A stretch of 64,000 nucleotides of DNA, taken from Aphrocallistes beatrix. Taxonomy: Eukaryota; Porifera; Hexactinellida; Sceptrulophora; Aphrocallistidae. The stretch is from positions 558,001 through 622,000 of the forward strand of contig OY725500.1 in the NCBI GenBank assembly GCA_963281255.1, given 5' to 3'. This document shows, one piece after another, positions 1 to 64,000 of this stretch; the first letter of the stretch is position 1, and the number at the start of each line of letters is the position of its first letter. Both the position numbers and the translations under genes were made by a program. The notes beneath the pieces were generated by a model that saw only the letters and a list, made by a program, of their open reading frames with translations, was not told the origin of the DNA and did no database searches.

Positions 1-96
1 CAATTGTCTTGGCTAATACACTTGTTTTTATGCGCAATTGATTTATAAGCGAATAGTTTTAGAGTTACTACCCAATAAACCAATGTTTACACAGGG

Positions 97-235
97 CTAT
101 ACAGGTGTCCCTCGCCGTTCGCGGGGGTTACGTTCCTATGAATGGTCGCGAATGGCAAAATCGAGAACGGCAAGACGTCATTTCAATGAGAATGGTGGGG
201 TAACGTTCCTAGATTATAAAAACGACGCTAGATAC
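97..235. repeat. Fragment of a CGCGAATGGC-type MITE
   Basis: The interval starts with a CCCTCGCCGTTCGCG block. The same block appears inverted near 1585-1605, and related pieces occur near 1495-1605 and 9632-9712. The reading frames across it change composition abruptly and match nothing I recognise, so I read it as repeat DNA. The family's exact ends are not clear from these copies. Confidence 0.45.
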
Positions 236-749
236 AGTTTGCTAAATACGTTATTGATTCAAAAGTTGAGCTGTTATACTGATACAAACACTGGCACAAG
301 TGAAATGGTAATAATAAATGAAGTAATAAATGAAAGATATAGATCCTCTAGTAGCAAACCTAAGTACCATACCTAAATAGTAAAGATGTAATTATTAGGT
401 AGAAAATTATCTTATACGTATATTAAAACGCTAGGATTTGTTTGTCCGAATTGATTGAAGAATCGGCAAGTCGTAGAGCTACGAAAATTGGCATGTAGGT
501 GTCAAATGATGAATCTAGGATTAAGTTCGAAAATCTAAGCGAAATTTTCACACCTCTGCAAAAAAATGGAAAACAATTTTTAACACCTTTTCTATACAAT
601 ACTATGTACGGCTTCATGCTCACAATAGAAATCATTATACGATACTATTGTAAGATGTCATTGTTATTAATACTTCAAAGCAATAACTTATATAAATGTC
701 TCAATTATATATTTATTCGTTAACTTTTGTTTACAATATTTATATAAAG

Positions 750-1255
750 CAGGGTTGAAACCGAATAATTGATTATTCGGTTTAACCAAATATTATTTGC
801 AAATAATTGATATTTGGTTTGTAACCAAATATCATTATTTGGTATTCAGTTGAGAACCAAATAATTTGGTCAACCGAATAATTTGGTCAACCGAATATTT
901 GGCCAAACAAATAATTTGCATGCTTTCCCAACACAATAATCACATGTTCTTACATGAAGTGGTCCGAACAAAAATAAATATAATTGGCTTACTTATTTAT
1001 ACTTGAATATATTTTTGTATAAATATTTATTTAAACATTTATGCAAAAATATAATCAAGTATTATTTGGTTGACCAAATTATTTGGTTAACCAAATTATT
1101 CGGTTAACCAAATTATTCGGTTAACCAAATTATTTGGTCTGACCATTATTCGGTTAACCAAATAATTCGGTTTGACCATTATTCGGTTAACCAAATTATT
1201 TGGTCTGACCATTATTCGGTTAAAATGGTATTTGGTTGAAGCGGTTTCAACCTTG
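750..1255. mobile_element. hAT-type MITE with internal minisatellite
   Basis: The ends are CAGGGTTGAAACCG and its inverse CGGTTTCAACCTTG. Both sides are flanked by the identical 8-bp duplication ATATAAAG (742-749 and 1256-1263), which is the hAT signature. The interior, especially 1060-1225, is an AT-rich array of TTGGTTAACCAAATTATTCGG-like units that are themselves palindromic. There is no transposase frame, so it is non-autonomous. Confidence 0.85.
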
Positions 1256-1299
1256 ATATAAAGTAAAAGATTCCAAAAATAGGTTAGATTGAGTAACTT

Positions 1300-1610
1300 C
1301 AGGCGCCCGAAGGGCGACTCTGCGGACACACAGTGTCCGCAAGCAAGCGAAGCGCGCTTGTAAGTATAGAAACAATAGAGTCTAGTATTAGTAGAGAACA
1401 ATCGAAACAGTAAATGCTATTGCCAGGATAACATGTAGATACGTATAAGGTTACGGACTTATGATATCCCATGAAACTACTGAAGAGAGTACGAAAACCG
1501 CGAATAGTCGAGGGAACGAGTCGCGAATAGCAAAACAAGACTCAAAATATTTTCCGCAAATAGTCAAAACCGCGAATGACAAACTCGCGAACGGCGAGGG
1601 CTGCTTGTAC
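1300..1610. repeat. CGCGAATGGC-type MITE copy and GC-rich repeat
   Basis: Positions 1490-1605 repeat the units CGCGAATAG and GCGAACGGCGAGG seen near 97-235 and 9632-9712. The stretch 1310-1350 (GGGCGACTCTGCGGACAC) recurs in altered form near 7095 and 16110. It probably lies upstream of, or in the first intron of, the FADD-like gene that follows. No coding signal is visible. Confidence 0.45.
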
Positions 1611-1901
1611 CTCTAACTGCCATTGCATTGCATTATTGACAATTAGAGTTAAAGGTGTCAAAAAAGGATTGTATAAACAAATTCAAACTTCTGAAAAATT
1701 ATATCTAGAAGTATTTACATCCTGTGTGCCAAATTTGGTTTAGGCTGTGATATTTTAAAATACCTTTAGGCCAGCGGTAGCGCTAGAGAAATTTCATTGG
1801 TCCGCACTCCGTTCTTAAAATACGCGGCAAATAATAAATATTGGAGTCATTAACTATACTTTCTATTTGTCAACCGCCATTTTAAGTTTCTTTCCTTTTA
1901 G

Positions 1902-2540
1902 GTAAATTTGGCTTTGAAGTTGAAGTTAGTGGAAGTTAGTCGTTCCATGACTAAAGAAGATCACCGCTATTTCCGCCTTCAAATGAAACGACAACTTTCT
2001 TTAACCAAAGATGACCTAACTTCTTTTGAGATATTTAACTTGTTAATTAGGAGGAAATTAATAACGTCTAAAGATGTTAAAATCATCTTGGATGCGTTTT
2101 TCAGAATGAAGCGTCATGGACTAATCTCCATCTTAGAACATGGACAAACTTCCCAAAGAAAAACGAATCAAGATAGGAAGGAAATAAAACCGACCTTTAA
2201 GCCTCAACCGAACCTAATTCAAGATACTAGCCAGACTTTAACTGATCCGTTTATCCTACATTTGTGTACAGATGACATTGCACCCAGTCAGCTCATGCAG
2301 TTAGGCGTTCAAGGCTTCAAACTCCCAATATTGGCTATCTCCAGAGCCCAATACGATTACAGATCACTGGATGCAAGCATTGCAGTGTTTACTCAATGGA
2401 AGAATTCCGCTCCTCTTCCTAGCAGCACGAGTTGGATTCATAATGGGACAATGCCCTCTTACACCATGAGGGGGTTGAAACGCGCTCTTGAAGACTCTCA
2501 GATGAACCACATCTTGATTAAGTATCCTAATATTAGGTGA
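1902..2540 (+). CDS. FADD-like: FADD-like DED-death-domain adaptor, copy 1 (main exon)
   Basis: This open exon codes 212 residues and begins directly after a CCTTTTAG acceptor. All four copies start this exon in phase 0, so a short upstream exon must supply the start codon; an ATG at 305-307 before GTAATA is only a possibility. Residues 1-75 fit a death effector domain: an amphipathic first helix, the pair FEIFNLLIRR, and a last helix FFRMKRHGLISIL. A polar linker of about 40 residues follows. The C-terminal 95 residues fit a death domain: FILHLC, LGVQGFKLP, the helix VFTQWKNS (FADD: LRIWKNT) and TMRGLKRALEDSQMN (FADD ends GALRSCQMN). FADD links death receptors to caspases through these two domains. 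This copy has the shortest linker of the four. Family assignment is good; the receptor or caspase partner is unknown. Confidence 0.72.
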   Translation, partial: VNLALKLKLVEVSRSMTKEDHRYFRLQMKRQLSLTKDDLTSFEIFNLLIRRKLITSKDVKIILDAFFRMKRHGLISILEHGQTSQRKTNQDRKEIKPTFKPQPNLIQDTSQTLTDPFILHLCTDDIAPSQLMQLGVQGFKLPILAISRAQYDYRSLDASIAVFTQWKNSAPLPSSTSWIHNGTMPSYTMRGLKRALEDSQMNHILIKYPNIR

Positions 2541-3166
2541 TAGAACTTTGCTTGCCCCCGTTTGCTACTGTTATTAAAAATGCTATTTATATAATGATCT
2601 ACAGTTGTTAATTCTAGAATATGACATTAGTAATGGCAGTGATATTTGTAAAAACATTAAAGAATAATCAGAATAAGGAATTTAGTCTTCTTTTATGTTA
2701 ATTAATTAGTTGGGAAGACCTTAAGAAATTGAACTTTGTGTCAAGTGATACATAAGTCTAAATGAAAATAGAATGTGTTTCATAAAGGTGCTTTCTCCCT
2801 CGGTTATGTTGCCTTATACTACACCCCTGTTAAACAAATTTATACTAGAATGCCATCTGATACTCATTTCGAATCGAGTTCAGAAATTGATTCTTGATTA
2901 ATTAAACCCACCATTTGCTAGGAATGTTGTTGCCTCATTTCCGGGTTAAGCCATTTTGGGCGGGGAAGCCATATAAATATGGGGTCTTTACTATAAATAG
3001 AAAGAAACCCATGCCATCCGAGTTAAGATCTCACTTACATACCTAAACTAACAATTTGTGTTACGAGCTAGTCCCTAATAGTGCACCATTTGAAATTTGA
3101 AAAGTCTTCAGTATTATTTAGCAACAGTTGATCATTTGATATTGTGAAGATACTCAAATTGTATGT

Positions 3167-3840
3167 ATATGTTGCAGTGTAAATGCGAAACTGGTGTATT
3201 CGCGAATACACCGGTCGATTCGCGAATACACTGAATATAGTTGGTGGATTCGCGAATACACTGAATAGTTGGTGGATTCGCGAAAACACCGGCGCAAATG
3301 CGAAACCTTTTTATCTTAAATCTTATGGTTGGTTAATTATATAACTCAAAGGAAATAAGCAGTATTTACACTATTATTAGTAATACTCAGCTGTTTCATA
3401 ACTAAAAAATTGACAGTAAGATGATGTAAACAACATGTTTTCAAAGCTACTATACAACTACATTTTTGGCGTGAGAAAGTAAAGTTTCTAAAACTTAAAA
3501 CATACCAAAAAGCAAATAATATAGCATAGCATGAGGAGTGATGTATGTAATGTAAGAATAATTTATCATGCTTGAAGATTACATGAAAACGATTTAGAAT
3601 AAGGTTTTACATTCATTGATCTTGATTAAAAGTTTTGTTGTAATCTAGTTGTTCTTATGAGAAATTTAAATCAACCTTAAGATTTAAGATAAAAAGGTTT
3701 CGCATTTGCACCGGTGTATTCGCGAATCCACCAACTATTCAGTGTATTCGCGAATCCACCAACTATATTCAGTGTATTCGCGAATCGACCGGTGTATTCG
3801 CGAATACACCAGTTTCGCATTTACACTGCAACATATATAT
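3167..3840. mobile_element. Foldback-type transposon with about 165-bp inverted repeats
   Basis: The left arm (about 3167-3333) and right arm (about 3671-3836) are near-perfect inverse copies. The arms start GTTGCAGTGTAAATGCG and run into ATCTTAAATCTTA at the inner side. Inside each arm is a short array of GTATTCGCGAATA units, which are themselves palindromic. The 340-bp centre has no coding signal. Long arms built from subrepeats are typical of foldback elements; the superfamily is not certain because the target-site duplication is lost in AT-rich sequence. Confidence 0.7.
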
Positions 3841-4200
3841 GTATATATTTGTCATCATAAAAGTTGATATCTGCATTTTATATGCGTTACTTTCTAATTC
3901 TAAGGAATAACTACGGAATATCCATTAATTAAGTACACAAGCGCGCTTCGCTTGCTTGCGCTGCGCGGCGAATAACTGTATTGCTTAACTTTTAAAAATG
4001 TGACAATGACGTCATAATTCCATGATGAGTCGACATTTTCGTCTGAGCTCAGAACTTACTGGAGCCATAGCCAAAAAACTCCCACATGCCAAAAATCAGC
4101 TTTCTACGCCCGTCAGTTTCTTCAATCAATTCGTTACAGATATATATAGATATATACAAACAAACAATAATCGAGTTTTAATAGTAAGGATATACACATA

Positions 4201-4687
4201 CAGGGTGGTCCACGGATAATCTACTGATTACCGTTTGAATATGTTATTGTGTTTAGAGACTGAAATGAAAGCCAACATTGTGAAATAGTACTGTTAAAAT
4301 GTTAAGGGTATAGTCAAAACACAAAAGATGGTTCTTGCACTGAAAATTGGACTTGGTGCTGGTTTATTGTCAACTGAAACATTCTCCTCGAATTTCTTAA
4401 CAAGATTCCTGATTGTTTGTCCAAATGGAACTGTTTTACAGTCGTAAATTCTCTTGAAAGTCCTTTGTGTTCTGACTATACACTTGAAGTTTTCATAGTT
4501 CCATTTCACAATGTTGACTTTCATTTCAGTTTCTAAACGCAATGACATAATCTAACAGGATTTTTGCTAGTAAATATCAAAATGTATAAGTTTGGGCAAT
4601 AAAACGAGTGGTCATTCCTATAAATCTGAGATGAAATTCCTAAAATATACCATTTTTAAATCAGTAGATTATCCGTGGACCACCCTG
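4201..4687. mobile_element. Internally deleted mariner-like transposon
   Basis: The ends are CAGGGTGGTCCACGGATAAT and its inverse, each next to TA, as expected for Tc1/mariner. Reading inward from both ends gives the same 5' region of an element, including a GAGACTGAAATGAAAG-like start, so the copy looks like two 5' ends joined head to head with a deletion on the left side. It holds the transposase fragment listed separately. The flanks carry a direct repeat of about 40 bp (4151-4196 and 4692-4731). Confidence 0.7.
4294..4548 (-). pseudogene. mariner-like transposase N-terminal fragment
   Basis: The 84-residue frame begins at an ATG and contains IVKWNYENFKCIVRTQRTF, KTVPFGQTIRNLVKKF and EENVSVDNKP. 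This is the pattern of the first helix-turn-helix (DUF4817-like) of mariner-family transposases, which binds the terminal repeat. The second DNA-binding half and the DDE/D catalytic domain are absent, because the element is internally deleted. It cannot transpose by itself. Confidence 0.65.
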
Positions 4688-4731
4688 TATATATACACAA
4701 ACATTAATCGAGTTTTAATAGTAAGGATATA

Positions 4732-4922
4732 CAGTAGAGTCTCCCAAAACAGACACTCCGAAAAGCGGACAATCCCTCTACAACGGACAAACCTCATGGA
4801 ATGGAATGAATCTACCATATAATATACGTATGTAATAGTAAGCAATCTCCGAGAATCAGACATCTCTCTACAACGGACAAAAGCCATGTCTCCAATGTGT
4901 CCGTTATTCGGAGACTCCATTG
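4732..4922. mobile_element. TA-flanked MITE, CAGTAGAGTCTCC family
   Basis: It starts CAGTAGAGTCTCCCAAAA and ends with the inverse GGAGACTCCATTG, with TA on both sides. A second copy lies at 12513-12675 and a damaged one ends at 7808. Terminal CAGT and TA flanks suggest a Tc1/mariner/pogo-type parent. Confidence 0.7.
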
Positions 4923-5102
4923 TAGTTGATATTTGGGCCAATTACACGTTGTACTATACCATGGTGCTGGTGTATATATATGAGAAGCCTGTAACACTGG
5001 TTTATAATTAGTAGAATTACATTTGTTTCATCAGTGTTTCAACATAAATGAATGTAAAAATTTGTACAATTCTTAACTTTCAGTTTCGATTCTTATCACA
5101 TG

Positions 5103-5105
5103 CAG

Positions 5106-5137
<32 letters not shown>

Positions 5138-5138
5138 A
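5103..5138. repeat. (CAA)n microsatellite just after a stop codon
   Basis: Read on the minus strand, a run of about 11 CAA/AAC units starts immediately after the TAA stop of FADD-like copy 2. The same arrangement, much longer, follows copy 4 at 17163. Confidence 0.9.
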
Positions 5139-5870
5139 ATGCTGTTGGATTTTTTCAAGTTGCATATATGCATAGTTCATATTGCACTCCTTGAGAGCTT
5201 TTCTCAGTCCCCTCATGGTGCAAGGAGGCATTGTCCCATCTCGAATCCAACTCGTACTGACAGGAAGAAGAGCTGAGTTCTTCCATTGAGTAAACACATC
5301 AACACTCGCATCTAATGTAGATTTAGAATCGTACTGAGCTCGCTGGATAGCTACCATTGGTAGTTTAAATCCTTTGACACCTAAATTCATTAAATCATTT
5401 GGTCCTATCACCTCTGAACAAAAACTTAGAATGAACTGATCAGTTAATGGCTGATCTACGCTTTTATCTGGATTGGACTGACACGTCTTTTTACGGGGAG
5501 GGAGTGTCTGCTCGGTGGAGTAACGTTTTAGAGTCTGTGGGTGTCTGGACTCCGAACACGAGGACTTCATCTGTTCTGTACTCGCTTCACGTTGTGGCGT
5601 TTTGTCATTATTATTTTCATCTTGAAACAAGATAGTCATCAACTTGTCACTCCCCATATTTTGAAAAGCCCGCGAAATACGTTGAAGTTTTTCTTGCTCT
5701 TCCGTATTTTCCATGATTAGCATGTTAAAGAGAAATAATGGGTCTTGCACATCGTCTGTTAGGGAATGAAACTCTTGCCTCATTTGATGGTGGAATTGAG
5801 AACAATCTTCTTCATTCATTGCACGACTAACGGCCGCCAATTTCAATCTTAATTTCAATGCAGTCTTATC
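5136..5870 (-). CDS. FADD-like: FADD-like DED-death-domain adaptor, copy 2 (main exon)
   Basis: The exon opens after AATTTTCCTTTAG with the codons for DKTALKLRLKL, the same acceptor and opening residues as copy 4. It codes 244 residues. The N-terminal 80 residues form a DED-like fold (FLFNMLI, then FQNMGSDKLMTILF). A 55-residue Ser/Thr/Lys-rich linker holds a basic patch (PPRKKTCQ). The death domain follows: LTDQFILSFCSEVIG, LGVKGFKLPMVAIQRAQYD, VFTQWKNS and TMRGLRKALKECNMN. The usual Trp of death-domain helix 2 (FADD: DWRRLA) is replaced by NDLMNLG. It is the closest relative of copy 4 and lies in opposite orientation to the other three. The first coding exon was not identified with confidence. 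Confidence 0.72.
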
Positions 5871-8775
5871 CTAAAGGAAAATTTGGGACAATTATAAATA
5901 ATAAATGCTTAGTATTGCATAATGAGTTAGTGATAATTTAATTGTTAGATTTCGCAGATGTCGCGACGCACGGATGACTAATGACTCTACAATTCTTGCC
6001 CCAAGGACTAATTTATAGCGATAACTTGTTTACAAACATCCAACACAACACATGTTCCTAATTCAATTTGAAATATTTCAATTTATTCGGTACTGAATTT
6101 TATATCAGATTTCAGTTTATCAGGCTACCATTTTAGATTCTTTAATGTATTTAAATTCTTTAAACACTCCAAATAAAATATTTATATCGAATATTGATAA
6201 TATCATAGTTATAATTGAGTATTTATATTATCATCTATTTTACTAAAAGTTAAATTGGTCCGTAATTACTTGTAGGGAGATTACAGAACATTAAATCATG
6301 GAAATTCCTGCCCCCCCGCTTATATTCAACAGAAACAACAAACTTGAAAAGAGGGAAATTCAACTTCTAGCGGATAATTAGTCCATCATGTGATAGATAA
6401 GAAACTACATATATTTTCAGATCAAATAATTCATGACTTAATAATGTGAAGGTACTTTTGATACTATTACTCCTCCACATTGTCACATTATAGTTAATTG
6501 TGCATAGCAACTTTTACTTAGTCATTTCCATATCTCCCAGTAATTACTAATCATTACTATATTTATGGTTATCAATACTAAAAGTGCAAAATAATATTCG
6601 CTTTCACTTGACAATCAAATACATTCCGAGACAACCAAGATAATTATAATGTAACAGTATATGCTGGAATAGATCTTTACCGTAAAATGACCACACAGCA
6701 CAGTTTAGTGGAGTTTCCAGTGAATTTAGGGAGATTTTTGTACTAAAACTATAAAAAGGACTGATAATCCGAATTCTTTTCAGCATTTACAATGGTTTCA
6801 TCGTAACCAATGAATAAAAAGTTGCACGGCTGGGAACCACTTACCTAGGGTTTATGGAGTATAGGTTTCGAATATCGCATTTTCGAAGTTATACGATCAA
6901 ACGTTTTTGTTTTTACAATAGGATAGATACATAAAGAAAATAAATCGTGAAAGTATGCTAGAAACTAGTTTTCTGCGGTTTGTATCATAGGCGATAGATT
7001 GTGAATAATCAAATTTAAGATTATTGCGAATAGTTTGTTCAAAATCATAATTTTAAACTAGCAATATAATTTGATATGGGAGAGTCACACAAAGGGCGAT
7101 TGAGGTGGACACAAAGTGTCCGTAGGTGGCACAGAATCAGCAAAGGAGGAAAATCACAAAAACTGCTATATAATCATAATGATTTATGCATTATGATTAT
7201 ACATATGAAGTATATTTTATTATTAAACTTTGTGAGTAAGACAAAGCATTTTGGCTACATTTGCAGTTATAAACACACACAAAAAAGTACCGACAATTTA
7301 TTTCTGTAAAAATTTCAACACAAATTTACAGTACTTTTATGTACAATTATAACATAGGGTAAGTCGTGTTATAACATATGTATTCGACCGCTTTTGAAAC
7401 TAGAAACATTGGCGTAGGCTTCAGTAGGGTTGATAGTAGGGGGAGATATCTAAGCCTAGCCTGGTATCGTCTGGAACCAAAGTGCTTGCAGTGTGATTCG
7501 GTTATATCCCTGGTTGGGTGCCTATAACTTTTATTACCATCAAAAAAGTGCCAGACTGGAAAATCCTAGATAAACCCATGAAGCCCTACCAATAATTTGT
7601 TGGCTATTATCTTCAATCAGCCATAATATGATTTTTTCAAAATGACCCTACCAATCTTCAACGCCCCTTAGTAAGAGTTAGGAATATAAAAATTAACCGC
7701 TTCTCGGAGAGTGTTTAACTATTGCATACACATATGTATATGGTAAATTCATTCCGTTCCACGAGGGTTGTCCTCCTTTCAGAGTGTCCGTTTTAGGAGA
7801 CTCGACTGTATAAATATACTATTGGAAAATATTCTTACAAGTTTTTAATTCTTGAATAATCAACAAGTTCACGAAGTATGAGGAATTTACTCATTATTCT
7901 GGGTTTACGTAAAAATAGAGTCAAGTTGACGGGAAGTTGGCTAGCACTGCTATCGTATTTCATTGAATGAAGTAATGGTTTAATTTTAATGTACAGTAAT
8001 CATTTTCTACTGCCGTTCACATCTTTGCCTTCCCTTCATGCTACGTAATTTGAGAAATCCTTTCGATTCTACTATTTGGCCATCTATTGTATAGAGTAGA
8101 AGCAACACTTTCTACATTCATTATTGATTTATACAGTAAAGTACTAGTATAAATATCATGATTTTACCCTTATAACATTTTGGGTACCTTTTATCTTATT
8201 CATTATTGTGTAATTTGTATCACACGCTCTGACAATGGGAGAATACACGGATAGTTATCAATTAATAGAAGGAACAAATGGTGAGGTTACTAATTAAAAT
8301 AGAATTTTCCTTTAATAGTGGATTGAAGTTATACTATTATAGTTATACTATTCAGAATAAAATATTTTAGCCGACTATATACAGTGACCTCTTCTAAATA
8401 CCTTATACCCTTCTATTTAAATCCCTGAACAGTATTCGATTTCTGTGGAATTCTGTGAAAATATGGTGTTACTAGAGAAAAACAATATCTGTGTTAAATT
8501 TGAAATACTTTTCGCAGCTTATTCATTACAGAGTAAAATTCTGTCCGTTTACATATTCGAATTTAATCGTAGATTCATCATTTACCATTTGACACCTCCA
8601 TCCCAATTTTAACTATCCTACAATTTGCCAGTTCTCCAATCAATTGATCAGACAAACAAAAAACCCTAGCATTTTAGTAATTTGAATAATCTTCATCTGT
8701 TTTTAATCTAAATATTATTAACTTCAGTCAGTCTAAAAAAACACTTATGTCAAATCGTATTACCATTTCAATCCT
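5871..8775. other. Long AT-rich intergenic stretch, no supported gene
   Basis: Apart from a possible short 5' exon of FADD-like copy 2, I see no gene here. Around 7080-7135 is a GGGCGATTGAGGTGGACACAA block related to repeats near 1310 and 16110. Positions about 7680-7808 hold a worn copy of the CAGTAGAGTCTCC MITE family, ending GGAGACTCGACTG before TA. Confidence 0.5.
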
Positions 8776-9120
8776 TTAATAGATTGGTGTGTTTTGAAAA
8801 TTATACAATCTAAATCGTTGTTTTGCCCACTTGATGATGCACGAGAAAAGACTCAAAATCTTGATGTTGCCTATAACACATATACTATATAGCCAACTTC
8901 TAAGACCATGCCTAGCATAGAATAGCAACACTGAGTAGTTACGAACACTATCAGTTTCGTTGGGAAACAACACAGTAATTATGATTGCAATTGTTGCAGT
9001 TCTATAGTTGCTGTTCTCTAGATTTTCGATTTCAATAGACGTTACCATGCTAACTAGACTGATACTAATCGAAGGAAATAAATAATGTAAAAAACACATT
9101 AACATAAGAGTTTTTTTCAT
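8776..9120 (-). CDS. Hypothetical small membrane or secreted protein
   Basis: An ATG-started frame of 114 residues. The first 25 residues are hydrophobic enough for a signal peptide (LMLMCFLHYLFPSISISLV), a second hydrophobic segment follows (TATIAIIITVLF), and the tail is basic. I recognise no family. There are no flanking splice signals that stand out, and AT-rich DNA can give such a frame by chance, so this is weak. Confidence 0.18.
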   Translation of the reverse strand: MKKTLMLMCFLHYLFPSISISLVSMVTSIEIENLENSNYRTATIAIIITVLFPNETDSVRNYSVLLFYARHGLRSWLYSICVIGNIKILSLFSCIIKWAKQRFRLYNFQNTPIY

Positions 9121-9631
9121 GGTTGAATGACCAAAAAGGTCAAAAAAGATGCAAAAAAAGCAAATTTAAACTGTGTCAGTCAAAGAGAATTTATGGAGTC
9201 GAGAGCACAGAGTTAGCTACTTGTCTCTTTGGTCAACAATGGTTTGTTTATTGTAGTTTCTTATAAAAATGTATTGTATTTATATATTTAGGGAATCCCC
9301 ATAGTACATATTATAAAGAAAAAAATTGGGAGAGAAAAAATGTAAGAGAGCACTTAGAACCTGACAGAAGAACAATTAAAGATTTAAAAGTATGTTTAAC
9401 CTAAAACTATGGATTATATTGTATGCTATTAATTATTAGATCTCAAATGGATTATGCGTTAATGTTTAAAGAGAAAACATCATTGTCTGCAATGAAGAAT
9501 ATTTAATTGAATAATTTACTTCTAAAGACTTTTATATTTTAATGTCTGTTGTTTACATGTGAGGGTTGGTCAATTAATCTTCCAATTAATTTCTTCTTAA
9601 ATAAATGGTGAATATAGCCTAAATGTGATAA

Positions 9632-9898
9632 AAACCGCGAATAATTGAAGGACTATGTCGCGAACATCAAAGACTTTCCATAAAATATTCTTCGCGAATG
9701 GCGAGGGTTCTCTGCAAAAGATTATCTAGGAGCGCTAGACGCTCCTTTAGGCGTATGATTTTAATCCCGAAAGTGTTTAGGAGCGTGAAAATTTGGAACA
9801 TTACCCAATTTACCCTCTATTCTAATGTTATTTACCAATTCAGGAATATGAAAATGTATGGGTTTGAGACTAGGAGCGTATCTCTGGAGGTATAATAC
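9632..9898. repeat. Two adjoining MITE fragments upstream of FADD-like copy 3
   Basis: Positions 9632-9712 repeat the CGCGAATGGCGAGGGT motif found near 97 and 1490-1605. Positions 9714-9898 are the inverse of a repeat at about 42578-42715: both contain the AGGCGTATGATTTTAATCCC block, the TTAGGAGCGTGAAAATTT block and the ATGTATGGGTTTGAGACT end. Neither codes for a recognisable protein. Confidence 0.6.
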
Positions 9899-9965
9899 CC
9901 TGGTTCCCTGTATTTATCACATTTCAATGTCCCTCTTAGTTCCAGTATTATTTATTTCTTTTTAG

Positions 9966-10715
9966 GGATTATTTAAACTCAGATTAAGACTGTTAGAGGT
10001 GTACCATTCAATGACTAAAGATGACAAGCGTTATTTCTATCATCAAATGAAGCGAAATCATTTCCAATCTTTGAGTAGTGAGGTGGATTCGTTAACCATA
10101 TTTAACATGTTAATCAAAAAGGAACTTATATCACCGAGGAAAGTCGATGTAATCTCGGAGGCGTTTTTTAGGATGAAACGTCTCAAATTGGTTTCAATCT
10201 TAAAAGGAGAAAATGAAAATAAACCTGAAAATGTTTTAGGGCGAGATAGGAAGACCACTGTCCCGAATATCAGGTATCAACAGCCTCCGAAACGTGCTTC
10301 CTCTGAGCAAACACTCAGTTCCTCCAAAATGGAGCGCCAATCCTATACTAATAAAAATGTTCATGTTGAGCGTCGATCTTCAAATCTCATTCAACGTTCT
10401 GATACGGATCAACCGTTAACTGATCAGTTCATTCTCAACTTTTGTTCGAATGAGTTAGGGCCTGATGAGCTAATGCATTTAGGTGTTAAAGGATTTAAAC
10501 TACCAATGGTAGCTATTCAGCGAGCGCAGTACGATTACAAGTTGACAGCAGAAGCGAGTATTGCTGTGTTTACTCAATGGAAGAACTCAGCTCCTCTTCC
10601 TGTCAGTACGAGTTGGATTCGAGATGGAACAATGCCTCCTTGCACCATGAGGGGACTGGCAAATGCTCTCTTAGAGTGCGGTCTTAACAACTCTCACAGG
10701 AAGTACTTCATGTGA
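9966..10715 (+). CDS. FADD-like: FADD-like DED-death-domain adaptor, copy 3 (main exon)
   Basis: The exon follows TTTCTTTTTAG and opens in phase 0 with GLFKLRLRLLEV; 249 residues to the stop. The first 80 residues have the best DED pattern of the four copies: FKLRLRLLEVYHSMTKDD, then FNMLIKKELISPRKVDVISE and FFRMKRLKLVSILK. The linker (about residues 85-155) is long and basic. The death domain (about 155-245) has FILNFCSNELGPDELMHLG, FKLPMVAIQRAQYD, ASIAVFTQWKNS and CTMRGLANALLECGLNN. FADD-type adaptors join receptors to DED caspases in the cytosol. Position 9605 has an ATG followed by GTGAAT that could be a one-codon first exon like the one proposed for copy 4; this is not established. Confidence 0.74.
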   Translation, partial: GLFKLRLRLLEVYHSMTKDDKRYFYHQMKRNHFQSLSSEVDSLTIFNMLIKKELISPRKVDVISEAFFRMKRLKLVSILKGENENKPENVLGRDRKTTVPNIRYQQPPKRASSEQTLSSSKMERQSYTNKNVHVERRSSNLIQRSDTDQPLTDQFILNFCSNELGPDELMHLGVKGFKLPMVAIQRAQYDYKLTAEASIAVFTQWKNSAPLPVSTSWIRDGTMPPCTMRGLANALLECGLNNSHRKYFM

Positions 10716-11774
10716 AAGTATGATAACTAGACATTGTAAATATAAGCTCACTAACATCATATTTTTTAGAATTGTTTTACACATATTTATTTGAAACTGA
10801 ACTGTTGATTTGTTGAATAATATCCCATAATTTCATCCTGAGAATTGAGCTTTTTATCTCCAACAACTTTGGCGTAATTGTAATTTGAAAACATTGCATC
10901 AGAAAATAAAATCAAGATAACAATTGAGGTATAAAAATGTGTAATTATTTGTGCATGATTGATTAAAAATGTGATTAATTTTTAATTTAGAGTTGATTTT
11001 AGATTTAATCATTTTTTAATAAGTATTAATTGAACTATTGCGTAGATATATTGAACGAGAATCTTAACCCAAATGTGTAATTGATTGGCAGTAAACACGC
11101 TTGATTATATTCACAGAAGTAATTACATGTTTCATACGTTTCGAGTCTGGGTACTCTTCAGTTCAGTTCAGAGAGAGAGAGACTAGCGAAAAGTTTTCCT
11201 TTCTATTGCGAAGTGTTTATATTCATTATTTAAGCTAACTAATTTGTCTACATTTGAAAGGAATAAATTAGTTGGGAAGAAAAAAGGAAGTAATTTCTGA
11301 GAATTAATTAACTATAAGATTCATAAATTCCCGAGAATAAAAGCTTTTGTGCATTTTTCATTGAAATTTACACCACAAGAATACTGTCCGAACTTCCTTA
11401 TATACAGTATTACATAATCGTAGACTTTTGATGTACTCAACAGGGCAGAACTCTTTACAGTCTAAATCTAATTCAAAGAGAAATAACATCATTGGGTGGA
11501 GCCAATGTTTCCATATGGTCTGTGATCATATGATCCCCTTGATCGATTCCAATGAATTCAGTCCCATATATTTTGGTTATTACATAAATAAAGTTATTTG
11601 AAATTAAATAGCTTTGTAGTTGAAGTTATTTCCTAAAAAGATTATTCAGTATTTCCTGTCAGAAGTGCTGTAAAACAAATTTTACTACTTCAAAACTTTT
11701 TTTTGATAAAGTGTGGTTCCATTAGGTTCCATTATTATATGAGTATAGTGCAAGGTTATTTGAGTTTAGATATA

Positions 11775-11962
11775 CAGTTGACTCCGCTTAATAGGGTCAC
11801 ATCGGTCAGAGGACATTTTGCCCCGATTAAGCGGAGAACCCTATTAACCGAAAATATTTTGTATTAGCTTCTATGTGTGAGAGCTATTCCGGTCCTGCCA
11901 AAAGTGTCCCGATTAAGCGGTTGACCCGATTAAACAGTGACCCTATTAAGCGGAGTCGACTA
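11775..11962. mobile_element. TA-flanked MITE, CAGTCGACTCCGCTTAATAGG family, copy 1
   Basis: It starts CAGTTGACTCCGCTTAATAG and ends with the inverse CTATTAAGCGGAGTCGACT between TA dinucleotides. Internal inverted copies of CCGATTAAGCGG sit near each end. The same element occurs at 19943, 21243, 62570 and 63862. Terminal CAGT and TA flanks suggest a pogo/Tigger-like source. Confidence 0.8.
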
Positions 11963-12512
11963 TATTGTGCAATGTGTTGATGGAGAATATCATTGTAATA
12001 AGGATCAGGAGTTTTTAAATCATTCTAATTTCAATAAATTCCATCTTCTAATCAAATTGTTATTGTTGACATCATCCCTCTACTAGAACCATGATTTGAT
12101 GTACCAATAATTGTTACTATGAGGTAGGATATCACAAACTAATTTACTACTGAGCTGGTTATACGTGAACAATTCCAACATATACTTCAGTAGAAAGATA
12201 TCATTGTTTAGTTTATCTTTTTTTTCATGATATCTCCCTTCTACTTCCTACTACAGTTCTACTGATTATATTATAGCTTACATATATAATGTGTAGCACG
12301 TATCGTATCGTTTTCTACCTGAACAAATTAAGAGTTGATTGTAGCAATCAGATTAACCACTTCCTTAAATAGAACTTCTACTTTGGATCAGATTAGCCAA
12401 TGGTCATTATTTCCCGACGGAACAATTAACCATAATTAATGATAAATTTTAAATAATAGAAAGGTCATACATAAATGTTGTATCAGTGTGTACTCTGGCC
12501 TACTACGTAGTA

Positions 12513-12675
12513 CAGTAGAGTCTCCCAAAGCGGACAATCCCTCTACAACGGACAAAACTCGTGGAATCGAATTGATTTACCATATACGTTTGTAATAGTA
12601 AGCAATCTCTGAGAATCTCTCTACAACGGAGAAAAGCCATGCCCCCAATATGTCCGTTATTCCAAGATTCCACTG
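12513..12675. mobile_element. TA-flanked MITE, CAGTAGAGTCTCC family
   Basis: It starts CAGTAGAGTCTCCCAAAG and ends TTCCAAGATTCCACTG before TA. The interior CTCTACAACGGACAAAA and ATAGTAAGCAATCTC match the copy at 4732-4922. Confidence 0.75.
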
Positions 12676-13995
12676 TAGTTGTACGTATATCAAAATATTT
12701 TGTAATTTAAGAGTAATGATGTTGAGAGAAATACACGATTTCTCTGCATTTTAGGATTTAATTGTATCGAATAATATTCACGTATGTATGTTAGATTTTT
12801 TATCTTAACTACTTCAATCTCATTAATGCTATAATTTCCATTTTACAATTTATATTTTAATAATTTGGCTGATACAACTGCCACACCAAATGATGCGGTG
12901 GATGAAGAAGAAGTGTTCAAGTCTCGAAAAGTCCCGAAATTCGCCGAAATGGCTCTAGAATTCAGATTTAATTGAAGATATGCTAAAGGTACATAGTAAA
13001 TATCTATAACACATTTTTAATGAATTTATATTCATAACGGAGTCCAAAAACTTGGTTAATAAACAATTGTGACTAACAACAATTATAATGTTTTTATTTT
13101 GGATAACACCATCGACATTTGCATCTGGGATAACGATTATCCATATATTCACACCTTGATCGCGCTGACCAATGGAATAGCAGGGCTCTAATATATGACA
13201 ACTGAAATTGAAGATAATTGGTAAATAAGGATTAGACATAAGAAATGTCGCGATTCGATTTTAATTTTTCTGTATTTTATGTTAGAATCGAGATCTCGAC
13301 GGCTAATATAGGACATTTCACTGTATAGAATCCGATGTTCGCACTTAAATGGCCATAATGTGAGTTTTAACAGTATGTATGCATAATACTAACATCCCTG
13401 TTAGTGTTTAAATGGAGTATCGATCTGTCGATCGACATTTTTTATTGAATTATTTGATAGGACTCAATGCGCGCTTCAATGAAATGAAAAGTTATCTCCA
13501 CCACAATATATTCCACACTTCTCATTCCTGACTATCTGCACACCTCAATTCTTTCTCAGTATTTTCTCCCGAACAATTATTCCCACACTTGCATTCGCTA
13601 CACGAGTATCATCTCCTACTCAACCAGACTTGCTCCAAACTAACTCATTCTTTCCTAGCTTAACAGCTACAAACAAACTAACAATTAGGAGATACGCCAG
13701 CCAATCAGCTCAGAATGTTACTGATCTAAAGGTGTTATCCGAAACGTATCCGGATAGCTAGTTGGATATCCTAGACCCAGCGAAAACCCTCCAGATCAGA
13801 GCATTGGAAAGTTGTCATTGGAAATTTTCGTAATTTTAATACTTCATAAATACATCAGCTATAATTACACATTCCTTTTAATACGTTGTATTTATCTGAA
13901 ATAGGGGACTATTATTGTCGTAATAGCATGATGTATAAACAATAGAGAAAACGAAAACAGAAATTCTCTATCAAAATAATGACTTTTGCAAGATA

Positions 13996-14143
13996 CAGTG
14001 GAATTCGCTTATTACTACTAGCAACTCGAGTTTTGCTCATAAAATGGTTGCTAATAAGGGAACATAATTAACACAAAATCTTCACCTGGGAACTGAAAAT
14101 TGGTTGCTAATAGAGCAATATTGCTAATAAGGGAGTTCCACTG
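13996..14143. mobile_element. TA-flanked MITE, CAGTGGAATTCGCTTATTAC type
   Basis: The ends CAGTGGAATTCGCTTATTA and CTAATAAGGGAGTTCCACTG are inverse copies flanked by TA. Inside, GTTGCTAATAAGGGA and GTTGCTAATAGAG repeat the terminal motif. It ends only 99 bp before the start codon of the next gene, so it lies in that gene's promoter or 5' UTR. Confidence 0.8.
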
Positions 14144-14242
14144 TACTAGTTTCACTCTTCACCCAATATATTTGGTGTAACTCCATCTAAAAAATTAATA
14201 TGTTATATTCCAGTTCCAAATAGCTTAGTTTAATCTTAAAGC

Positions 14243-15517
14243 ATGTTTGCAAGGATAAATTACTTGAAGATACATCCTGTACTAAAGGTGCTCGCGGTTT
14301 CTGTCACCATCAGCCTTCTAGTCACATTAATCGATGTCAGATTCTATAAATTGACACCTTTTCCTAAGAGCCTAATGCTGCGTTCACAGATATTTATGTT
14401 CTTCTATATTGGATTTTTCTTTGGGATTTGGATCAATGTCAAATCATTGAGATTCATAGCTTCACGCCTAAACCCCACATGGCTAGCTAATCTCTATATC
14501 CTCGTATACTACGGAATATTCGTGCTGAGCTTGCTAGCTTTTCCCATGGGGTATTTCTTGGCTGGCAACGAATCTGTTTTCTTGTGTAAACTCGCCTTTC
14601 TTTCCCTCGGACATTTTGTGATACTCGCATTCCTCTCTATCATAGAAACAGTCATCATAAACCGAATACTAAAATCGAGAAAAATCTTCGTTTCCGTGCT
14701 AATGTACATAATTGCGGTTATTCTCACGGTTGACGGAGCATTTCGTGCATTTGGAGACCCCAAAGTTAACCATATCAACTTGGACCTGAATAATTTCCCT
14801 CGCGGATTGAACGGACTCACACTAGCTCACATTTCAGATATTCACATCGGACCTAGCGTGGGTGTGGCAGAAGTTAGAAGGACAGTAGAGTTAGTAAACG
14901 CCCTGAACCCTGACATAACAGTGATTAGTGGGGATCTGACAGATATGTCCGTATCGCGTGCTGGAGTCGCTATAGAAGCACTAATAGGCCTAAAAGCGAA
15001 ATACGGTGTATACTTTGCAACAGGCAACCATGACTATTATACGTTCGATATTGACAATTTAGTGCCGAAACTTAAATCGATCGGAGTGACTCCGCTACTG
15101 AACGAGAGAGTTAAGATCGTTTCTGAGAGGAACGGAGAGGATTGGTTCTACCTCGCAGGACTAGAAGACATCAGTACTCGTGTGACTGGTGTTAAAAACC
15201 ACTTAATTGATCTCCACAGTGCACTAGCAGGGCGTGAAAAGAATCGAGCCACCATTTTGATCGCGCATCAGCCTAGTGCGATGCAGGAGGCATTGGAATG
15301 GGGAGTTGAGTTGGTACTTGGAGGCCACACACACGGGGGGCAATTCTTCCCCATTAATGTTCCTATCTATCTGTACAATTCCTATTTCGCAGGACTGTAC
15401 AAACCGAGGCCGAACACCAGTGTGTACGTGAATACTGGGACCTTTTTCTACATGATCCCGATCAAGCATATCTTCAGGAGGGAGATAGCACTGTTCCATC
15501 TACAGGCATCAGCTTGA
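14243..15517 (+). CDS. TMPPE: TMPPE-like membrane metallophosphoesterase
   Basis: A single-exon gene of 424 residues from an ATG at 14243. The first about 170 residues hold four to five hydrophobic helices (for example VLAVSVTISLLVTLI and FMFFYIGFFFGIW). The rest is a calcineurin-like phosphoesterase domain with the full metal-binding set: HISDIHIG near 195, SGDLTD near 230, GNHDYY near 262, AHQPS near 345 and GGHTHGGQ near 360. This order matches the animal TMPPE family, whose substrate is not known. Length is close to the human protein (about 450). GC content is clearly higher than in the flanks, as in the other conserved genes of the window. A MITE ends just upstream of it. Confidence 0.9.
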   Translation: MFARINYLKIHPVLKVLAVSVTISLLVTLIDVRFYKLTPFPKSLMLRSQIFMFFYIGFFFGIWINVKSLRFIASRLNPTWLANLYILVYYGIFVLSLLAFPMGYFLAGNESVFLCKLAFLSLGHFVILAFLSIIETVIINRILKSRKIFVSVLMYIIAVILTVDGAFRAFGDPKVNHINLDLNNFPRGLNGLTLAHISDIHIGPSVGVAEVRRTVELVNALNPDITVISGDLTDMSVSRAGVAIEALIGLKAKYGVYFATGNHDYYTFDIDNLVPKLKSIGVTPLLNERVKIVSERNGEDWFYLAGLEDISTRVTGVKNHLIDLHSALAGREKNRATILIAHQPSAMQEALEWGVELVLGGHTHGGQFFPINVPIYLYNSYFAGLYKPRPNTSVYVNTGTFFYMIPIKHIFRREIALFHLQASA

Positions 15518-15629
15518 AAGGAGAAGAGATAGCTCCTTTACTTTCCTAATTAAACATTATTTGTGTTTAGAATTTTGATAGAAAAGCAAGTTACATATGT
15601 TGCATGGGTTCACGAGCTCTTGAGGAGTA

Positions 15630-15740
15630 CAGTAGAACCTGCGTAGATAATACCTCAATACTCAGAAATTCTACTGCAGAATCCCACAAATAAGTCATCT
15701 GACACTTTTGTCCTAATTAATATCAAATTAGGTTCTACTG
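15630..15740. mobile_element. TA-flanked MITE, CAGTAGAACCT type
   Basis: The ends CAGTAGAACCTGCGTAGATA and AATTAGGTTCTACTG are inverse at their outer 11 bases with TA on the left. It is 110 bp long and lies 113 bp after the TMPPE-like stop codon. Confidence 0.65.
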
Positions 15741-16021
15741 TGCTAGATCATTTTAAGTAATATATGCACGAAGTGATCTTAACATTGTAATGTGTAATAT
15801 GGTCTTCATACTCATCTTTTTGAAATACCATTTTCTACCAAATTAATTATCAAAATATTAACGGGAAAACAGTAGAATATTGTGGGAATTTTCTATTATT
15901 AGTAGAATATTGTAGTTGTATATAAATACTCATACTGTCGTTAATTTTTGAAACATTTGCCATAAATATCTGGATTATAGAGTTATTAAATATCTTTAAA
16001 GGAGCGAAGAAACCTAAAACA

Positions 16022-16024
16022 ATG
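16022..16024 (+). CDS. FADD-like: Proposed one-codon first coding exon of FADD-like copy 4
   Basis: The sequence AAACAATG is followed immediately by the donor GTAAGC. The next in-phase acceptor for the gene is at 16425-16426, and the downstream exon starts in phase 0 with GATAAGACTGCA. Joining them gives MDKTALFKLRLKL, a sensible start for a DED protein. The 402-bp intron is ordinary for the window. This is inferred from splice signals and phase only. Confidence 0.4.
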
Positions 16025-16426
16025 GTAAGCTTGATAATACTACATGAAGTACAAAATATAGAGAATCATACGAATTATTCAACAAGCGCTTCAATACATG
16101 CGTAGCGTAAAGTCGCCCTGTGGACGCCAAATATAGATTACTTTCACTCATCCATTTCGAAATTTGTTTACTTTATGTATCTATTTCAGAGTTGGATTCG
16201 GGTCCACTAACTCCACTTTTCAGAATCAGATTCCAACTCTGATCTATTACAAAATAAAACAATAATTTATCAAACAGTTTCGAAAACAATATTTCAAGAT
16301 GAAAAAATCTTAACATTACCTTGAACTACGTATTCAGCTATGAAATTCCGACGATGACCTTTCAAATTCTACACTACAATGTGTGCGAAATAATTAATAA
16401 CATAAGCTAACCAAATTTTCCTTTAG

Positions 16427-17162
16427 GATAAGACTGCATTATTTAAATTAAGATTGAAATTGGTGGCCGTTAGTCGTGCAATGAATGAAGAAGATGGTTC
16501 TCAATTCCACCAACAAATGAGGCAAGACTTCCATTCCCTAACAGACGATGTGCAAGACCCATTCTTTCTCTTCAACATACTAATCAAAGAAAATACGGAA
16601 GAGCAAGAAAAACTTCAACGTATCTCACGGTTTATTCGAAATATGAAGAATAACGAGTTGACGACTATCTTGTTTCAAGATGAAAATAATAACGATAAAA
16701 CGCCACAACATGAAGAGAGTACAGAACAGATGAAGTCCTCGTGTTCGGAGTCCAGACACCCACGGACTCTAAAACGTTCCTCCACTGAGCAGACACTCCC
16801 TCCCTGTAAAAAGACGTGCCAGTCCAATCCAGATAAAAGCGTAGATCAACCGTTAACTGATCAGTTCATTCTAAGTTTTTGTTCAGAGGTTATAGGACCT
16901 AGTGAGTTAATGAATTTAGGTGTCAAAGGATTTAAACTACCAATAGTAGCTATCCAGCGAGCTCAGTACGATTCCAAGCGTACAACAGATGCGAGTATTG
17001 ATGTGTTTACTCAATGGAAGAACTCAGCTCCTCTTCCTGTCAGTACGAGAAGGATTCGAGATGGGACAATGCCTCCTTACACCATGAGGGGACTGAGAAA
17101 AGCTCTCAAGGAGTGCGAAATGAACAATGCATTTATGCAACTTGAAAAAATCCAACAGTATT

Positions 17163-17164
<2 letters not shown>
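16427..17164 (+). CDS. FADD-like: FADD-like DED-death-domain adaptor, copy 4 (main exon)
   Basis: The exon opens after AATTTTCCTTTAG with DKTALFKLRLKL and codes 245 residues. DED region about 1-80 (FLFNILIKE, then FIRNMKNNELTTILF); polar linker about 85-150 with TEQTLPPCKKTC; death domain about 150-240 with FILSFCSEVIG, LGVKGFKLPIVAIQ, VFTQWKNS and TMRGLRKALKECEMN. The protein is about 85% identical to copy 2 by eye, including the linker, and the acceptor region is nearly the same, so the two are a recent inverted duplication. The SW of the usual STSWI motif is RR here. A long (CAA)n run starts immediately after the stop. Confidence 0.74.
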
Positions 17165-17258
<94 letters not shown>

Positions 17259-17290
17259 CAACAACAACAATCAACAACAATAACAATAAC
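17163..17290 (+). repeat. Long (CAA)n microsatellite in the 3' UTR of FADD-like copy 4
   Basis: About 32 uninterrupted AAC units are followed by interrupted CAATCAACAACAA and AATAAC units. The run begins with the stop codon region itself (TATTAACAACAAC). In the same frame, read-through would give polyasparagine. Confidence 0.95.
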
Positions 17291-17449
17291 ATGTAATGGT
17301 AAGAATCGAAGTTGAAAGTTAATAATAGAGAGAACTGTCTCCACCACTTTGCAATGGTTGTACATTTAACTTTGTTTACATGTATTGATGTTCATACGAT
17401 ATGTTTATTAATACTAACTAATTACGACATAAATATTATTTTAATCGAA

Positions 17450-17662
17450 TCATCCCTTCTTCTGTTTTTCTAATACAAATCTAATCATATATTCTCTTCT
17501 AAATCTGTTGATCTTATTTTCCATCTCCACGTATTCAGGCCCAAGTTCTATCTCCAGGTTCGGCTTGTAATAATTGTGCACGAGAGAACCTCCGAAGAAT
17601 CCCCAAAATAAGGAACTACCCAAGAAGAAGATGTACTTGCTAACTGACATTCCCATCGGCAT
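17450..17662 (-). CDS. UQCC6: Complex III assembly factor UQCC6 (Brawnin)
   Basis: The 70-residue frame starts MPMGMSVSKYIFFLG and ends at TGA. It matches Brawnin (C12orf73): MPxGxxxSxY start, one hydrophobic helix (FLGSSLFWGFFGGSLV), then VHNYYKPNLEIE against human VHRYYRPDLTIP. Known Brawnin is a mitochondrial inner-membrane microprotein needed for respiratory complex III assembly. The first ATG (17662-17660) lies inside the last codons of the upstream UQCC5 frame; the two frames overlap by 23 nt in different phases. ATGs at 17656 and 17650 are in the same frame. No splice acceptor is seen between them, so both are probably on one mRNA. Confidence 0.8.
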   Translation of the reverse strand: MPMGMSVSKYIFFLGSSLFWGFFGGSLVHNYYKPNLEIELGPEYVEMENKINRFRREYMIRFVLEKQKKG

Positions 17663-17879
17663 CTTTGTTGTTAGGAAAGAGAGCTGTATATGTTTCGGTG
17701 ATCTTTTGTTTCCTTCGCTCGGTTTCTTTTCGCAGTAAAGTTTCGTAAAATGTTTCTTTGCCAATGCGAGCTTTGATCATAAACAATTCAACTCCAACTC
17801 CGAGACAAAATGACAAAATCCAAACTTTTACGAGGCCAATGCTCATCACCTTCCAATCCAGTTGGAATAAATCCTTTCG
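17640..17879 (-). CDS. UQCC5: Complex III assembly factor UQCC5 (SMIM4), last exon
   Basis: After a CTTTTCAG acceptor the exon reads RKDLFQLDWKVMSIG and then VGVELFMIKARIGKETFYE. Human SMIM4/UQCC5 has GTMEWIMIKVRVGQETFYD, so the match is direct. One hydrophobic helix (GLVKVWILSFCLGVGVELF) precedes it, and a basic, Lys/Arg-rich tail follows, ending at TAG (17642-17640). UQCC5 works in the inner mitochondrial membrane with UQCC6 in complex III assembly. A candidate first exon is ATGGATTCGGGG at 18016-18005 before GTATAT; it keeps the phase and gives MDSG-RKDLF, about 83 residues in all (human 70). The 3' end overlaps the start of UQCC6. Confidence 0.78.
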   Translation of the reverse strand, partial: RKDLFQLDWKVMSIGLVKVWILSFCLGVGVELFMIKARIGKETFYETLLRKETERRKQKITETYTALFPNNKDADGNVS

Positions 17880-18016
17880 CTGAAAAGCTAAATATAAAAT
17901 TTAAATAAATTAATGTTTGAATTAGAAATTGATGATAAAATTGAAGAATAGGAAATTCATGACAAAACAAGGAAATTTAGTTTAAAGTTTATAGATTTAT
18001 ATACCCCCGAATCCAT

Positions 18017-18333
18017 GCTAATATGTTCTCAGGGGTTTACAATCTGGGTGAGGTGCTAAACCTACTGATAGTTGCTGACTGTGGTGTATGCGGCATGTGT
18101 ATATGCATATGATAGTGTTACAGAGAAAAACTCGGCTAACAGTAGGCAAGAAAGATAGCACCTAACTTTACCTTAAACGAGATTACTTAAAAAAGTGTAA
18201 CTATGCAGTTTTTGTGTATCAATTTCAAATCTTCTTATATTCAAATTGTACCACACTCAAGGAGAATTATACTCCAGTATACTCCAGTTCAATACACAAT
18301 TCCAACTATTCTAAAATCATTCCGATCCATCCA
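18017..18333. promoter_or_regulatory. Possible bidirectional promoter between UQCC5/6 and DHCR24
   Basis: The two transcription units point away from each other with 317 bp between the proposed UQCC5 start and the DHCR24 ATG. If the UQCC5 first exon lies elsewhere the gap changes. There is no clear TATA box; this is inferred from layout. Confidence 0.3.
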
Positions 18334-19878
18334 ATGCTCTTTACCCTATTGCCAATACTAATAGGGACAGGGCTCCTCTTCTATTTCAAGTTCGAGTACA
18401 TTTTGACACACCAAAGGTGGGTGTTCGTGTGCTTGTTCCTACTCCCACTCTCTTTCCTCTACGACTTGTACTTCCGTCTCCGTAACACCCTGGTCCTCTA
18501 TTCACACAGCGCACCAGCCAGCCATGGCAAGCGTGTCAGGAAGATACAGGACTGCGTCGAGGAATGGAAACGTAGTGGCGATGGGCGAAAGATGTGCACG
18601 GCCCGTCCTTCCTTCCTCACCGTATCTATGAAATACGGCGCCTACAAAGATACGCATTGGAAGGTCCCCATCAACCTGCATGACATCCTGGAAATAAATC
18701 TGGAAAAGAGGGTTTGTAGGGTGGAACCTTTAGTGACCATGGGACAGATCTCAGCTTCGCTTATTCCTAAAGGGTGGACAATCCCCATTCTCCCTGAATT
18801 GGACGACTTGACTGTTGGAGGATTGATCATGGGTGTCGGTATAGAGACTTCTTCTCACTTATACGGACTGTTCCAGCACAATTGTACCTCTTACGACATG
18901 GTACTTGCCGATGGAAGCTTAGTGCATTGCAGTATCGACGAGAATACGGAACTGTTCTATGCTATACCCTGGTCGTACGGGACACTAGGGTTCCTAGTCG
19001 CCGTAGAGATTAAAATGATCCCAGCTAAACCCTATGTGAAGCTGAACTATTTCCCGTTCCACTCACAGGAAAAGTTGGTTGAGAAGTTTGGTGAAGAATC
19101 ACGAAATTCAGACAACGATTTCGTTGAAGGGATTTTACTGACTAAAACGACGGGCGTTGTGATGACAGGGAATTTCAGTGACGCTCCTAAAGGAGGAGAG
19201 GGTACCGTGAACTGTATAGGAAAGTTCTGGAAACCTTGGTTCTACACGCATGTGAATTCTTTCCTAAAAGCAGGCGTTGCTACGGAGTATATTCCTCTCA
19301 GAGATTATTTCCACCGACATTCGAGGAGTATTTTCTGGGAGATGCGAGACATAATTCCATTCGGGAACCATCCTATTTTTAGATACACGTGTGGGTGGAT
19401 GGTACCGCCTAAAATATCTTTCTTAAAACTGACACAGACAAACACAACAAAGCGACTTTACGAGCAAAAGCATGTCACCCAAGATCTCCTACTGCCAATG
19501 GACTCGCTCGCTGAAACGCTACAAGTATTCGATACAGAATTCAGTGTCTATCCTCTTTGGTTATGTCCGTTTAAACTCCCAAATAATCCCGGTTTAGTTC
19601 ACCCAAAGGAAGATTCCACAGTTATGTATGTGGATGTCGGGGCTTATGGCGTTCCTAAAGTGGATAACTTTGATGCAAATTCGTCTCTAAGGAATGTGGA
19701 GAAGTTTACTATCAGAGTGAATGGATTCCAAATGCTCTATGCCGATACGAGAATGTCTCGAGCTGAATTCCGTGAGATGTTCGATCACGAACTCTACGAT
19801 AGAAAGCGGAGAGAATTAGGGTGTGAAGAGGCGTTCCCTGACATTTATGATAAAGTCGGAAAACACGCTTGGAAATAG
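18334..19878 (+). CDS. DHCR24: Delta(24)-sterol reductase (DHCR24, seladin-1)
   Basis: An intronless frame of 514 residues from the first ATG that fits the family (MLFTLLPILIG); human DHCR24 has 516. The N-terminus holds membrane helices (about 1-50). An FAD-binding PCMH-type domain follows (about 75-225) with ARPSFLTVSMKYGAYK, PLVTMGQIS, PILPELDDLTVGGLIMGVGI and PWSYGTLGFLVA. The C-terminal half has the family blocks FWKPWFYTHV, EYIPLRDYFHRHSRSIFWE, PLWLCPFKLP and MYVDVGAYG. The enzyme reduces the C24 double bond of sterol intermediates at the endoplasmic reticulum, using FAD and NADPH. All family blocks appear intact, so it should be active. Confidence 0.97.
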   Translation: MLFTLLPILIGTGLLFYFKFEYILTHQRWVFVCLFLLPLSFLYDLYFRLRNTLVLYSHSAPASHGKRVRKIQDCVEEWKRSGDGRKMCTARPSFLTVSMKYGAYKDTHWKVPINLHDILEINLEKRVCRVEPLVTMGQISASLIPKGWTIPILPELDDLTVGGLIMGVGIETSSHLYGLFQHNCTSYDMVLADGSLVHCSIDENTELFYAIPWSYGTLGFLVAVEIKMIPAKPYVKLNYFPFHSQEKLVEKFGEESRNSDNDFVEGILLTKTTGVVMTGNFSDAPKGGEGTVNCIGKFWKPWFYTHVNSFLKAGVATEYIPLRDYFHRHSRSIFWEMRDIIPFGNHPIFRYTCGWMVPPKISFLKLTQTNTTKRLYEQKHVTQDLLLPMDSLAETLQVFDTEFSVYPLWLCPFKLPNNPGLVHPKEDSTVMYVDVGAYGVPKVDNFDANSSLRNVEKFTIRVNGFQMLYADTRMSRAEFREMFDHELYDRKRRELGCEEAFPDIYDKVGKHAWK

Positions 19879-19942
19879 TTACAATTTATTGGTATTTTAG
19901 GACTTATACGTATATGATAGTTTTAATGAATTTTGTTAAATA

Positions 19943-20126
19943 CAGTCGACTCCGCTTAATAGGGTCACTTCGGTCAGATGACATTTTGGCCCGATTAAGC
20001 GGAGAACTCTATTAACCGAAAATATTTTGTATTAGCTTCTATGTGTGAGAGCTATTCGTTCTTACCAAAAGTAGCCCGATTAAGCGGTTGACCGAAAACA
20101 GTGACCATATTAAGCGGAGTCGACTG
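19943..20126. mobile_element. TA-flanked MITE, CAGTCGACTCCGCTTAATAGG family, copy 2
   Basis: It starts CAGTCGACTCCGCTTAATAG 64 bp after the DHCR24 stop and ends TTAAGCGGAGTCGACTG. The interior GAACTCTATTAACCGAAAAT and GTATTAGCTTCTATGTGTGA is shared with the copies at 11775, 21243 and 62570. Confidence 0.85.
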
Positions 20127-20328
20127 AGTATCTACCAAGTACCAAAGAGGTAAAATTATATGTTCCATGCTAGTGAGATATAAGAGCTTTCAAAGAGACG
20201 TATGGTACACCTCTATGCCAATGCAACATTTCCTTTTTAGTCCAGTTCCTAGTATAGAAGAAAATCACAATATTAACACACATCAAGTGTTAATTTTTGA
20301 AATTTATTTTATCACAAAAATTATATAA

Positions 20329-21201
20329 TTACATCAAATTCGTAATTGCTGCATAAGAAATTACAACTAAAATGAGAAAAGTGGTTTGGAATATCTTCAA
20401 GGTAAGAATTGATTGAAATCCAAATAACTTCAAATGAGTTAGGAGAAATGAAAAAGAGAGAAATAAACAATTGGACAGAGCATAGCCTATAGAGAATGCT
20501 CTGAGAGATAAATCCACATAATTCTCCCCGAAAATGCAAGATATTCCAAATATTGGCAAGGAAAAGCAGAAAGAAAGTGTGAAAAAGTTGCAAACAATTT
20601 CCAAGTTGGAAGGTGTGTATTCTGAATAGATAAAAGCGATAATTTTGAAGAATATCAATAATGAAACACTCTGGCACCCAAACAAGACTATTGACAAAAC
20701 ATGGTTTATATCAGCATTGATTTGTAGCAGCAAATACAGCACTGAAATGTAGCACATAACTAATACCATTATCATCATCAATTTAGTGAAGAAGAAGTAT
20801 TTTCTCTGACTAGTTAACAGAATCAGGAAAAGAACCATGGATTGCAATGCCTGGAGGAGGTAACAGTAGGAATGCTTGCAGACCGAAGTTGTAACGAGGC
20901 TAGATATTGAGTAGACCAGAAAACTAACGGACATAGCAATATAGTTGGACAATGGACACTGTGTTTTCGTGTAAGGTCTTAGCTTCTTTAGTGCAGTAAC
21001 AAAGCACATTCCAAAGAGATTTAGAGAAGTGAAAATGGTAATAATCTCATTTGGTGAGTAGTCAATGATGCTAGTTAGTAGGATACTCGAGTCAGCGATG
21101 AGGTAGCCGAGTGAAGTGATGAGGAACTGAACAAGGACAGGAAGTATGGCTAGAGGCAGCCCGAATAGAGAAGTGTTGGAATGCTGAGGTATAGGCACCA
21201 T
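20329..21201 (-). CDS. Orphan multipass membrane protein
   Basis: An uninterrupted frame of 290 residues from ATG (MVPIPQHSNTS). It holds about eight hydrophobic segments, including LPLAILPVLVQFLITSLGYLI, LLQALQSMVLFLILL, LMMIMVLVMCYISVLYLLL, VLSIVLFGCQSVSLLIFFKII, FSIGYALSNCLFLSFSFLL and FLILVVISYAAI. Loops are short. It contains no GPCR, transporter or channel motif that I recognise. It lies between two MITEs of the same family (19943 and 21243). A frame this long and this hydrophobic in AT-rich DNA is unlikely by chance, but codon use is more AT-rich than in the conserved genes. Confidence 0.55.
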   Translation of the reverse strand: MVPIPQHSNTSLFGLPLAILPVLVQFLITSLGYLIADSSILLTSIIDYSPNEIITIFTSLNLFGMCFVTALKKLRPYTKTQCPLSNYIAMSVSFLVYSISSLVTTSVCKHSYCYLLQALQSMVLFLILLTSQRKYFFFTKLMMIMVLVMCYISVLYLLLQINADINHVLSIVLFGCQSVSLLIFFKIIAFIYSEYTPSNLEIVCNFFTLSFCFSLPIFGISCIFGENYVDLSLRAFSIGYALSNCLFLSFSFLLTHLKLFGFQSILTLKIFQTTFLILVVISYAAITNLM

Positions 21202-21242
21202 AACTAATGAAAAAACTAACAACTAATTGCACCTTTTTAATA

Positions 21243-21432
21243 CAGTCGACTCCACTTAATAGAGTAACATCGGTCAGAGGACATTTTGCCCCGATTAAGC
21301 GGAGAACCCTATTAACCGAAAATATTTTGATTAGCTTCTATGTATGGTGAGAGCTATTTCGGTCCAACCAAAAGTGGCCCGATTAAGCGGTTGACCCGAT
21401 TAACCAGTGACCCTATTAAGCGGAGTCGACTG
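21243..21432. mobile_element. TA-flanked MITE, CAGTCGACTCCGCTTAATAGG family, copy 3
   Basis: Inverse ends CAGTCGACTCCACTTAATAG and CTATTAAGCGGAGTCGACTG lie between TA dinucleotides. It sits just upstream of the orphan membrane-protein gene. Confidence 0.85.
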
Positions 21433-21867
21433 TACTTATAAAGAAATCCAGCCTGAAATTTTCCTAACAATTATGTAAGGAACCTTTAATAAAGGATCTA
21501 GTTTATTCTGCGGACAGGAAGTGTTCACTAGTTCACATTAAAATTTAGAAATTAACCTAGAATTTTAGAAGAATTGCGGATATAGCATGAATCACATCAA
21601 TAAAAGTGTGCTATAAAAGGAATTTTTGCAATGACACGATACAGTACAGTATTAAGGAACTCTATGGACCAGAGATAAAATATTAAGGAACACGAGGTTC
21701 AAACTTGAGATACGTTCCTGATTAAAAACTCCTGTCTATTTTATAAATAAAGTATCCTAGCGGTATTACGGAATAAGTTTAATTTAAGTGAAATGTTGAT
21801 TGTAATAATTCATAAAATTGATTATGATTAACTTCACTAATTTCGGAAATAGAATCAGGCCTACATT

Positions 21868-22317
21868 TCAAAACACAAACTCCTGTTCTTCTTTCAGCTT
21901 CTGCACTTGCTGTGGAGTCATGGCCTTCGGGATAAGTCCGATATTCCTAGCTTTCTTAATTTCAACTCTTAGCTTAACCTGCATTTTTTTACAAATCCCA
22001 GTTTCATGCCGATCGTACAATCGTCCGATCGGAGAGATGAACTGACTGATGAGTAACACGTCCTTATAATTGAACTCGTCCAGACTCTGCCAGCATAGTT
22101 GACAACCAGGCCGCTTGAAAACATTTCCGTCTTCTTCATAAATTCCTGAGATGTGCTGCCTAACTAATTCCAATGGCTCTTCTGATTCGATTTTATCCCG
22201 ATGGAATATCTGTGGCATTCCTCTCTTTGTAAACTGAGTTCGCACCTGAGTCATTATGGACAGTGAGGTGCGAGATGGAAATCTCCGTATCGATCTGATT
22301 CCTGATAGTAAGGGCAT
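21868..22317 (-). CDS. MRPS18C: Mitochondrial ribosomal protein bS18m (MRPS18C type)
   Basis: Single-exon frame of 149 residues. The first about 35 residues are rich in Arg and Ser and lack acids (MPLLSGIRSIRRFPSRTS), as in a mitochondrial import signal. The core is the S18 fold: CQLC, FNYKDVLLISQFISP, GRLYDRHETGICKKMQ and IKKARNIGLIP, against human MRPS18C VQLLSQFVSP, YGRHITGLCGKKQ and IKRAQIMGFMP. It should be part of the small mitoribosomal subunit. I prefer MRPS18C to 18A or 18B because of the short length and the GRHxTGxC block. Confidence 0.9.
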   Translation of the reverse strand: MPLLSGIRSIRRFPSRTSLSIMTQVRTQFTKRGMPQIFHRDKIESEEPLELVRQHISGIYEEDGNVFKRPGCQLCWQSLDEFNYKDVLLISQFISPIGRLYDRHETGICKKMQVKLRVEIKKARNIGLIPKAMTPQQVQKLKEEQEFVF

Positions 22318-23201
22318 TTTCTAGCACCTTTCTACTGCTGATATTAATATAATCTCTAAGAAGAATTTGCCAGAGTCAAATTTAACATTTTTCGTTTTAA
22401 GATAGAATTATATGAAGAAATGTAAACCAATTAACACCAATTAAACCACTTTGTCTTCCAGAAGGAACGGAATATTTCCTTACAAAGAAGCTAATACTAA
22501 ATTACATTGCTTAATCGGGCCAAGATATGAACTGGATGTGTCTCAATTAATAATGCAGAGTCAACAGACTACTTAACCGTATCTAATGTACAAGCTGTAT
22601 TAGCCCTAGTTCGAACTAGTGCCAAACCACTAACATATCCTACATCTAGGACATTCCTAGTGGGAGAGGGGATCATGGTTCTATAGGAGTGAGGATGGAG
22701 TTGATATTCTAGAGCTCCACTCTGCCATTCCTAGCACGTAGTACAGAAAACTAACCGACATGAATAAATGGTCAGACAATGAAGTGTTTGTGTAGGTCTT
22801 GCCTTTGTTTTGATTACAAATCACAAGATAGTATATTATCTTAGCGGAACTAGAATTCGTAAAACTTTATTAAAATACCTAACGTTAGGTCTCTACCACA
22901 ACCAATCCATCGATTCAAGAACTGTTACTACAGAAGTTGAATCAAGACGTCCTAACTAAATTCCTGTGTATCATAAGTTTGGAAAATTGATTCTATAGTA
23001 TAAAGTTCATATAATGTCCACCAAAATGAAATTTATTTCCTAACAACAGCAACAACAACAACAACAACAACAACAACACAAAAGTATAGATTTATTTAAA
23101 ATTACATAAATAATAAAGGGCCACTGATCAATCATAAAAGACAGAGATAGTATAACTGAGAAAATGTAGCAGATGTACATCGAATTTCTACGAAATCAAG
23201 T
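22318..23201. other. Intergenic stretch with a decayed MITE and a (CAA)n run
   Basis: About 22440-22570 is a worn copy of the CAGTCAACTCCGCTTAATCGGG family (ACAAAGAAGCTAATACTAAAT and GCTTAATCGGG remain). A (CAA)n microsatellite lies at 23042-23079. No coding signal was seen. Confidence 0.55.
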
Positions 23202-26200
23202 TCAGTGGGGAGATTTGATTCTTACTGCGTCTGTGGGAATGTAAAATTCTCCCAGAATGTTTGGATCCAGGCTAGCCACTGCATTGTAATGTCTGTCGTC
23301 CTCTGCTGATATCGTGATGACCTTCTCTTGAGGGTAGTCCCCTTGTGGGTAGAAGGAAAGGTAGTCTTCCTTTCCGAATGAGGAAATGCGAGTGACTCGT
23401 ATTTGTACCCCCAGAGTATATCCAAGGAGAAACATCTCGATCTTAAGAGATAGAAAGAGGGAATTAACTGAAAAATCCTTTCAAATTCTAAGAAGCTAAA
23501 TAATGTTGGATTAATTATGTATTTTCCATTGGAAATACTATTTAAGACCCAAATTATTATATTGTAATAACGGAGGATAGTCCCTGAATAATTATCAAAT
23601 CAAAAAGCTAACAACAGTTTTAAGTAGAAAATACTAATAAAATGATGTATCGGTTTAGCTGAGTGTGTTACAATATCATTTCTACCGAGGTTAGCTTATT
23701 TCACTATAATGGTAATTACTTTACCTCAAGAGAGATGTAGTATTTCTGTGACAAGATAGATAATTAAAATCGTAGCATTATTAATGGTTTAGAAGTCTTA
23801 GCAAGCAATGCATGATCCATTATTACTAAAAACTCCCTGCTGATAACAGTTTTAACAGTTTGTAAGCCAAGTAGAAATGTATGCTTACATGCTGATTAAT
23901 TGAAAGTTTTAGCTTTTTTTGGAAAATGTCAAAAATAATTTATCCTAAATTTGTCTTATTATGTCTAAAATATTTTACTGACAACTGCAACATTAATCAA
24001 AAGTGGATAAACCCTGCACCAAACAAGAGTCAGTTTCGTTAAAAAAACATGTTTTTTTGATAAGTACTTTAGGTTTTCTATTAAGTCTGGTTGCAACTGA
24101 ACCTACGTGTTTATCAGTAGAAAGCCACATTATTTGAATAATTACCATAAACTCGACCACAGCAAGATGATATGGTAGGAGTTCTTAAAAAAACTAGTTT
24201 CAGTTCATGTTAGAAGGAACTTACCATTTCAAGTCCACCACCATCTCCAACATTATTCAAATGATTTAGTACAAAATCTTCCAGAGTCATACAATCTTCT
24301 CTGAGGAATAGAATGTCCATGAGTTCAGGTACAGGTTGACCGTTAGAGTATGATTCCCAATATTCTGCAGCCTGAATGAACATGTAGAATTTGAGTGCTT
24401 CCATTAGAGAGAAATCAAACATTTCGGGCTCTCTGTTAAGTTTGATATAAATATAAATCATCCTGTCTATCTGAGACATCGAACGAATTAAATTAACTTC
24501 GTACGCTAGAGTTCCTATACAGAGTTTCAGAGTTTCCAAAGGTTCTCCAAGTTTATGAAATTCTTTTTTGTTGGCAAAAGACCATTTGTTTAAGAAAGGA
24601 TATCTCTCAAACATCGGTGGAACGATCTAAATAGAAACAAAATTAAATAGATTTGGTATCTCAAATCTTCTACAAAAGTATTTATAGTTTGAGCTCGAAG
24701 TGTCGATGTCCACTAAACTATTCCTAAACCCACCAATATGTACGACATTATAGTCTCTCCATCAAATAATCCTGATATGTATAGGAGTTAAGCAAACTCA
24801 CCAACTGAGCTGAAAGAGGATCCCTGATCCCAGCGAGTAAAGGACAGTCACTGATATTCTTCACACAAAATGTTTGAAAGAGAGTAGATCTCACAGCGCA
24901 GTAGTTATCTCCTCGGATTGATAGTAAGTGTGAGTAGCCGAGTGTAGACAAGTTGTTGTAGCCCTACAACAGACATAGTTTAAATACTATAAGCAGGAAT
25001 GAGATTTGAAATCTATCAAATTAACTGAGACTGTTAAAACCTACAATTTAGAATGCAACTCACATTCCTAACTCTCTGTGCATTCTCAGTGAATCCATGC
25101 CACTCCTTCTCACAATACTCCTTGAACGTTACAGGAGCACCAACACTCCTTGGTATCTTGGTCGGGGCTATAGCTATGGGAACTTCTACATGCACATACT
25201 CTTCATCACGAGGAATAGCTTCATCTAACTTTGCATGAGTGGGGGAAATACTCTCGTTCCCAGGCACAATAGTTGTGTTTAAATAGTCAGATTGGAATCC
25301 TGGATCTGGAGCCTTATAAAAGGGGGGATCTTGTTGCTGAATTCTCTTATAATCTGGAATAGAATCTCCTTCATTCAGAGGAACTGCATCGTTGATATCT
25401 TCCCCTATCGACGGAAACCCATCCACTCCTGCAGTATTCAATTGTTCGGTTTTCAGATCAGCTCCATTCTGTTTCAACACAATGCTGTCATGGTTACTCA
25501 TCGGTTGAGCCACTATATTCTCTTTAGGTAACATCACAGAATCTGCACGTATCACTTCCTGCAGGAATACGTAAGTTTATATGCAGCATAGAATTAAACA
25601 TATTTCACATGAACAACATACAAATACTAGAGTCAATATGTCTGTGTGACCTCATTAGCTCATGCTACCTAATCCACGTGGTTCATTTGGGAAATTTAAA
25701 CTCGTAGTATATTATAATCAACACACGTATTATCATTCATTATGATGGATGAATAAATTCATACAACAACTCAAAATGAAATATTTTGGTGCTCATAATG
25801 AGTTAATCAATTTCTAATATTACAGTGGAGATGAGGTAAACGAGCAAAGTTTGTTGATTTGCAATTTGATTCTTACGCTATACAATACGAATCTTTCTAG
25901 CCAAAACAGAGTTGTGTACGAGTTTTACACTGAGTGATGTTCTAGCACAAAACTTGTCAATACATCAGTGTATAATTTTAGACTTTGTAGTTCCCAATTA
26001 AACTTACTGGTAGAGGAGAAGATCTAGGGGTGAGCTCTTGGTCATAAAGTTCTTTGGAATCTTCATTCTTGAAATCTTTCTCCATAAGAGAGAGAGACCT
26101 AGTCATGGACACTTCCTGGGTGTCAATAGACATAAAATCTGAAGGAGGAAAGTCTTTTTGGTGATCAGATGATAAAGAATTAGGTTTCTGTTCAGATTCA

Positions 26201-29200
26201 GCAGATACAGGGTTGAGAGAGAGGTACCTCGGAGATACGGGAGAATTCATGGACTTAAAATCCGATATCGGATCACAAGACTTAAATTCTGAATTAGGAC
26301 TGGGATTATCATTTGGTTGTAATTTAGGAGATGAAACTCTTTGGTTCATCAAATCGGGGGGAAGCCGTTCGAGAGGATCGACATGCGCGAGGTGAGGAAA
26401 TTGAGCAGATTTCTCAGTGGAAGATGTGAAGGAATCTTGGTTTGATAGCATACTAGGACCACTCCCAGTGGATATCATACTAGGACCACTCCCAGTGGAT
26501 TGCATACTTGTGCTATTTGGAATGCTGGGCTTTTCTTGTATAGTCGTGAAGTAACTATAATTAACTTGAGAGGGATAAAAGGAAGCTATTTCACCAGTGA
26601 TAGAATTGACGAGATAATCCTTCTTCCTTTCTTCTTCAACATTGGGAAGGGGAGTGAGAACATCTGGATTGGTCGTGATATGCATGGACTTAGGATCATC
26701 ATCAACAAGAGGAAGAGAAAGAGGAAGGATTCTATCAGGATTTTTGGATGTTCCATTTTTGGGGATGACGTCAGGAATTTGTGTTGTAGGTTCATTACTA
26801 GGAATATTTTTGGGAGAACTTACTTCCGGAGGTTTATTCTGTTCTCCTAGTGACCGAGGATCAGTTTGTACAGAATTGGGTTCTTCTGGTAACTGTATAT
26901 CTCTTGATCGATCTGGATAACCTGTAACATTCTCTAACTGAGTGTGTTCTGTCCCGGGGTACCTCTCTTTAATCTCCTCACTCAACGGGGTGGCAAGCTT
27001 CTCAGAATATTCAGAGTATTCAGTCGGAACAGGACTCTTTCGATGTGTGTTATGTTTCATTCCTGCATCTGGTCCCAGCTGATAGAGATAGTGTTTCTTG
27101 CCGCCATCTGAGTCAGTTTCAGACATTGCCACGATTCCTTTCGGAGGCAAACTGAATTCACTCGCTAGATAGAATAACATAATAAACTCGGAGGAATAAA
27201 GATATGGAGAATCACACTAGCGACCTATTAATAGTATTCTATGTCAGAGCGAAATTTCAAGGAACACAATTGTTAGTGTGAAACCTGTGTCGAATAAGAA
27301 TTGAATGTTCCTTGTGACATGTGTCATCTCATGTTCTAGTTTACAGATGGATTCACCCTTATCTTCACTTAAGTCAGGAAATAAACAGATTTCTATTCAC
27401 TATACAACTTACAGTCCATGCTAAGGAGAGAAGTGCGTGGTTGATTCACGGGTACTTCAGCTGTAGACGCAATAGTCTTGTTCTCTTCATTCACCATGCT
27501 AAGGCTCGAAGTCAATTCCTGATCTAAATGTGGTTTCTTCGAAATTGAAACACTTCCCATTTCTTCAACTGATTCTGGCGATTTCGAATTTCTTTGTTGA
27601 CTGAGTCTCTTCTTTGAACTCAAACTCGAATTCAAAGAACTATTTTCGCTTCCGATCCCTTCATTGGAAGTTAAACTCGAAGTCACTTTAATGTGTAAAC
27701 ATTTCTCTTCCATCTGATCCATACTGATAGGTTTAGCAATCACAAAGCTGTTATCTTCATTCTTGATGAATGTGGAATGTCCGCTTTCATACGAAACTTC
27801 CATCTTAGACTCCTAAATATTATACACACAAATGATACGTGAGCAAAAATAAAAGTACAATTATTGATGCATACGTAGGATATTCAAACTAGTTTACCTA
27901 CGAACTATTCTCCCCAAAACGCTGGAAATTAATCAATAAAATAAAACTTTCTTATTAACTTCGCTCAATCTCAATCTTGAGATTATATTTGAGTTTACTT
28001 ACAGGAGGAGGTGTAGGCATTCTCGGTTTCAGGACAGGAGGTGGTGGAATGTAATGGATATGCTTCTTCATGTTAGGAGCAGTGTTGTAGCGTTGAGTTG
28101 GAACAGAAGAGAATTCAGGTTGTGGGGCTCTTTCAATTATGTCAGTATTAGTCCGTCTAAACTGCTACAAGGAAGTAACACAGTTATAATGCTGTTCCTT
28201 CTGTCACATCTGATTGGTTGTACTGGCATATTATTAGTAAAGTTTATATGCATAGTAACTGCACTATACTAGATGCAGTAGCTTGAAGATCTAACTGAGT
28301 GAATGTAGAAATGAGAGAACTTACTTCAGTTTCCAAGTCTATTAGAACAGGAGGTTCTGATCGGTTGCTAGCTCCCTAGATAGAGATTTATTGATAAATG
28401 GGATTATAAGAATTAGAGTAGAACATCTTGAAGCAATGATAGGAGTGGAAATATCTTAAACTCCACATACTTTTGAGAGCAAGAAGGTAAAGAAGAGCAA
28501 TGTATTACAACTTACAGACAGGAGATTAGAAGATATCATACCAGCTGTTGATTTTTCTTCAGGAGACTCCATAGACATGCCTTTCCGTATAAGAGGCTAA
28601 TTACAATATAGGACAGTATCAACAGTAAACTGAGCTTAGTGAAGACATCACTTTTAAGACTGTGATGTTTCAGAAATGTTTGAAATAGAAAAACTCAATT
28701 GTAATATCAGTGGAATGAATACTAATTTACGATACATATTATTCTTTGAATTATTTTACCTTCCTATCTGCTTCATGACTTTTATTCTGTACAAAAGATC
28801 TCGGTTTAGGATTAGGCTTTGGACTGTCATTTCGCTATAAACAAATCCATCAGATAATAACTCACTGACTCTAATACTCAATACAAACAAGTAACTAGAA
28901 GGAACTTACAGAAAAATGTCTTGGAGAGACAACAGGAACATGAGGTTCAATTTCTCTATTATTATGTTGAGGAATAGCTAAACAAAGAAAAAATATATTC
29001 ACTCGTGAGGTCTTAGGAAATGCTGTATAGGAACAATATTCTATTATTTAATGTATGACATTCCTCAACAAAATCAAAAGTTCATTCGGGTTGACTGTTT
29101 ACTAGCTTATCCATCCTGGAATGCTCAAGGAAACGGTTTTGAACGCTAGTCGTAGTACACTGGAGATGAACATTGATTGAATATTTCGTGGTTGAACTAA

Positions 29201-29977
29201 CCAAGATGCTCGAGTTGTTGCTTATTACAAGAATTTGGTGCAATAACCACTAAACCACCAAATTTGTCAAATATTGTTGTAATCCCAAGAATAAATTAAT
29301 ACAATTCCTCCAATGGAAATCAGGCTAGTTGTGTATTATAAATGTGTGTGATAAAATGACAAAAAATAAAACTCACCAAGTGGATGCTGATTCTGCTCAA
29401 CATCTATTGTAACAGGAGTACCTGTAGTGTAACTAAAGAACGAAAATATGAATAACAGTCCTATGAAAATCAATATTCTACATTCATTGGACTCACCTTC
29501 TCTGTTCTCCCTGTAAATAAGAATAAGATTTAAGCATTGTTAATTCAAAAGTATATTGAAGAAATTATTATATTTAATTACTAACTACAGTTATTTGTTG
29601 TTTATATATATAATTTTGTTGACTGACTCATCAGCTAGTTGGCTAGCATCCTTGTAGTGAAAACAATACGTATTTAGAGAAAGTACTTCTAAGTAAACAT
29701 TATACTCACAATTAGCCATTGTGTAGAAGCATGATCCAGTGCTTTCTACCAATTATAGTTGTATGAATATAAGTAACAGTAAAATCCAGGCATTGGTGTA
29801 AATATAAATTTTAGTTCCAGTTAAATGCATTTATTGCTAACTCACCAAGTGACGTCTAGCAGCTTTGCCATTTTTCTTTCCTCCTTTACGGCCAAAACGC
29901 AAACGAGGTAAACGAAGTCGAGGTAAACGAGGTAAAGGTACACAGCCAAGAATAATAGTTTTTCCTTTTTCGCTCAT
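23202..29977 (-). CDS. OTULIN: OTULIN-like linear-ubiquitin deubiquitinase with long disordered N-terminus
   Basis: Fifteen exons can be joined with closing phases and GT-AG borders: 29977-29846, 29745-29710, 29510-29497, 29432-29377, 28977-28910, 28834-28760, 28596-28516, 28375-28325, 28164-28003, 27812-27413, 27164-26008, 25558-25064, 24963-24802, 24626-24225, 23435-23202, giving about 1174 residues. The last about 290 residues are OTULIN: CEKEWHGFTENA, the catalytic block IRGDNYCAVRSTLFQ (Cys near 931), FSLMEALKFYM, LNNVGDGGGLEM, MFLLGYTLGVQIRV, and ISAEDDRHYNA with the catalytic His near 1146 and the Asn. In known OTULIN this triad cleaves Met1-linked ubiquitin and restrains inflammatory signalling and cell death. 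Residues 1-880 are low-complexity, rich in Ser, Pro and Thr, with a basic start (MSEKGKTIILG, KKNGKAARRH) and a proline run (PPPPVLKPRMPTPPP). Human OTULIN has 352 residues and no such extension. An independent upstream gene joined by mistake is possible for the first exons. Confidence 0.82.
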
Positions 29978-30548
29978 ATTACAATAAATCGCTAGAGTAT
30001 CTTGTGGATAAGTGTGCAATCAAATGGAATATAATATACTGAGAACAATATGCATATAATATGGCTTTACACTGGAGTAAGTAAGATATTTTCAGTGTGT
30101 AGGATATTTTAAATTTTGTGGTGTTATATTCCTAGCCTATAATGACTCCACGTCCGAGATAACAAACCTAATGATTGATCAGTGGTTGAGAAAATATCGG
30201 ATTGCCTACCTTGTCGGACTAACCAATAGTTCCGAATCCATTAGGCTGATCTACCACTGCCTATTTTGCTTTAGAGCTGATGCATTAAAATAAACTATAG
30301 TTGAACAAATATATTGATGCACGTCTTACGTGTATAAAGTTGTTCATGTGCGTACGCGTGTAAATGGATACATAAGAATCGAAAGCAGAGAATGAATTGA
30401 GCGTTGGAGATAAAAGTTGATGTGACAAATACATTCATAAAACTATCCAAAAAGTTAAAACATCTAACGGCAAAATATTTTTGGTTACCAAGGGGTTTTA
30501 ATCTATCCAAAAGAGTTGAAATATTTGTACTTTACTAAAACACTTACC

Positions 30549-30739
30549 TTAAAAAAATTCTTGATAAAATTAAATTCGATGAGAGCAGAGATAGATATTA
30601 AAGACGCCACAAAAACGAAAGGTGAGATTAATATTTCGATGAACTTGTACATAAGATACGTGTATGCGAATATATTGATGACAGAAACAAAAGCTGATAA
30701 GTGAAGTTGAAAATGGAAAGGGTTTGATTTGAGAAACAT
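30549..30739 (-). CDS. Possible first exon: two-helix membrane segment
   Basis: The ATG-started frame MFLKSNPFHFQLHLSA continues through two hydrophobic segments (VSVINIFAYTYLMY and SPFVFVASLISISALI) and ends NFFK at a good GTAAGT donor, in phase 0. It resembles the exon at 37323-37138 in length, layout and several residues. The next exon is unclear: one option is the phase-0 exon at 29745 of the OTULIN-like gene, which would make this an alternative first exon. Weak evidence. Confidence 0.3.
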
Positions 30740-31343
30740 AGTTATGGTTGATTTATATTGAGAACGCTGGGAAAATGTAACAGTTGACTTGCTGTTCTTA
30801 TTATAGTAGCAGTGAGTTCATGGTTCATACACAAACATACGCAATTATAGAGCTAAATTTGGGATATTATATAAATTCCTAATCATTTAAGAAGTAACTA
30901 AGCATGAATGTTATTCAATTTTCTGTCACTTGATCTATAAAAAGTACAAGACATGTACATGGCAACCATGAGATTCAAAAGTTATGTCTGATTATTGCTG
31001 GCTATTATCTGCCATTAATTACGATGTGAAATTGGCTTCTCGATATTATGTAATATAGCTATAAGTTTTTATTGTAGTAAATGAAATATGAACTATGTTT
31101 TAATGCTCAATCGAGTGTCTGGAAATAAAGGAATCACATCGTTCTCAAGTATATATAGTAATGGCGAGCTTACAGCAAAAAACATACGGTTGATATATTA
31201 CTTGGAATGTAAAGTGCCCGGGTGAAAGAGAAGAATTATCCATACAATAAATTCTTGATTGTTATATAATTTAAGGTTGCATGGTATCATTATTATCAAG
31301 TAAAGGCTACATCAACTCTTTAGTAAGATTCTCCTCGGACATA

Positions 31344-31527
31344 CAGTCAGGGTTGCTTATATTGTGAACCACCAGGGGACCAAAAATCTGTTCATAATAG
31401 AGATACTTCATATTAAGCGAACTTGATTCAATACAAATCCAACCAAAAATGAAATTGTGACTATGAGGTTAGTTCATAATAAACGAATGCTCATATTAAG
31501 CGGATTCATAATAAGCGACCCAGACTG
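31344..31527. mobile_element. TA-flanked MITE, CAGTCAGGGTTGCTTA family, copy 1
   Basis: It starts CAGTCAGGGTTGCTTATATT and ends ATAATAAGCGACCCAGACTG. The interior CATATTAAGCGAACTTGATTC is inverse-shared with the copy at 42886-43055. TA flanks the left end. Probably pogo/Tigger-derived. Confidence 0.8.
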
Positions 31528-31959
31528 AGTTCAGTAAGTTGAAAAAATATGACTAATCACGTTGTCAACACTGATAATGCAATTATAGTGATTAGGTTAG
31601 AAGTAGAGACTATTGTGTGTGGGAGTATTGTGTGACTGATTTGGTTTAAGAATATGATATAGTATATTTGTATGGTTCAGTCTAAGAACCTGTACTGATG
31701 ATCTCACACATGATGATAGAGTGGTGGTTCGTATCTGGAAGTCATGATTACATGTGTGGAAATACTAACCCATGCTAAGGTCAGTGTTTCCCTCAGGATT
31801 ATTGGAAAGCCTTTTAACAACAAAATCACGTTATTCGACAAGCTAAGCGTGCTAAATAGCGCGCTCGGCAGGAAACACTGAAATTGCTAACCCAAGTGTA
31901 ACTATGAGCCAAAACCAAGTAACTTTGTACATTTTGGATACATACATATTCATACATAC

Positions 31960-32110
31960 CACTGAGCCATGTTAAAAGCGGGACGCAGCGTTGAATTCGT
32001 GGGAAATGGCGGAGGTAATAGAAATGTATTAGACATGGAATCCATAAAACGGGACACGTGAAAATTAGCTCAATAGAAGTGTGAAAAAGCGGGATATCCC
32101 ACCCAAAAAC
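31960..32110. mobile_element. MITE of the AAAAGCGGGACGC family
   Basis: GAGCCATGTTAAAAGCGGGAC, AATAGAAATGTATTAGACATG and AAAATTAGCTCAATAGAAGTG mark this family. Other copies lie near 42010-42165, 51598-51890, 53513-53662, 58857-59070 and 60010-60384. Intact copies end in an ACATGCCAACT-like inverse repeat. Confidence 0.7.
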
Positions 32111-32332
32111 GATAATCTATCGTATTCTCTGGTGTCAAGACAGTTAGTTTATCTGTGTTTTGTAAAGATCATTATTAAACCAAGAATTCGTATTAACCGC
32201 AGTTATTTGTCTAACTTTTAAGTACAGATCTAAAGCGTACTACTTATCTGGAATTACGTTTCTAATCCGTGTTCGTAACGCGAGTATCTGTACATACATG
32301 TCAAACAGGAAATTATATCCTTTATAAATTAC

Positions 32333-32466
32333 CTGTTTATTTATAAGATTCTTCTTCTTTCTTTTTCCCAAACAGAAGATACAACCCAGTACTATGATGA
32401 TTATTGCAAGAATGATTACAAATGCTAGAAGACCTCCCATCACGGAAATGATGACTATGTCTGTAT
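32333..32466 (-). CDS. Transmembrane exon of an unidentified membrane protein
   Basis: Between a CTCTAG acceptor and a GTAATT donor this exon reads TDIVIISVMGGLLAF, a 27-residue hydrophobic helix with a GGLL start, then a stop-transfer GKRKKKN. That is the usual look of a type I receptor membrane exon. It joins in phase to the small exon at 33976-33943. The downstream exon is not known; the exon ends in phase 0, as the OTULIN-like exon at 29745 would require. No family identified. Confidence 0.4.
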
Positions 32467-32572
32467 CTAGAGATTAATGATATAGTTTATAAATAAAATG
32501 CAGCTAAATTCCTATAAACATTTTAGTAACTTGTTGGACATAGATAGAAGTCATGGAGTAATACAGAGCAAC

Positions 32573-32790
32573 TGCTGGTATGGTTGATTGGACCACCTTT
32601 GACTAATTTGATCCCAAAGGACCATCTCGTACGGTTAGACTGGTTTCAACCGGACCACTCCGAATCCGGTTGATACTGCCCTACAACACTATAACACTGC
32701 CGGCACCACGGTTTTAGGAGTGGTCCGGTTCGGACATTCGGGGCTACTATTGAAAAGTGGTCCGATTAAAACCGGACCAACCGGACCTGT
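32573..32790. repeat. Fragments of the GGTCCGGTTGAAACC repeat family
   Basis: Two pieces share the blocks GACTGGTTTCAACCGGACCA and GTGGTCCGGTT with repeats at 43550-43670 and 50636-50765. The complete copy at 50636 has CAGGGCCGTAGCCACC ends, so the family is probably a hAT-type MITE. Confidence 0.6.
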
Positions 32791-33479
32791 ATAATAAAGT
32801 AGGTACAAGTGTCGGCTTAGTCTACAGCGATTGGTCAATAGTTCCCATATGTTAGATATGCGATATTTGCGAAATCTAACTTTAGAATCAAATTGATTTG
32901 TTGGTTTTATGGTAGTATAAAAATAAATCACACCTCCCTCCACCAAATTTAGCTGATAAAGGCAGAAGTCTAAAGTTTGGGCAGCCATTAACCTAACACG
33001 GATAATTCTAGGAAGACATTTTCCGTTTCGTTTGTGGGCTAGTATAATGAAAATTTTGATCTTTGTCCTTTACTTGCATTGAAATTATAATATTATGTAA
33101 TGCCTTGGCTCACCACAATTTGTCAAACAGTTTGGATAGAAGACTGCTGCAAGGATTATTGACAAGTTTAGAAAACTCTCCATTTCAAAAACAAATTTGC
33201 AAGTTAACACAACTTCAAGGTAAATGAACGTAAAGAAATAATAGAGGCTATGCCTATGAACACAGATTTGCACGTGAGCATATGCCCTAGTATAGACGCT
33301 ACATAGAATAATTTACATATGATATCACAGTGAAATATTATCATATTCATAAGCACAATTCATTGAACCAATAGGATCAGATGATGACCAACCCCTGTCT
33401 AACCTTAGTTATGATGCAGAGGCTATATTTGATGTAAACAAATTCTAAATAATTCCATACAGGTTTCCTGGATTGTCAT

Positions 33480-33650
33480 GTCATGTCACGGGCCCTGAAC
33501 CTGGTAACAAGCAGGAGACCTGGGTGCACGGACCCCAGGTGTTGAGGGGACCCTGCTGATGAGACGACAGCCCCATGGGTTCTTTGGACCCGAGTAGGGA
33601 CAGTAGCCTTGGTTGGCGACCTCCCAACCGGTTCAAGCACTCATGCCAGT
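33480..33650. other. GC-rich island of unknown origin
   Basis: The run from GTCACGGGCCCTGAACCTGG to AACCGGTTCAAGCACTC is far richer in G and C than its neighbours. It is not a tRNA by eye and has no recognisable protein. It ends directly at a MITE (33652). It may be the tail of a retroposed element, but that is a guess. Confidence 0.35.
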
Positions 33651-33651
33651 A

Positions 33652-33834
33652 CAGTAGAACCTCCATAATACGACATCTGTATAATCCGGAAGACATGCTT
33701 AATCCGACCGTTTTCTACCAAACTGGATTAGCTGGGATCATAACTGACAGTATAAATTGCACTGTATAAGACAAGTTGGTAGTCGGACAGTCTTTTCGTT
33801 TCCCAGAGGGTGTTAAATTATGCAGGTTCTACTG
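33652..33834. mobile_element. TA-flanked MITE, CAGTAGAACCTCCATAATACG type
   Basis: The ends CAGTAGAACCTCCATAATAC and AAATTATGCAGGTTCTACTG are inverse copies, with TA on the left. The 183-bp element has no coding content. Confidence 0.75.
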
Positions 33835-33942
33835 ACTCTGACCAATCAGAGAGTTTAGTTATTGAAAGGCAAGTCAGTATCCAGAGTGGTTGGTCATAAC
33901 CTGACGACAGAAATGAAACATTGTTATGTATAATATTCTCAC

Positions 33943-33976
33943 CTGTCAGTGTCGCATTCATTATACTCGTGCACTT
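33943..33976 (-). CDS. Small juxtamembrane exon upstream of the transmembrane exon
   Basis: The 34-nt stretch lies between TTATCATTAG and GTGAGA. It codes KCTSIMNATLT and ends in a phase that completes an Asp codon with the exon at 32466. A sequence with NAT (possible N-glycosylation) before a membrane helix fits an extracellular stalk. The preceding exons were not found. Confidence 0.3.
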
Positions 33977-34837
33977 CTAATGATAAATACGCAATCTACA
34001 CAATATTCTAAAACTTGAAGTTCCAGCCTCGAAATTCAGAAATAAATAAGAATAACAGAAACAGAATATTATCCTATTCGTTTCAGAGGAAGTACATATT
34101 AATAATGGCACCGTTTTGCTAACTTTCAAAATTATTGGATTATCAGGGAATTTATCAGTTGAAGAGAAACAATGGGATGCTCTCAGGTAGAAATTAGCTT
34201 CAAATGAACACTTTTAAACATAAATATAGATTGAATTTGTACATAATTGGGGCAGACAAAAGTACAATTATATTTCAGGGATCACAGAAATGAAAAGATA
34301 TATACTAGACTACTTCATGAGGTGTAAATTAAACGCCCAAATAAAAGAAAAATTTAATAATTAGCTTTCGACTACTGACACAAACATTTCTTGCATACCT
34401 CATTATAAACGATTCCTGAGAATCATAATGATATATACCAGGTATGTAGCATCTATGCATATTTAATATTAAAATCAGTGAGTAAGTGGTTATAGAATGC
34501 TTTGTTGTAAGTTCAGTAAACTAAGAATAAGATCCTCCTTAGTCAACCAATAATGAACCAAAATGTTTGCAAATCCTAGGATATTAGACTCGATAAATGA
34601 CCTAGAACACTAAACCTTGATTAGGAAAAATTTTTAATTCCTGTATACGTAGTATCTATGTCAGCGGGGTTCAACCTTTTTTGGCTGTGGACCCCTATTG
34701 CAATTTTCCTATTTTCTGTGGACCCCCTCCCATTAACCGTAATACAAATTTCGAATCCTGTGGACCTCCTACGAAAAATTAAAACACCTACTATTTGGAT
34801 TATATTGATGCAATTAAGTTCTGATAGATGAGCACGC

Positions 34838-35022
34838 GAACCCTTAAATAGAAGAACGCCGTTGATACGAATTTGGATAATACGAAACTCCAGATAGTAT
34901 GAACAGATACTTTATTCCCGACGGAGGAAAATACATTGAAATAACTAGGGTTAATACGAATTCCGGATAATACGAACAGATTTCGACTGTTCTCTGGTGT
35001 TCGTATTAATGAGGTTCTATTG
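34838..35022. mobile_element. MITE of the AATACGAAC family (TA type)
   Basis: The interior GGATAATACGAAACTCCAGA, GACGGAGGAAAATACATTG and GGTGTTCGTATTAATGAGG, with the end GTTCTATTG, match the copy in the GGA intron (40119-40431). The left end is damaged. Confidence 0.65.
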
Positions 35023-35040
35023 TAGCTCTAACGATGTCAA

Positions 35041-35188
35041 CAGTGGCGTAGCCAGAGCGTTTGTGATGCCCGGGCCTGCTTCCATGGTCCAATAATTTCA
35101 ACATTCGAAAATTCGAAAGCTTAGCCAGGAGCACAAGGCTGACGCCCAGGCCCAGGCCCGGGTTGGCCCGGGTCTGGCTACGCCACTG
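35041..35188. mobile_element. hAT-type MITE with CAGTGGCGTAGCCAG ends
   Basis: The ends CAGTGGCGTAGCCAGAG and TCTGGCTACGCCACTG are inverse copies. The flanks are an 8-bp duplication with one change (GATGTCAA at 35033-35040, GACGTCAA at 35189-35196). The interior is GC-rich (CCCAGGCCCAGGCCCGGG). Confidence 0.88.
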
Positions 35189-35477
35189 GACGTCAACGCT
35201 ATATCGTAAATCCGTTCAAGGGGTGGGAGGGATGAAATGTGATTCTATGCAAATCCGTTCTTAAACCAAAAAGTGTAGGGATGTATACCCCAGGATTTGC
35301 ATCACTTCGAGTGTTGATATAAACTGAGTATTCTAAAAAACACATTTTAATAAAAAATAATCAAATAAGTTAAACTCTTCACCAAGAAAATATTTGAAAA
35401 AATTAGTCGCAGAAATTATTTAAAAAAGTTAGAGTTAAGCAATGTATACAAATGAAGCTCAATGATAATAAAATTAG

Positions 35478-37323
35478 TTAGAACTGCACATTCTGAGATT
35501 GCATGTTTTCAGACATAGCGGAAGGTCCACTATCAATCTCCTCATTTTGAGAGTAAACAAGGTCTGGGCAGCTCAAGTGGGTGACATGGGATTTTATGAT
35601 ATTCCTAATCTTCCTAGAATAGCCAGGGGCAGAAGTGTTGAAGGTGTGTCGGCGATTGGTATTCGTGAGTGAGTCTGTATAACTCAGCTCATCTCCAGAA
35701 CTGAAGGAATCTGGGTTTGAATCTGTAGAATGTAACATTGTAAATGCATATTAAATCATTATGCATCAAAGCTACGAAACACAAGAATACATACAGCCCA
35801 CGAATAACAAACTATAGTTGTGAGTTAAATTGATCAATATACTTGATTAGGACGGAGAAAGGGAACCGGAAATGGACGGAAGCACAAGCAAATCAAAAAT
35901 GATTGTATTTATATATTTACAAGTGACTCCGCTTAATCGAGACACTTTGGACCCGGATATTTTGTCCCGATTAAGTGGAGTACCCAATTAACCGATGAAA
36001 TTTAGTATTAGTTTCTATGTAAGGGAACCATTCCGTAACTTGGGATTTGTCCCAATTAAGCGGAGTTGACTGTCTAATGCTAGGTTATATGGGAGTGAAT
36101 CTCACCAATAGAAGTGTCCAATGAGAGTGTCTTGGAGTGGAGTTGTGAAGTGGTTTCTTCACCAATCGGAGTGAGAGGATTATAACAGCGGTCAACTGCC
36201 AAATCTAAACAGTTCACATTCAGTTCTCGTTGTGAAGTTATCGTCGATTCTTGTGGAGTAGTAGGTGTCTGTTCGTAAGTGGAATCATCTTCAAACGGTT
36301 TATGTGTAGAATCATCTTCCGTTAGTTGAATGGAGTTCGAGTCAGATACACATTCCTCTGTTGCTAACGAGATATTACCCGATTCAGTACTCTCTGTCTG
36401 ACTAGAAGATTCCTATAAGATTTAACAAAAATTAAATACAGGTGACACCACTTAAACGGGACACTTTGGTCCCCGGATATTTTGTCCCGACTAAGCGGAG
36501 TTCTCAATTAACCGATGGAATTTAGTATTAGCTTCTATGTATGGGAACCAGAGTTGGGTTTTGTCCGTCCAAAACAGGTTTTGGACAGGGCAGTGGACAA
36601 AACCTGGTTTTAACCGGTTAAAACCGGACAAAACTGGACAAAACCTAATGGAAAATGTAAATCATTGCAGTGGGTACGAAACAGTTTAGGATGGAAAGAG
36701 AGCGATGACAATGAATGGATTTTCTTGCTAACTCCTGTTTATTACCATAACTATATTTTGTATTCGATTTATCATGGAAGCCACGAACAACACTTGGACA
36801 AAACCTGGACAAGACTTGGACAAAACCTGGACAAGACTTGGACAAAACCTGGACAAGACTTGGACAAAACCTGGACAAAACTTGGACAAAACTTGGATAT
36901 AACTGTGAATTTATGAATTAAATTAAATTTTGAGGTTTTGTCCACCCAAGAGGTTTTGGACAGGACGGTTTTAACCTGGTTAAAACCACTAGGTTTTGTC
37001 CAAGTGGACAAAACCTGCCAACCCTGATGGGAACCATTCCGTTCCTGGAGACTTGTCCCGATTAAGCGGAGTTGACTGTATATTCATGTTTGGATATTAT
37101 AAATCAATGAGATTTTATAACTAATTAACTACTAACATAATTCTTATTCAATTTGGCGGTGATATGAATGAATATGAAAGGTAGGAAGGATAGAACTAAT
37201 GAAACAGCAAACTGATCGAAGAGATGTAGAATTCCAATGTCATACAAGATATAACATATTGCGAACACAAGAATGTTCATGAGGGAGTCTGAAATGAAGT
37301 GTGAATAGCTGTAGAGACTCATA
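35478..37323 (-). CDS. Putative three-exon membrane protein with Ser/Thr-rich tail
   Basis: Exon 3 (35722-35478) and exon 2 (36413-36106) have clean borders (TTATAG acceptor, GTGAG donor) and join in phase across an Asp codon, giving ESSSQTESTESG through DSNPDSFSSGDE to a stop after SQNVQF. The proposed exon 1 (37323-37138) starts MSLYSYSHFISDS, has two hydrophobic helices (LMNILVFAICYILYDIGIL and FAVSLVLSFLPFIFIHI), and ends LNKNY at a weak GTTAGT donor, in phase 0. About 246 residues in total. Exon 1 resembles the exon at 30739-30549. The tail is acidic and rich in Ser and Thr. No known family. The coupling of exon 1 to exon 2 is the weakest step. Confidence 0.42.
35930..36072. mobile_element. 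MITE of the CAGTCAACTCCGCTTAATCGGG family, in an intron
   Basis: It begins CAAGTGACTCCGCTTAATCG and ends CAATTAAGCGGAGTTGACTG next to a TA on the left. It lies in the intron between exons 2 and 3 of the putative membrane-protein gene, 33 bp beyond the exon 2 donor. Other copies: 36439-37078 and 58681-58833. Confidence 0.75.
36549..37026. mobile_element. hAT-type MITE nested in another MITE
   Basis: The ends CAGAGTTGGGTTTTGTCC and GCCAACCCTG are inverse in their outer 9 bases. The exact 8-bp duplication ATGGGAAC lies at 36541-36548 and 37027-37034. Subterminal blocks GGTTTTAACCGG and GGTTTTGTCC recur in both orientations. There is no transposase. Confidence 0.88.
36795..36896. repeat. 22-bp minisatellite inside the hAT-type MITE
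   Basis: About five copies of the unit ACTTGGACAAAACCTGGACA (plus AG) in tandem, the last ones degenerate. The unit is made from the same GGACAAAACC word that fills the ends of the host element. Confidence 0.85.
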
Positions 37324-38007
37324 TTGATGTGATACACTAACTAAAAGTACAAATGTGATGTGTTTAAACAATAATTAAACAACTTTTAAATCAGATTTGG
37401 AGTCGGGTTGGGGTTAGGGTTCGGTCCTGTTGGGTCATGAAGAGTGATTCCAACTCTGTTTCAACTTTAGCTGATAATTAGCATAGTCACTCTCACTATT
37501 CTAGAAAAGGGCGGGGAAATGGTAGAAATGGAGCAGAAAATGATTAATTGCAACTAATTTGATACGATTAATTCACTGAATTGTCCGCAATTTGTGATAA
37601 TACATTAATTGTATTTATTAAATTGCTTGCACTGCCTTCGTATTCTTTAAAATTGTGCAGGAGTGTATTTAAAATTAGTGGGTTTTTTGCAAGTACGCAA
37701 GTGTGAAATCAGAAATGAGGAATTTCGTCTGAAAGTTAGCTAGAACCTGCTTGAGAGCTGATAAGTATTAAACGTTGGATGAATATTTGTAGTAGTGGCA
37801 GTTATCTCATCGAAAATAAAATCAGTCGAGATAAATTAACAACATTCGCCCCTAGCTTATAGTAATATGTACACAGCAATAATAGTTTAAGTTTATTATA
37901 ACTAAGCAATAAATTAATATTTCACATTCTGAACATATACCATGAGATGAATTTCCTAGACAAACCGTCCATAAACGAAACAAGGAATAAACAATAATAT
38001 TTCTCAA

Positions 38008-41000
38008 TCAGACCCATTTGAGACCTGACACATCAATAACTTCTGTGACCTCTCTTCCACCTATAGAGAATGAAGAAACTAGTTTCAGCAGAACTTCTGC
38101 ACTCGTCTGGACGATGAGGAGGTTAGAGATAATGGGAGGAGGTTGGAAAGGGGTGTAGGGAAGGAGTGAGACTTGGGAAGGGGGGTGTAGTTTCACTTTC
38201 ATATCTTTGACGTGGGTAACGTGAAGAGAGAAATTCTCAACAGCAAACGGACTTAAATTGATCAGAGTAATCACAGCGGCTTTCACACCAGGGATATTCG
38301 GTGGGACAGATGGAAGGTTAGCAGAAGACACAGTGAAGATAACATTGTCCTTGGTGTAAGGAATGATGGCAGGAATTGGGCAGACTTGAATAGTCTTAAC
38401 TTCGATGGAATCTAAACTGAATGTAGGAGTACTGTTAGATGTTAGTGAGTTGTTAACTTGCAGCAATGGTTCGATTATTTTTGGTGATGGATCGATCACC
38501 TGTGGTGAAGGATCAAGGATTTTTGGAGTGGGGTCTTCTATTTTGGGTGTGGACATCGGGATAGTTGGAATCGGATTAGACAAAGGTAGTAGCATTTCAA
38601 CCGGAGCAGCTGATGACTGGATCGGTACAGTGTTTGTGACTGGCATTGAATTGAATGGGCCGAAGTCTTCTAAGAGTAGTTGAAGGTTTGAGTTCGTGTT
38701 CTGTGTGGGGTTGGCTGTGGTTGGGGTGGTAGTAAGGTCTAGATCAAGTAAGGACTCCATGCCGTAACTAGATGCAGTGCTATTCTGGGTAGGAGCTGGA
38801 GGGGATGATATGAGAGGGGGAACTTCTTTCGTAAGGCTTTTCTGCTGCTCTATCACTTTAGCGGATAGTGTATCGTACTTCTCTAACACACGAACTAATG
38901 CATCACTGCTCGCACAGACTTTACTCAACAAAATATCATCTTCCGTCGATTGTTCAGCTATCTTCTGTAGCTTCTCCTTCATAGCAACGCATGACCTACA
39001 CAAATATGTTATGAAACATGCTTTATCATTAATTGGGCATAATGTGCTTTAGTAACTGAGTTTGTTCGTAGCATTAGACTCAATACTAAGAATTCCATTT
39101 CTATCTATGCGAACTGTAAATAGGAATTAGTGGGTTGTTTCATAGAAAACTAAAGTACAGGTTAAGCGGATACATAAACTGAATGTATTGAAGAAAGGAA
39201 AGGAAACAAAGTTCGATATTGATTGGAACTAAATAAACACACATGTACTACTAGTTCCAATATCAACATATTCCAATAATTTATAAAAATATAGGATGCT
39301 TCATCCTATATTTTGAGAATAACAGGGAACAAATTACGTTATTTATTATCAATTTCACTATAAACTGATTTAACAGATGACATCATTGTAGTTGCAATGA
39401 TAGGAAGCAATCTAAAGAAAATCATTTTTCACAGTTCAAAATATAAATGTAAAGTCTCCACCAACGTTAATCATTAGGTGAATCTATAGTTCCAGTTCTA
39501 ATCGATTAGTTCAAGTTCAAAATGTGTTTCATTGTCTCGGAAATAAACCTTTTTAGCATTGTGATTAAAACGGAATCAGAATGAATCTATTAGTACCATC
39601 ATGATGTGAAGCTATGAACTCTGTGATAAGCTGTTTAATGAATAGTTATTAATAGAACACTGTGTTAGAGAATGTTAAATGGAATTTATTAAAAGGTTGT
39701 CTCATTTTTTTTTTCTCTAATTATCATTATCGCAAAAGTAAATATTTGAGTTTGCTGTGATCCCAATAGGGAATTGCCGATTTCTAAATATATTTTTGCG
39801 ATAAATTATTAAATAAAATTTTCAGAGAAAGTGAAGGTTGAATCAGGGTTATATCTACTTGGGGGGTAAGCTTCCCAAAATTTAACATCCTAGATAGAAC
39901 TCGGTGAATGCAATAAGCGTACTTTCTCAGCTCTAGGATCAGATCAACCTCTGCTTGAGAGGAAGAGACGGTGTAGTGTCCGAGTAGCTCATCTAATAGC
40001 TTCGCATTGTTCTGCACCAATTCTAGCTCCCTAGATCGATGCTGAGAGATCTCCATCTTCAGATTCTCCTTCTTGTACCTGTCCTGTATCATCTGGTTAG
40101 CTCGAGCCAAGTCTAAATATAGAACCTTGTTAATACGAAACTCTGGATGATACGAACAGACAGTAGAACTCGGATAAGACGTACCCCTTCTGGAAGGAAT
40201 TATTAGTACGTACTATCCGTAAGTACGTACTAGCCGAGTTTGTACTACATAGAAATCTATATTATTGATGGATTTAGGTTCAGAGAAATGAGTACGTACT
40301 AAACCGAAGAACGTATTGTCCGAGTACGTATTATCCCCTAAGGAGGAAAATGCATGTAAATCAGTTCGGTTAATACGAATAAATTTCGACTAAATTCGTT
40401 CATTGGTGTTCGCATTATCGAGGTTCCACTGTATAGGATATAATTAAACTTATACATAGCAACCCCGTTGGAAAGTCCCCTGGATTTTAACAGAAAATCC
40501 CTAGATGCTAATCACTTCTACAATTCATTCGTTCTTCATTTGTCTCAACACCTACCTCGTGGGTTCCTAGACTTGAGCAAGTTCTCCAACGCTTCTACCT
40601 CCTTCTCGTCGCTAATAATAGAATCCCTTGCCACCTCTTCTACGAGAGTAGGGGGTGCTTCAGGGAGGTTACCTTCGTCATCTATCAGACCTTCCTTCTT
40701 TAACATCTCGTACGCGTCCAGGACTTTAGTTTGCTTCGGTAGTCCTCTTCGCCATTGAAACAGAAGACTACGGATTTTAGCTTTGAGCTGATCAGAACTT
40801 GATTCCCCACTGTACTTCGGAGAAATTAGTTTAATCAGCTCATTCAAGAGTTTGAACTTTCCCACTTCATTATGGAACTTCACTCCACAATTCTTCACAC
40901 AGGCCTCCAGCACAGCTAGCGCCAGCAACTGTGTTCCCTCGTCTGGGACGCGGAGTTTGTTCGTTATCACTTTCATGGCCCCGAGGGACCCCTCTGGCTC

Positions 41001-41111
41001 CTCGTTGACCCGGTCACAGAAAGCCATCACGAACTCCCAATCCTGAAACCGATTGGTCGTGTTCTTAGCTTTGTTGAAGATGGACTCGAATCCGTCGTCC
41101 TTGGTTACCAT
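38008..41111 (-). CDS. GGA: GGA clathrin adaptor
   Basis: Three exons join in phase: 41111-40556, 40112-39923, 38995-38008, giving 577 residues (human GGA1 has 639). VHS domain about 1-150 (FESIFNKAKNTT, DWEFVMAFCDRVNEEPEGS, VLEACVKNCG). GAT domain about 170-300 (LLKSRNPR, DLARANQMIQDRY, NNAKLLDELLGHY, MKEKLQKIAEQS). Pro/Ser/Thr hinge about 310-450 with a clathrin-box-like SLLDLDL and DFGPF. The C-terminal gamma-ear (GAE) is about 455-577 (VIFTVSSANLPSVPPNIPGV, ALINLSPF-type strand, GREVTEVIDVSGL). GGAs sort cargo from the trans-Golgi to endosomes, bind ARF-GTP through GAT and acidic-dileucine tails through VHS. One GGA gene is usual in invertebrates. Intron 1 consists mostly of nested MITEs. 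Confidence 0.95.
40119..40431. mobile_element. MITE of the AATACGAAC family, with a second MITE inside, in GGA intron 1
   Basis: The outer copy runs from TAGAACCTTGTTAATACGAA to the end CGAGGTTCCACTG before TA, and matches 34838-35022. From 40161 (CAGTAGAACTCGGATAAGAC) to about 40340 (GTCCGAGTACGTATTATCC) is a different, partly inverse-repeated unit with AGTACGTACT words; it interrupts the outer copy between its GAACAGA and GGAGGAAAATGC blocks. Confidence 0.75.
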
Positions 41112-42123
41112 TATGCACAGCTAATATGCAGCTAGTTAGACACACATTAGAGCAGTGGTCCCATGGGGTTTGAGATTTCGTATTACGGTTAATGGGAGGA
41201 TTTTACAGAATATTGAAATATTGCATAGGTGTCTAGGACCAAAAAGGTTGAAACCGCTCCAATAGAGGCATAAACCATAGATATGAAGTGAAAGAGATAA
41301 TCAAGTTTGAATTCGTCCTTTCAAAGGTTTTTGAACAATGGATAAAGGTACGAATAGTAATCCAAAGAGATGGTTAATTTTTGCTAGCAATATACTTAAG
41401 CTTTATGGAGATTCGTCTATCTTACCATTTATCCAACAACTCGTGTAGATAAATTCATTGAAAAGTCTCTGAAACACTATTTTCATCAGGTGGTGAATGC
41501 TAAAATTACAATTGCCCAAGCGACTATTCGAGGATATCCAGTAGTGTATGGACGTCTGAATATACCGCATAGAATTGTTTGACATTTATAAATATAGTTA
41601 TTCTTATTACAATTAAGGAATAAAGTGATGACTACCATACTACATTATAGCGCTGTACAAATGATACTCTGTAAGCGCTAACTGTCTAAGTACAAATATT
41701 CGATTCAGATCATCCAATCAGAATTATCGCATCCAATCCACTCATGACATACCTAGAAGAGACAGAGAGGTAGAATCAAGTGTTTATTGATATAGACCCT
41801 TTTTTAGCCATGTTTAACTGTAGAAAACCGTTAAACCACGATAAACTCATGCTTCGCAAACCATGAACATGCTAGTATAATAACCTTCTGGATCAATTCG
41901 AGTCTACCTAGGTTCTGTGTAATTATCTGTAATAATTGATCCTGAATATTAGTGAAAACAGCTCTGCATTAATAATAAGTTATTCCTGGAGAATGCGTAC
42001 CAGCTCAACTAACACAGATACATGTCAACCGTACCGTTTTTTTCACTCTTCTATTTAACTAATTTTGTCCCGTTTAATGAAGTCTCCATTATGTCCCTTC
42101 TATTCCATGCTTAAAATACTTTT
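41112..42123. other. Intergenic stretch between CHCHD2/10 and GGA
   Basis: Positions about 41150-41262 are a worn hAT-type repeat (CAGTGGTCCCATGGGGTT to GGTTGAAACCGCTCC) related to 54158-54262. Positions about 42010-42165 are an AAAAGCGGGACGC-family MITE that overlaps the 3' end of the CHCHD2/10 frame. The remainder shows nothing I can support. Confidence 0.5.
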
Positions 42124-43944
42124 CTATTGCGTCCCGCTTTTAACATGGCTCAGGTTGGCATGCATGAATACAGCATATTTACCGTTGTCTAGCTTGCACT
42201 GCTTGAGTAGGTAGTTGAGTCCCTCGCAGTACTTGAGCTCACTGCTGTTCTGAGTGCAGCGGATGAAGTCTTCTAATTCCCTAGTACACGGAACCATTCC
42301 TTGAGAGTACTGGGAGGGAGATGCTGAGGATTGAGGATCATCCCTACAAAATATAATTCTTAATGCTCACAGTGGGACATACCTAAATTACAGAACGGAA
42401 CGGAACCATTCCGGGAAATCTGAGTACCTAATTTACGGAACTTAACGGAACGGTTCCGGAATTTTAAATGCCTAATTTACGGAATATTCCGTAAATTAGG
42501 TATGTCTTCAGTGTTTATTTGTTGATTATATGGAATATTCCGTGTAGATAATGACTGATTAGAATCAAGGTATTATACAGTCTCAAACCCATACATTTCC
42601 ATACGCATAAATCGATAAATAACATTATAGATTGGGTAATATTCTAAATTTTCACGCTCCTGAACAATTACGGGATTAAAATCATACGCCTAAAGGAGCT
42701 CCTAGATAATCCCTTGCTTACAACTGAGAATTACTCACATGTATCCTTGAGAGGGAGAAGCTTCCTGTGACACTCCCTCTCCACTCCCTCCTGAACCCAG
42801 ACCTCCCACCATCGCATGGCCAATAGTATGTCCCTACAACACACACGTGACAAAATAGAACAAGCATAATGGGACCAAACAAATACAGTCAGGGTTGCTT
42901 AATATGAACATTCGTTTATTATGAACTAACCTCCTGGTCCCAATTTCACTTTTTAGATAGGATTTGTATTGAATCAAGTTCGCTTAATATGAAGTATCTC
43001 TATTATGAACATATTTTTTGGTCCCCTGGTGGTTCACAATAAGCGACCCTGACTGTACAAGTTTATGTAAAGTCGTTCAAATAAGGTCTATACTCAAGAA
43101 GACATTTTGTTTGGTATACTATTGCTAAGAATTTGAATTGTGTATTCAGAAACAAGCATATTAATATTGAATTTAATGAAAACTTAAATTCATATCTCAT
43201 AGAGATTCCAACCTCTAGCATTGAAGAATTCAACAGAAGTCATCATTCATTTTGATGGTTGCTGTTAGAAACGACGAAAACAGCTTATCATTTGGAATAT
43301 AACAAAAATGCTCTCTATACTCCGCAGTAGCACAGCCCTCGAATAGTCGCCTCCCTTGAAAAGTTCCCTCCCCCCACACACAAAAAAGAGGGCGAACATT
43401 CCACTATTCCTTAGGAATTTTTTTGATAAATTCTTCTCTTCCATCATTTGTCCAATCATTCGTTTCGTTGGATCGGTTGGGAAGTCTGCTATGTCTGAAA
43501 TATTAATTTTCATCAGGCTGAGGCTAAAAATAATAATCGCAAGGCCGTAGCCACCAGAGGTGTGAAGTGGTCCGGTTGAAACCAGTCCGATCGTACAGAA
43601 TGGTCCTTTTTGAGGCTAAATTGGTCAAAAGTGGTCATGTTGAATCCGGACCAAACAGCTAGGCTCTGAATCGCCTGGTGTATTATTCAGAATATATAAA
43701 CCGAACTCACAATTGCGACTCCGGCAGCCGTGCTAGCGATCTGCGAGAGCATCCCTGGTTGGGAAGATGCGGGGGCCGTTTTCGCGGGTACCTGCGACTT
43801 CGTGGGGGCAGGGGGAGCCCGACTGGGAGCAGCGGCCGTACTCATGGGACGAGACGTAGCTCCGATACCTCGGCTAGACTTGGGAGCTCCGAATCCGAAC
43901 CCTGACCCCCCTCCGAACCCACCCCCTCCGCGTCTCCGAGGCAT
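42124..43944 (-). CDS. CHCHD2: CHCHD2/CHCHD10-type twin CX9C mitochondrial protein
   Basis: Exons 43944-43711, 42833-42739 and 42343-42124 join in phase, coding about 182 residues (human CHCHD2 151, CHCHD10 142). The N-terminus is basic and Gly-rich (MPRRRGGGGFGGGSG), followed by Pro/Ala-rich sequence and the hydrophobic stretch GMLSQIASTAAGVAIVGHTIG. The C-terminal domain has both CX9C motifs: CTRELEDFIRC and CEGLNYLLKQC, then KLDNG, where human CHCHD2 has CRLANGLA. These proteins are oxidised by Mia40 in the intermembrane space and act at cristae and complex IV. After KLDNG the frame runs about 18 more residues into MITE sequence before its stop; a GTAAAT right after LDN could instead be a donor to an unseen last exon. 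Confidence 0.9.
42376..42507. mobile_element. MITE of the CCTAATTTACGGAA family, in CHCHD2/10 intron 2
   Basis: GACATACCTAAATTACAGAA at the left and CCGTAAATTAGGTATGTC at the right are inverse copies. The interior repeats GGAACGG and GGAATATTCC. A second copy lies at about 53031-53242 in the SNARE gene. Confidence 0.75.
42578..42715. mobile_element. MITE copy in CHCHD2/10 intron 2
   Basis: From CAGTCTCAAACCCATACATT to GGAGCTCCTAGATAATCCC. It is the inverse of 9714-9898 and has TA just before it. It ends about 24 bp before the exon 2 donor of the gene. Confidence 0.65.
42886..43055. mobile_element. TA-flanked MITE, CAGTCAGGGTTGCTTA family, copy 2, in CHCHD2/10 intron 1
   Basis: Ends CAGTCAGGGTTGCTTAATAT and ATAAGCGACCCTGACTG are inverse, with TA on both sides. 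Same family as 31344-31527. Confidence 0.85.
43550..43670. repeat. GGTCCGGTTGAAACC repeat in CHCHD2/10 intron 1
   Basis: AAGGCCGTAGCCACCAGAGG at the left, then GTCCGATCGTACAGAATGGT and TTTTTGAGGCTAAATTGGTC. It is an inverse relative of the complete copy at 50636-50765; its right end is damaged. Confidence 0.7.
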
Positions 43945-43992
43945 TTCAGAAGATTAGAGCTAAGCGCAGAGAGGAATTCGTATTTTGAACAG

Positions 43993-44425
43993 CAGGCCTC
44001 TCAACTCTCACGATCTCGTCGTGTGTCTCACGATTTAGAACTGTCACGAAAATTTTGGTCTTGCAATGGACAAATATTCCATGGAATATTGGTCCGGGGG
44101 ACCATTTTTTTTAAGGAAAATTGGTTTAATGCTTATAATTTTCAAATTCAAACGCATAAAATTTTCCATTAAAAATTGGTCCGGATGGACCAAAATTCCA
44201 TGGAAAATTAGTCCATAGTAGGACCAAGATTTTCAGCGTAGGTCCGATTTTCCCCTATTAAAATTGGTCCCCCGGACCAAATTTTCATGGAAAATGGTCC
44301 CCCGGACCAATTTTCCAGTGACAGAACCACTGCTCGTAATACTATATTCCCATATCTCACGATTTTCGTGTGATGGCAAGTGACACCATCACACGATTTA
44401 GTTAAATTACAGGTTGAGAGGCCTG
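43993..44425. mobile_element. hAT-like MITE upstream of CHCHD2/10
   Basis: The ends CAGGCCTCTCAAC and GTTGAGAGGCCTG are exact inverse copies. The interior has TCTCACGAT words near both ends and many GGTCC/GGACC and TTCCATGGAA palindromes between 44050 and 44320. I could not read a clean 8-bp duplication. It starts 49 bp upstream of the CHCHD2/10 start codon. Confidence 0.7.
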
Positions 44426-45388
44426 GAACAAGCGAGAACAGAACTTGTAGAGTTTTTGAAATATAAATTTCTATAATTCTATAACACACTTTCTTTCAGA
44501 ACTTTCCAAATTTCAACACAAAGAATCGAAATTCAGTAGAACGATTGAACATAAGTGGTTCTCTATCTGACTGAATTTCGTGCTGATAAATTAAAAACTA
44601 AGGAAGTTATTAATAAATCCCATCACGACGTCCTAATCCCATATTTCCCTTCAAAAATCAATAGATCGTTGTTAGCGTGTAAAATTATCTCTGCATTCAA
44701 ATTTTCAGATATCTATGGCGTATGGCTTTCCTATTAATTATGGACAAAAAACAAAAAAATAAACACTATTGCATTTTGATAGAGACTAGATAGTTACAGT
44801 TTAAAATATGCCCATAAAATGAACAATTTCCAGAAATATGAAGAGATTATACTACAACTGTAATCTAAGGTTTTGACTGTAGATTTGAATACGACAATGT
44901 GTCTATATGAACTTTCTAATTTATATTAAATCTAAACTTATTAAGATTCCAGATTAATTCTGTAACTTTAAATGTTGTATTATCTCTCAAAATATTTAGC
45001 TTTACAGAATCGAGTTTTTCTGTGCTTTCAAGGATATCGACAGGAATGGAATCTGCAGGAGGATTAGAGAGATTACTCCTAACATAGAGACAAGTTCTTT
45101 AGCTGTGGGAGAGTGAGATGAGGCGTCTGCATTGTGCCATGATTGGAGGTGATACAGCAGATCTGTGCATAGATATAGCATAGCAGAGTCAGGACATTCC
45201 TCGTAGAAGCAAGAAGAAGGAACGGAGTTAACTCACTGTCATCAAGTTGTAGCAGTGCACTGTCAGATAGCTGAACCCCCGCCAAGTTGGCACACGAACA
45301 TAGAGGTTAGTACAATTCAACGAACCTGCTAACTCCAATAGTTTGCAAATATATCTCAAAACCAACCTCTCTCAGTGTATATGTATGT

Positions 45389-45522
45389 AGCTGTCATACT
45401 GTTATCTCATGGCTGTCATACTGTTATCTCGTAGCTGTCATACTGTTATCTCATGGCTGTCATACTGTTATCTCATGGCTGTCATACTGTTATCTCATGG
45501 CTGTCATACTGTTATCTCGTGT
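45389..45522. repeat. 22-bp tandem repeat, six units
   Basis: Six copies of GCTGTCATACTGTTATCTCA (plus TG), nearly identical; two have CG instead of CA near the end. Confidence 0.95.
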
Positions 45523-45597
45523 TGGGAAGAGAGTTGAGGTAGCTGATACCTAGCATCTGATGAGAAGTGTCTATATATAGAACGGGACACAAGTGTC

Positions 45598-45726
45598 GTG
45601 GAGACTATATTTTGATCAGAAAATGTGTAGAATTTGGATCAGAAATGAGGAATTTGTATTAACTAGTATCGAAATTCTTCATTTCTGATCCAAATTCTAC
45701 ATATTTTCTGATCAAAATATACAGTC
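45598..45726. repeat. Long hairpin (about 55-bp arms)
   Basis: The left arm runs from GAGACTATATTTTGATCAGA to GATCAGAAATGAGGAATTT, the right arm is its inverse up to CAAAATATACAGTCTC. The loop is about 18 bases. There is no flanking duplication or MITE-like end, so it looks like a local inverted duplication. Confidence 0.8.
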
Positions 45727-46002
45727 TCGTGTCTTAGCCATTGTTGCAAGGAATACCTTAGTTGATCATGAGGGTGATGATGATGATGTGCATATTTGGA
45801 ACAGAGTAGTGGCGTAATGAGGTTGTAGTGATTCCTAATTTGCCTGAGTAATACACTGAATTAATCTTAGCGTCATTTGATGCTAATTAGTTGATTCTCT
45901 ATGTTAGATTTCAATATGCACGTTGAATAGTCTTGCTTGTTGTTCAATAGTGGAAGAATAAGATTCAGTTGGGCTATGATCTGAGTTGAATAGAGTGCTT
46001 CA

Positions 46003-46087
46003 CGAATGAGTGGAATGTTTCGTGAGATCTCTAGTCTACTCCTTACTAGAGAACCCACGAAACAATTCCACTCATTCGTGAAGTGGC
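46003..46087. repeat. Hairpin (about 35-bp arms) beside the NLR fossil
   Basis: CTTCACGAATGAGTGGAATG at 46003 is repeated in inverse at the other side as CATTCCACTC-like CAATTCCACTCATTCGTGAAG. The arms also share CTAGAGA/TCTCTAG blocks around a 7-base loop. Confidence 0.8.
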
Positions 46088-46229
46088 GCGAAGGAAAGAA
46101 GTATGAGTCTAGTGCCCGTGGTAGGAATTGCGCAAGTGTTTGGAAATGATGCGGGATTAGCTGGATTCAAATAACTTTTCAGATTATCACTGTGTTAACA
46201 TTCCAACCAATCACCTCAGGCAAATGTGG

Positions 46230-47470
46230 AGTCTATCATATTGGTATCGCATCGACATGTACTTTGCATAGAGAGACGGAATGGGTAGGAAGATTTGACG
46301 GTATGTAATGGACAGGAAAGACACCATCCGTAGACTTACGCAGTGGGTCACCGTTTTGAAAAAGTTGTTCATAATGGACGATGTAACGAGTACTCAGCAC
46401 TATCCAACACAGCCAGAATGCACTCACAAACTCCTGTATGGTCAAGTGGGCAAATGCCCTACACGAGTCAGTTACTCATGAATATGTCCTTCAGTTAGTC
46501 CCAAGCAATGCATTACTTCTCTATCAGTGGTGGACTGCCTCAAAAAATCGGTCCGGAATAAACCCCATCTCACACCGGGAAATTTCCCGCTCTCCACCTT
46601 GTCTACTCTAACAGGATGTTCTTAGAGGATATCAGTTCGCGGCAGTGCACACTCAGGTTTGCCACTTCTCCAATGCGGTACAAACTGTCAATCACGGAGG
46701 AACCAACTGCGAGAGTTCTCTGCTAATTCTTTCAGTCTCATCCGGAATAACTGGCGCCTTATTAGATAGTGATAGTTCTATCATCAGGAGAGCGGGAAAT
46801 TTCCCGGTAGATAGGAGATGAGCTTTGTTCCGGACCGATATTTTGAGACAATCCGTCACGTGTGTGAGATACAATTAGTTCACTTCTTTCGTGAAGGTAG
46901 ACCAGTCTTTCCAATTGGGTTGGAGAGTGAAGTAAAGATCTCGATTTTTAGGTGAGAATCCCAACACCTGGTAGAACCTGTTGATGATTAGGTTCGGGAT
47001 GAGATGACCTATGTGCGTCGGTCCACTGATGGACAGGAAAGTGGAATTAAAGGCTTTCCGATTGAGGAGGAGGTAAAGCAGAGTTTTTTGGAAAGAGACA
47101 CTTTTCGTGAACTCGTCCATACTATCGATTATCAAGGAGAACATGTCGGTCAGAACTGATTGGCATACCAGGGAGATTTCCAGGAAATGCGACACAGAAC
47201 TGAGGGAGTAAACTGTGTCAACTCTACCTCCACGGGTGTAGTGCTGTTTTGTGGTAAAGGAAGCTCTTGCCACTGATGGGATTTCCTATCATGCACCAGA
47301 TCTCTGTTTTGGATGGGATGTAAGCTTTTATTATAATTTATCTGCGAAATCTCAGGAGTGATATGTCCATCGCTATTTTCCGCATGGATGCTATTTCACT
47401 GTAAGTTGTCTCGTCTTCTGGTTTCTCTTTTATAATAGTCAGAGGAACTTAGACAGATTCAATGTTAATT
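46230..47470 (-). pseudogene. Broken NLR (NACHT-domain) gene
   Basis: In order on the minus strand: PLTIIKEKPEDETTYSEIAS (about 47460-47395), a Walker A motif GNPISGKSFL (47286-47257), then after a frame change RVDTVYSLS and the Walker B block FSLIIDSMDEF (about 47145-47110), FYQVLGFSPKNRDLYF, and, after further stops, AHLTIQEFVSAFWL (about 46455-46414). This is the order of a NACHT ATPase and its helical tail in animal NLRs: GxxGxGKS, LIIDGLDE, EVLGFS and HLTIQEFLAA. NLRs sense microbial or stress signals and oligomerise by NACHT. The reading frame is lost at least twice within the core, and part of it (46535-46600 and 46790-46865) is present as an inverted duplication, so it is very likely non-functional. 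Alternative: a functional gene with unusual introns. Confidence 0.72.
46535..46865. repeat. Inverted duplication inside the NLR fossil
   Basis: The arm 46535-46600 (GACTGCCTCAAAAAATCGGT to GGGAAATTTCCCGCTCTCC) returns in inverse at about 46790-46862 (GAGAGCGGGAAATTTCCCGG to GATATTTTGAGACAATCCG). Arms are about 65-70 bp, spaced by about 190 bp. The right arm is in frame with the NACHT sequence, so the left arm is the extra copy. Confidence 0.8.
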
Positions 47471-47587
47471 TGGCTTGCCATATTGGATAATGGCTTAACT
47501 CTTAGCTGAGTGAGCTCCGTGGAGATGTATGTACATTCCTGAACAATACTAAAGTTGGTAGAATTGGATTCTGTTTCGCTTGGAACT

Positions 47588-47655
47588 CGGATAATCCTCC
47601 CAAGGATCTTCTAGTTTCTATACTTTTGGTCTAGAAGATCCGTGGGAGGATGCAT
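47588..47655. repeat. Short hairpin
   Basis: ATCCTCCCAAGGATCTTCTAG and CTAGAAGATCCGTGGGAGGAT are inverse arms around about 20 bases. It is the fourth such structure within 2 kb. Confidence 0.85.
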
Positions 47656-48315
47656 ATATAATATTTCCCGCACTCTCCATCGAGAAATCTTTGTGGTAAA
47701 ATGTTTTTATATTTGCCACAAAATACACTGAGAATTTGACGCTAGGAATCAAGAAAATCCGTTCCAATCTTTTACTTTCTGACATTTCAATCGATTCTAC
47801 AGAAACAGATTTGGATTGTGAAAAGTCTGAATATTTTTTCTATTTTAGTGTATTATGTTATAATTTTTGCATCCTATTTATAAATGTTATTATTATTGAA
47901 ACTTTTTATTATTGTTGTTATTATTAAAACACAATTAAACTGAGCATAATATTGTAGCAGTCAAGCAGATTTAATATTATACTAAGGTTATAAGGAAATA
48001 ATCGATATATTTAGCTATTCGTGATGGGTGGACCATAGCATTCTATATACTAAGGCAATGGCACTCACCAAAAAAATAGTACCATGGATTGGTTAAATAC
48101 TTCAAAACCAATAATTTTGATATTGTAGATATTTCAATTTTCCATCAATTTAGGCATTCACCCCCCTGACAAACAAACTAACTATTATTTCAGAACAATT
48201 GAAATGAGATATATTATTTGGTTTTTAATTCACATAGTCGAATTATTTAATACTTAATACATACAAATTATCAAAAGAATAGTTAATCACAATATTGAGA
48301 CTTGAGGGACAGACT

Positions 48316-48533
48316 TGACTTAGCTTGAGGGACAGACTTGACTTGACTTGACTTGACATGACTTGACATGACATGACATGACATGACATGACATGACTTG
48401 ACATGACATGATATGACATGACATGACTTGACTTGACATGACATGACATGACTTGACATGACATGACATTACATGACATGACATGACTTGACTTGACATG
48501 ACATGACTTGACTTGACTTGACTTGACAATAGA
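48316..48533. repeat. ACATG/ACTTG pentamer microsatellite
   Basis: About 40 five-base units, mixing TGACA and TGACT, with only a few other changes. It lies in the middle of the Mutator-like element. Frames through it look like repetitive proteins but are not genes. Confidence 0.95.
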
Positions 48534-48765
48534 AATAATATGCAGCAAAACAATACATTATTGTAATACACTAGTGTTGTATGTGAAGTAAATATAATAT
48601 TGTGGTTACATAATATTTTCATAATGAATATTTAAACAACCATGAACTCACAATATGAGATAATTATATAGTTGATAATAACAGTTATTTAATTAACGGT
48701 TTTAGGATTGAAGTATTTAACCAATCCATGGTACCAATTTTTTGGTGAGTGCCATTGCCTTAGTA

Positions 48766-49125
48766 CAGTGTTTCTCAAACTAATTTATCACACCGCCCCC
48801 TAATCAGGATTTTACTGTCGACACCGCCCCCTCCCCTTACTCATGATCCGTAAGCCATCAACAGTGTAATTGTTATATTAATTAGTCACAGAAAACGATT
48901 GACAGTGTGATTATTGTACTTTCTAGCTCTTACAACTACAGTGAATGTTGAAATTTGTTTCAAAGATTGACCATCAATATTCTGGAATACATATTTTTTT
49001 TGAGGTTCAAATATCGCAGATGTATTGCTAACAAAACACATTAGCGCCCCCTTACATTATCGCGCCCCCCAACAACCTTTCAGCGCCCCCTGGGGGGGCT
49101 CTACGGCCCACTTTGAGAATCACTG
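48766..49125. mobile_element. hAT-type MITE inserted in the Mutator-like element
   Basis: Ends CAGTGTTTCTCAAAC and CTTTGAGAATCACTG are inverse; an exact 8-bp duplication CCTTAGTA lies at 48758-48765 and 49126-49133. Blocks CACCGCCCCCT and GCGCCCCC recur near both ends. CAGTG-type ends with TCTCAAAC are known from many animal hAT MITEs. Confidence 0.9.
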
Positions 49126-49552
49126 CCTTAGTATATAGAATGCTATGGGTGGACCAATTTGAAGCGTTTAAATACCAAGAATTATTCAAGTCGAATTATT
49201 GTAAGGTTTTTATTAGCTTTACGGGGGGGGTTAACACCCAAAAGTGCTAGTAAATATCTCCAGTACATCTCTGTGTCTTAGAGAATTTGAAACACGAATT
49301 GAAGAGATAGTAAATATATATCGATATTCCCCATCAGGTTCTTGTTCGAATTCTTTAAAAAGATAATTTACCTTCTTGTATCAGAGTAGACTAGCATAAT
49401 ATTCGTCAAAAACATGACATCCTATCTTATTTAAAATTAATAAGATTAATTTTAAAAGTATTCCTCTCATAAAGTTGATAATTATTCTCTACATACTTCC
49501 ACACATTACATTGTGTTATAATCTCCGTTAAGAGTTGCACGATAAGAATCAA

Positions 49553-52112
49553 TCACAACTCAGGGTTAGCTGCTACAATAGTGAGTCCCCATCTCAGATC
49601 AGTCAGCATAAACTTCAGCGCTTTCGTCCAGTGTTCATCCGAGTTGAGTTGCCTCCGAATAGAATAGAATCCCGACTCTTCACACCCGATTTTATCTCTC
49701 TCGATCTTGTACGGAAGAGACATTTGTTGTTCTTTACTCTCGAGTGCGAACTTAAACTGATTCACGCAATCAAGAAACGCGACTAGTCCTGAATCAAAGC
49801 GTGTGTCTGCGAATATTCGGATAGAGCTGGAGCTGTAGAGAGGATACTCACGCTTGGTGGCTAGCTCTTCCACGTAGGAGTGGTTCCCATACGGAACAGG
49901 AAGAAAGTTCACGAACTGTAGACATGTCTTCCTTCCTAAGCAGTGCAGCAACAACACAGCTTGTCCTAGACCAGCGTTCACTTCATTCCACTCCACAGAA
50001 ACGCTTGGAAGTCGCCCCAGCCGGAATCCATTGATCGTCCCAAAGTGTCCGTTATGCCATATATGGAATGCACTGTTGAGTACGTTCGTCTTCTTCAGTT
50101 TGTTCAGCTGACCTGTGACGTAATGCAGTTGGTTGCCTACGCTCTGCTCCTCATCTTGGAACTGGAGATGCTGCTTCAGGAATTCGTTGAAATCTTTCCA
50201 GTAAGACTGCTCTTTCTGATTGATGGATTGCTCTTTCGATTCCTGTTCTTTAATTTCAGACTAGAAGAGCAGTAAACTAAATAGAAATTAATTTAATTAT
50301 TTGGGTAAATATATCATAATTTCGTTTTATAAACTTTAAAATTTCATTGATTGACAGTCATAAAATATGAAAAAGCTCCTCTATTATTCGCCAAAAAATG
50401 ATAAAACAATTAAATAATAAAATGATTACTTTCCATCCAAAACTCATTTTGAAATTTCGAAAAGACCTTGCCTTGCCTTGCGGAACTTAAAATTTGAAAT
50501 TTAATACTTCTTAAGAGCACCAATACATTTTTTTACTGACGCACCTCTTTTGGAAATATGCGATTCGGCAGTTGTGGCTCATTTTAACACCTTGCCGCAC
50601 AAAAATTTTCTCCCTACGACATGGTATCAAGTGCAGGGCCGTAGCCACCGGTCTGGTTGGTCCAGTCCGGTTCTTTTGACCAATTTAGCCTCAAAAAGGA
50701 CCATTCTGTACGATCGGACTGGTTTCAACCGGACCATTTCACATCTGGTAGCTACGGCCTTGAAGTGGAATCTCTGAAGGATGTGATAGCTCCACTCACC
50801 TCTATCTGTAGCCTCTCTGCCTCTAGACCCGCCAGCTGTTCTCTCAGTTCTCTCTCTTCGCGTCTGCATCTCCTCAGCTCTCCCTCCAGCCCCTCTCCCT
50901 CACTCGGCTGACTGCTCAGATTCCGCAGGAATGCATCGTACCTAATTTAAGTGACGTCATTTTCAAATGGGAAATCCAAGACATTGAAAAAGCTGTTTTA
51001 TAAGATCAGTACACGAGTACTGTCACGAAGCCCCCCGAAGTAAAGTGTCCGGGGCTAGCTAGTTCAGTTCGTTTCGGTAGAATGAAGGGGGGCAACTTAA
51101 TTCGAAGTGAGTTGCCCTCGGGGGGCACTCTACTTCTTGACAGTGCACCCCCTCTATTCCGAACAGTTCCGTACCAATGATCGAAAAATCGAATGAGTGA
51201 ATTTATTCTGATTAGTGAATAACTAATTCAACGGAACGATACACATTTGTAGTGTTATAATATTAAGGTTTTTCGGTGTTCGTATTATCGGGGGTGTCCT
51301 GAGATAAATTACAACAGCTGCATACTCTTACTCTTTGTTCTCCTCTTCCGATGCCCGGAGTTCCGCTTCCAAGCTCTCGATCAGAGTCTTAGTGCAGTCC
51401 TCACAGAGGGGATGGTCTATCTGAGAGTTCCTGCTCAGGATGTCGAAGAGGTGTGAGATGGGAGGGAAGGGGGAGGAGGGGAAATTAGGCTGAGAGGGAC
51501 CGATCACGCGTCGCTCTATCTTAGGTTTCGGAGTTGTTGGGGAGTCAGTGGAGACTTCTTTCTACAAACATTGTTATAACACACAGCATAGTGTATAAAT
51601 GCCAACTGTCCCGCTTTTTTAAAAATTCCATATATAATACTTTTCTATTACGTCCCGCCATGTCCCGCGAAATTCAACGCCGCGTCCTGCTTTTACATTC
51701 TTGCCAACTGTCCCGATTTTGGCGGGACGTCCCACTTTTTTCACTTTTCTATTGAGCTAATTTTCTCGAGTGTCCCGCTTTTACATGAAATTTCTCCATT
51801 ATGCCCGCTTTTTTTATTCGGTGTCTATAATACTTTGTATGTCCCGCGAAATTCAACGCCGTTTCCCGCTTCTATCATGGCTCATGTTGGCCTGTATGAT
51901 AATGCATTGCCAGATTCTTGCTTCCAGAAATTGTGTGAATACATTTTCAAACTTGACTTGCTTGTTCAACCTACACTCTCAGATTGTGTGGAATCAGTTA
52001 TGATGAGAGTGTCTGCTACATCCGGCTTATCGAGTATCGATGGATGAACTGTCAGGAGTTTCTGGCAGCATTGGCAGAGGAATAGCGATCTGTCGCTAGC
52101 TAGTGTTGTCAT
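49553..52112 (-). CDS. BECN1: Beclin-1
   Basis: Four exons join in phase: 52112-51975, 51561-51332, 50941-50800, 50260-49553, giving 405 residues (human 450). The N-terminus has the CxxC-type block LFLCQCCQKLL (human FVCQRCCQPL). The BH3-region block SHLFDILSRNSQIDHPLCEDC matches human GDLFDIMSG and DHPLCEEC. Coiled coil about 100-215. The evolutionarily conserved domain follows: LKKTNVLNSAFHIWHNGHFG, GFRLGRLPSVSVEWNEVNAG, LGQAVLLLH, PYGNHSY, VAFLDCVNQF, and HWTKALKFMLTDLRWGL. Beclin-1 is the scaffold of the Vps34 phosphatidylinositol-3-kinase complexes in autophagy and endosome traffic. All domains are present. Introns 1 to 3 all carry MITE sequence. Confidence 0.96.
50636..50765. mobile_element. 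hAT-like MITE in BECN1 intron 3
   Basis: Ends CAGGGCCGTAGCCACCGG and GGTAGCTACGGCCTTG are inverse copies. Interior GACTGGTTTCAACCGGACCA and TTTAGCCTCAAAAAGGACCA are shared with 32573-32790 and 43550-43670. A clean 8-bp duplication is not evident. Confidence 0.75.
51598..51890. mobile_element. AAAAGCGGGACGC-family MITE copies in BECN1 intron 1
   Basis: Two partial copies in a row: GCCAACTGTCCCGCTTTTTT at 51602 and GCCAACTGTCCCGATTTTGG at 51703, each running into CATGTCCCGCGAAATTCAACG words. The right one ends CATGGCTCATGTTGGCCTG only 80 bp from exon 1. An insertion of one copy into another is likely. Confidence 0.65.
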
Positions 52113-52888
52113 GACGACTGTGAGGATCAGAAAATAAGAATAGTTATTATGACCCAGTTCATGACCTGCGTAATATATATTACGTAGGTCATAAATTGAT
52201 AAAAGTTTCTATTCTACATTTTGAATTAGGCAGTTTGTATGTATAAAAGTAATGAATTCATTTCTAAAGTGTACTATTAGAGTGAATAAAAGCCAAATGA
52301 TTAGCAGAAATATATGCATGTGTTGATATAACTTAATAATTTATCCTTCAGGGGGGTAGGAAGATTATATTTAGATGGGGAACCATTGGGACTCTGTTTA
52401 TATAATTGCGCCACTGGGATCTCTGAAAAAATCTCTGAAAAAACGCCCCTGCTTCCTACCCCCCGGTCCTTGAAAGTGCGAAAATGTGATTCGCATAATG
52501 AATTAGCTTTTTCCACTTTTCATTTGCTCGGCCAGTTACCCAACCTCGCCCCAATCCTCCCCTGTGTCTCACATCAGTGTACTATCAATTAATTAAGTTT
52601 GGAGTTTCCTATAGAAATACTCCAAATTTTAGGAATTTATTGGAATTTGGGGTTTTTTTACATATTTGTGTACCTTGACTTGATATTATAAACCATCTCA
52701 TCAATTTTTAGAATTTGAATACAAATATTGTGCCACTTTGAGCCACTTGAATCAGTTTGTGTCGCAATAAAATTCCACTTTTTAATCAATATTTTTTGAG
52801 ATGATATATATATATATATATGTGTGTATTTACTTTGATTCTTCCATTTATTTGTCAAATGCTAGTTATTGACATCACAGGTGTGAAA
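52113..52888. promoter_or_regulatory. Possible shared promoter interval of BECN1 and the Bet1-like SNARE gene
   Basis: The start codons of the two divergent genes are 776 bp apart. A TA-repeat run lies near 52805-52820, just upstream of the SNARE gene. No defined promoter element is claimed; the call rests on layout. Confidence 0.25.
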
Positions 52889-53853
52889 ATGTCAGTTTCA
52901 TACAGGACTCTAACATCGATGAGAGAGACGCAGCTAAGTCAGAACGAAGATCTCGCAGAGGGCATTAGGAGCAGCGTAGCTTATCTCAAAGATGTGAGCC
53001 ATCATAAATCTCCTCTGCACATTTTCTATGGACATACCTAATTTACGGAATGGAACGGAACGGAATTTTAAATGCCTATTTACGGAATATTCCATTCCGG
53101 ATATTATAAATGCCTAATTAACGGAGTGTTCCGTAAATTATAGGCATTTAAAATTCCGGGACCGTTCCGTCAAGTTCCGTAAATTAGGCGCTCAGATTTC
53201 CCGGAATGGTTCCGTTCCATTCCGTAAATCAGGTGTGTCCTTTTTCTATGCTCATTGCTATGTTATTTTCCTAGATTTCTGTGGATATGAGAGATGAATT
53301 GAGGGAATCGAATCAGCTCATTCATGACATTGTAAGCTACTTCTGCTCATAGAAGCAACCTTGATTATCAAACCACTGGTGCTAGATATCTAGCTGGGAA
53401 ATGTTTGTTAAAATTTGCTGGGTTTCTACTCTAGCTCTGCACAATTTGTGTGTTGGATAATCGAGGTTGAATTGTATTGATATTTCAAATTTTTTTATTT
53501 TAGTGACTATACATACATGCCAACCGTTCCGCTTTTTATTCTGCTAATTTTCACGAGTGCCAGTTTTTACACGAAATCTCTCTTTATGTCCCATTTCTAT
53601 GGATTCCATTTATAATACTTTTCCATTGCATCCCGTCTTTATCATGTTTCAAGTTGGCATGTCTGTCATTAACAATTCTGGTCTATCTTTCTAGCACGAT
53701 AAAGCAGATCCAGTTCAGGACTACCTCAGTGCGAATATGCAGATATTGAAACGCATATCACGGAGTTCCAACAAAGGACACTTCCTGTGTTACCTCGTTC
53801 TATTCATCTTCTCCATAGCTTTCATTCTCTACGTTGTGTCCTGGTTTAGATGA
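52889..53853 (+). CDS. BET1: Bet1-like Qc-SNARE
   Basis: Exons 52889-52993, 53275-53331 and 53695-53853 join in phase 0 and code 106 residues (human BET1 118). The SNARE heptads align without gaps to BET1: IRSSVAYLKDISVDMRDELR, NQLIHDI, YLSANMQILKRISRSSN, then a tail anchor (FLCYLVLFIFSIAFILYVVSW) against human LLCYMMLFSLFVFFIIYWI. Bet1 acts in ER-Golgi vesicle fusion. The zero-layer position (Gln in human BET1) reads Ser here (RESNQ). Intron 1 contains a CCTAATTTACGGAA MITE and intron 2 an AAAAGCGGGACGC-family MITE. BET1L is the main alternative; the CYxxLF tail favours BET1. Confidence 0.85.
53031..53242. mobile_element. MITE of the CCTAATTTACGGAA family, in SNARE intron 1
   Basis: GGACATACCTAATTTACGGA and CCGTAAATCAGGTGTGTCC are the inverse ends. 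Interior GGAATATTCC and AATTCCGGGACCGTTCCG match 42376-42507. It fills most of the 281-bp intron and ends about 30 bp before the acceptor. Confidence 0.8.
53513..53662. mobile_element. AAAAGCGGGACGC-family MITE in SNARE intron 2
   Basis: From CATGCCAACCGTTCCGCTTT to TCAAGTTGGCATG, inverse ends. It lacks part of the family interior. It ends about 30 bp before the exon 3 acceptor. Confidence 0.75.
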
Positions 53854-54157
53854 AATGAGGACTGACTTCACATTCCAATTAATTATTCTCATTAAATTCT
53901 GTATATAAAGAAGTGACTATTTAATATCACGTATTAGTACAATTCAGCTTATCGAGTTTGCTTAATGAATTGGAAATTTGTTTCCGAATCGATTACTATG
54001 ACCCAAGCTTCAAATGGACCTTCTCAGTATCAATAGTCTCCTTGTACAAATATGTATGAAATTATGATACTTCCGTCTGTATTCTTTATAGATTCAATCG
54101 ATATGCAAATAATATGCAACTTTTTTTTCAATATACACCTTTAAAATTGTTGAAACT

Positions 54158-54262
54158 CAGCGGTTTCTATTAACCGTAATACAAAATTTTGAATCCTGTG
54201 GACCCCCTGATATCTTCTGTGAACCACTAATGGGTCCATGGACCCCAGGTTGGGAACCACTG
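54158..54262. mobile_element. Worn hAT-type MITE (CAGTGGTTCCCAACC ends)
   Basis: The right end reads CCCAGGTTGGGAACCACTG. The left end CAGCGGTTTCTATTAACCG is diverged. TGTGGACCCCCT and GGGTCCATGGACCCC lie inside. Relatives: about 34662-34772 and 41150-41262. Confidence 0.65.
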
Positions 54263-54395
54263 CTCAAATACTTCCACTCTTACAAGTTCTATTTTGCCCC
54301 TTACAATCCACAGTACCTCTAGTTTGACTATAAATACTAAAAATTGCTGAAAACCGTCATACTCGATCTGAATTAGAAAATAAATATTTCCTTCA

Positions 54396-54623
54396 ATGGA
54401 CAACATCAAATTCTTCAGCTTGGGTCTCATTTCTTTAATCGGTTGCCTCTACGGAATTCTGGGTCCGCAATTGGGGGTTATGGATGCCTGGAGACCTCAG
54501 TTAAATATAATATCAGACAAAGAAATAATGTTTTATTCGCTCCTCATTCCTGCAACTATTGTCATCTTCGTGATCTTGATATGTATTAACTGGATTGGAC
54601 TTATGTTTTTTATAAACAATTAG
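54396..54623 (+). CDS. PIGY: PIGY subunit of GPI-GlcNAc transferase
   Basis: A single exon of 75 residues (human PIGY 71). Two hydrophobic helices: FSLGLISLIGCLYGILG and the block MFYSLLIPATIVIFVILI, followed by NWIGLMFFINN. Human PIGY has CFYSLLLPITIPVYVFF and WMGIKLFRHN in the same place. PIGY is a small membrane subunit of the complex at the endoplasmic reticulum that starts GPI-anchor synthesis by adding GlcNAc to phosphatidylinositol. In mammals PIGY shares an mRNA with PYURF; no PYURF frame is visible upstream here. Confidence 0.82.
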   Translation: MDNIKFFSLGLISLIGCLYGILGPQLGVMDAWRPQLNIISDKEIMFYSLLIPATIVIFVILICINWIGLMFFINN

Positions 54624-55660
54624 AATTTATCTTATAAAACACATTTAAAAGTATTTTGTTTCAATCAATGTTGCGCTTTCGAATAATCTTTGTTTTTTAA
54701 GACTATTTCGTGGGCAGGGTTGTTTAAATAGCTTTATACCATTACAAGCTAAAATTGTACTTTGTTTCCTAGCATTATCCACACGTGACAGTCGAGGAAA
54801 TTAATAAGCTTATGTGTCCGGTATTTGCATTAACGGCTAGCGTGTGTAGCATCTTGATACTATAAATAGTATATTTTTCCACTTTGGATTTAAATTTCGA
54901 CACGATTCTAAATATGCCAACTTCAACACTTTTGAATTAAACACTTCACATGAATTAATCAGTTTTATTGGTTACAAATTAGAAGTTTATTCATTTCTAA
55001 GTCCCGTAAAACATACAATTCTTTTTAATAACCTCACACAAGAATGGCAATATTTACCCACAATCTCATGATCAATTATTTTATGATATCAAAGAGTATG
55101 CTCTCTTTTTCTTCATTCAATTGCCTATTGAAAATATACAGCAAATATTACGTATTTAAACAAGGGGCAAATAATTGTATTTCTTCAAAAATAGAATGTA
55201 CTATCATTGATATTATACAAAACATTTTGTCTGTATCCAAAAGTTAATGTGACCTTATGATTTGACCAGATGACTTGGTCAATGTAAAGCTGAATATAGG
55301 TATGTAATGCTATCGATCGAGCATATAATGGCACAACAATAGATTACTTTTGTGAATTTTGTCTAATCACAAAGATTAAAGCTGTTAGATGACGTAAAAC
55401 CATAATGTTATAAGTTTAACACTTCTAACGTAAGAAACGGAATAACATTACTTCCACATACATTTACGTATACAGTATAAAATACTTGGTTTTTCACCAG
55501 ATTTGAATCCTTTTATGAAAGAGATAATTTTGGGTTTCGCATAAGCCACCATCAGTTGCATTTGTACGCGACCTCAAATTGACGTTTCGTTGTATTCCCG
55601 TGACAAATTGTACTTGTACCTATTCGTCAAGAAATTACGAACTACATACCGAATACTTAG
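54624..55660. other. Intergenic stretch, nothing supported
   Basis: AT-rich sequence between PIGY and the myotubularin gene. I see no MITE ends, tandem repeat or coding segment that I can defend. The last 200 bp should hold the promoter and 5' UTR of the following gene. Confidence 0.5.
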
Positions 55661-58156
55661 ATGGATTATATTCAGCATAAGCTAAGTTCAGTGCTAAAAA
55701 CTTCGAATTCAACAGATATGATAAAGAACGGTTCCATTCAGGATGGAGAGAATTCAGATCAGGAAATGGATGACATAAAACGGAATGGATCAATACACAG
55801 ATCCCCTCCGAACATAAAGGACGCTAAAGAGGGGAGTTTCACACACATGCTGACTGAGAATCTACATCCAGAGCCTAAGCCGTACTATGACGGAATAGAG
55901 CGTCGAACTCCATTCTCTAAACTGCAGGGTGAACATGAGCTGTACTTAGGCAAATCTGAAGATGACCTCCTGTGCATTACCAACTTCCGTCTCTTCATCT
56001 TGAAGCACGACTCATTTCTAAACCTACCACTCACTATGATCGAGACGCTAGAGAAACAGGAATATAATCGGATTCTTATCACCACGAAAGACGGCCGCTC
56101 TACCTTCTACAATTTCGTGGATAACGACACCCTCTTGAGATGGTACGAGCGCATCGTGCAGGGAATAACCGGCGTAATCACGGACTCAAATGGCGCGAAA
56201 ACAGAAGAACGAGCGCCACTTTTCGCGTACTACTTCTGGACAGGATGGAAAGACACATGCCTGAAAGAGAAACTCGAGAGGCAGCGCGCAGTTCCAACTC
56301 CTCCCTTCGACTGCATCGGTGAACAATCCTCGGAATGGTTGAAAGCGGACATCGTTAGACAGGGGATCAATATTGAGAGTCTCGCCTGGCGGACTTCAAA
56401 AGTAAACCAGAGGTACGCCGTCTGTGACTCCTACCCGGAGTTTGTCGTTATCCCGCGTAAAATTCCCGACGACGTCATCAAGGACGCGGCTGGTTTCCGG
56501 TCCCTGAGACGCTTCCCTGCCGTCTGCTGGCGCCACCCGGCCAACGGGTCTGTCCTGTGTCGCAGCTCTCAGCCACACGTCGGCTTCTTCAACTGGCGCA
56601 ACACCAGCGATGAGAAGATTATGAGCGCCATTTCAGAGTGCAGCTGGATTGACCGCCGACAGATTAACGACACAACAGGAGACACCCCTTCCTCTCCTAC
56701 CACGCCCCCATCCCCTCCTCGCCTCTGCATCGTGGACTGCCGCACCTACACAGCTGCCATTGGGAACAAGGTGAAGGGCGGCGGCACTGAGTACACTGAG
56801 TACTACGACTGTGACATTGAGTACCTGAATCTCCCCAACATTCACATCATCCGCAAGAGTTTCAGCGCTCTCACTCACCTCCTACACTCCCCCGACACGC
56901 AGGCTTGGCTGTCCTCGCTGGATAGCACAAAATGGCTCTCGCATCTGAGTTCCCTCTTGAAAGCTGCGGTTAATGTTACCCACACGATACACCTCAAACA
57001 GAGACCAGTGTTAGTGCACTGTTCCGACGGTTGGGATCGAACCTCTCAGATTGTCGCCATCTCCCAGCTGCTCTTAGATGCGCACTATCGAACCATCCCT
57101 GGTTTCCGTGTTGTGGTGGAGAGAGAGTTCCTCTCGTTTGGACACAAGTTCGCTGACAGAAATGCTAACTTCCCTGTGACTTCCTTCCCATCTGATGATG
57201 GAGAACGTTCCCCCGTCTTCCTTCAATTCCTAGATTGCGTCCACCAGATGATAAAACAGTTTCCTAGCGCATTTGAGTTCAACACGTCTTTTCTCATCAA
57301 GCTAGCTCACCACACATTCTCTTCATTGTTCGGGACATTCCTTTGCAACTGTGAGAGAGAGAGAAAACTCAACCACACTCATAAACAAACGTTTTCCGTT
57401 TGGTCTCTCCTCGATTCGAATCGACAAGAGTTCGCGAATTCTTTCTACGATCCGAGTTTCCAGGAAGTTTTATTTCCAGCCTGCCATGTGTCTAAAATGT
57501 CACTTTTCTCAGAGCTGTATACCGCACCACTTTTCACACGTTTCAGCAACAAACCATGTGGCATATCCGATGATTTCGTGCGCGACATAATTCCATTCAG
57601 TCTGCCTATCAGACAGCTCAACATTGAGATGACGGTGTTCGCAAAGAACGGTTCTCCGATCGATGGGGCATCCCCTCGACTACCTGAGCGAGTCAACGAG
57701 ATAGAAGCAGATGGACTTCCCCCGATACAGGATGAGCTTCAGGAATGTATCAACAACCTCTCTAGGAAGCTAGGCACCGGAGGGAAATCACACTCAGCTC
57801 CGACTTTCCAAGGCCACACACCGAACGGTTACGCCCCCCCACGAACCTCTGCCAGCACGGGGGTGGTAGGGGAGGAGCAGGGGTGGCAGGTGGTCAAGAA
57901 GGCAGACTCGGACATAACTCTTTGGGTCCCCGACCACGCTGCTACTCACTGCGCGAGGTGTGAAAAAGCATTCTGGACAGGGGTGCGAAAGCACCACTGT
58001 CGGAAATGTGGTCGCGTGTTCTGTGGCTATTGTTCCAACTTTTTCGCCCCTGTCCCCGATGAGAACCTCCATGAGAAAGTTCGAGTCTGCCAATCCTGTT
58101 TCGACCGTCTCGACGGGTTTTTAAATTCGAAAAGACCTGACAGCCCTGACCCCTGA
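55661..58156 (+). CDS. MTMR3/MTMR4: FYVE-domain myotubularin phosphatase (MTMR3/MTMR4 type)
   Basis: An intronless gene of 831 residues. PH-GRAM domain about 70-170 (GEHELYLGKSEDDLLCITNFRL). Myotubularin phosphatase about 195-620 with the active site VHCSDGWDRTSQI near 453 (CX5R, Cys and Arg present) and the WSLLDSNRQEFANSFYDPSF block. Linker about 640-755. C-terminal FYVE zinc finger about 756-825 with WVPDHAATHC, RKHHCRKCGRVFCGYCS and VRVCQSCFDRL. Active myotubularins remove the 3-phosphate from PtdIns3P and PtdIns(3,5)P2; the FYVE domain places MTMR3/4 on PtdIns3P membranes. The human proteins have about 1200 residues; here the linker before FYVE is much shorter. The gene is clearly more GC-rich than its flanks. 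Confidence 0.95.
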   Translation: MDYIQHKLSSVLKTSNSTDMIKNGSIQDGENSDQEMDDIKRNGSIHRSPPNIKDAKEGSFTHMLTENLHPEPKPYYDGIERRTPFSKLQGEHELYLGKSEDDLLCITNFRLFILKHDSFLNLPLTMIETLEKQEYNRILITTKDGRSTFYNFVDNDTLLRWYERIVQGITGVITDSNGAKTEERAPLFAYYFWTGWKDTCLKEKLERQRAVPTPPFDCIGEQSSEWLKADIVRQGINIESLAWRTSKVNQRYAVCDSYPEFVVIPRKIPDDVIKDAAGFRSLRRFPAVCWRHPANGSVLCRSSQPHVGFFNWRNTSDEKIMSAISECSWIDRRQINDTTGDTPSSPTTPPSPPRLCIVDCRTYTAAIGNKVKGGGTEYTEYYDCDIEYLNLPNIHIIRKSFSALTHLLHSPDTQAWLSSLDSTKWLSHLSSLLKAAVNVTHTIHLKQRPVLVHCSDGWDRTSQIVAISQLLLDAHYRTIPGFRVVVEREFLSFGHKFADRNANFPVTSFPSDDGERSPVFLQFLDCVHQMIKQFPSAFEFNTSFLIKLAHHTFSSLFGTFLCNCERERKLNHTHKQTFSVWSLLDSNRQEFANSFYDPSFQEVLFPACHVSKMSLFSELYTAPLFTRFSNKPCGISDDFVRDIIPFSLPIRQLNIEMTVFAKNGSPIDGASPRLPERVNEIEADGLPPIQDELQECINNLSRKLGTGGKSHSAPTFQGHTPNGYAPPRTSASTGVVGEEQGWQVVKKADSDITLWVPDHAATHCARCEKAFWTGVRKHHCRKCGRVFCGYCSNFFAPVPDENLHEKVRVCQSCFDRLDGFLNSKRPDSPDP

Positions 58157-58680
58157 ACCTGTCCCCTCCCCCCTCCCTCTCTCTCCCACTGATGTCCATA
58201 GTCTCATAGTCTGAGGTTAAATGTACAAAGTGCAGCTTATTAGTAGTGGCCCAACCCGTGTGTATTAGTCACCTTAGCTATAGCCTTTCCTATTTGTACT
58301 TTTTATTATCATTAGTGTGCTATGATTTAATCCTGTCTCGTACAATTAACATTACACCTCTCTAATTCCCCGCTAAGATTATTATGTTATTGTTCTCTTG
58401 AACTTACACAATGCATTCCTATGCCCTGGAATAGACAATCAGACAAACTAGCTATCCACTCCAGTATATATATAGTTCATCAAACAAATGAGTTTCGTGT
58501 TTATTTTGATGCGATGTTAAAGGACTAGGCGGATAATATACTAATTCAAATCTTTGACCGTAATCTAACATTTTCCAGTTTTCAACCTTTCTTAAGATAT
58601 AATAATAGTCATTGTATGGTAAAGTACTACACATTCACATGTGTGTAGTAGGCATTGTTTAATTAAAAACGTTACAACAA

Positions 58681-58833
58681 CAGTCAACTCTGCTTAATCG
58701 GGACAAGTCTCCAGGAATGAAATACTTCCCATACAAAGAAGCTAATACTAAATTTCATCGGTTAATTGGGAACTCCGCTTAATCGGGACAAAATATCCGG
58801 GACCAAAGTGTCCCGATTAAGCAGAGTCACCTG
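58681..58833. mobile_element. MITE of the CAGTCAACTCCGCTTAATCGGG family
   Basis: Inverse ends CAGTCAACTCTGCTTAATCG and CGATTAAGCAGAGTCACCTG. A further inverse pair (AACTCCGCTTAATCGGGAC) lies inside. Same family as 35930 and 36439. Confidence 0.8.
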
Positions 58834-58856
58834 TATTCTGTTTGATACCATCGCAT

Positions 58857-59070
58857 ACTTGCTAACTTGAGCTATGGTAAAAGCGGGACGCAGCATTGAA
58901 TTTCGCGGGACATGGCGGGACGCAATAGAAAAGTATTATACATAGAATCCAAAAAAAGCGGGATATAATGGAGAAATTTCATGTAAAAGTGACACACTCG
59001 TAAAAATTAGCTCAATAGAAGTGTGAAAAAAGCGGGAAGCCCCGCCAAAAACGGGACAGTTGACATGTAT
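58857..59070. mobile_element. AAAAGCGGGACGC-family MITE, most complete copy
   Basis: From ACTTGCTAACTTGAGCTATG through AAAAGCGGGACGCAGCATTG and CGCGGGACATGGCGGGACGC to AACGGGACAGTTGACATG. The short inverse ends are ATGCTAACT/AGTTGACAT. About 210 bp, non-coding. Confidence 0.75.
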
Positions 59071-60009
59071 ATCGTTCTGATTTTATTCTTGTTTAACTTG
59101 AAATATTTTTGAAGCCCTAGGCATTCATTTTGTGCTTCCTCTATCTAGAAATGGATGGACGTATCTTAGAGTTTAATTGATAAACCCCACACCTGGTAAT
59201 CGTATCTATCTATAAAGTCTGTTTGAGGTTGGCAAGTAATGACTACATCTGAAGTTAATTTGAAGTACGAGTATCTTTAAGATTATATGTACATAAATAT
59301 TATACGTACATACTCGTATTTACGTAGTATGATTTTTACTCATTTATGATTTACTGCTTGTGTCTACTACTCCTACCTAGTAGCATTCCAAACTTAGTTT
59401 TAAACAAATTGTTTCTGTAACATAGCCACCTCAAGTTAAGTAATATTATAATAAGCAACAGATAAGTATAAAATTCATTATCCTACTCGAAACAAATGGT
59501 ACTTCCCAGTCTATTGATGGATGGGAGTTGAATTGATATGAAGTTTAGGATAAAATGGTAGGAATGCAGAGATTTGATATTTAATCTTAGAGTCAGAGTC
59601 GCTTCGTCGTTTTAACAGGAGGGTAGAATACAAGTATTTGCGTGGGATTGATGAAAAAAAAAATTCCAACTGAATCTAATAATACCTCAGTCAGTTCATG
59701 TTATGTTAGAATGAATTGCTATGTTTAACAATAACTCGAGTAGTCTCGAAACTAATTAAGTTCCTGAGGGTCCAATATAATAGAGTTGACTCTATTTATC
59801 TAATTGTGTTTATCGAACACTACAAAAAGTGAAATTCTGAAAAATATTAATTATATTCAAAATATTATATATATATAAGATCAAATCTCTTTTCAGGTCT
59901 GAGTTCCACAATCCTGTACCCTACTCTTAGTATTAATCTATCAAATTCAGTATTCCCTCTCTTCCTGACTCTCTTGCGTAACATCTGCACTCGCATCTCA
60001 ATCAATATT

Positions 60010-60384
60010 TAAATAAGCATACATGCTAACAGGGGCGCCAAACTTTTCGAAATCTAAGGGCAATTTTGGCGTTCTAGGGGGGCTCAACCCTAAAATTTGT
60101 ATTGCGTCTATGGGTCATCTTCGATTCCAGGGGGGGGGGGCTTGAGCCCCCCAGTCCCCCCGGGTTCGGCGCCTATGCATGCTAATAATCCCGTCTTTTC
60201 ACTCTTCTATTAAGATAATTTTCACGAGTTTCCCGTTTTTACATGAAGTTTCTCCATTATTATCCGATTATTTGGATGACTAACGGACGCATAGAAAAGC
60301 ACTATACTAATGTATAATGCTTTTCTATTGAGTCCCGCCATGTCCCGCGAAATTCGTTTAAATCATGGGCCAAGTTGGCATTCA
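60010..60384. mobile_element. AAAAGCGGGACGC-family MITE split by a hAT insertion
   Basis: The family end ACATGCTAA is interrupted at 60029 and continues at 60178 with CATGCTAATAATCCCGTCTT. It finishes CATGGGCCAAGTTGGCATTC near 60384. An extra 40-bp palindrome-like stretch (AGCACTATACTAATGTATAATGC) lies inside. Confidence 0.75.
60030..60177. mobile_element. hAT-type MITE with CAGGGGCGCC ends
   Basis: CAGGGGCGCCAAAC at the left and GGTTCGGCGCCTATG at the right are imperfect inverse ends. The exact 8-bp duplication CATGCTAA lies at 60022-60029 and 60178-60185. GC-rich runs (GGGGGGGGGGGCTTGAGCCC) are typical of this kind of hAT MITE. Confidence 0.85.
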
Positions 60385-60484
60385 TGGGTTTATAATAGAT
60401 AGTCTTGATCAGAAGTCTTGTCCCACCGGAGTTAGATAAATTTCAGAAAAGATCCGTTCGAATTGACACTACGCACTTAGACCG

Positions 60485-61264
60485 ATGGCTGCCAACTCAC
60501 CCTTCGTAAAACCGACTTCATCCCACGCGATGGAGGAGGACAGTCCCCAGAGCCTCATCCACACCCCGGCCTCCCACCGGTACTCCGTGAGAGAGTCCCC
60601 CAATCCGTCTATCCTCTCCCACACCGGTTTCTACCCCTCCCCCGCTCATCACTATCCCAACTCTCCTGCATCCCTGTTCGGACAGAGTCCCGCTTCCCCC
60701 TTCGGTACCAACGTCTCCTCCGGGATTGTCCCCACACTCCAGAATATCGTATCCACAGTCAACCTCGGTTGCAGGCTAGAACTGAAGAAGATTGCGTTGC
60801 ATGCGCGAAACGCTGAATACAATCCGAAGCGTTTCGCAGCTGTCATAATGCGAATTCGAGATCCGAGGACGACTGCTCTGATCTTCTCCTCCGGAAAGAT
60901 GGTCTGCACGGGCGCCAAAGACGAAGAGAAGTCTAAATTAGCCGCCAGAAAGTACGCACGTGTCATCCAGAAACTTGGTTTTCCCGCCAAATTCAAAGAG
61001 TTCAAGATTCAGAACATTGTCGGGAGTTGCGATGTTAAATTCCCCATCCGTTTGGAGGGACTGGTGCTAGCACACTCTCAGTTCTCCAGCTACGAACCGG
61101 AGCTGTTCCCCGGACTCATCTACCGGATGTTCGAGCCAAAAATCGTCCTCCTCATCTTCGTGTCCGGAAAAGTTGTCTTGACAGGTGCGAAAGTGCGCCA
61201 AGAGATCTATAAAGCTTTTGAGAACATTTATCCAATCTTGAAGAGTTATAAGAAAGCCACATAA
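60485..61264 (+). CDS. TBP: TATA-binding protein
   Basis: An intronless gene of 259 residues. Residues 1-80 are Ser/Pro-rich and have no glutamine run ([29 protein letters not shown]). The C-terminal 180 residues are the two-repeat TBP saddle: [54 protein letters not shown], then [31 protein letters not shown] and [12 protein letters not shown]. The four Phe that kink DNA are present (two in each half). It binds the TATA element in TFIID and in pol I and III factors. This is TBP itself and not TRF2, whose Phe set differs. Confidence 0.98.
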
Positions 61265-61722
61265 ACTCCTTCATTGAATTGCAACAATACCACCACATTT
61301 TGTGTAGTGTATCTCACTGTTGATTTGTTTTCTTTTTTGTTGTTATTGATGCGGTTTGTGTGTGTATTCGTTCTCTTCATACATTTAATATTAATGGTAA
61401 CATCAGCTATTCATTTGCATTTGAGTTGAATGGGATTTATATTCTTGTCGATAATCGGAATATTTCTGTCATTGCGGCTGGGCATTCATATTGACACGAA
61501 AATTTGATGGTCGAATCTTCTAAGGCATAAATTTGAGAATCATCACAAAATATTTTTAATTATTTTAACTGTAGAATGCCCAGCATGTATATGGCTTCAG
61601 TTGCATAGAAAATGGCTGGAAGACATCCGCGATATCGGGGTCCCCAGTGGGCATTCTACGGTTAAAGTTCTATTTACCAGTGTGTTAAGCATTTTAGTAG
61701 TTCTTTGTTGTATATTGTTTGA
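61265..61722. other. Gap between TBP and PRR5, nothing specific
   Basis: This 458-bp stretch holds the TBP 3' UTR and the PRR5 upstream region. GAATGCCCAGCA at 61574 and TGGGCATTCTACGG at 61646 form a loose inverse pair. No coding segment. Confidence 0.5.
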
Positions 61723-62436
61723 ATGGAACGATTTAAGAAGCGATCTAAGAAATCGTCTGGACCCCCCAACTTGAATTATGCGGCGTTCGACTATCCAACA
61801 ATGCGTAAATCTCCGCATTGGATGGTTATAATCGGGTTCATTCAGCCGCTGTTCCGAGATAGAGAGTTCAGTTCTGTTCCTCCCTTGGACCTGATGGAAA
61901 TACAGAAGCGGATAACTCTCCTCCAGGTTGATAAGGCGAGTACGGAAAATCTCCAGCTTTTGTTTAATGAAGAAATTAAAAGGTTTTTCGTTGCGCTTAG
62001 GGAAGGATTTAAGAATGTGTCAGGGACAGAGTTTTTGTTGAAACTAGCTAAGATCTGGAAATATCTACACACCGTATCGATCCCGTGTCTAACTGCACTT
62101 TTCGTCCCCTTCGAAACCAAGGTTCCTGTCCACAAGATCATCTTAAACAATTTCCGTGACGTGCTCCTTATGAAGATCGACTTGATGAAATACTTAGCTG
62201 AAACGAATCTCGAAATCCGCGCATCTGAGTTTTCAGATCGATCCATGATTCCTGATGAGATCTCACACATGCTCCTGATCCTACAGATGGAGGTGGACTT
62301 CTATCCAGAGCTCCAGGAGATGTTGAGACTGGCTATGGACGACAGCTACGAACCTATCTGGCCTCCTCTCACCATCCTTGAAGAACCCCTCGACCAACCA
62401 ACTGAACTCACATTTTCATCCGCCGTATCTCCGTGA
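61723..62436 (+). CDS. PRR5: PRR5/PRR5L-like TORC2 subunit (Protor, HbrB domain)
   Basis: An intronless gene of 237 residues from MERFKKRSKKSSG. Residues about 30-190 fit the HbrB domain: WMVIIGFIQPLFRDREFS, LLFNEEIKRFFVALREG, LLKLAKIWKYLHTVSIPCLTA, FVPFETKV and IILNNFRDVLLMKI. In animals PRR5 (Protor-1) and PRR5L bind Rictor in mTOR complex 2. Human PRR5 has 388 residues; the Pro-rich C-terminal half is mostly missing here, and the tail is acidic (LTILEEPLDQP). Assignment rests on the helical pattern and the WKxxxxxxIPxLxAxFxP and NxFRD blocks. Confidence 0.8.
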   Translation: MERFKKRSKKSSGPPNLNYAAFDYPTMRKSPHWMVIIGFIQPLFRDREFSSVPPLDLMEIQKRITLLQVDKASTENLQLLFNEEIKRFFVALREGFKNVSGTEFLLKLAKIWKYLHTVSIPCLTALFVPFETKVPVHKIILNNFRDVLLMKIDLMKYLAETNLEIRASEFSDRSMIPDEISHMLLILQMEVDFYPELQEMLRLAMDDSYEPIWPPLTILEEPLDQPTELTFSSAVSP

Positions 62437-62569
62437 TTTGAATTTTATTTAGCAAATTAACTAGCAGTTGTATTTATTCATTCATTTAGTTTCAATATGT
62501 ATACGCAACTTTTAGGTGTTGATTTACTTTAGGAAATATTCTACAGGTCTGGAGGAAGATATCAAAGTA

Positions 62570-62739
62570 CAATCGACTCCACTTAATAGGGTCACTGTTT
62601 ATCGGGTCACTTTTGGCAGGACCGGAATAGTTCTCACACACAGAAGCTAATACAAAATGGTTTCGGTTAATAGGGTTCTCTGCTTAATCGGGGCAAAATG
62701 TCCTCTGACCGATGTGACCCTATTAAACGGAGTCGACTG
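62570..62739. mobile_element. TA-flanked MITE, CAGTCGACTCCGCTTAATAGG family, copy 4
   Basis: Ends CAATCGACTCCACTTAATAG and CTATTAAACGGAGTCGACTG between TA dinucleotides. It is in inverse orientation to copies 1-3 by its internal ACACAGAAGCTAATACAAAA block. It lies 115 bp upstream of the ATP5PD start. Confidence 0.85.
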
Positions 62740-62854
62740 TATTTATGCACACACTTCATTCAGCCATGATAATTATAAGTTCATATTCTCGAGTATTTTA
62801 ATGTCTATATTTTAAACATAATTCTATAAATAGTGTCAGTTCCCGTCTTAACGA

Positions 62855-63367
62855 ATGGCAAGCAAGATCGGGAAACGCGTGTTTGATTGGTCGCGAATCC
62901 TAGCACGCGTTCCAGCGGATTCCCGAGGTCAGTACATAGCACTCCGAGCGAAGTATGAAGCTCTCCAGACCACCCACACCAATCTCACTGATAAACCCAC
63001 TGCAATTGACTGGCCGTACTACCAGGCCAACATATCTAAATCCACTATTGTGGCTGACTTTAAAAGCAAGATGGAGAAGTTGAGTATTCCAGTGCCGAAA
63101 GACATTGAGAGTGGAAAGATCGAAGATAAGAAGGTACGCATGGATCAGGAAGCTGTCGGGCTGCTAGAAGAATCTAAGGAGCGAATTGGAGGGTATAAAT
63201 CTGAGATTACGCGCATTCATAATCTCAAACCTATCGAGGACATGTCCATGGAAGAATATTTAGCTGATAAGCCAGAGCTAGAGAGGAAAATCGATTGGGA
63301 GTGGGAGAATTATGATAAAGTGGAGCTGGGAGAGACGTATGAAATGTATAAGGGCAAACAGCACTAA
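62855..63367 (+). CDS. ATP5PD: Mitochondrial ATP synthase subunit d
   Basis: An intronless gene of 170 residues (human 161). It has the family blocks FDWSRILARVP (human IDWVAFAEIIP), PTAIDWPYYQANISKSTIV (human PAIDWAYYKANVAKAGLV) and IPVPKDIE, then an acidic, charged helical C-terminus (YKSEITRIHNLKPIEDMSME). Subunit d is part of the peripheral stalk of F1Fo ATP synthase in the inner mitochondrial membrane. The first about 12 residues are basic, as usual in this protein. Confidence 0.94.
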   Translation: MASKIGKRVFDWSRILARVPADSRGQYIALRAKYEALQTTHTNLTDKPTAIDWPYYQANISKSTIVADFKSKMEKLSIPVPKDIESGKIEDKKVRMDQEAVGLLEESKERIGGYKSEITRIHNLKPIEDMSMEEYLADKPELERKIDWEWENYDKVELGETYEMYKGKQH

Positions 63368-63861
63368 GCTATCTCTGATATGTTATTATTATCTTGTGTT
63401 GCACTAGTTAGTTAGGTTTACTTGTATGCGAATAATGTACTTACAATACTCCATATGGATAACATTACCTTAATTATTCAGATCATGCGTCACACAACTC
63501 TGTTCCCTGAATCAACGTATTCAACCATTTCACACTCTTGATTTTCAATACTGCTTTTTAACTTAATTTGCCAGACATTCCAGATGGAATAAAAATAGAA
63601 ATGATTTACAATTGTAATATTCAAAAGGTTGCTGCTTACGTGAGTGCACTGTTCAGAGTTCGATTACAAGCTTTTGTTCCAATCAATTTGCTCGTATCAA
63701 TTTACACATGGATGGAGAGTATAAAAAGCTATCTCTATCAAACTTCGTTCATTATTCACTTTTGAACATTTGTCCTATAATTTTCCAACATCTAGTACTT
63801 GTATAAAGAAGTCCATCTCTAATTTCTAAAAAATGACGATAAAATCATATTTTTAAAACTC
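63368..63861. other. Gap after ATP5PD, nothing supported
   Basis: AT-rich. A 65-residue frame at 63568-63765 starts with a non-ATG codon if taken at full length and matches nothing I know. I treat the stretch as non-coding. Confidence 0.45.
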
Positions 63862-64000
63862 TAGTCGACTCCGCTTAATAGGGTCACTTCGGTCAGAGGA
63901 CATTTTGCCCCGATTAAGCTGAGAACCCTATAAACCGAAAATATTTTTATGTGTGAGAGCTATTCCGGTCCTTTCAAAAGTGACCCGATAAAGCGGTTGA
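63862..64000. mobile_element. TA-type MITE, CAGTCGACTCCGCTTAATAGG family, copy 5, cut by the window end
   Basis: It begins CTAGTCGACTCCGCTTAATA and continues through GGTCAGAGGACATTTTGCCC to GATAAAGCGGTTGA at the window end. The order of blocks is that of copies 1-3. Confidence 0.8.

Follow-up and report, generated by a model that had tools for sequence, protein, structure and literature searches.

The 64,000-nt stretch of contig OY725500.1 of the glass sponge Aphrocallistes beatrix analysed here (the window) carries on its minus strand two small frames, UQCC5/SMIM4 (17640-17846) and UQCC6/Brawnin (17450-17662), which share 23 nt. With a probability of roughly 60%, the pair is read as the glass-sponge orthologue of Drosophila sloth1-sloth2, in which one mRNA bears both frames and UQCC6 is reached by leaky scanning. 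A single short mRNA would bear UQCC5 and then UQCC6, its 5' end lying upstream of 17879 and its poly(A) site past 17409. Ribosomes that miss the UQCC5 AUG at 17846 would scan on and initiate at the first in a cluster of three UQCC6 AUGs, 184 nt farther on and in the +1 frame. With the UQCC6 start preceding the UQCC5 stop, both frames would compete for each ribosome, thereby setting the ratio of the two partners. Judged by homology, in function as in membrane topology, both products would be membrane microproteins acting together in early complex III assembly. The frames, family matches, overlap, copy numbers and the layout of AUGs and poly(A) signals are computed; we infer the shared mRNA and the leaky scanning.

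The UQCC5 frame, the counterpart of fly Sloth1, runs from ATG 17846 to TAG 17642-17640 and translates into 68 amino acids, matching Pfam PF15114 (UPF0640) with E 9e-8 and 32.4 bits (cut-off 27) over profile positions 26-64 of 67. UPF0640 is presumably the UQCC5/SMIM4 family, with which protein size and pairing agree. A single hydrophobic segment lies near the N-terminus, its best 19-mer, at residue 6, averaging 1.96 on the Kyte-Doolittle scale. The UQCC6 frame, the counterpart of Sloth2, extends from ATG 17662 to TGA 17452-17450 and encodes 70 amino acids, matching Pfam PF14990 (DUF4516) with E 1.1e-11 and 44.6 bits (cut-off 27). Profile positions 1-39 of 46 align to residues 1-39, profile position 1 falling on the initiator methionine at 17662. 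We take DUF4516 to be the UQCC6/Brawnin/C12orf73 family, again in agreement with size and pairing. Its hydrophobic segment reaches 1.47 in the best 19-mer, at residue 10, and no window exceeds the usual threshold of 1.6. Both identities, assigned in an earlier sequence-only reading, hold with these matches over the Pfam cut-offs.

When the whole genome (100,537,919 bases in 28 contigs, E <= 0.001) was searched with each protein and its family, UQCC5 was found once, at 17640..17846, and UQCC6 once, at 17450..17662. With a single genomic match per family, and these two matches adjacent on the same strand, UQCC5 first, the pairing is more than chance; no separate or unlinked copy was found that would explain it. 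A PDB sequence search with UQCC5 gave zero matches (E up to 1), and one with UQCC6 gave nothing convincing, only four weak matches (E 0.63-0.81). UQCC6 was also scanned against a collection of viral contigs (6 pattern-matching stretches, 0 relatives) and one of prokaryote genome contigs (59 stretches, 0 relatives); as these hold viruses and prokaryotes, the lack of eukaryote matches there says little. Fly Sloth1 and Sloth2 are reported to be 27% similar, and paralogy has been proposed for them (PMC9681215), but this relationship is not visible in the sponge pair, for which BLASTP returned zero local alignments between UQCC5 and UQCC6 at E <= 100.

The overlap spans 17640-17662, with UQCC6 in the +1 frame relative to UQCC5. 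Through it the UQCC5 C-terminus reads ..DADGNVS-stop while the UQCC6 N-terminus reads MPMGMSV.., and three in-frame UQCC6 AUGs, at 17662, 17656 and 17650, lie 20, 14 and 8 nt ahead of the UQCC5 stop. The coordinates thereby confirm the earlier description of two frames sharing 23 nt in different phases and place them on the minus strand, which had been left unstated. The last 20 UQCC5 codons, which reach into UQCC6, fall outside the part matched by PF15114, and 32% of minus-strand positions in the window are open for 20 codons, so the overlap may be incidental; an overlap as such, compared with a short gap, needs no selection. A one-base assembly error in the linker could also have created it from a true short gap or fusion. 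One alternative reading of the linker ends UQCC5 at 17671, 8 nt ahead of the UQCC6 ATG, another runs on into UQCC6, and four A in a row stand at the end of the UQCC5 region covered by the profile. Neither matched domain is broken, though, and past the A run the linker has no homopolymer longer than 3; nothing suggests such an error, which is considered highly improbable.

Splice sites around the pair were scored with a generic PWM, not organism-specific, and ranked against the 3673 AGs and 3573 GTs of the window's minus strand. On this scale a strong candidate acceptor AG, for cis-splicing or an SL, is found at 17880-17881 (99.7th percentile, score 6.8), with the exon starting from 17879. The best candidate donor GT, TTTAAG/gtaaagtt at 18170-18171 (99.0th percentile), would give a non-coding 5' exon, in which case coding would begin with the AUG at 17846. 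A weaker alternative GT at 18004-18003 (86.3rd percentile) would instead add a coding exon, MDSG, from an ATG at 18016 in strong context (ATTAGCATGG). The UQCC5 start is uncertain, lying at 17846 or possibly being extended upstream through such a 5' exon. At the other end, the only AATAAA on the minus strand of 17380-18360 is found downstream of UQCC6 at 17404-17409, and the only ATTAAA of the same interval, at 17445, also falls past the UQCC6 stop, neither hexamer occurring inside the pair. Because poly(A) signals appear only after UQCC6, a UQCC5 transcript that ends in the conventional way would carry UQCC6 too. A shared mRNA is likely. Rfam gave zero matches in the window at gathering thresholds.

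A rival reading is that UQCC6 is expressed from an mRNA of its own, produced by cis-splicing (for example from donor 18171 to acceptor 17662), by SL trans-splicing directly ahead of its ATG, or from an internal promoter, in which case the overlap would have no translational meaning. The sequence-only reading had stated that no splice acceptor lies between the two frames. An AG does end exactly ahead of the UQCC6 ATG (AAAG/ATG, preceded by CTCTCTTTCCTAAC) and could act as a cis or SL acceptor, which weakens that statement as well as the case for leaky scanning; it is a mediocre site, only at the 86.9th percentile, and to this extent the statement stands. Its score of 1.0 compares with 6.8 for the acceptor of the 17879 exon, and positions -3 to -10 are mostly A. 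For A. vastus, also a glass sponge, a trans-spliced leader has been described (PMC10282587), and PMC7986045 lists hexactinellids among the groups with SL trans-splicing, but without reported operons; against this, no more than 4% of the long reads from A. vastus had a predicted leader (PMC10282587), and the fly pair remains on a single mRNA (PMC9681215). A separate UQCC6 mRNA is regarded as unlikely.

For a shared mRNA, leaky scanning is the simplest reading of how UQCC6 would be translated. From the start at 17846 to that at 17662 the sequence is free of out-of-frame AUGs, and the one further in-frame AUG, at 17780, has a poor context (TTTATGA). Out-of-frame AUGs were also absent in 37% and 26% of sequences under two kinds of synonymous randomisation, so their absence fits scanning but is not significant and is not used as proof of leaky scanning. 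The start contexts are G at -3 and A at +4 for UQCC5 (17846, the true UQCC5 start being uncertain) compared with A at -3 and C at +4 for the first UQCC6 AUG (17662). The A at -3 of UQCC6 counts in favour of scanning. The UQCC5 context is not weak, which speaks against leakiness, and the coding exon from 18016, if used, would present a strong first AUG and hinder it further.

Reinitiation had been offered among the possible mechanisms. In its ordinary forward form it fares poorly: once UQCC5 has stopped, the first AUG to follow encodes residue 47 of UQCC6, beyond the hydrophobic segment, so that forward reinitiation could not yield intact UQCC6. The 23-nt overlap and the AUG anatomy together disfavour it as a source of the full protein. 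In a backward form, known as coupled termination-reinitiation, a ribosome that finishes UQCC5 at 17640 would slip back by 8 to 20 nt and begin again at one of the three UQCC6 AUGs. Several AUGs of the second frame do precede the stop of the first, and two Asp codons (GAT overlapping ATG) occur in the UQCC5 tail, a loose resemblance to five human mRNAs described with Asp-rich first-frame tails and repeated GAUGAU (PMC3923131). The two Asp in the last 11 UQCC5 residues form no run, though, and the overlap holds no GATGAT. Local RNA structure, too, is absent at the overlap by a shuffle test: the segment 17600-17700 was less structured than its shuffles (z +1.89, 199 of 200 shuffles folding at least as well), and 17590-17662 was unremarkable (z +0.38, 121 of 200). 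In fly reporters, moreover, translation of sloth1 represses sloth2 rather than feeding it (PMC9681215). Backward reinitiation is therefore judged quite unlikely.

Since the overlap RNA is no more folded than shuffled sequence, an IRES or a frameshift structure finds no support either. A programmed +1 frameshift would produce a UQCC5-UQCC6 fusion, and the UQCC6 frame is indeed open upstream to 17776, so that the two would be joined by a +1 shift at any point within 17640-17776. The UQCC6 profile match starts exactly at its own initiator methionine, however, no RNA structure accompanies the overlap, and the fly and human proteins are separate; a fusion is hardly credible. Leaky scanning, the preferred reading, also affects the wording to be used for the locus. 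It had been described as a translational coupling of functional partners, and the partnership is well founded: human SMIM4 and C12ORF73 are reported to act in early complex III assembly and to be interdependent in level (PMC8719881), as the earlier reading had said of mammals. The term coupling is less than ideal, because under leaky scanning the two are competing ORFs; the fly reporters are described as fitting leaky scanning, with sloth1 translation lowering that of the downstream ORF (PMC9681215).

The neighbourhood of the pair contains several further features. Upstream of it, 18334-19878 on the plus strand holds a single-exon FAD-binding gene (Pfam FAD_binding_4) that resembles DHCR24 by eye, its PDB matches being other FAD oxidases only; it is divergent from the UQCC5-UQCC6 pair, and a promoter common to both could lie in the short interval between them. 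On the other side, a long CAA repeat (17165-17290) lies ahead of the UQCC6 3' end, directly after the stop of the last of four related single frames at 1902-2540 (plus strand), 5136-5870 (minus), 9966-10715 (plus) and 16427-17164 (plus). Compared with the 16427 copy, 5136-5870 matches at 86%, 9966-10715 at 54%, and 1902-2540, in two segments, at 55% and 36%. Pfam DED was matched weakly, below its curated cut-off, by the 1902 frame (E 2e-4) and the 9966 frame (E 1.4e-5) and left the 5136 and 16427 frames unmatched, while the common C-terminus of the four resembles a death domain by eye. They are possibly a FADD-like tandem family, with more distant relatives on contig C9. Farther away, at 62560-62745, near-inverted ends seen by eye (..cgactccacttaatagggtcac.. 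and ..gaccctattaaacggagtcgactg..) resemble a small inverted-repeat transposon remnant.

One contig of the same assembly, C28 (17,996 bp), is the mitochondrial genome, with a cox1 that contains internal TGA codons and with an atp9-like frame and other genes named by eye. Compared with bovine COX1, all 16 AGR codons of cox1 that were compared align to residues other than Arg (5 of them to Ser), while CGN codons stand opposite Arg in 7 of 9 cases. Among the 10 frames examined, which do not include nad2, nad6 and cox3, a single TGG turns up, in nad3. Codon 140 of cox3 is a TGG at which the reading frame is broken, and another TGG follows 40 nt on in the next frame; the gene (8806-9590) is split over three frames with TGG near the breaks and looks as if it held two +1 frameshift sites. 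The AT skew is 0.17 and the GC skew -0.29. For A. vastus mtDNA, PMC2267718 gives skews of 0.18 and -0.28, rare UGG, a cox3 +1 frameshift at UGG at position 140, reassignment of AGR to Ser in hexactinellids, and retention of atp9 with loss of atp8. The two genomes are alike in the atp9-like frame, the non-Arg reading of AGR, the rarity of TGG and the base skews described there, traits that almost certainly mark the host as a glass sponge, and differ in cox3, where two frameshift sites apparently exist in the present contig and one is reported for A. vastus (PMC2267718).

The central idea of a bicistronic UQCC5-UQCC6 gene is already published in other lineages, and what is added here is a sponge member with overlapping frames. 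Bosch (2022, eLife, PMC9681215) showed that Drosophila sloth1 and sloth2 (CG32736-CG42308), the orthologues of SMIM4 and C12orf73, are carried on one bicistronic mRNA, that the two proteins co-precipitate, and that their ratio matters. The sponge pair has the same order and strand, different frames and a near-zero spacer; it differs in that a 5-nt gap (GCAAA) separates the fly frames whereas 23 nt are shared here, and in length, with 79 and 61 amino acids for fly Sloth1 and Sloth2 versus 68 and 70 in the sponge (PMC9681215). The 23-nt overlap may be a small variant of this known arrangement; as far as search listings show, an overlap in this pair is not known to have been described. Because the overlap excludes simple forward reinitiation as the source of intact UQCC6, the sponge orthologue would allow leaky scanning to be told cleanly from backward reinitiation in a natural pair of partner proteins. 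Overlaps also occur outside the family. At some loci of green-algal bicistronic nuclear mRNAs the stop codon of the first ORF overlaps the start codon of the second, although their proteins are unrelated, and in that preprint (bioRxiv 2024, PMC11291117) leaky scanning is backed by mutants tested in vivo at different loci, TOM22 and OST4. Human mRNAs of the CASQ2 type share with the sponge several second-ORF AUGs ahead of the first stop and Asp codons in the overlap, yet the CASQ2 overlap is Asp-rich and 81 nt long, against 23 nt with two Asp here (PMC3923131).

Within the family, the separateness of the mammalian genes had made the sponge arrangement seem surprising. The separation itself is correct, since in jawed vertebrates the genes are reported on different chromosomes, in human Chr 3 (SMIM4) and Chr 12 (C12orf73), unlike the linked sponge pair; the surprise was overstated, the pair being already bicistronic in Drosophila (PMC9681215). 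As in the sponge, the SMIM4 and C12orf73 orthologues are linked in a similar architecture in the choanoflagellate Salpingoeca urceolata, the sea squirt Ciona intestinalis and lamprey, where the figure legend of that paper describes them as candidate bicistronic or adjacent separate transcripts (PMC9681215). Tentatively, and with more doubt than confidence, the overlap might be conserved and used among glass sponges, the ribosome making either partner, or restarting backwards, and so fixing their ratio, with the linked gene ancestral to animals and choanoflagellates and split towards jawed vertebrates. The pair described here adds a sponge to the lineages with the bicistronic SMIM4-Brawnin arrangement; taken with the pairs of choanoflagellate, fly, tunicate and lamprey, it supports the view that the linked gene is ancestral in animals.
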